Source of the DNA: a virus
Length of the DNA stretch: 21,043 nucleotides
Virus record (IMG/VR): IMGVR_UViG_3300025168_000826
Span: 1-21,043 of that record
Strand: one strand, 5' to 3'
Position numbers and translations under genes: made by a program. This document shows, in pieces, positions 1 to 21,043 of this stretch. Positions within the stretch are counted from its first letter, which is position 1. Every line of letters begins with the position of its first letter. The notes below the pieces were generated by a model that saw only the letters and a program-made list of their open reading frames with translations, made no database searches and was not told where the DNA came from.

Positions 1-326
1 CTAGTTATAGTTTCAGAATATTTTGGCATTTCATCTGATAACCACATTCGATCAAATTCAACAACTTCATTTTTTTTGTATTTTCCATTTTTTTCTGGTC
101 TTATTCCATAACCAATCTGAAGAGCACCAGCAACTTTATTATTATAATATACTAATAAACTTAAAAAACTATTTTTTGTGGGCTTTTTAGAATAGTGATT
201 TTTTACAATAATAGTATCTGCTTGAGATTTTGAGCATAGTTCTATCCTTATGTTCTTAATTTTGCATTCATATCCAATAACATAATAGTTGAACATGTCA
301 AAAACAGGTGTTTTCTTTAGTGACAT
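1..326 (-). CDS. Mom-like GNAT-fold protein, possible DNA adenine modification enzyme (3' end outside window)
   Basis: I translated this gene from the minus strand; 108 codons are visible and it continues past position 1. Its ATG (326-324) overlaps the stop of the upstream winged-helix gene in a TAATG junction, so the two are probably translationally coupled. Residues 36-46 (ADTIIVKNHYS) followed by a beta-rich stretch with VAGALQIGYG (65-74) look like the start of a GNAT acyltransferase fold. The later block FDRMWLSDEMPKYSET (91-106) resembles the arginine-tryptophan/proline-serine signature I recall from the phage Mu Mom family. Mom proteins add a methylcarbamoyl group to adenine N6 in phage DNA and block restriction. 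The family call rests on pattern recognition of a partial protein. A generic GNAT acetyltransferase is the main alternative. Confidence 0.6.
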   Translation of the reverse strand, partial: MSLKKTPVFDMFNYYVIGYECKIKNIRIELCSKSQADTIIVKNHYSKKPTKNSFLSLLVYYNNKVAGALQIGYGIRPEKNGKYKKNEVVEFDRMWLSDEMPKYSETIT

Positions 327-697
327 TATTCAAATATTGATAATTGTCCAGTTCCTCCAAACATCATACTTTGTTTTTCTAAACAATGCAATGTTTTCAT
401 TTGAGAATAGATTCTTTGTTTTAGACTAATTAAACATTCATCCAATTCACTCATATCTTTTGCAACATAATAACCCCTCCCATTTGAACAAATTCCGTTA
501 ATTATATTGTTAGTTCTAATATGTTGGATTATCTTATGCACTTTTTGAGATGAAAGTCCAGTGTTATCTTGAATTTCCTTATTGGTTACAGCGTTAGCTT
601 TTCCAATTCTTTTTGACAAGCTTTTAGAGAAAGGACCAACCCAATTCAGGTCCTCCTCAGAAAGTTCAAAGTTTATATTTTCATAACCTACTAACAT
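326..697 (-). CDS. Winged-helix DNA-binding protein with C-terminal sliding-clamp-binding motif
   Basis: This 123-residue protein carries a winged helix-turn-helix across about residues 35-80. It reads as helix (NKEIQDNTGLS), turn, recognition helix (SSQKVHKIIQHIRTNN), then a short beta wing (GICSNGRGYYVA). A second helical segment with SLKQRIYSQMKTLH follows, of the kind used for dimerisation. The last seven residues are GQLSIFE, very close to the bacterial beta-clamp-binding consensus QL(S/D)LF, and they sit on a free C-terminal tail where such motifs work. The start ATG overlaps the stop of the DUF3127 gene (TAATG at 699-695), and its own stop overlaps the next start. It probably acts in phage replication or its control. 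No specific family name is claimed. Confidence 0.75.
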   Translation of the reverse strand: MLVGYENINFELSEEDLNWVGPFSKSLSKRIGKANAVTNKEIQDNTGLSSQKVHKIIQHIRTNNIINGICSNGRGYYVAKDMSELDECLISLKQRIYSQMKTLHCLEKQSMMFGGTGQLSIFE

Positions 698-1014
698 TAA
701 AAAGGTAAATCATTTGAATCATTATCATTTAATGGTTGAGTTGTTCCAACAGATTCTATTTCCCATGCTGAAATGTTATGATAATAACGCCCTTTAAATT
801 CTTTGGAACTAACATTGATTTTAACCTCCAACTCTGATCCTTCTTTAAGGTTTTTAATTTGTTCAATTTTATCTCCAAAAACATCAATGCAAATCTCATT
901 GTTAAAGTCTGCTCCATTGTCTAAAACAAAACTTTGTTTTTGCCATTCTTTTCCAGCTTTAGAAATTCCCTTTTGTAATTCTAAAACTTTTGTTAATTTT
1001 CCTGTAATCTTCAT
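697..1014 (-). CDS. DUF3127 OB-fold protein, probable single-stranded-DNA-binding protein
   Basis: The 105-residue protein begins MKITGKLTKVLELQKG and continues SKAGKEWQKQSFVL. This is the characteristic N-terminus of DUF3127 proteins, an OB-fold family found mainly in Bacteroidota and their phages. A FGDKIEQI block and the GRYYHNISAWEIE strand follow. The C-terminus is an acidic, disordered tail ending SNDLPF, matching the partner-binding tail (DD-[IL]-PF) of bacterial SSB. The inferred role is coating single-stranded DNA during phage replication or recombination and recruiting partners through the tail. It sits between the DnaA-like and winged-helix genes in one operon. The family call is firm; the SSB role is inferred from fold and tail. 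Confidence 0.85.
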   Translation of the reverse strand: MKITGKLTKVLELQKGISKAGKEWQKQSFVLDNGADFNNEICIDVFGDKIEQIKNLKEGSELEVKINVSSKEFKGRYYHNISAWEIESVGTTQPLNDNDSNDLPF

Positions 1015-1025
1015 TTTTATTTATT

Positions 1026-1376
1026 TTAAATTATGTATTTTGATTTTGCTTCTTTTATATGTGTAAGTTTATTCCATTCTTCATGATCGGTAAAAAATAA
1101 GAAATTTGTCCACTCTTGATGAATTTCATGATAATGTTCTATTTCAAACTCAAGCTTATTTTTAAAATGTATAGATGTCGCATGATGCATTCCGTAAATA
1201 TGATTTTTCATTTTGTTATGATTAACCTTTAAACATTTCCATAAATAATAATTGTAAAATTTACGAGCATCAACTTTATTTCTTTTGCGAGATTTCATAA
1301 ATACAATGTCCATGTCCTCTACTTCAAACATTCTACACAATACAACTCTGGCCTTTTCTTTCTTTTCTTCTTTCAT
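1026..1376 (-). CDS. Small protein resembling DnaA domain IV (DNA-binding domain only)
   Basis: The protein has 116 residues. Its central part (about 35-80) reads like the DnaA C-terminal helix-turn-helix: an ARKFYNYYLWKCL helix, then NHNKMKNHIYGMHHATSIHF. The G-x-HHATSIH segment aligns with the DnaA signature G-R-D-H-S/T-T-V-x-H, with the aspartate replaced by histidine. There is no ATPase domain. The N-terminal 30 residues are rich in lysine and glutamate, and the C-terminal part is helical. DnaA domain IV binds DnaA boxes, so this may be an origin-binding or regulatory protein for the phage, or one that competes with host DnaA. It is separated from the exonuclease gene by only a few bases. 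The resemblance comes from motif reading, not a search. Confidence 0.6.
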   Translation of the reverse strand: MKEEKKEKARVVLCRMFEVEDMDIVFMKSRKRNKVDARKFYNYYLWKCLKVNHNKMKNHIYGMHHATSIHFKNKLEFEIEHYHEIHQEWTNFLFFTDHEEWNKLTHIKEAKSKYII

Positions 1377-1380
1377 TTTC

Positions 1381-2133
1381 TTAATATAATATTTGTTCTA
1401 TTATTGGTTTTAAAGTTCTTTTATTACACATTACAGAACATTTTCTACAAACTGAGTAGTCTTTCATTGGTTTTGGTTTAAAGTCCTTTAAATCGTTTCT
1501 AAATCGTTTTAGTTTAATTCTGTATTTTTCCAGAGTTTCAAAAGTTGGCTCTATCATTATAAATTTACACCATCCACTTTTCCCAAATATTAGATAAAAG
1601 AAAGGTAAATAAACCCCATGTTCCTGATAATACATTTCTATGTAATGAATAGCTTGACTAAAATCTTTATAAACTTCTCCAGTTTCCTTATCCACTAAAG
1701 AGCCCCAAGCAAATGGATTCCATCTCGCCCTGTCATCTTCTTTTATTGCAGTATATTTTAAATCCATTATAGCAAGTTCTCCTTTATACTTAATTAATGC
1801 GTCTGGATGTCCAATTAACTGATCTGTTTCCCATTCTGGCTGAACATCAATTAACTCAATATCTAGTTCCTCCATCATTTGTTTTGATTTCTCAGCAAGT
1901 GCCAGAAGATCAGTTTCCCTTTTTAATGGTTTCCCAGTCTTTCCCTTTGGTATTTCATAAACTTGCCCGCCTCTACTCATTCCAATAACATGCTGTTCAA
2001 ATACCAATCCATCTAACATTGCAGCAGATGGCTGATTTCTGAAACCATTCAGATAAGATTCCTCCCATTTTATCTGGCAATTTTCAGGGTTGTAAAAGTC
2101 CCGAATCATTGATTGACTAATTTTCATTTGCAT
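1381..2133 (-). CDS. PD-(D/E)XK exonuclease of RecB/AddB/Cas4 type with probable Fe-S cluster
   Basis: The 250-residue protein carries the RecB-family nuclease motifs in order: a GLVFEQH segment (42-48), the GHPDALI motif with Asp111, the DLK motif (124-126) and the QAIHY motif (Gln160...Tyr164). Four cysteines are placed as in Fe-S nucleases: Cys19 near the N-terminus and Cys229, Cys232 and Cys236 at the C-terminus (CRKCSVMC). The probable activity is metal-dependent 5'-3' or ssDNA exonuclease resecting ends for annealing. It is encoded two genes after a Rad52/Erf-like candidate and before an SSB, which fits a phage recombination module. The start overlaps the upstream gene by 17 bases; Met3 (2127) is an equally possible start. 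Confidence 0.82.
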   Translation of the reverse strand: MQMKISQSMIRDFYNPENCQIKWEESYLNGFRNQPSAAMLDGLVFEQHVIGMSRGGQVYEIPKGKTGKPLKRETDLLALAEKSKQMMEELDIELIDVQPEWETDQLIGHPDALIKYKGELAIMDLKYTAIKEDDRARWNPFAWGSLVDKETGEVYKDFSQAIHYIEMYYQEHGVYLPFFYLIFGKSGWCKFIMIEPTFETLEKYRIKLKRFRNDLKDFKPKPMKDYSVCRKCSVMCNKRTLKPIIEQILY

Positions 2134-2377
2134 AAGCTTTATCTTTTGCTTCTGAGATACTATCCATTAGAGCATCATAAACTGCCTCAATTCCATATTC
2201 CCCAGAAAGCTCCATTGATTTTCTAACTTCATTTTCATATTTTTTAGAAACTTTCAATAATTTGTTAAATTTATTTTTTACATTCAATTTATGTTGGTCC
2301 TTTAATATGTAAATCTGCTCATCTACACACAAAACCAGAGCAAGTAAAATTGAGATTTCTACTTCTTTATTTATCAT
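2117..2377 (-). CDS. Hypothetical protein in the recombination operon
   Basis: This 86-residue protein is not recognised. It looks mainly alpha-helical: a hydrophobic N-terminal helix (ISILLALVLCVDEQIYIL) followed by lysine- and glutamate-rich helices. The first segment is hydrophobic enough to be a buried helix but is interrupted by acidic residues, so I do not call it a membrane segment. Its ATG overlaps the TGA of the upstream annealing-protein candidate (ATGA), and its 3' end overlaps the exonuclease gene. It is therefore tightly coupled between two probable recombination genes. It could be an accessory subunit of that pair, but the sequence does not show this. Confidence 0.65.
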   Translation of the reverse strand: MINKEVEISILLALVLCVDEQIYILKDQHKLNVKNKFNKLLKVSKKYENEVRKSMELSGEYGIEAVYDALMDSISEAKDKAYANEN

Positions 2378-2760
2378 AATACAGACGTTTTATTTTGTTT
2401 TTGATAGTCCACTTCATCTTTTCCTAAAGTATTCGTTAATCCCATTGTTTTGATTATTATTCTTGCAAGTGCTCGTTTCTCTGCAATCTCAACTGGAAAC
2501 TTCTGGAAACAATTTTCTTTTGATGCCGATCCAAATGTTTCGCATTTCTTAATTCCATCCTGAAAAGAAGTTGCTTTTAAAATTACATTTCCAACCTCAT
2601 AAGAAATAACATCAAAAATAACTTCAATGTTATTGTTCCATTGGATCTGCTCAATTCCAGATCTTGTTATTATTGTAAATCCTCTTTTGTCTTTATAGAC
2701 ATCCTCCTTTGTTAAAGAATTATCTTTATATAAGGTATTTAATATTTCGTTTTTCTTCAT
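2374..2760 (-). CDS. Putative Rad52/Erf-like single-strand annealing protein
   Basis: The 128-residue protein has a beta-rich first half and a C-terminal block of the form CETFGSASKENC, then FPVEIAEKRALARIIIKTMGL (split here at the comma), with a downstream acidic GKDE. A block of shape GE/AS...YP..MAEKRA..R..LKL.G is what I associate with phage Rad52/Erf-type annealing proteins, where it follows the beta-beta-beta-alpha core. Such proteins anneal complementary single strands with a cognate exonuclease and SSB, and both are encoded just downstream. The protein is short for this class (usually about 150-250 residues), so it may be a minimal or divergent member. Confidence is moderate because no full fold is visible by eye. 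Confidence 0.5.
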   Translation of the reverse strand: MKKNEILNTLYKDNSLTKEDVYKDKRGFTIITRSGIEQIQWNNNIEVIFDVISYEVGNVILKATSFQDGIKKCETFGSASKENCFQKFPVEIAEKRALARIIIKTMGLTNTLGKDEVDYQKQNKTSVL

Positions 2761-2764
2761 AATA

Positions 2765-2971
2765 TTAACTTAATCCAAACCAAAAGAAACCGAACATTAA
2801 AGAAAATATCATAACAAAGCCAACTGAAGCATAAATAAAACTTTCCAAATCAAAAGAAGCCATTTCTTCAACCTCATATTTATCAATTCCATTTACTCTC
2901 ATAAATGTTGCAGTTTGTTTTGCATTCATGTATTGCGAAAATCCTGTTTTTAAATTTTTTATTTTATACAT
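2765..2971 (-). CDS. Small C-terminally anchored membrane protein
   Basis: This 68-residue protein has a soluble N-terminal part of about 43 residues, starting MYKIKNLKTGFSQYMNAKQT. One strongly hydrophobic segment follows (about 45-67, containing SVGFVMIFSLMFGFFWFG) and runs to the C-terminus, so it is probably a tail-anchored inner-membrane protein. The start ATG overlaps the stop of a 25-codon membrane-peptide gene in a TAATG junction, and the next gene starts five bases after its stop. No family is recognised. As an early-operon membrane protein it could act on the host envelope, for example in superinfection exclusion, but that is only positional inference. Confidence 0.65.
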   Translation of the reverse strand: MYKIKNLKTGFSQYMNAKQTATFMRVNGIDKYEVEEMASFDLESFIYASVGFVMIFSLMFGFFWFGLS

Positions 2972-3048
2972 TATTTTTTTAGTATTGCGGAGTAAATAAC
3001 TCCGATTAATATTCCTGCGACTGTGTAAAGTATTCTTATTTCTTCCAT
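2971..3048 (-). CDS. 25-residue single-pass membrane micropeptide
   Basis: A very short open frame of 25 codons plus TAA, read directly from the minus strand. It starts ATG GAA GAA at 3048 and ends in two lysines. The middle (YTVAGILIGVIYSAIL) is a compact hydrophobic helix with an acidic N-terminus and basic C-terminus, typical of a single-pass membrane peptide. The start lies one base after the upstream stop (TAA-A-ATG), and the stop overlaps the next ATG as TAATG. This removes all spacing between three consecutive genes and argues that it is translated. A 6-bp hairpin (CGGAGT/ACTCCG) falls inside it at 2988-3004. Function unknown. Confidence 0.55.
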   Translation of the reverse strand: MEEIRILYTVAGILIGVIYSAILKK

Positions 3049-3049
3049 T

Positions 3050-3205
3050 TTATTTTTTTATGTAATTTTTTAATAAATTATCAATAGATATTGTTTTAGT
3101 CATATTATTTCTAAAGATTATAATATCATTTTCAGATTGCTGAACCGACCAAATAAGTTTGCTTCTTTTGTTTTTCCAATATTGAGTTGTTGTAATTGTT
3201 TTCAT
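3050..3205 (-). CDS. 51-residue hypothetical protein, first gene of the early-type operon
   Basis: I place the start at the ATG at 3205 (MKTITTTQYWKNKRSK). The longer frame upstream begins with TTG at 3268 and would run through the likely promoter. The protein is basic and small, with a beta-like centre (SENDIIIFRNN) and a lysine-ended C-terminus (NLLKNYIKK). It is not recognised. It is the first gene after the intergenic promoter region, which in phages is often where small host-takeover or regulatory proteins are encoded. Its stop lies one base before the start of the 25-codon membrane-peptide gene. Confidence 0.55.
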   Translation of the reverse strand: MKTITTTQYWKNKRSKLIWSVQQSENDIIIFRNNMTKTISIDNLLKNYIKK

Positions 3206-3237
3206 TTGTTTTTGTTTTAAATTAGTTAAACTTGTTG

Positions 3238-3268
3238 TAAATATACGCAAGTTTTTAACAATACACAA
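3238..3268 (-). promoter_or_regulatory. Bacteroidota-type promoter for the early-type operon
   Basis: On the minus strand a TTG (3268-3266) is followed after 20 bases by TATATTTA (3245-3238). This is seven of eight matches to the -7 element TAnnTTTG, and the spacing is right for the -33 TTTG element. Transcription would begin around 3232, giving a leader of roughly 27 bases to the ATG at 3205. The gap it sits in is the longest non-coding stretch in the window. The match is short and the DNA very AT-rich, so chance is a real alternative. Confidence 0.4.
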
Positions 3269-3388
3269 TATTATGAAAGTTTTTTTTAACCTAGTAAATG
3301 AAGTTTTTTCTAATTTTAGGGAGTTTTTTTATGCACAATTTCGCCAATTTTTAGTGAATTAATGTGCACTTTAGTAAAAAAGAGTCAA
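3269..3388. other. Intergenic region with three A/T-tract repeats and an inverted repeat
   Basis: About 120 bases hold no gene. Three similar elements lie at 3275, 3300 and 3320 on the plus strand (GAAAGTTTTTTTT, GAAGTTTTTTC, GGAGTTTTTTT), roughly two helical turns apart, so the DNA may be bent. A TGCACA/TGTGCA inverted repeat (3332-3337 and 3363-3368, 25 bases between) lies next to the end of the metallophosphoesterase gene. These could be operator sites, UP-like promoter elements or initiator-binding repeats. No U-tailed hairpin ending the late transcript is visible. Confidence 0.4.
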
Positions 3389-4618
3389 TTAAATAATTAT
3401 CTTAAATATTGTTTCTTTTTTCTTTGTCTTGTTTACTGATTTAGCATTATAAGATGAAAGTTCTTTCTTTATATTATATCCCTCCCATTTATCTGTTTCC
3501 TGTAAATCTATTCTCATGTCATGCCTACCGTCTTCCGTAAATATGTAAATGTTTTGAGCAGCTGTTCCAGATAGATTTAAAGCATGATCAGAATAAGCAT
3601 TACTTCCAACTAGAGAAGCTGATCTGCAAATGTTATCCCTAATCATTGTTTCATGTAAATGTCCACAAATAATCATGTCAATTATTATTCCCCTTTGAGC
3701 ATACTTAGAAATAACTCTTCCTACTATATTGGAATCCATCTTTCCCAACTGGTGCCCATGAATAACCAACATATTTTTTCCAGCAACTTCAACAACTAAT
3801 TCCAAAGGTTTCCCAGTTATAAAGTTAATATCTGGCAATAATAACCTCAACATTTCAAATATTGTAAAATCATAATTATTTGAACTGATTAAATTAACCC
3901 ATCCTAATTCCTGTTCTACTCTGGATTCGTTTCCAGTAACACAACAAACCTGAATATTTGCAACTTGATTAAGGTCCAATATAAAGTGTTTTAAGAGATG
4001 AACTCCCAGAAAGGTAGCTTTTGCCCTATTTGTAGCCATACTCATTAATTCATCTAACCTCCTATCACTATTGATTAAATCCCCAGTGATTGCAATTAAT
4101 ATATTTTTACATTTATAAAATTTTGAAAGTCCTTTTATTTTTGAAGCAAATTTTTGCAACCTTTTTGAAGCAATATCAAAATCATATTTATTCCCCTCAA
4201 TATCTACCAATTCGTTAAAGTGAGTATCTGCAATCTGAACAACCATTGTTGCACCTTGTGAATCTTTATGTTTTTTTATTTTAACTTCCAGAGATTCCTT
4301 CTTTAATAACTTTATAAGTTCTTTATTGTATTCCTCCAGAGCGTTCTCTTTCCTAGTTCCCTCTCTAAATACCTTGGTTTTCATCCTGTTGAGGTCTTGA
4401 AGTTTTTGATTCTTTTTATTTAACTTTAAACACTCATCCAATACACTTTCATCTCCTACAACATAATGAACAACTTCCTGAACTCTTTTTCTTAAATGAT
4501 CAACTGAAACTGTTAAATTAAATTTATCAATTAATATTTTAGATATCTCAATATAATTAACACCATTATCGAAATGATGCATTATTTCTTTCTTATACTT
4601 TAAATATTTATTTTTCAT
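3389..4618 (-). CDS. Calcineurin-like metallophosphoesterase with N-terminal helix-turn-helix
   Basis: The 409-residue protein starts with a helix-turn-helix-like segment (about 17-48, GVNYIEISKILIDKF then SVDHLRKRVQEVV) and a charged linker. A calcineurin-like phosphoesterase domain follows from about 124. Its metal motifs are D131-T-H133, G179-D180, G229-N-E-S232, H287-G-H289 and G319-H-L-H322. The third motif normally reads GNH(D/E); here the histidine is replaced by glutamate, while the other metal ligands are intact. Phage enzymes of this architecture are thought to act on DNA or nucleotides, but the substrate is not determinable here. The gene starts 11 bases inside the end of the holin gene and is the last gene of the late block. 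Confidence 0.85.
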   Translation of the reverse strand: MKNKYLKYKKEIMHHFDNGVNYIEISKILIDKFNLTVSVDHLRKRVQEVVHYVVGDESVLDECLKLNKKNQKLQDLNRMKTKVFREGTRKENALEEYNKELIKLLKKESLEVKIKKHKDSQGATMVVQIADTHFNELVDIEGNKYDFDIASKRLQKFASKIKGLSKFYKCKNILIAITGDLINSDRRLDELMSMATNRAKATFLGVHLLKHFILDLNQVANIQVCCVTGNESRVEQELGWVNLISSNNYDFTIFEMLRLLLPDINFITGKPLELVVEVAGKNMLVIHGHQLGKMDSNIVGRVISKYAQRGIIIDMIICGHLHETMIRDNICRSASLVGSNAYSDHALNLSGTAAQNIYIFTEDGRHDMRIDLQETDKWEGYNIKKELSSYNAKSVNKTKKKETIFKIII

Positions 4619-5006
4619 TCTTACGCTTTATTTTCTCAAGTGAACGACCACCAAAATAAGCTCCAATAACAGCCAATAAAATAAGCTCTAATAATGAAAC
4701 CCAATTATCTTCAACATGAAATTTAATCGCTCCAGCATCAATAAAAACTAATAATATTGTGGTAAAAACTAGAAAGATTAAAACCATTGGCCGCACATTT
4801 TTAGCTAGCCAACTATCTGATTGCATATCTGCCTTCCATCTTTCAGATATTTGTTCTTGCATCTTGGATTCGTGTTCTAAAATCTTTGCTTCTATCTGTT
4901 GTTTTAGAATTAATTTTTCCTCTTTGGATGTTATAACGTCATCTAAGATTTCTCCAACCTCACTTATTAACTCAGATCCACCAAATATTTTACTTAATAA
5001 ATCCAC
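4608..5006 (-). CDS. Holin of the 3TM / GTA type
   Basis: The 132-residue protein has an amphipathic N-terminal half (helices with LILKQQIEAKILEHESK) and two clear membrane segments (about 73-90, MVLIFLVFTTILLVFID, and 104-120, SLLELILLAVIGAYFGG). It ends with the basic RSLEKIKRKNEK tail. The SWLAKNVRP lead-in and GGRSLEK ending match the family named 'holin of 3TMs, for gene-transfer release'. Holins open the inner membrane at lysis so the peptidase reaches peptidoglycan. The start is a GTG at 5006 (no ATG exists before Met50), inside the last codons of the peptidase gene, so the two are translationally coupled. Confidence 0.8.
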   Translation of the reverse strand: MDLLSKIFGGSELISEVGEILDDVITSKEEKLILKQQIEAKILEHESKMQEQISERWKADMQSDSWLAKNVRPMVLIFLVFTTILLVFIDAGAIKFHVEDNWVSLLELILLAVIGAYFGGRSLEKIKRKNEK

Positions 5007-5389
5007 AGTCTTGGATTTTGTTTTGTTGTGTCAATATCAATATGAGCAAAATTACCCCCAGATTTACCAGCCAAACCAATTCTAAATGGAAGATTTAATT
5101 CAGAAGTTAATTCCATTGCATAAAAAACAAACTTAGCTCTTTTATTTGCATCACTTAATGCAATGTCTGCAGCTAGTCCTTTAAGATGTGGAGAAGTTGG
5201 AATTGTTTTATATCCTCTTTCTGTTAATGAATTATGATATTCCTTTGTTCGGAAACCACTTGTTACTCTAAAAGGAAACCCACACCTATTTCTTAATTCA
5301 TCAATAAATAAAAGAAACTCTTTATCCATGTTTTTATTTGATCCTTTAACATCTGGAGAATCAAACTCGCTTTTTTTGAAATATTTCAT
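4994..5389 (-). CDS. M15-family peptidase endolysin
   Basis: The 131-residue protein has the layout of peptidase M15A (D-Ala-D-Ala carboxypeptidase/endolysin). Visible motifs are SGFRT (44-48), SPHLKGLAAD with zinc ligands His68 and Asp75 in the expected HxxxxxxD spacing, and FAHIDID with the third zinc ligand His116. No signal peptide or membrane segment is present, so export depends on a holin. It cleaves peptide crosslinks of peptidoglycan at the end of infection. It sits between two membrane-protein genes, forming a lysis cassette. Length is normal for a single-domain phage M15 enzyme. Confidence 0.88.
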   Translation of the reverse strand: MKYFKKSEFDSPDVKGSNKNMDKEFLLFIDELRNRCGFPFRVTSGFRTKEYHNSLTERGYKTIPTSPHLKGLAADIALSDANKRAKFVFYAMELTSELNLPFRIGLAGKSGGNFAHIDIDTTKQNPRLWIY

Positions 5390-5456
5390 ATTGTAAATTT
5401 ATAAAAATTATTTTGATAATATAAAAAATTAATAAAACTTTTAAACAAATTAATGT

Positions 5457-5612
5457 TTACTTTCTCTTTCTAAATAGCTTGACTAATGAAACACAAATGG
5501 CTAAAATTATAGAAATAGTTATTAATATATCATTTACCTCTGTTAAACTTAATCCAACTGCTCCCCCATTTGCTGCCAGTAATTCAATATTATCTTTTGT
5601 TGTTGTGGTCAT
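5457..5612 (-). CDS. 51-residue single-TM protein, possible second holin or lysis regulator
   Basis: I translated this from the minus strand: ATG ACC ACA ACA ACA AAA at 5612 to TAA at 5457-5459. A threonine-rich start and a polar stretch are followed by one hydrophobic segment (about 28-45, NDILITISIILAICVSLV) and a basic tail (KLFRKRK). An N-outside single-pass protein with a positive C-terminus is typical of small phage holins and pinholins. The start lies three bases after the tail fiber stop, and the peptidase gene follows. Paired with the larger holin it could be a second holin or antiholin. No family assignment is possible by eye. Confidence 0.65.
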   Translation of the reverse strand: MTTTTKDNIELLAANGGAVGLSLTEVNDILITISIILAICVSLVKLFRKRK

Positions 5613-5615
5613 TTT

Positions 5616-6629
5616 TTAAAGTTTTTTCATTGTTATTTGTGTCCCATTTAATAAAGTGATTGCATTCATTGATCCATTTGAAGATGCTTCTTTCCAGAAC
5701 ATTAATCTGAAATAAGTTATTTTTGCAGCCGCTCCAATAGTTACAAAAGATGAATTGGAAGTGCTACCTTTTCTTATTGCTCCAGCTCCCCTATTATAAA
5801 TCCATGAAGTTGATGGGCTTAAAATTGACCAGGTTATTGTTGCTCCTGTTATTTCTCCAGTTTGTAAGTGAACACCACATAAAATTCTATTATTTACAAT
5901 ATTTGTATTTATTGCAACTGCCCAATTCAATTCAAATTGTCCTGTCCCTGAAGCGTCATCTAAATAAAAAGAATATTCAGTATCAGAAACTCCAGAAACT
6001 CCAGCAGAGCCGTTTAAAACCATTGTATTACCAACTGAAGAGTTTAATTCAGTATCAAATGGAATTACAACTGCATTAACTTCCCCATCTGTTGATGAAG
6101 TTGTTGTTGTTGTTGTGCATTTTGCCATTGAGTAATTTGATCCCCCTCCAGAACTTGCATCAACATAAGCTTTAACAGATTCAGCAGTTGGAACATTGTT
6201 TGCAGTTGCTCCTGTCATTGTATCACTATCTAACCATCCAGTTATTTCAACCCCTCCCTTTGAAATTCCATCTGCATCAATATCAAATCCTGCAACTTGT
6301 CCTTCTGTTTTTCTTTGGTATTGTAAAAATAAATTTTCTTTGTCTATTGTAATTTTTGCTCCTTTATTTATTGATTCTGAAAGTGTAGTTGTAACTATAA
6401 AAAATTCAACAGCTGATTCTGCAGCATCTGCATATATTTCAAAACTTAATCCATCAATTAAAATTTTCGTTCCTGCTTTTATTGCAAATGCTAATGGTCT
6501 GCATCCAACAGAACTTGAATCACTTAATTCCACCCCCTCATCATAAGTTCTATCCAATTGAGTTAAATAAAAACTATTAATTTGTTCCTCATAATTTGGA
6601 GGCGTTGTATTTATGTTTGTAGTAATCAT
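5616..6629 (-). CDS. Tail fiber / receptor-binding structural protein
   Basis: The 337-residue protein starts with a polar region (TTPPNYEEQINSFYLTQLDR) and beta-rich sequence. A linker of the form LDSDTMTGATANNVPTAESV-KAYVD at about 130-153 follows; this pattern recurs in phage tail fibers before the distal domain. After a glycine/serine hinge (SSGGGSN) and a threonine run (TTTTTT) comes a C-terminal beta-rich domain of about 180 residues with low charge, likely the receptor-binding or trimerising head. It is the last tail gene before lysis, a usual place for the host-recognition protein. The distal domain family is not recognised. Confidence 0.7.
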   Translation of the reverse strand: MITTNINTTPPNYEEQINSFYLTQLDRTYDEGVELSDSSSVGCRPLAFAIKAGTKILIDGLSFEIYADAAESAVEFFIVTTTLSESINKGAKITIDKENLFLQYQRKTEGQVAGFDIDADGISKGGVEITGWLDSDTMTGATANNVPTAESVKAYVDASSGGGSNYSMAKCTTTTTTSSTDGEVNAVVIPFDTELNSSVGNTMVLNGSAGVSGVSDTEYSFYLDDASGTGQFELNWAVAINTNIVNNRILCGVHLQTGEITGATITWSILSPSTSWIYNRGAGAIRKGSTSNSSFVTIGAAAKITYFRLMFWKEASSNGSMNAITLLNGTQITMKKL

Positions 6630-6639
6630 TTTTTAATTA

Positions 6640-9039
6640 TTAATTATCCCTAAATGGAAAATCTGTCCCATCCCATGTATTTTCTCCAGTTGATACTGTT
6701 GAAGGAACTTCATATTTTACCTCTACCCACTCCCCTCCAAATTCATCTGTTGTTAAGTCAAAATTAGACCTCATCATCATATATTCCTTATTATCTGCAT
6801 CAATTAACTTTGTGTTTGGATTAACAAATTTTACTCGTGTAGAACTTGGCCAAAATTTATCTGTTTCAGATAGAGCTGTTGTTCCATTAAATGTTATAAT
6901 GGATTTACTTTGATTATTCATAATTTCCTCCCCAACTAAGTTTTGTAATTTTTTGTTATAAGTTAAAGTGCTCCAGTCATATTCTGAAGTTCCCGCATTC
7001 CATACATAAATTCCTTTTGCCCATTTTCCAGCAGAATTAACAAAAACCCAATTTGAACCATTAAAAACTTGTATTGTTGCAGAAGAATTTGCACCAGATC
7101 CATCTCCAAATCTCAATGTTCCAACTTCATAAGTGAAAGTATCATTTCCTGATTGGTCCATTTGTATTTGCTCCCCAGAAACTCCAAAACTACCTGCATT
7201 TGTTTTCACTGGAACAAACAAAGATTCAAATTCATTGTTGTTGTTAATTGTATCTATGTAATCAATTTCATAATATGTTGGAACTTGAGCTTTAACAATT
7301 GGAGAAACTCCAGATCCTGTTGTTCCAGAACTTAATGAGTTTGTTTGAATTATTCTACCATGAGAGTAATTTGAATTTCCCTGAACTGTTGCATTCATTG
7401 GATAAGTTGCATTGTTGTCATATTCAGTAAAAGTAAAAAATTGAAAATCCCAATCTCCTATAAAAACAGATTCTGATGGAAATAAATTATCTGAAGCGTC
7501 TGTTATACTATCAGTTGAACTATCAAAAATTGTTTGTGTAGAATTTACGCTATTTGCAGGAATTATTAAATGTTGTCTAATATATTCCTGATTATTAGTT
7601 AAAGGGAACTGATTATTTCTCCATCTAATTTCAGCAAAATTACCGCTTGTATATTTATAAGCTGTATAATTATCAGCATCTCCCCATGCTGAATTAGTCG
7701 GTTTTGCTCTTATTGTCCAAAGTGCCTCAAATTTTAAATCTGTATTTGATGTGTTTGTAAAGTCGCAAAAAATTCTGCAAATGAATCCAGATAATTGATC
7801 TGCATCCGTTAAAGTCATTATATTATATGTTTGACCTGTTTGAGAAAATTGTGTTATTGCATGAGATGCGTTATCTGTTGGCCATGTAGTGTCTAATCCT
7901 ATAACTGTATTATGAGTTAAAAATAATGGATAACCATTAAAAATATTTCCCCCAGCCAACTCAGCATAAACAGTATTTGTTCTTTTTATTGCGGGAATCC
8001 CTTGATATATTGATCCCGCTATTTTTTGTAATCCTGCAGAAGATGTTGCTGATTCTATTTTTTGATAATAAGCTGCATAATTAGTTTCTCCCAAAAAATT
8101 CTGTTCCGATCTACTGCTTCCATTAAAAAAGAATTCTCTTGTTGGTATATTAATTGGATTATTATAAGGAGAAACATCTTGTTCATCCGTTATAAATTCT
8201 GAAATTTGAACAAAATAAAAAACTCCCCTCCAATAATAGAATCTACAATTAAAATTTTTGCAAATCATTTTTATAACGTCGTAAGTGCTCGGAGGTTTGT
8301 ATTTATTAGTTGAATCTGTTGTGTAAAGATTCTTTAAATTAATTCTCATTTGTGTAAACGGACAGTATTCCAACTGAGGTCCAACATTCATGTCTTCATT
8401 CCACCAATTAATAGATGTTTGAATTGTGTAATCTAGTAAAGTTCCAGTTATTGAATCTGATGCTAAAAGCATTCCTATATTATCCAATAATAAATTTATC
8501 CAAGTTGTAGAGCTTCCCAATAATCTTTTATGACCAGCGTTAGCATAGGTATCTGTAAAAGAATAAGGAAAAGTTGGAACAGCTCCTGTTATTGAATTTG
8601 TTTCTCTTAAAAAAGGAACTTCTTTTAGTGTTGCTATTCCATCAATTGCAACCAGTGAGGTAACATAAGGAAATGAAACATCTTCTTTTGATTCTAAATC
8701 TAAAATGAAATATCCAGTCCATAACAAATCCCCAGCAGCAGTTTTCAAAACTACCCAAACATCCTTTTCTTGCAAGTTGTTTCTCATATTTTGCAAAAAT
8801 AATTCTTGATCTAAATTTTCAACCATTACATCCATTGTTAATTTAGAAGCTAATATTGGAGAATTTTTGTCTTGAACTTTTTCTGATTCCCAATTTAGAT
8901 TCATCCCGTTAGAGCTTAAAGTCCAAACTTTAGCAGCTCCTGTTCCAGTCCACCAAATTGAAGCTATGTATTCACTACCATTTAAAGATTTAAAAGTAGT
9001 TGTTGCATATTTTGAAAGTCCATAAGGAGTTCTTGCCAT
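6640..9039 (-). CDS. Tail-tip / baseplate hub-like structural protein
   Basis: This 799-residue protein directly follows the tape measure gene, the usual place of distal tail and tail-associated (Dit/Tal) proteins. The N-terminal 150 residues are beta-rich: KLTMDVMVENLDQELFLQ, then DLLWTGYFILDLE and a SLVAIDGIATLKEVPF segment. This resembles the hub part of tail-tip proteins. A second region (about 255-285) has YDVIKMICKNFNCRFYYWRG, also common in hub proteins. The rest is beta-rich and low in charge, suggesting carbohydrate-binding or adhesion domains. No peptidase or lysozyme motif was seen. It probably forms the tail tip and carries the fiber. Confidence 0.7.
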   Translation of the reverse strand: MARTPYGLSKYATTTFKSLNGSEYIASIWWTGTGAAKVWTLSSNGMNLNWESEKVQDKNSPILASKLTMDVMVENLDQELFLQNMRNNLQEKDVWVVLKTAAGDLLWTGYFILDLESKEDVSFPYVTSLVAIDGIATLKEVPFLRETNSITGAVPTFPYSFTDTYANAGHKRLLGSSTTWINLLLDNIGMLLASDSITGTLLDYTIQTSINWWNEDMNVGPQLEYCPFTQMRINLKNLYTTDSTNKYKPPSTYDVIKMICKNFNCRFYYWRGVFYFVQISEFITDEQDVSPYNNPINIPTREFFFNGSSRSEQNFLGETNYAAYYQKIESATSSAGLQKIAGSIYQGIPAIKRTNTVYAELAGGNIFNGYPLFLTHNTVIGLDTTWPTDNASHAITQFSQTGQTYNIMTLTDADQLSGFICRIFCDFTNTSNTDLKFEALWTIRAKPTNSAWGDADNYTAYKYTSGNFAEIRWRNNQFPLTNNQEYIRQHLIIPANSVNSTQTIFDSSTDSITDASDNLFPSESVFIGDWDFQFFTFTEYDNNATYPMNATVQGNSNYSHGRIIQTNSLSSGTTGSGVSPIVKAQVPTYYEIDYIDTINNNNEFESLFVPVKTNAGSFGVSGEQIQMDQSGNDTFTYEVGTLRFGDGSGANSSATIQVFNGSNWVFVNSAGKWAKGIYVWNAGTSEYDWSTLTYNKKLQNLVGEEIMNNQSKSIITFNGTTALSETDKFWPSSTRVKFVNPNTKLIDADNKEYMMMRSNFDLTTDEFGGEWVEVKYEVPSTVSTGENTWDGTDFPFRDN

Positions 9040-9041
9040 AA

Positions 9042-11183
9042 TTATGTTGTTCTTAACCTGTTATTTGATGCGTTTTGATTACTTAAAAATATATCTGATC
9101 CAATTAATTTTCCTGTTACTGTTATATTAGAATTATTTCCTCCTCCCATCATTGATTTTAATTTGTCCAATGGTGCAACAACTTCAGGATTCCCAGCATT
9201 CGTTCCAACTCCCTCTCCAATAAGAGCTGTTGTTGGTCCTGTAACTAATCCACCCTCAGCAAAAGCAGGAACTCCAATTAATGATGATAAATTTGTTTTT
9301 AATGATGAAATACTAAAAGCAGCAGCTCCTCCTCCCATCATCATATTTATTAGACTCATAACAGCCAATTGAATTAATAAACTTGTTATTGCTTTTTTTA
9401 TGTTTTTAATAAATACATCAAAGAAATTTTCCTGAGAATTTAAAGCAGAATCCAAAGAACTAGTTAAAACATCTCCAAACATTCCCATCCCAGCATTAAG
9501 AAGCTTTTGATTATCTGTTAATTCAGTTTGCCAAAATACTATTCCTGCAAACTGATCTTCTGCATTACTTATTGAGTGTGCATAAGTGTCCCAAACTAAA
9601 GCAGTATCATCAATGGAACTTTGAAAATCTTCAAAACTTTTTGTTGTTTTTTCAATTTCTTTTGTTATTTTGGTTGTTGTTATTTTTTTTGTTGGAATTT
9701 TTAAATCTATTTCTTCAGCAATTTCAGTTTTTACTACTTTATCTGTTGAAGATTCAAGTTTTTTATTTGCGTTTATTAAATCCATCACAGCTGTTATTTG
9801 ATTTTGTATATCAGCTGTAAATAAATTATACATCTTTGATCCTTTTTTAACGCCCGAAAGTTCAAATTCAAGTAATTGAGAATTTAACTCCTTAAGCTTA
9901 GTCATTGATGCTTCTGCTATAGCTTGTTGTAAAATAGAATCTGTGTAATTTTTAGTTGCAGTATCTAAAGCCTTAACATCTAAAGTTGCAGCGTTTAATT
10001 TACCATAATACTCAGGAGCTATTGTATTTAAACTGTTAAGAGCTGTTTCCTTATCTTCTAATGTTGCATTCTCATCTTTTAACGCTGTAGTCAATAAATC
10101 AACTTCAACTTTCTGCCCAATAATTGCTTTTGAAGCCATGTCATTTATATCATTAACAGCTTTTTGAGCTTCACTAACTCCAAATAATCCATCAGCCCAA
10201 TCAGTTAAAGCAACAACAACAACTCCAATTCCTACAGCTAAAGCAATATATGGATTTGCAAGTAAGAATGATCCTACAGTTTTAAGAATTCCAATTAAAG
10301 ATGAAAATGCAATAAATAATTTTCCAATAATAAAAAGAACTGGTCCGATTGCAGCTAAAATTAACCCCCATTTTACAATATTATCTTTTTGAGATTCTGA
10401 AAGACCATCAAATTTCTCAGCTAATCCAACAATCCAATCTGTAAATTGTTTCACAAATGGAATTAACCTCTCTCCAATTTGCTCTGAAAGGTCTGACAAT
10501 TGATTAGTTAATTGAGTAATAGGCCCCATTCCAGCAAGAGCGGCAGCTTCAGCACTTCCACCATATTGTTTCTCTAGTTCTGCTAATATTAAAGTTTGCG
10601 CTCCAGCTAAATCATTTGTTGCAACCATAGCTTTAACAGTTGCTTTTTGTTCTTCTGAAAATTGGATTCCCGCTCTACTTAATGCAGAAAGATTAGCAAC
10701 CGGATCATTTAATGCCTTACCAAGCATAATTGAAGCACCTTTTAAATCTCCATCAAGTCTTGTTGCTAAGTCTAAAGCTACCTCTTGAGTCTTTTTAAAT
10801 TGTTCCCCTGTTATGTTTGTAAATGTTAAAAGTTGAGCAGTAGCTCCCTTTAGTATCTCTTCATCTCCAAAAAGTGTTGTTTTTTGCAAATCAGCCGCCA
10901 TTTTTTGAAGTTTTTCAGAAGTAAAACCAACAGTGTTTCCAGTAGATTTTAATCCAGCTTCAACTTGTGCAATTGCTTTTTCTTGTTCATCAAAAGCTTT
11001 TATTGAAGCAACACCTAAACCAACAATAGGAAGAGTTAAACTTGTTGTTAAATTTTTACCAGTTTTTTCAACTGACTTTCCGAACTTTTTAAGTTTCTTT
11101 TGAGCCTTATTCATGGCTTTTTCAAACCCACCTAAATCAGCACCAAATTTGAAATTTAAAAAACCAATTGCTTTACTTGCCAT
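9042..11183 (-). CDS. Tail tape measure protein
   Basis: The 713-residue protein has the PhageMin_Tail/TP901 core near its N-terminus (about 60-230), including SIKAFDEQEKAIAQVEAGL, KGATAQLLTFTNITGEQF and ALNDPVANLSALSRAGIQF. After it lies a long hydrophobic region (about 265-330) with several membrane-like segments, then long coiled-coil helices, then a glycine/alanine-rich hydrophobic region (about 610-660). It ends with a GPTTALIGEGVG...PEVVAPLDKL block typical of tape measure C-termini. It sets tail length and is ejected during DNA entry. By the usual relation of about 0.15 nm per residue, the tail would be about 105 nm. The start overlaps the end of the chaperone reading frame. Confidence 0.93.
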   Translation of the reverse strand: MASKAIGFLNFKFGADLGGFEKAMNKAQKKLKKFGKSVEKTGKNLTTSLTLPIVGLGVASIKAFDEQEKAIAQVEAGLKSTGNTVGFTSEKLQKMAADLQKTTLFGDEEILKGATAQLLTFTNITGEQFKKTQEVALDLATRLDGDLKGASIMLGKALNDPVANLSALSRAGIQFSEEQKATVKAMVATNDLAGAQTLILAELEKQYGGSAEAAALAGMGPITQLTNQLSDLSEQIGERLIPFVKQFTDWIVGLAEKFDGLSESQKDNIVKWGLILAAIGPVLFIIGKLFIAFSSLIGILKTVGSFLLANPYIALAVGIGVVVVALTDWADGLFGVSEAQKAVNDINDMASKAIIGQKVEVDLLTTALKDENATLEDKETALNSLNTIAPEYYGKLNAATLDVKALDTATKNYTDSILQQAIAEASMTKLKELNSQLLEFELSGVKKGSKMYNLFTADIQNQITAVMDLINANKKLESSTDKVVKTEIAEEIDLKIPTKKITTTKITKEIEKTTKSFEDFQSSIDDTALVWDTYAHSISNAEDQFAGIVFWQTELTDNQKLLNAGMGMFGDVLTSSLDSALNSQENFFDVFIKNIKKAITSLLIQLAVMSLINMMMGGGAAAFSISSLKTNLSSLIGVPAFAEGGLVTGPTTALIGEGVGTNAGNPEVVAPLDKLKSMMGGGNNSNITVTGKLIGSDIFLSNQNASNNRLRTT

Positions 11184-11520
11184 TTTTTACTTTATTTTTA
11201 TATAGTTCTGCTTTCATTTTTAATTCTTCAAAATCTATTTTATTATCAGTTTCCCATTCAAACTTAATTAAGTCCTTTGGCTTGATGCTTTTGTTTTTTG
11301 GAAGTTGTATGTTCAACAGTAAACAAGTGCTCCATCTAGTCCTCTCCCAATCACTTCTTTGCCTCATATTCTCCAACTCATGAAACCCCTCAACTTTATT
11401 CCAAAACTCCCTTGGCAACATATCATAAAAATCATCCACCTTCATTCCCAACTGCCCAAATGCTATTCTCTCAAGTTTTGGCCAAGTTAGCTCTTCTTCT
11501 TTGCTCTCTTGGCCTTTATC
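11173..11520 (-). CDS. Tail assembly chaperone T-extension, reached by -1 frameshift (GT fusion)
   Basis: This frame is open, without stops, from the slippery site in the preceding gene to the TAA at 11173-11175. It lies exactly in the -1 frame of that gene. After Lys104 of the upstream protein the fused chain continues DKGQESKEEELTWPKLERIA, then FGQLGMKVDDFYDMLPREFW, a pattern common in chaperone T-type proteins (short helix, 'LG', then PREFW). The fusion would total 219 residues (104 + 115). A separate start at the ATG at 11451 would give only 92 residues and lose the conserved-looking upstream part. In siphophages the GT fusion recruits the tape measure and tail tube, and the tape measure gene follows here. 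Confidence 0.75.
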   Translation of the reverse strand, partial: DKGQESKEEELTWPKLERIAFGQLGMKVDDFYDMLPREFWNKVEGFHELENMRQRSDWERTRWSTCLLLNIQLPKNKSIKPKDLIKFEWETDNKIDFEELKMKAELYKNKVKNGK

Positions 11521-11540
11521 TTTTTTTCATCAGTTCCTCC
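11480..11540 (-). promoter_or_regulatory. Programmed -1 ribosomal frameshift signal
   Basis: Reading the minus strand: GGAGG at 11540-11536, nine bases, then the slippery heptamer A AAA AAG at 11526-11520 in the correct zero-frame phase (GAA AAA AAG). Five bases later a perfect 7-bp stem pairs GGCCAAG (11514-11508) with CTTGGCC (11486-11480) around a 21-base loop that holds the zero-frame stop. This is the same arrangement as the E. coli dnaX signal: internal Shine-Dalgarno, A AAA AAG, short spacer, stem-loop. It directs a fraction of ribosomes into the T frame. Confidence 0.8.
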
Positions 11541-11831
11541 CATTGCTCTTCCTAATATCTCAAAAGCTTTTTCCATACAATCCATGTTTCCGTCAAACAT
11601 ATCTGTTATGTCATCTAATGAGTAATGAAATGGTTTTTTTGCCGACCTGTAACCATCTTCAATTCCACAATAGATTAAACTAAAAGCATCATTAAAAGTT
11701 AATTCTCCTGAGCCTAATTTGTTTAAGTCTTTCATTGTTGATCCGGTCATTAAACTATACTTTCGCAAAGCGTTAAAACCAAATCTAACTTCCATTTTGT
11801 GTTCTCCAATCTCTAATATTTCGTATTTCAT
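11487..11831 (-). CDS. Tail assembly chaperone, G-type (zero-frame product)
   Basis: The 114-residue protein lies between the major tail protein and the tape measure genes, where siphophages encode their tail assembly chaperones. It contains FGFNALRKYSLMTGSTMKDL and a helical middle (LTFNDAFSLIYCGIEDGYRS) followed by SLDDITDMFD. This layout is common in chaperone G proteins of Gram-positive and Bacteroidota phages. The C-terminus is strongly basic (KKIKAKRAKKKS), and the bases encoding Lys103-Lys104 form the frameshift site. The short form is normally made in excess and coats the tape measure before tail polymerisation. A terminator-like hairpin lies just upstream, so expression is probably lower than for the major tail protein. 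Confidence 0.78.
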   Translation of the reverse strand: MKYEILEIGEHKMEVRFGFNALRKYSLMTGSTMKDLNKLGSGELTFNDAFSLIYCGIEDGYRSAKKPFHYSLDDITDMFDGNMDCMEKAFEILGRAMGGTDEKKIKAKRAKKKS

Positions 11832-11858
11832 TTCTAAGTGTTTTATCTTTTCTGAATT

Positions 11859-11904
11859 AAAAGAAACCTACCCACGCACTCAGAAAAGAAAACGCATGGG
11901 CAGG
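11859..11904 (-). terminator. Terminator-like hairpin after the major tail protein gene
   Basis: On the minus strand CCTGCCCATGCG (11904-11893) pairs with TGCGTGGGTAGG (11878-11867) over 12 positions, nine Watson-Crick and three G-U. The loop is 14 bases and a T-rich run (TTTCTTTT) follows. It lies between the major tail protein stop and the chaperone start. The tail is interrupted by a C, so it may be a partial terminator that reduces read-through and gives far more major tail protein than chaperone. Confidence 0.65.
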
Positions 11905-11922
11905 ATCTAAAATTTTTCCTTA

Positions 11923-12363
11923 TTAAGGAGTTATTGTTTGAACTAAAGGCCCAGATCCTTGAAAAGAAACTGAGAAAGTTGAAGTGTCCTCTAGTGGTGC
12001 TGTCAAACTGCATGAAGTTAGCCAAGCATCTCCAACATATTTCGTATCATTAGAAGCTCCTCCATTTGCTCCAAAAGTCAATTCAAAACTAGTTCTAGTT
12101 GTAAGGTATGCAGTGAAAATATCACTTAAAGTTTTGTTTGTAATTGCACTTCCTGCAGGATCTACCCACGCATAAAGAGCATCGCAAGAAACATCCCAGT
12201 TTCTTAATCCCTCCATATTATCTTCCCAACCTCCAGATTCTTTTGAAGTAGTTGATCTTGTTGAATGGTTTGCGTTTAAAGTTGCATTTGTGGAGTAAGC
12301 TACCAACACACCCGCCACATAAACACCTAATTCCGTTCCATTTAATTGTCCCTCGTTTGCCAT
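11923..12363 (-). CDS. Major tail (tube) protein, TP901-1 type
   Basis: The 146-residue protein starts MANEGQLNGTELGVYVAGVL and continues with VAYSTNATLNANHSTRSTTS and ESGGWEDNMEGLRNW. This is the usual opening of the TP901-1-type major tail protein: a beta strand with 'STN', then an 'R.T.SK..GGW' loop that stacks tube rings. The C-terminal half is an all-beta sandwich with LTFGANGG and FSVSFQGSG. It polymerises into the tail tube around the tape measure. A terminator-like hairpin follows directly, as expected for a gene needing high expression. Its length is close to the family norm. Confidence 0.88.
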   Translation of the reverse strand: MANEGQLNGTELGVYVAGVLVAYSTNATLNANHSTRSTTSKESGGWEDNMEGLRNWDVSCDALYAWVDPAGSAITNKTLSDIFTAYLTTRTSFELTFGANGGASNDTKYVGDAWLTSCSLTAPLEDTSTFSVSFQGSGPLVQTITP

Positions 12364-12390
12364 AATTTTATTTTTTTTATTTTTTTATAA

Positions 12391-12570
12391 TTATAATTTT
12401 TGCTCCTTATCTGAAGCTTTCTTTGTTTTCTTTTCTTTTATTTTTTCTTTTTTATCATAGTCATTTTCCTGTAACCATGCATAAAATTTTTCAGTTACAT
12501 CCATAACTTGACCAGCAACCAAAGTTTTATCTTCATTTACTTTGTAGCTTCTTTTTAATTTGAATTTCAT
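12391..12570 (-). CDS. 59-residue lysine-rich phage protein of unknown function
   Basis: I translated this from the minus strand, from ATG at 12570 to TAA at 12391-12393. The first 40 residues (MKFKLKRSYKVNEDKTLVAG then QVMDVTEKFYAWLQENDYD) resemble a small SH3-like module seen in short phage head or tail proteins, with a 'TL.AG..V.VTE..A.WL.E..Y' pattern. The last 20 residues are a highly charged lysine/glutamate tail. The gene lies between a small unknown gene and the major tail protein gene, six bases after the upstream stop. It is probably structural or an assembly factor. Confidence 0.65.
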   Translation of the reverse strand: MKFKLKRSYKVNEDKTLVAGQVMDVTEKFYAWLQENDYDKKEKIKEKKTKKASDKEQKL

Positions 12571-12576
12571 TTTTTT

Positions 12577-12810
12577 TTATTCATTTAAGTTAATCCATCC
12601 ATTTTCTGGATTGTTGATTGTTTCAATTATTTCATTATGAGAATAAATCTTTTCCCCATCTAAAAAAGAAGGAATTTCTCCAATGAATTTTATTATCGTT
12701 TGACTTCCATCCAAACTATATCTTAAAGTTGAAGCAGATGTTTCAATAACTAATTTAAAATCTACCGCCTCAATCATTTCTTTATTTATTATAACATACT
12801 TTTTTTCCAT
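12577..12810 (-). CDS. Hypothetical protein between tail completion and major tail genes
   Basis: I choose the ATG at 12810, four bases after the upstream stop, giving 77 residues starting MEKKYVIINKEMI. A start at 12828 would overlap the LamG-fusion gene and add six residues without visible reason. The protein is mixed alpha/beta and acidic, with a SLDGSQTIIKFIGEIPSFL centre and a GWINLNE end. No family is recognised. Similar small unassigned genes are frequent around the head-tail junction of Bacteroidota phages. A role in virion assembly is positional inference only. Confidence 0.6.
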   Translation of the reverse strand: MEKKYVIINKEMIEAVDFKLVIETSASTLRYSLDGSQTIIKFIGEIPSFLDGEKIYSHNEIIETINNPENGWINLNE

Positions 12811-12814
12811 ATTT

Positions 12815-13903
12815 TTATTCTGGAACATCAGCTTGAAAATCTGTTGATGTCATATTAATCATTGTTCCGTTATTGTTTCCAGTTTCATCAACAATTGTTG
12901 GATAAGTTGCTATTGGATTTCCTACTATTCCACCATCTCCCATTTTCCAATAACCCTTCATATTGTCTAAAGGTTGAGGATTAAATGGCAATCCATCATT
13001 GTATAAATTTGATATTTCTGTTCCAGATAATTCTTTATTAAACAAAGTTACTTCATCAATATTTCCTTTCCAAAAAGCACTTCCAACGCTATTACTTCCA
13101 ATTGAAGCAGTTGTAAAACTTCCTGTAATTGCTGTTAAACCAGTTTCAGTTCCGACTTCTGTTCCATCCAAATATAGTTTTAAATTGTCTGTTACAGAAT
13201 CCCAAGTTCCAGCTAAATGATGCCAATTTCCATCGTTCTCAATTGTTGTTGAATAATTTGTTGTAGTGTTATTTCCTCCTCCTTTGTATTGAACTCTCAA
13301 TTCATTAGTAGAAGCAACATAAATTAAAGCAATATTACTATTTGAATCTACTCTAACTTGAAAAACATTCCCAGAGGTTGTTATAGTATCTAATTTTACC
13401 CAAGCTGAAATTGATCCTTTTGTTTTAACTGAACTCATTCCAGAAACACCCAAAGAAACATAATCATCAACACCATCAAAATTAGTTGAATAAATATTAT
13501 TAAATGAATTTATTATTCTAATATTAAAATTTAAAGATTTCCTATAAATTCCATCCGATCCACTCATGTCATCAAAAACATCATCATAACCATCAAAATC
13601 AATTGCCTGGATGTTTACAGCGTTATAAACTCCATTAACTCGATCCAAAGCTGTTCTTATATAGTTTGCAAGTTTTGAAGCTTCTGAGTATGTCTTACAA
13701 TAAGCAGAAACCATTATTGATGCATTATCTAATAAAGCAACAGAATCCTTTTGGCCTTCTGGAGTGTCAGAACTTACATCATAAACAATAAAAGGAAAAG
13801 GAGATGTTTGCTTCATTACATTAGGAGCAATCCTTGTGCCTACCATTGACTCAACAGCTATGTTGTCATGTAATATCTTATATATTGCTTTTCCTATATC
13901 CAT
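12815..13903 (-). CDS. Tail completion protein (DUF3168/gp17-like) fused to a LamG/concanavalin A-like lectin domain
   Basis: The 362-residue protein has two parts. Residues 1-132 look like a DUF3168-type tail completion/terminator protein: MDIGKAIYKILHDN, then SPFPFIVYDVSSDTPEG, then AYCKTYSEASKLANYIRTAL and the ISF-like NFNIRI end. Terminator proteins of this type normally stop near here. From about 138 on lies a LamG-type jelly roll: NFDGVDDYVSLG, GSISAWVKLD, DGNWHHLAGTWD, LKLYLDGTEVG and GNIDEVTLFNKELSGTEI, followed by MKGYWKMGDG and TGNNNGTMI. Both parts are in one uninterrupted frame. The first should close the tail tube at the head, and the second would expose a sugar-binding domain at the virion neck. 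The gene sits directly after the HK97 gp10-like gene, which supports the first assignment. Confidence 0.82.
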   Translation of the reverse strand: MDIGKAIYKILHDNIAVESMVGTRIAPNVMKQTSPFPFIVYDVSSDTPEGQKDSVALLDNASIMVSAYCKTYSEASKLANYIRTALDRVNGVYNAVNIQAIDFDGYDDVFDDMSGSDGIYRKSLNFNIRIINSFNNIYSTNFDGVDDYVSLGVSGMSSVKTKGSISAWVKLDTITTSGNVFQVRVDSNSNIALIYVASTNELRVQYKGGGNNTTTNYSTTIENDGNWHHLAGTWDSVTDNLKLYLDGTEVGTETGLTAITGSFTTASIGSNSVGSAFWKGNIDEVTLFNKELSGTEISNLYNDGLPFNPQPLDNMKGYWKMGDGGIVGNPIATYPTIVDETGNNNGTMINMTSTDFQADVPE

Positions 13904-13904
13904 T

Positions 13905-14468
13905 TTAATATCCTAATGCTCCATATTTTTTCATTCTTCTAACATCTGCAGCAACTGCTTTAATAAAAACTTTCTCAGCTGCAGAAAAACCATTCTGTAA
14001 AACAACTCCACTTGTTTGACTAAAAGCTCTTGCCATCCAAGGATTAGGTTTTGACATAGATCCATCTCTGTTTTTATGACCATACTCAACCCAAGCCCCA
14101 AAAAAACCCCCCTTATTTTTTTGGAATTTTCCTTTAACTCTTGGCCCTATATATGCTCCATGAACATCAGGATCTTTTGAAGCTCTTGTTCTATAAAACT
14201 TAACTGACTTTTTTAATGTTCCTCTAGCAATAGTTAAGGTTTTTGCTCCTTCCTTTTTTTCTCCTTTGGTCCGATTCATAGCAACTCCAACTCTTCCAGT
14301 TGATCCAGGATTTAACAATGGAGCTTCCTTTACTGCAGCTGTCAACATTGGCGTTGTAACCTTTTTCCAAAATCTTCCCCAAACTGCAACTTTATTAACT
14401 CTTTTTGGAAGTTCATTAAACATCTGCATAATCTCTCTAATTCCTTCTGCTTCTACAGATACGCTCAT
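13905..14468 (-). CDS. HK97 gp10-like head-tail joining protein
   Basis: The 187-residue protein starts with a VEAEGIREIMQMFNELPKRV helix, matching the opening of HK97 gp10/tail-component proteins ('G..E....L..LP..V'). It continues with a basic stretch and GTLKKSVKFYRTRAS, then the YIGPRVKGKFQ and FFGAWVEYGHKNRDG block and PNPWMARAFSQT, all typical of this family. It is thought to connect the head-completion proteins to the tail. The start ATG overlaps the stop of the preceding adaptor gene as TAATG. Length is slightly above the family norm, with an inserted basic loop around residues 65-80. Confidence 0.85.
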   Translation of the reverse strand: MSVSVEAEGIREIMQMFNELPKRVNKVAVWGRFWKKVTTPMLTAAVKEAPLLNPGSTGRVGVAMNRTKGEKKEGAKTLTIARGTLKKSVKFYRTRASKDPDVHGAYIGPRVKGKFQKNKGGFFGAWVEYGHKNRDGSMSKPNPWMARAFSQTSGVVLQNGFSAAEKVFIKAVAADVRRMKKYGALGY

Positions 14469-14797
14469 TATTGATTGTCTTTTATTCTAGTTTCTATTTC
14501 AAAAAATTGTTCTCTTCCTTCTATCTCTTTAATCCCATGAATAACATAAGTTTTATTGTCATATTCAATTCTGTAAGTTCCTAAAAAAGTAATTCCTAAA
14601 TTACGAACATAAAAAACCAAATCAGTTTTCTGAACTTGTTCCTGAGATTCTTCTTTTCTGTTGCTTGTTTTCCAATCTGCTTTTGCCCAAAGTGTATATT
14701 TTAAAACAAATGTTTTTGTTTCTTCCCCATATTTATTTGTTAAATAAACTGGTTCTAAAATTTTTATTCTTCTGTCAAGTTGTCCTATACTTAACAT
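14468..14797 (-). CDS. Head-tail adaptor (head closure) protein
   Basis: The 109-residue protein begins MLSIGQLDRRIKILEPVYL and continues NKYGEETKTFVLKYTLWAKA, then RKEESQEQVQKTDLVFYVRN. These match the phage head-tail joining family related to SPP1 gp16 (Phage_H_T_join): a 'G.L..RI.I..P' start, 'T..W...A.W' and a final strand YVIHGIKEIEGREQFFEI. It binds below the connector ring and closes the head after packaging. The start overlaps the end of the connector gene by seven bases. Confidence 0.85.
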   Translation of the reverse strand: MLSIGQLDRRIKILEPVYLTNKYGEETKTFVLKYTLWAKADWKTSNRKEESQEQVQKTDLVFYVRNLGITFLGTYRIEYDNKTYVIHGIKEIEGREQFFEIETRIKDNQ

Positions 14798-15369
14798 ACT
14801 TGAATTTTATATTGTTCCAATAAATATTGACTTGACAAAGGAAGTTCTGTTGCTGTTCTCCCTGTTATTACTGTTTGCCTGTTTTCATACCAATTTCCGA
14901 TTGTAATTAATACAGCCTGTTTTATTCCTTCAGGAACATCACTTGATAACTCTCCATATCCAACAGAATATTTTACTTCAACAGCGTTAATTCTGTCTGC
15001 TAAATTTGGCAAAGTTCCATCAACAGAAATTCCAATTCTTGCAGGTTGTGAAATATTATCTAAAATATAATTTGAAGAAGCTAAAGTTTGTAAAGTGTCA
15101 TTTGTATCATAATATTTAACATGAGTTATTGCTATAACTGGGCTTTTATACAACCTGTAAAATTCAAACCAATTATCACTGTATTGTGTTACAGTAGTAT
15201 CTAAAAAATATCTATTTGTAAAAATTTGACAAGATTGAGTTGCTGCTTTAATCAAACTGTCAATTAAAGTATCATCTGCAGTTGTATCAACTTTTAAAAA
15301 GTCTTTCGCTTCCGATGTTGTAAACAATGGATTAACTGCTAAAGTATCTTCTTTTAAACTTCTAAACAT
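14791..15369 (-). CDS. Head-tail connector protein, gp6/YqbG-like
   Basis: The 192-residue protein has the layout of phage gp6-like connectors: TTSEAKDFLKVDTTADDTLI, a helix (DSLIKAATQSCQIFTNRYFL) and a beta segment with YKSPVIAITHVKYYDT. The PEGIKQAVLITIGNWYENRQ helix is characteristic of the family, and the end carries LPLSSQYLLEQYKI. It forms the ring under the portal. The gene is the first after the strong terminator that follows the major capsid gene, so it depends on read-through or an unseen promoter. The terminator's T-run reaches to within 14 bases of its start. Confidence 0.88.
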   Translation of the reverse strand: MFRSLKEDTLAVNPLFTTSEAKDFLKVDTTADDTLIDSLIKAATQSCQIFTNRYFLDTTVTQYSDNWFEFYRLYKSPVIAITHVKYYDTNDTLQTLASSNYILDNISQPARIGISVDGTLPNLADRINAVEVKYSVGYGELSSDVPEGIKQAVLITIGNWYENRQTVITGRTATELPLSSQYLLEQYKIQVC

Positions 15370-15383
15370 TTTTATTTTGTTTT

Positions 15384-15419
15384 AAAAAAAAGGGACTGGC
15401 TCAATTACCAGCCCCTTTT
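15384..15419 (-). terminator. Intrinsic terminator after the major capsid gene
   Basis: On the minus strand AAAAGGGGCTGG (15419-15408) pairs with CCAGTCCCTTTT (15399-15388) over 12 positions with a single G-U pair and an 8-base loop, and the run of eight T ends at 15384. This is the cleanest rho-independent terminator in the window. Its place just after the capsid stop means capsid message would be far more abundant than the connector genes downstream. Confidence 0.88.
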
Positions 15420-15438
15420 CAATTATTATAAATTACTA

Positions 15439-16686
15439 CTATAGAACAGTTGTATATTTAACAAATGAAGCACCAGAAGCAACACCCCAATCCATGTAAT
15501 TGTTCATTATTAACCTAACCTCACCATTTATAGCTCTAGAATAAGGATCTACCGTTATGTTAGAAGGTCCAAATGTTGCTAGATATACACGACTGAAATC
15601 ACCAAATAAACCATCAGCAGAAGTAATTGGAGGTCCACCAGCAGTTGCAGGAGCATTTGAAAAGAATCCAGGATAACCAGCCAATCTGTCATCAGAATAT
15701 AAAGGAGAAACTCCTGTTACTTGAGTTGCAGACTTTACATTAGAATAAAGAGCCCATTGATTAACAAAAGCAAGAGCACCATCTAAACCATGATTGTCAG
15801 CTATTGTTTGGATAGCTTCTAACATATCAGAAGAAGCACCAGCAGCACCACCAGCAGCAGATTCAGCAAAAGTTAAAACTCCAGCAGTTCCAGCAATAGA
15901 GCCAGGAGCTCCCCCACCTAAATCAGCAGAAGCAAACATTGCAGCGTCAATTTGTGTTCCCATGTTTCTTCCCATATCTCTCATTACAGATGCTTCAGCA
16001 GCAGGTCCATTTTGAGCTAAGATAACATTTGAAAGGTTAGCATAACCAGTGATTCTTTTTGGAGTTAATGTTACTTTGTCAAAATCTTGACCTCCATCAG
16101 CAGCAGCAGCAACTTCAGTTCCCCATGCAACAGTTGATCCTCCAGCTATAGGAAGAACAGTATCAGCAGCAACAGTTCCTAAATTGTTAATTCCGATTCT
16201 GTTATAAAGTGCAGAAGCTTGTAAGCTGTCAATATAAGCACCTATTGAAGTTGGAGCAATTGCAGAGTTAGTTTGGTCAATAGCTCTTTCCTCTTTTAAC
16301 ATTGTTGGAATACCTATTCCCTGAAGTCCTTTTCTAGCTTCTCCTTCAGCTTCTTGATGCATTTCTGCTTCAATTCCACTTAAAGAACCACCATTTCTTA
16401 CTTCATTAATTGCTTTAAATAAACTCCATCCTCTTGTTTCTTTTTCAGTGTTTATTGTTTGAACTGGAGATCCAGCTAACTTCACATTGTTTCTGATTTC
16501 AGTTTCCACTTTCTCAGCTCTTTCAATCTTTACAGAATACTCATCTGCATTTTTAAGAAGTGTATCCATGTCATTATTCTCATCAGAAGTTAAATCTCTT
16601 TCCTCTGCAGTTGCAGTTTCTTTGATTACTTCTAATTTTGAAATAATATCATTTCTCAATTCTTTCAATTCAATACTTGATTTCAT
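15439..16686 (-). CDS. Major capsid protein, HK97 fold
   Basis: The 415-residue protein has an N-terminal helical, charged region (residues 1 to about 115, starting MKSSIELKELRNDIISKLEV) that fits the scaffolding delta-domain. The shell domain follows, with PTSIGAYIDSLQASALYNRI, VLPIAGGSTVAWGTEVAAAA, TLTPKRITGYANLSNVILA and DRLAGYPGFFSNAPA. It ends with VRLIMNNYMDWGVASGASFV. This is the classic HK97-type order: a P-domain with 'TP.ri.gy...S', then an A-domain with 'G.P.f..' and a C-terminal 'D......ga.f...'. The protease gene directly upstream would remove the N-terminal region. A strong terminator follows. Confidence 0.95.
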   Translation of the reverse strand: MKSSIELKELRNDIISKLEVIKETATAEERDLTSDENNDMDTLLKNADEYSVKIERAEKVETEIRNNVKLAGSPVQTINTEKETRGWSLFKAINEVRNGGSLSGIEAEMHQEAEGEARKGLQGIGIPTMLKEERAIDQTNSAIAPTSIGAYIDSLQASALYNRIGINNLGTVAADTVLPIAGGSTVAWGTEVAAAADGGQDFDKVTLTPKRITGYANLSNVILAQNGPAAEASVMRDMGRNMGTQIDAAMFASADLGGGAPGSIAGTAGVLTFAESAAGGAAGASSDMLEAIQTIADNHGLDGALAFVNQWALYSNVKSATQVTGVSPLYSDDRLAGYPGFFSNAPATAGGPPITSADGLFGDFSRVYLATFGPSNITVDPYSRAINGEVRLIMNNYMDWGVASGASFVKYTTVL

Positions 16687-16700
16687 TTTAAAATTTTTAT

Positions 16701-16713
16701 ATTATTATTATTA
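16701..16713. repeat. Short ATT/AAT trinucleotide repeat at the protease stop
   Basis: On the minus strand the protease ends in TAA TAA TAA TAA T, giving four tandem in-frame stop codons from a simple AAT repeat. It fills most of the 24-base gap before the capsid ATG. It would guarantee termination just ahead of the capsid start, but may simply be slippage in AT-rich DNA. Confidence 0.6.
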
Positions 16714-17316
16714 TTTTTTTCGTTTTATTAATTCTATCTTTAATTGCGCCAACGAACGCGCAACTAAATCTGTTTCCTCTTCTTTTATTTCTTTATTCTC
16801 TTTATACATTGCCAAAGCTCTCTGAGCAACTACCAAATCAGATTCAGCTTGACTATAAGCAGGATAAGTTACAGGACTAACATCATAAAGTTTCTCAATT
16901 GAAGTTATTGTTCTAATATCATTTCCATCTTCATCAGTGCTCCATTCATCAGCTCCAACAGTAAAAGCAAATGAACTCTGATTAATGTTTCCGTTCTTCA
17001 TATTAATAGCTAAATCTTTTCCATAAGATGTTTCAGGAATAGAAAATTCATATCTCAAACCTTTCTCATCAACTGACAAACTTAAGTTCCCAGCAGTAGA
17101 ACGAGCTAAAACCAAATTCGGATCATGATTAATTAAAGCTCTAACATCAGATTTGTCAATAGTTTCTTGAGAAATAGCATCTGGAGAAATGTATTCATAA
17201 AATCCTCCTAAGTTTTCACTTCTAGAATTCCAGATTGATCCATATCCAACAACCACCTCTTGACCATCCTCTCTAGTTTCAAATCTATTTTCAATATTAA
17301 AAATTCTTTTTTCCAT
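16711..17316 (-). CDS. Prohead protease, HK97 family (U35)
   Basis: I place the start at the ATG at 17316 (MEKRIFNIENRFETREDGQE), giving 201 residues. The longer frame from 17370 would overlap the portal gene by 23 bases and adds a segment without family likeness. The protein has VVVGYGSIWNSRSENLGGFY, YISPDAISQETIDKSDVRAL, the catalytic histidine in LINHDPNLVLARS (His64), and the catalytic serine in NINQSSFAFTVG (Ser114 or Ser115). The DVSPVTYPAYSQA block closes the domain. It cuts the capsid N-terminal region and itself during prohead maturation. It is placed between portal and capsid as usual. Confidence 0.93.
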   Translation of the reverse strand: MEKRIFNIENRFETREDGQEVVVGYGSIWNSRSENLGGFYEYISPDAISQETIDKSDVRALINHDPNLVLARSTAGNLSLSVDEKGLRYEFSIPETSYGKDLAINMKNGNINQSSFAFTVGADEWSTDEDGNDIRTITSIEKLYDVSPVTYPAYSQAESDLVVAQRALAMYKENKEIKEEETDLVARSLAQLKIELIKRKK

Positions 17317-17347
17317 AATTGTATTGTTATATTTTTTGTCCCAAATG

Positions 17348-18538
17348 TTAAGCTTCTTCATCTGTTCCAATTTTGTTTATTGTTGTCATATTTAATGGAA
17401 GATAATTATTATCTCCATCTTCTATTCTGTTTAAATCTTCTTTTTGTCTTACTTCATTAACACTCATCCAACCATTTGTGATTGCTGTTTTGTAGTAGTC
17501 GGCTCTATCTTTTACGTTTCCTCTAAGTAATCCATTTACATTAAATTTAATATATTCTCTACCAATTACATTTTTTCTGAAAAGTTTCAAACTCATTTCC
17601 AATTCTATCTTTGTAATATAAGGCATTAAAGAATAAGAAACAAATTCCTGAGATTGCATTTCTATATTATTAAAACTTGATTTTGATAAGTCCCTTAATA
17701 AGTGAGGAGGGATTCCAAAAATACGGGCCACCTCTTCCACTGAAAATTGTCTTGATGCTAAAAACTGAGCTTGGTCTGGAGTTACTGATATACTTTTATA
17801 TTTTAATCCTTCCTCTAACACCGCCGTTTGGTTACTACCGCTTAAAGTTCCATAATTACTGTTAAATGAATTCCTCAGTCTATCAATGGCTTGTTCCGAA
17901 AGTGCTCGGTCAGATTCTAATATTCCGGATAATTTGCCTCCGTTTTTGAAAAATGTGCTGGAATAGGTTTGCACATCCATACCCCAACCAATTGCGTTTT
18001 TACATTGTTCGATTGGAGATAGTCCCTTAATTCCATCTGGTCCTGTTATCATTTTAAAATGAAGTATGTTTTCAGAGTCATGAGTTTCTCCAGTTTTCTC
18101 ATCACTATAATAAAGTTTGTTTTCTAAAGTGTAAATTTCAACATCTCCATAATTTAATGGCAGTAATTCTATAACTCTTCCAGCTCCATTTCTTACAATT
18201 TTAACATAAGAGTTCCCATCCGAAAGCATATCCATAATTATCTTTTCATAAAAAGTAATTTTGTTTTGATATGAATTTGGTTGGTATTTTACAAGAAACG
18301 CAAGATCTGTTGTAATTTCTGTATTATCCCCATTGTTTTCTTTTCTAAAAACTCCAACAGGTAAAGTTGAAATACTTTCAGAAAGTATTCTCATAGCAGC
18401 CCAAACAGCAGAAAAAGTTAAAGCTGATTCAGCAGAAACTTGTTGAGCAGGTCCAAATGGCAAAGAGTAATTTATGCTCCTTTCTTCCTTTTTAGGAGTT
18501 TTAGAAAATATGTTTTGAATTGAATTGAGTATTCCCAC
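17348..18538 (-). CDS. Portal protein, HK97 family
   Basis: The 396-residue protein begins MGILNSIQNIFSKTPKKEER and continues VSAESALTFSAVWAAMRILS and ESISTLPVGVF, the standard HK97-type portal opening. Further along are FYEKIIMDMLSDGNSYVKIV, ILHFKMITGPDGIKGLSPI, WGMDVQTYSSTFFKNGGKLS, the ARIFGIPPHLLRDLSKSSFN helix and a WMSVNEVRQKEDLN C-terminal block, in family order. It forms the dodecameric ring at the packaging vertex. It follows the terminase genes after a small unknown. Length is normal. Confidence 0.96.
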   Translation of the reverse strand: MGILNSIQNIFSKTPKKEERSINYSLPFGPAQQVSAESALTFSAVWAAMRILSESISTLPVGVFRKENNGDNTEITTDLAFLVKYQPNSYQNKITFYEKIIMDMLSDGNSYVKIVRNGAGRVIELLPLNYGDVEIYTLENKLYYSDEKTGETHDSENILHFKMITGPDGIKGLSPIEQCKNAIGWGMDVQTYSSTFFKNGGKLSGILESDRALSEQAIDRLRNSFNSNYGTLSGSNQTAVLEEGLKYKSISVTPDQAQFLASRQFSVEEVARIFGIPPHLLRDLSKSSFNNIEMQSQEFVSYSLMPYITKIELEMSLKLFRKNVIGREYIKFNVNGLLRGNVKDRADYYKTAITNGWMSVNEVRQKEDLNRIEDGDNNYLPLNMTTINKIGTDEEA

Positions 18539-18572
18539 TAAATAATTTTTTGCAATTATACGATATGATTCC

Positions 18573-18773
18573 TTATTTTTTGTGTAGCATTGTTTCCTTT
18601 ACTTTTCTATCTCTACAAACTCTGAAAGAATTATAATCAGAATATTTTCTTTTTCCAAAGATTTCAATGTGTTCCTTTTCTAATGATTCATAAGCAGATT
18701 TTAAAGTTTTATGTTCTTTTACTTTCTCCCAGAATTCTCTCACGAATCCAGTTGCCGAATATATTCTTATCAT
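18573..18773 (-). CDS. Small hypothetical protein between terminase and portal
   Basis: The 66-residue protein is basic and mostly helical (MIRIYSATGFVREFWEKVKE, then LKSAYESLEKEHIEIFGKRK), ending in ETMLHKK. It is not assigned to a family. The ATG lies one base after the large terminase stop, which argues for translation by coupling. Its helical hairpin look and 'Y.S...FR.C.DRKVKE' end could suit a small DNA-binding or assembly protein, but nothing diagnostic is visible. Confidence 0.65.
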   Translation of the reverse strand: MIRIYSATGFVREFWEKVKEHKTLKSAYESLEKEHIEIFGKRKYSDYNSFRVCRDRKVKETMLHKK

Positions 18774-18774
18774 A

Positions 18775-20316
18775 TTATAAAATTAAAAGTCCTCTTCCAT
18801 CATAAACAGAATTTATATTTCCCTCAGTCATGTAACTTCCAAGAGCTTGAATTAAAGCAACAACCCCATCAATTTTCTCAGTTGATTTTGCCTTGTTTGG
18901 TTTTATGTTTCCAGCAGGATCTTCCTGAAGTGCTATGTTTGAAAGCATCCAACTCATAACAGGATTTCCATCATGAATTATTTGTTGTCCTAAAATAAGT
19001 TTTTCAAGTTCTTTTGTTGGAGCGCTCATTGATTGAAACCCTTGACCAAATGGCTCCATTGGAACATTCTCATTTGTTAAGTCAATTACTAATTGAGAAG
19101 CGTTCCATCTATCATAACAAATTGATTGTATTCTAAATTGCATACCTAACTGCATTATTTTTTCCTTTATGAAATTATAATCTGCAACATCTCCACTTGT
19201 TGCAATAACATGATTTTGTTTTATCCATGTAACATAATCAACTTTGTCCCGATCACTTCTTTTCTTTGCGTTATCTTCTGGAATGAAAAAATAAGGAACT
19301 ACTAAAAATTTATCATCTTCTTTAAATATTAAAACTAAAGCAGAAATATCCCGAGTTGATGCAAGATCTAAACCTCCCCAACATTCCTTATCTTTCAATC
19401 TTTCCAAATCAATTTCCCCTTGGCAAAGTTCCCATTCTTTATTTCCAATCCATGCAGTTTGTGAGTCGGTCCACTGGTCCAACATTAATCTTCTAAATGT
19501 ATTTTGATAAGATGGAACATCCATTGCTCTTTTAGATTCTCTTTCCATGTATTCTTTTCTCAAGCTAACTCCATAATTTGGATTTGCTTTTATCCAAGTT
19601 GATTCCAGAGTTATGTCATCTTCAGGATCAGCTTCATAAATTGCAGAATAAAAAGTTTCATCTTCAATTATTCCATCCTGAACTTTCTTTGCATAATCAT
19701 ATACTTCATAGCAAATAGAATTTCTATCATATCCCGCTGTTGTTATTGCAATACATAATGGCTCTCTTCTACTTCCTGTTGAAGTTACTAAGGTGTCCCA
19801 GAGCGAACGATTTTCCTGAGTGTGTAATTCATCAAAAATTATGCAGTTAGCATTAAATCCATGTTTCGTTTTTGAGTCTGAACTTATAGCTTGATAAAAG
19901 TTTCCTTTACTTTCGTTTGTTATTGAGTTTCTAAAAACTTTAGAACGACCTGTTAATTCTGTATTATTTAAAATCATTTGTTTTGCTATTTCAAAAACAA
20001 TTCCCGCTTGAGCTCTATCCCCAGCAGCTGAGTAAATTTCTGATCCTCTTTCACTATCTGCAAATAACATGTAAAGTCCTATTGCCGCGCAAAGAGTAGA
20101 CTTCCCATTTTTTCTGGGCACCATAATAAAAGCAGTTCTATACTTACGATTCCCATCTTCATTTTTCCAACCGAACAAATCTCCAATTATTTTCTTTTGC
20201 CATTCTTCCATCAACAATGGCTCTTGATGAAGTTCCCCTTTTGTATGCGAGCAAAAATTTTCAATAAATCCAATTGCTTTTGCAGCAGCCTTTTTGTCAA
20301 AATAAAAGTTATTCAA
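18775..20316 (-). CDS. terL: Terminase large subunit
   Basis: The 513-residue protein has the ATPase motor with Walker A at PRKNGKS (67-73) and Walker B at CIIFDE (158-163). The coupling motif ITTAGYD (191-197) follows, matching the Terminase_1/HK97-like class. The C-terminal RNase H-like nuclease shows its acidic residues at GGLDLASTRD (Asp317), ICYDRWNA (Asp402) and KIDGVVALIQAL (Asp483). It translocates and cuts phage DNA at the portal. The start overlaps the small-subunit stop by a few bases, and its stop lies one base before the next ATG. Confidence 0.97.
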   Translation of the reverse strand: MNNFYFDKKAAAKAIGFIENFCSHTKGELHQEPLLMEEWQKKIIGDLFGWKNEDGNRKYRTAFIMVPRKNGKSTLCAAIGLYMLFADSERGSEIYSAAGDRAQAGIVFEIAKQMILNNTELTGRSKVFRNSITNESKGNFYQAISSDSKTKHGFNANCIIFDELHTQENRSLWDTLVTSTGSRREPLCIAITTAGYDRNSICYEVYDYAKKVQDGIIEDETFYSAIYEADPEDDITLESTWIKANPNYGVSLRKEYMERESKRAMDVPSYQNTFRRLMLDQWTDSQTAWIGNKEWELCQGEIDLERLKDKECWGGLDLASTRDISALVLIFKEDDKFLVVPYFFIPEDNAKKRSDRDKVDYVTWIKQNHVIATSGDVADYNFIKEKIMQLGMQFRIQSICYDRWNASQLVIDLTNENVPMEPFGQGFQSMSAPTKELEKLILGQQIIHDGNPVMSWMLSNIALQEDPAGNIKPNKAKSTEKIDGVVALIQALGSYMTEGNINSVYDGRGLLIL

Positions 20317-20785
20317 AGTAATTATTTATTTGTGTGTTATTACTTGTAACAGGTGCAGCAATTGAAGCCCTTGCAACTGGCGTAAGTCCGAACTGGGCAG
20401 CCAATTTAAGACTATTATTTAAAGCGTCATTTTTAATTTTCAATAAAGGAGAAGCTTGCCTCCTTAAAACAATTCCCTCTGAACTTTCAAATTCATCAAT
20501 TCTATTTATTGTTCTGAGTTTCATTTCACATTCTAAGTAAAGAGAAATTTCATTTGAGTAAGCTTCAACCAATTTTAAATCTACTGAATAAAGCATTCCC
20601 AAGTTAAAGAGTTGAGTTGTTACTTTTTTAAATTCACTTTTCCCAATTTCAGAAAGCCATTCCGGAACAATCGGCAATGCAGAAACTTGATCGACAACCA
20701 TTTCATTTTCTATAGTTCTACTTTTCTCAACTGTTCCTTGCATCTCTTTAATCTTAGTTGGTGTTTTCTTTCTACCCTTTCCCAT
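20309..20785 (-). CDS. terS: Terminase small subunit, P27 family
   Basis: The 158-residue protein starts MGKGRKKTPTKIKEMQGT, the lysine-rich opening common to P27-type small terminases ('RP.P...K...G'). It has LPIVPEWLSEIGKSEFKKVT, a central helix (LKLVEAYSNEISLYLECEMK) and the diagnostic block RRQASPLLKIKNDALNNSLK followed by LAAQFGLTPVARASI. It recognises phage DNA and recruits the large subunit. The ATG overlaps the stop of the zinc-ribbon gene in a TAATG junction. P27-type enzymes are often linked with cos packaging, but no cos site can be recognised here. Confidence 0.93.
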   Translation of the reverse strand: MGKGRKKTPTKIKEMQGTVEKSRTIENEMVVDQVSALPIVPEWLSEIGKSEFKKVTTQLFNLGMLYSVDLKLVEAYSNEISLYLECEMKLRTINRIDEFESSEGIVLRRQASPLLKIKNDALNNSLKLAAQFGLTPVARASIAAPVTSNNTQINNYFE

Positions 20786-20970
20786 TAACTATGTTTATCT
20801 GTTGGAGCTTGAAATGAAGTTCCAAAACCCTTGTATTTTGTTAAGTCTTTCATGTAGTTTCCACATTTGCATTTTGATTCTTTGGCTCGAATTTCTCCAT
20901 CTAAAAAAACTAAAGTTTGTTTCATAATTATTTTTTCAAGTTTACATTTTTCACATCTAAATTTTGCCAT
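20785..20970 (-). CDS. Small zinc-ribbon protein upstream of the terminase
   Basis: From the ATG at 20970 the protein has 61 residues starting MAKFRCEKCKLEK. Four cysteines (Cys6, Cys9, Cys34, Cys36; pattern CxxC...CxCG) form a plausible zinc ribbon, followed by a polar tail. The same frame is open upstream to the window edge with a TTG at 21006 but no ATG, so a longer protein starting outside the window cannot be excluded. Phages often encode an HNH endonuclease just before the small terminase; no HNH motif is seen here, although the zinc ribbon recalls the metal-binding part of such proteins. Confidence 0.6.
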   Translation of the reverse strand: MAKFRCEKCKLEKIIMKQTLVFLDGEIRAKESKCKCGNYMKDLTKYKGFGTSFQAPTDKHS

Positions 20971-21043
20971 TTTGTTTGGTTTTAGTTTGAACTTAAACTG
21001 AGACAACCCTATAACTCCAATTTTACGTGTAAAAACAGTTAAG

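Follow-up and report, generated by a model that had tools for sequence, protein, structure and literature searches.

The window, that is, the whole stretch of DNA analysed here, is the complete IMG/VR record IMGVR_UViG_3300025168_000826 of 21,043 bases, probably a genome fragment, in which nearly all genes are located on the minus strand. According to the open reading frames and their matches to Pfam and phrog families, the gene order resembles that of siphoviruses: terminase, portal, capsid, connectors, tail tube, two overlapping frames designated G and T, and tape measure. The G/T pair is placed between the genes for the major tail protein and the tape measure protein, which is the position characteristic of the G/GT frameshift class (Table 1).

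Table 1. Features of the G/T region and the flanking genes (positions in the window)
Feature	Position	Strand	Basis
Major tail (tube) protein gene, upstream of G	11923..12363	-	Pfam Phage_tail_2, E 1e-11; phrog_1407
Gene G (0 frame, 114 aa), putative tail assembly chaperone	11487..11831	-	ORF; phrog_2115; fold; gene order
GGAGG, SD-like, internal to G (codons ATG GGA GGA)	11536..11540	-	read directly; varies in relatives
Slippery heptamer A AAA AAG, 0-frame phase	11520..11526	-	read directly; relatives
Stem 5' arm GGCCAAG, 5 nt past the heptamer (11519-11515)	11508..11514	-	sequence, folding, relatives
G stop TAA, in the hairpin loop	11487..11489	-	read directly
Stem 3' arm CTTGGCC	11480..11486	-	pairing maintained by compensating changes in L120 and L191/L192
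T frame (-1 with respect to G); 115 codons past the slip, then the stop	11173..11520	-	Phage_TAC_6 (weak); phrog_16333, E 3e-23; family alignment
Tape measure protein gene, downstream of T	9042..11183	-	phrog_27166, E 3e-57

The 3' end of G reads, in the 0 frame, ATG GGA GGA ACT GAT GAA AAA AAG ATA AAG GCC AAG ... AGC TAA. The Shine-Dalgarno-like (SD-like) GGAGG is separated from the heptamer by 9 bases (11535-11527), and downstream of the latter GGCCAAG and CTTGGCC form a perfect 7-bp pairing; a further 3-bp helix is predicted inside this hairpin, with the TAA overlapping its 3' side. The -1 frame is closed by a TGA directly 5' of the heptamer (11529-11527), and its next stop is found only at 11175-11173. 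G and T share about 40 nt, and a slip at the heptamer is predicted to join 104 residues of G to 115 encoded by T in a 219-residue fusion. The geometry of GGAGG, heptamer and stem described in a first-pass annotation of this DNA was thereby confirmed to the base, as were the open -1 frame and the length of the fusion.

Of the 6305 codon positions of the window genes, 4 have A AAA AAG in phase, and 0.04% of random positions are followed 3-9 nt downstream by a 7-bp stem in which one arm contains four or more G/C. The presence of both in the sole stretch permitting a shift is well beyond chance. GGAGG by itself is unremarkable in the window, where its coding-strand copies number 31 and 1.1% of random positions have one 5-15 nt upstream. 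The predicted folding of a 121-nt region is only modestly better than that of shuffled sequences (z-score -1.9), and so the support for the stem comes mainly from comparison with related phages.

For this comparison viral contigs were searched with the T frame and the G frame, which yielded more than 200 loci; after the removal of duplicates and unsuitable loci 132 distinct sites were retained, 122 from a marine family and 10 from more distant phages, the clean tally leaving out Cellulophaga phage phi39:1 (L123). A -1 heptamer of the X XXY YYZ type, in phase and inside the overlap, is present in all 122 marine sites, as A AAA AAG in 112 and as G GGA AAG in 10, as befits the G/GT class; thus no case was found of a marine phage retaining both genes without the heptamer, the observation that would have spoken against the signal. 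The distance from the heptamer to the 6-bp core of the stem is 6 nt in 121 sites and 5 nt in one. The core itself is GCCAAG/CTTGGC in 119 sites, GCCAAC/GTTGGC in two (L191, L192) and CCCAGC/GCTGGG in one (L120), while in L208, a relative of phi39:1, G GGA AAG is followed by a hairpin of another sequence made up of G and C only, CCCCG/CGGGG. Among the aligned sites the pairing thus survives through compensating changes in separate lineages. As in signals of the dnaX type, the stem lies at a fixed distance from the heptamer, and a stimulatory role can be predicted for it. Consensus folding of 35 representatives gives the same stem as in the window, and the G stop falls inside the hairpin loop in 121/121 sites.

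The 3' arm of the stem lies past the G stop and is coding in the T frame only; among the non-redundant representatives with Thr ahead of the Trp in this arm, the Thr codon is ACT in 28/28 against a background of 39%, although these sequences are related and do not amount to 28 independent events. As both frames are coding in the 5' arm, the GCC codon bias there was not counted as evidence. No conserved helix of a pseudoknot between the hairpin loop and the downstream sequence was detected across the sites, the pairings seen being mostly 4-bp chance pairs. In relatives of the Bacteroides type the overlap contains A AAA AAA, and T is in the -1 frame. An indel, likely a sequencing error, disrupts T in two loci, L063 and L084 (IMGVR_UViG_3300000101_000257), 3' of a heptamer and stem that are intact. 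Unlike in the other relatives examined, where the relation is -1, in phages phi39:1 (L123, 1445-1460) and phi18:1 (L124, 1511-1532) T is +1/-2 relative to G across a run of A8 or A9. Slippage during transcription could account for this, as could a shift of -2 or +1 or errors in homopolymer length in the database entries.

With respect to the proteins, G matches phrog_2115, annotated as 'tail protein' (E 1.4e-6); no Pfam match was found for the window G itself, and its distant relatives give matches to Phage_TAC_11 and TAC_12. Modelled with AlphaFold2, G reaches a mean pLDDT of 78, with low confidence for the 16 C-terminal residues, which contain the slip site. In BFVD the fold of this model is matched by viral tail assembly chaperones; no convincing match to solved structures was obtained by sequence or by fold. 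In its fold, phrog match, relatives and position, G resembles a tail assembly chaperone. T matches phrog_16333, as well as Pfam Phage_TAC_6 (PF09550) at E 0.007, its 17.2 bits being below the curated cut-off of 23.4; 5/21 T members match PF09550 at E<=0.05. The T model is weaker than that of G (pTM 0.46), and no convincing match of T to solved structures was found by sequence. The first ATG, GTG or TTG of the T frame lies past a conserved TW motif at the beginning of the T domain, in the window with TTG 25 and ATG 27 codons in, so that the second frame, as in the G/GT class, is in the -1 position and has no start of its own ahead of the conserved domain. Two viral proteins of greater length, A0A0K1LMC7 (247 aa) and A0A345ARN5 (195 aa, 'tail assembly protein'), match the models of both G and T, the T matches being weak; such dual matches are consistent with a natural GT fusion. 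In the isolated Cellulophaga and Bacteroides phages related to the window the pair is annotated as two separate hypothetical proteins, and the frameshift is therefore unannotated there.

The closest isolated phages that possess the T family have Cellulophaga (Flavobacteriaceae) and Bacteroides as hosts, and the start codons of the window (326-20785, minus strand) avoid SD sequences: the mean pairing energy is +0.2 kcal/mol compared with -2.1 kcal/mol at random positions, with 0/26 start codons showing SD pairing at -8 kcal/mol or better. SD-poor initiation regions have been described for Bacteroidia (PMC6847099, PMC9976891). The host of this phage can reasonably be placed among the Bacteroidota on the basis of the isolates and the initiation regions; the narrower proposal of a flavobacterial host was a guess, and no host genome could be matched to it. 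Two scans of genome contigs gave no prophage relatives.

The role of GGAGG deserves separate consideration, since the signal had initially been described as a complete triad of the dnaX type, in which GGAGG, pairing with 16S rRNA during elongation, would be a required stimulator alongside the stem. Its position 9 nt upstream is near the dnaX spacing, the SD cores of relatives, where present, being usually 9-10 nt upstream of the heptamer, and of 86 windows taken along the genes, the one just 5' of the heptamer has the highest SD-like complementarity. However, GGAGG is found at only 36/133 scored sites, and 50/121 clean marine sites lack any GGAG, GAGG or AGGA core upstream (e.g., ATGAGTGATGGAAATGAAAAAAAG in L033), which means that about 40% of the sites, while keeping the heptamer and the stem, lack this element of the triad or have it in degraded form. 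GGAGG derives from Met-Gly-Gly codons, GGA being the preferred Gly codon among the relatives, and resampling of synonymous codons indicates that the anti-SD complementarity is mostly explained by the amino acids; a small synonymous excess is seen in the non-redundant set (z -4.0; control windows have a standard deviation of 1.7, and 7% of them reach -3.5). No association was found between the presence of SD and the type of heptamer (Fisher p 0.74 for all sites, 0.34 for the non-redundant set). Judging from these sites, the signal does not include SD as a conserved element, and in some lineages SD may act as a helper. The idea that the stem does the work fared better, the hairpin being the likely stimulator as the element kept where GGAGG varies. 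It had also been argued that an internal GGAGG stimulator would be unexpected in such a host. In agreement with this, PMC9976891 describes the anti-SD as sequestered in Bacteroidia ribosomes, and the start codons of the window phage are without SD; on the other hand, the SD-containing +1 frameshift site of prfB is retained in 72% of 726 Bacteroidia genomes (PMC8710568), and an internal SD acting during elongation is consequently possible there, even if the family of the window is independent of it. The efficiency of the prfB frameshift is reported to be low in F. johnsoniae (Naeem 2024, as cited in PMC12421855). On balance, GGAGG as a required stimulator seems improbable.

Two other explanations dispense with ribosomal slippage altogether. 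Slippage of the RNA polymerase on the run of seven A at the heptamer, yielding mRNAs that encode the fusion, would have a precedent in transcriptional slippage documented on A9 runs (PMC5009743), and runs of A8-A9 are seen among distant relatives. Ten sites, however, carry G GGA AAG with no long homopolymer, in the same X XXY YYZ phase and at the same spacing from the stem; such a switch between A AAA AAG and G GGA AAG favours tandem slippage of tRNAs over homopolymer slippage during transcription. A hairpin at a fixed distance downstream is also a feature that matters to ribosomes rather than to the polymerase, and this explanation must be considered very unlikely. No more credence can be given to the separate synthesis of T by re-initiation past the G stop, with the overlap being incidental. 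An overlap of about 40 nt does resemble that of coupled genes, and in phi18:1 T is annotated with an ATG of its own, yet in the family of the window there is no start ahead of the TW motif, the starts available would drop the N-terminal part of the T domain, and re-initiation gives no reason for the fixed spacing between heptamer and stem.

Programmed -1 ribosomal frameshifting producing a G/GT pair, with the hairpin as the main stimulator and the upstream GGAGG as an optional element, is thus very probably the correct reading of the locus. That the shift takes place we infer from the signal, its fixed spacing and conservation, the compensating changes in the stem and the fact that T has no start codon of its own ahead of its conserved domain, all of them legible in the genomes compared. 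The majority of ribosomes would translate G and end at the TAA (11489-11487), while a minority, held by the hairpin, would slip back by one base on A AAA AAG and complete the GT fusion; in the G/GT class such a fusion is produced at a low and defined ratio. By analogy with lambda, the tape measure protein would be coated by G and the tail tube subunits would be recruited by GT. GGAGG probably adds little in this host.

A -1 slip yielding a longer version of the tail chaperone is known in many tailed phages, and the kind of frameshift considered here is therefore already well established, the window presenting the lambda G/GT arrangement. As in lambda gpG/gpGT and the HK97-type phages (Xu, Hendrix, Duda 2004; review in PMC5009743), the overlapping frames lie between the tail tube and tape measure genes and a -1 shift shortly before the first of them ends gives a short G and an extended GT, here predicted. 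Unlike in those families, T is nearest to Phage_TAC_6 and the G relatives to TAC_11/12, and the heptamer, A AAA AAG or G GGA AAG, is followed by a strict hairpin 5-6 nt downstream. In gene transfer agents g10 is followed by a small gene, and the two form a pair corresponding to Pfam TAC_11 and TAC_6. The G relatives match PF11836 (best E 7.5e-6) and the T members PF09550 weakly, as in that pair; the window differs from it in the missing Pfam match of G and in a T match under the curated cut-off. Like the window, E. coli dnaX has A AAA AAG as its heptamer and a stem 3' of it, and, as regards the SD-like sequence at a similar spacing, the likeness holds for the window phage alone; SD is variable in the window's family, the gene is a different one, and the shift lengthens the protein instead of shortening it. 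Halothiobacillus cso2 (PMC5009743) also combines a -1 shift and a 3' stem-loop with apparently no 5' SD stimulator, but it is a carboxysome gene with a more complex stem and an efficiency of about 50%.

What appears to be new is the contrast between a constant heptamer and hairpin and an SD-like sequence that is present in some relatives and missing from others. A large, apparently unannotated marine phage family with a conserved tail-chaperone frameshift signal can be added to those known, and it sits in a bacterial group in which stimulation by SD is doubted. The literature searched, to which most subscription journals did not belong, contained no account of such a signal from phages of Cellulophaga or Flavobacterium. 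It may tentatively be proposed, though with some doubt, that phages of Bacteroidota, in whose hosts the anti-SD is occluded, rely on the heptamer and hairpin, the upstream SD being dispensable. If this were true, the lineages with a good SD could show whether anti-SD pairing is possible in elongating ribosomes of Bacteroidota, for which the natural SD-plus and SD-minus sites, with heptamer and hairpin constant, constitute a ready-made test.

The terminase and portal (17348-20316) have their closest matches in gut phages and phages of Firmicutes, and at 38-45% identity they were uninformative when tried as indicators of the host; together with the proximity of T to Bacteroidota phages they suggest a mosaic ancestry of the genome. 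The ORF at 12815-13903 combines a tail completion gp17 domain (Pfam E 2e-8) with a lectin domain of the laminin G/concanavalin-like type (Pfam E 1e-27) and may be a surface-binding decoration. It is also worth adding that two overlapping ORFs at 4608-5389 have by eye the look of a lysis pair, with a putative membrane protein and a peptidase-like protein.
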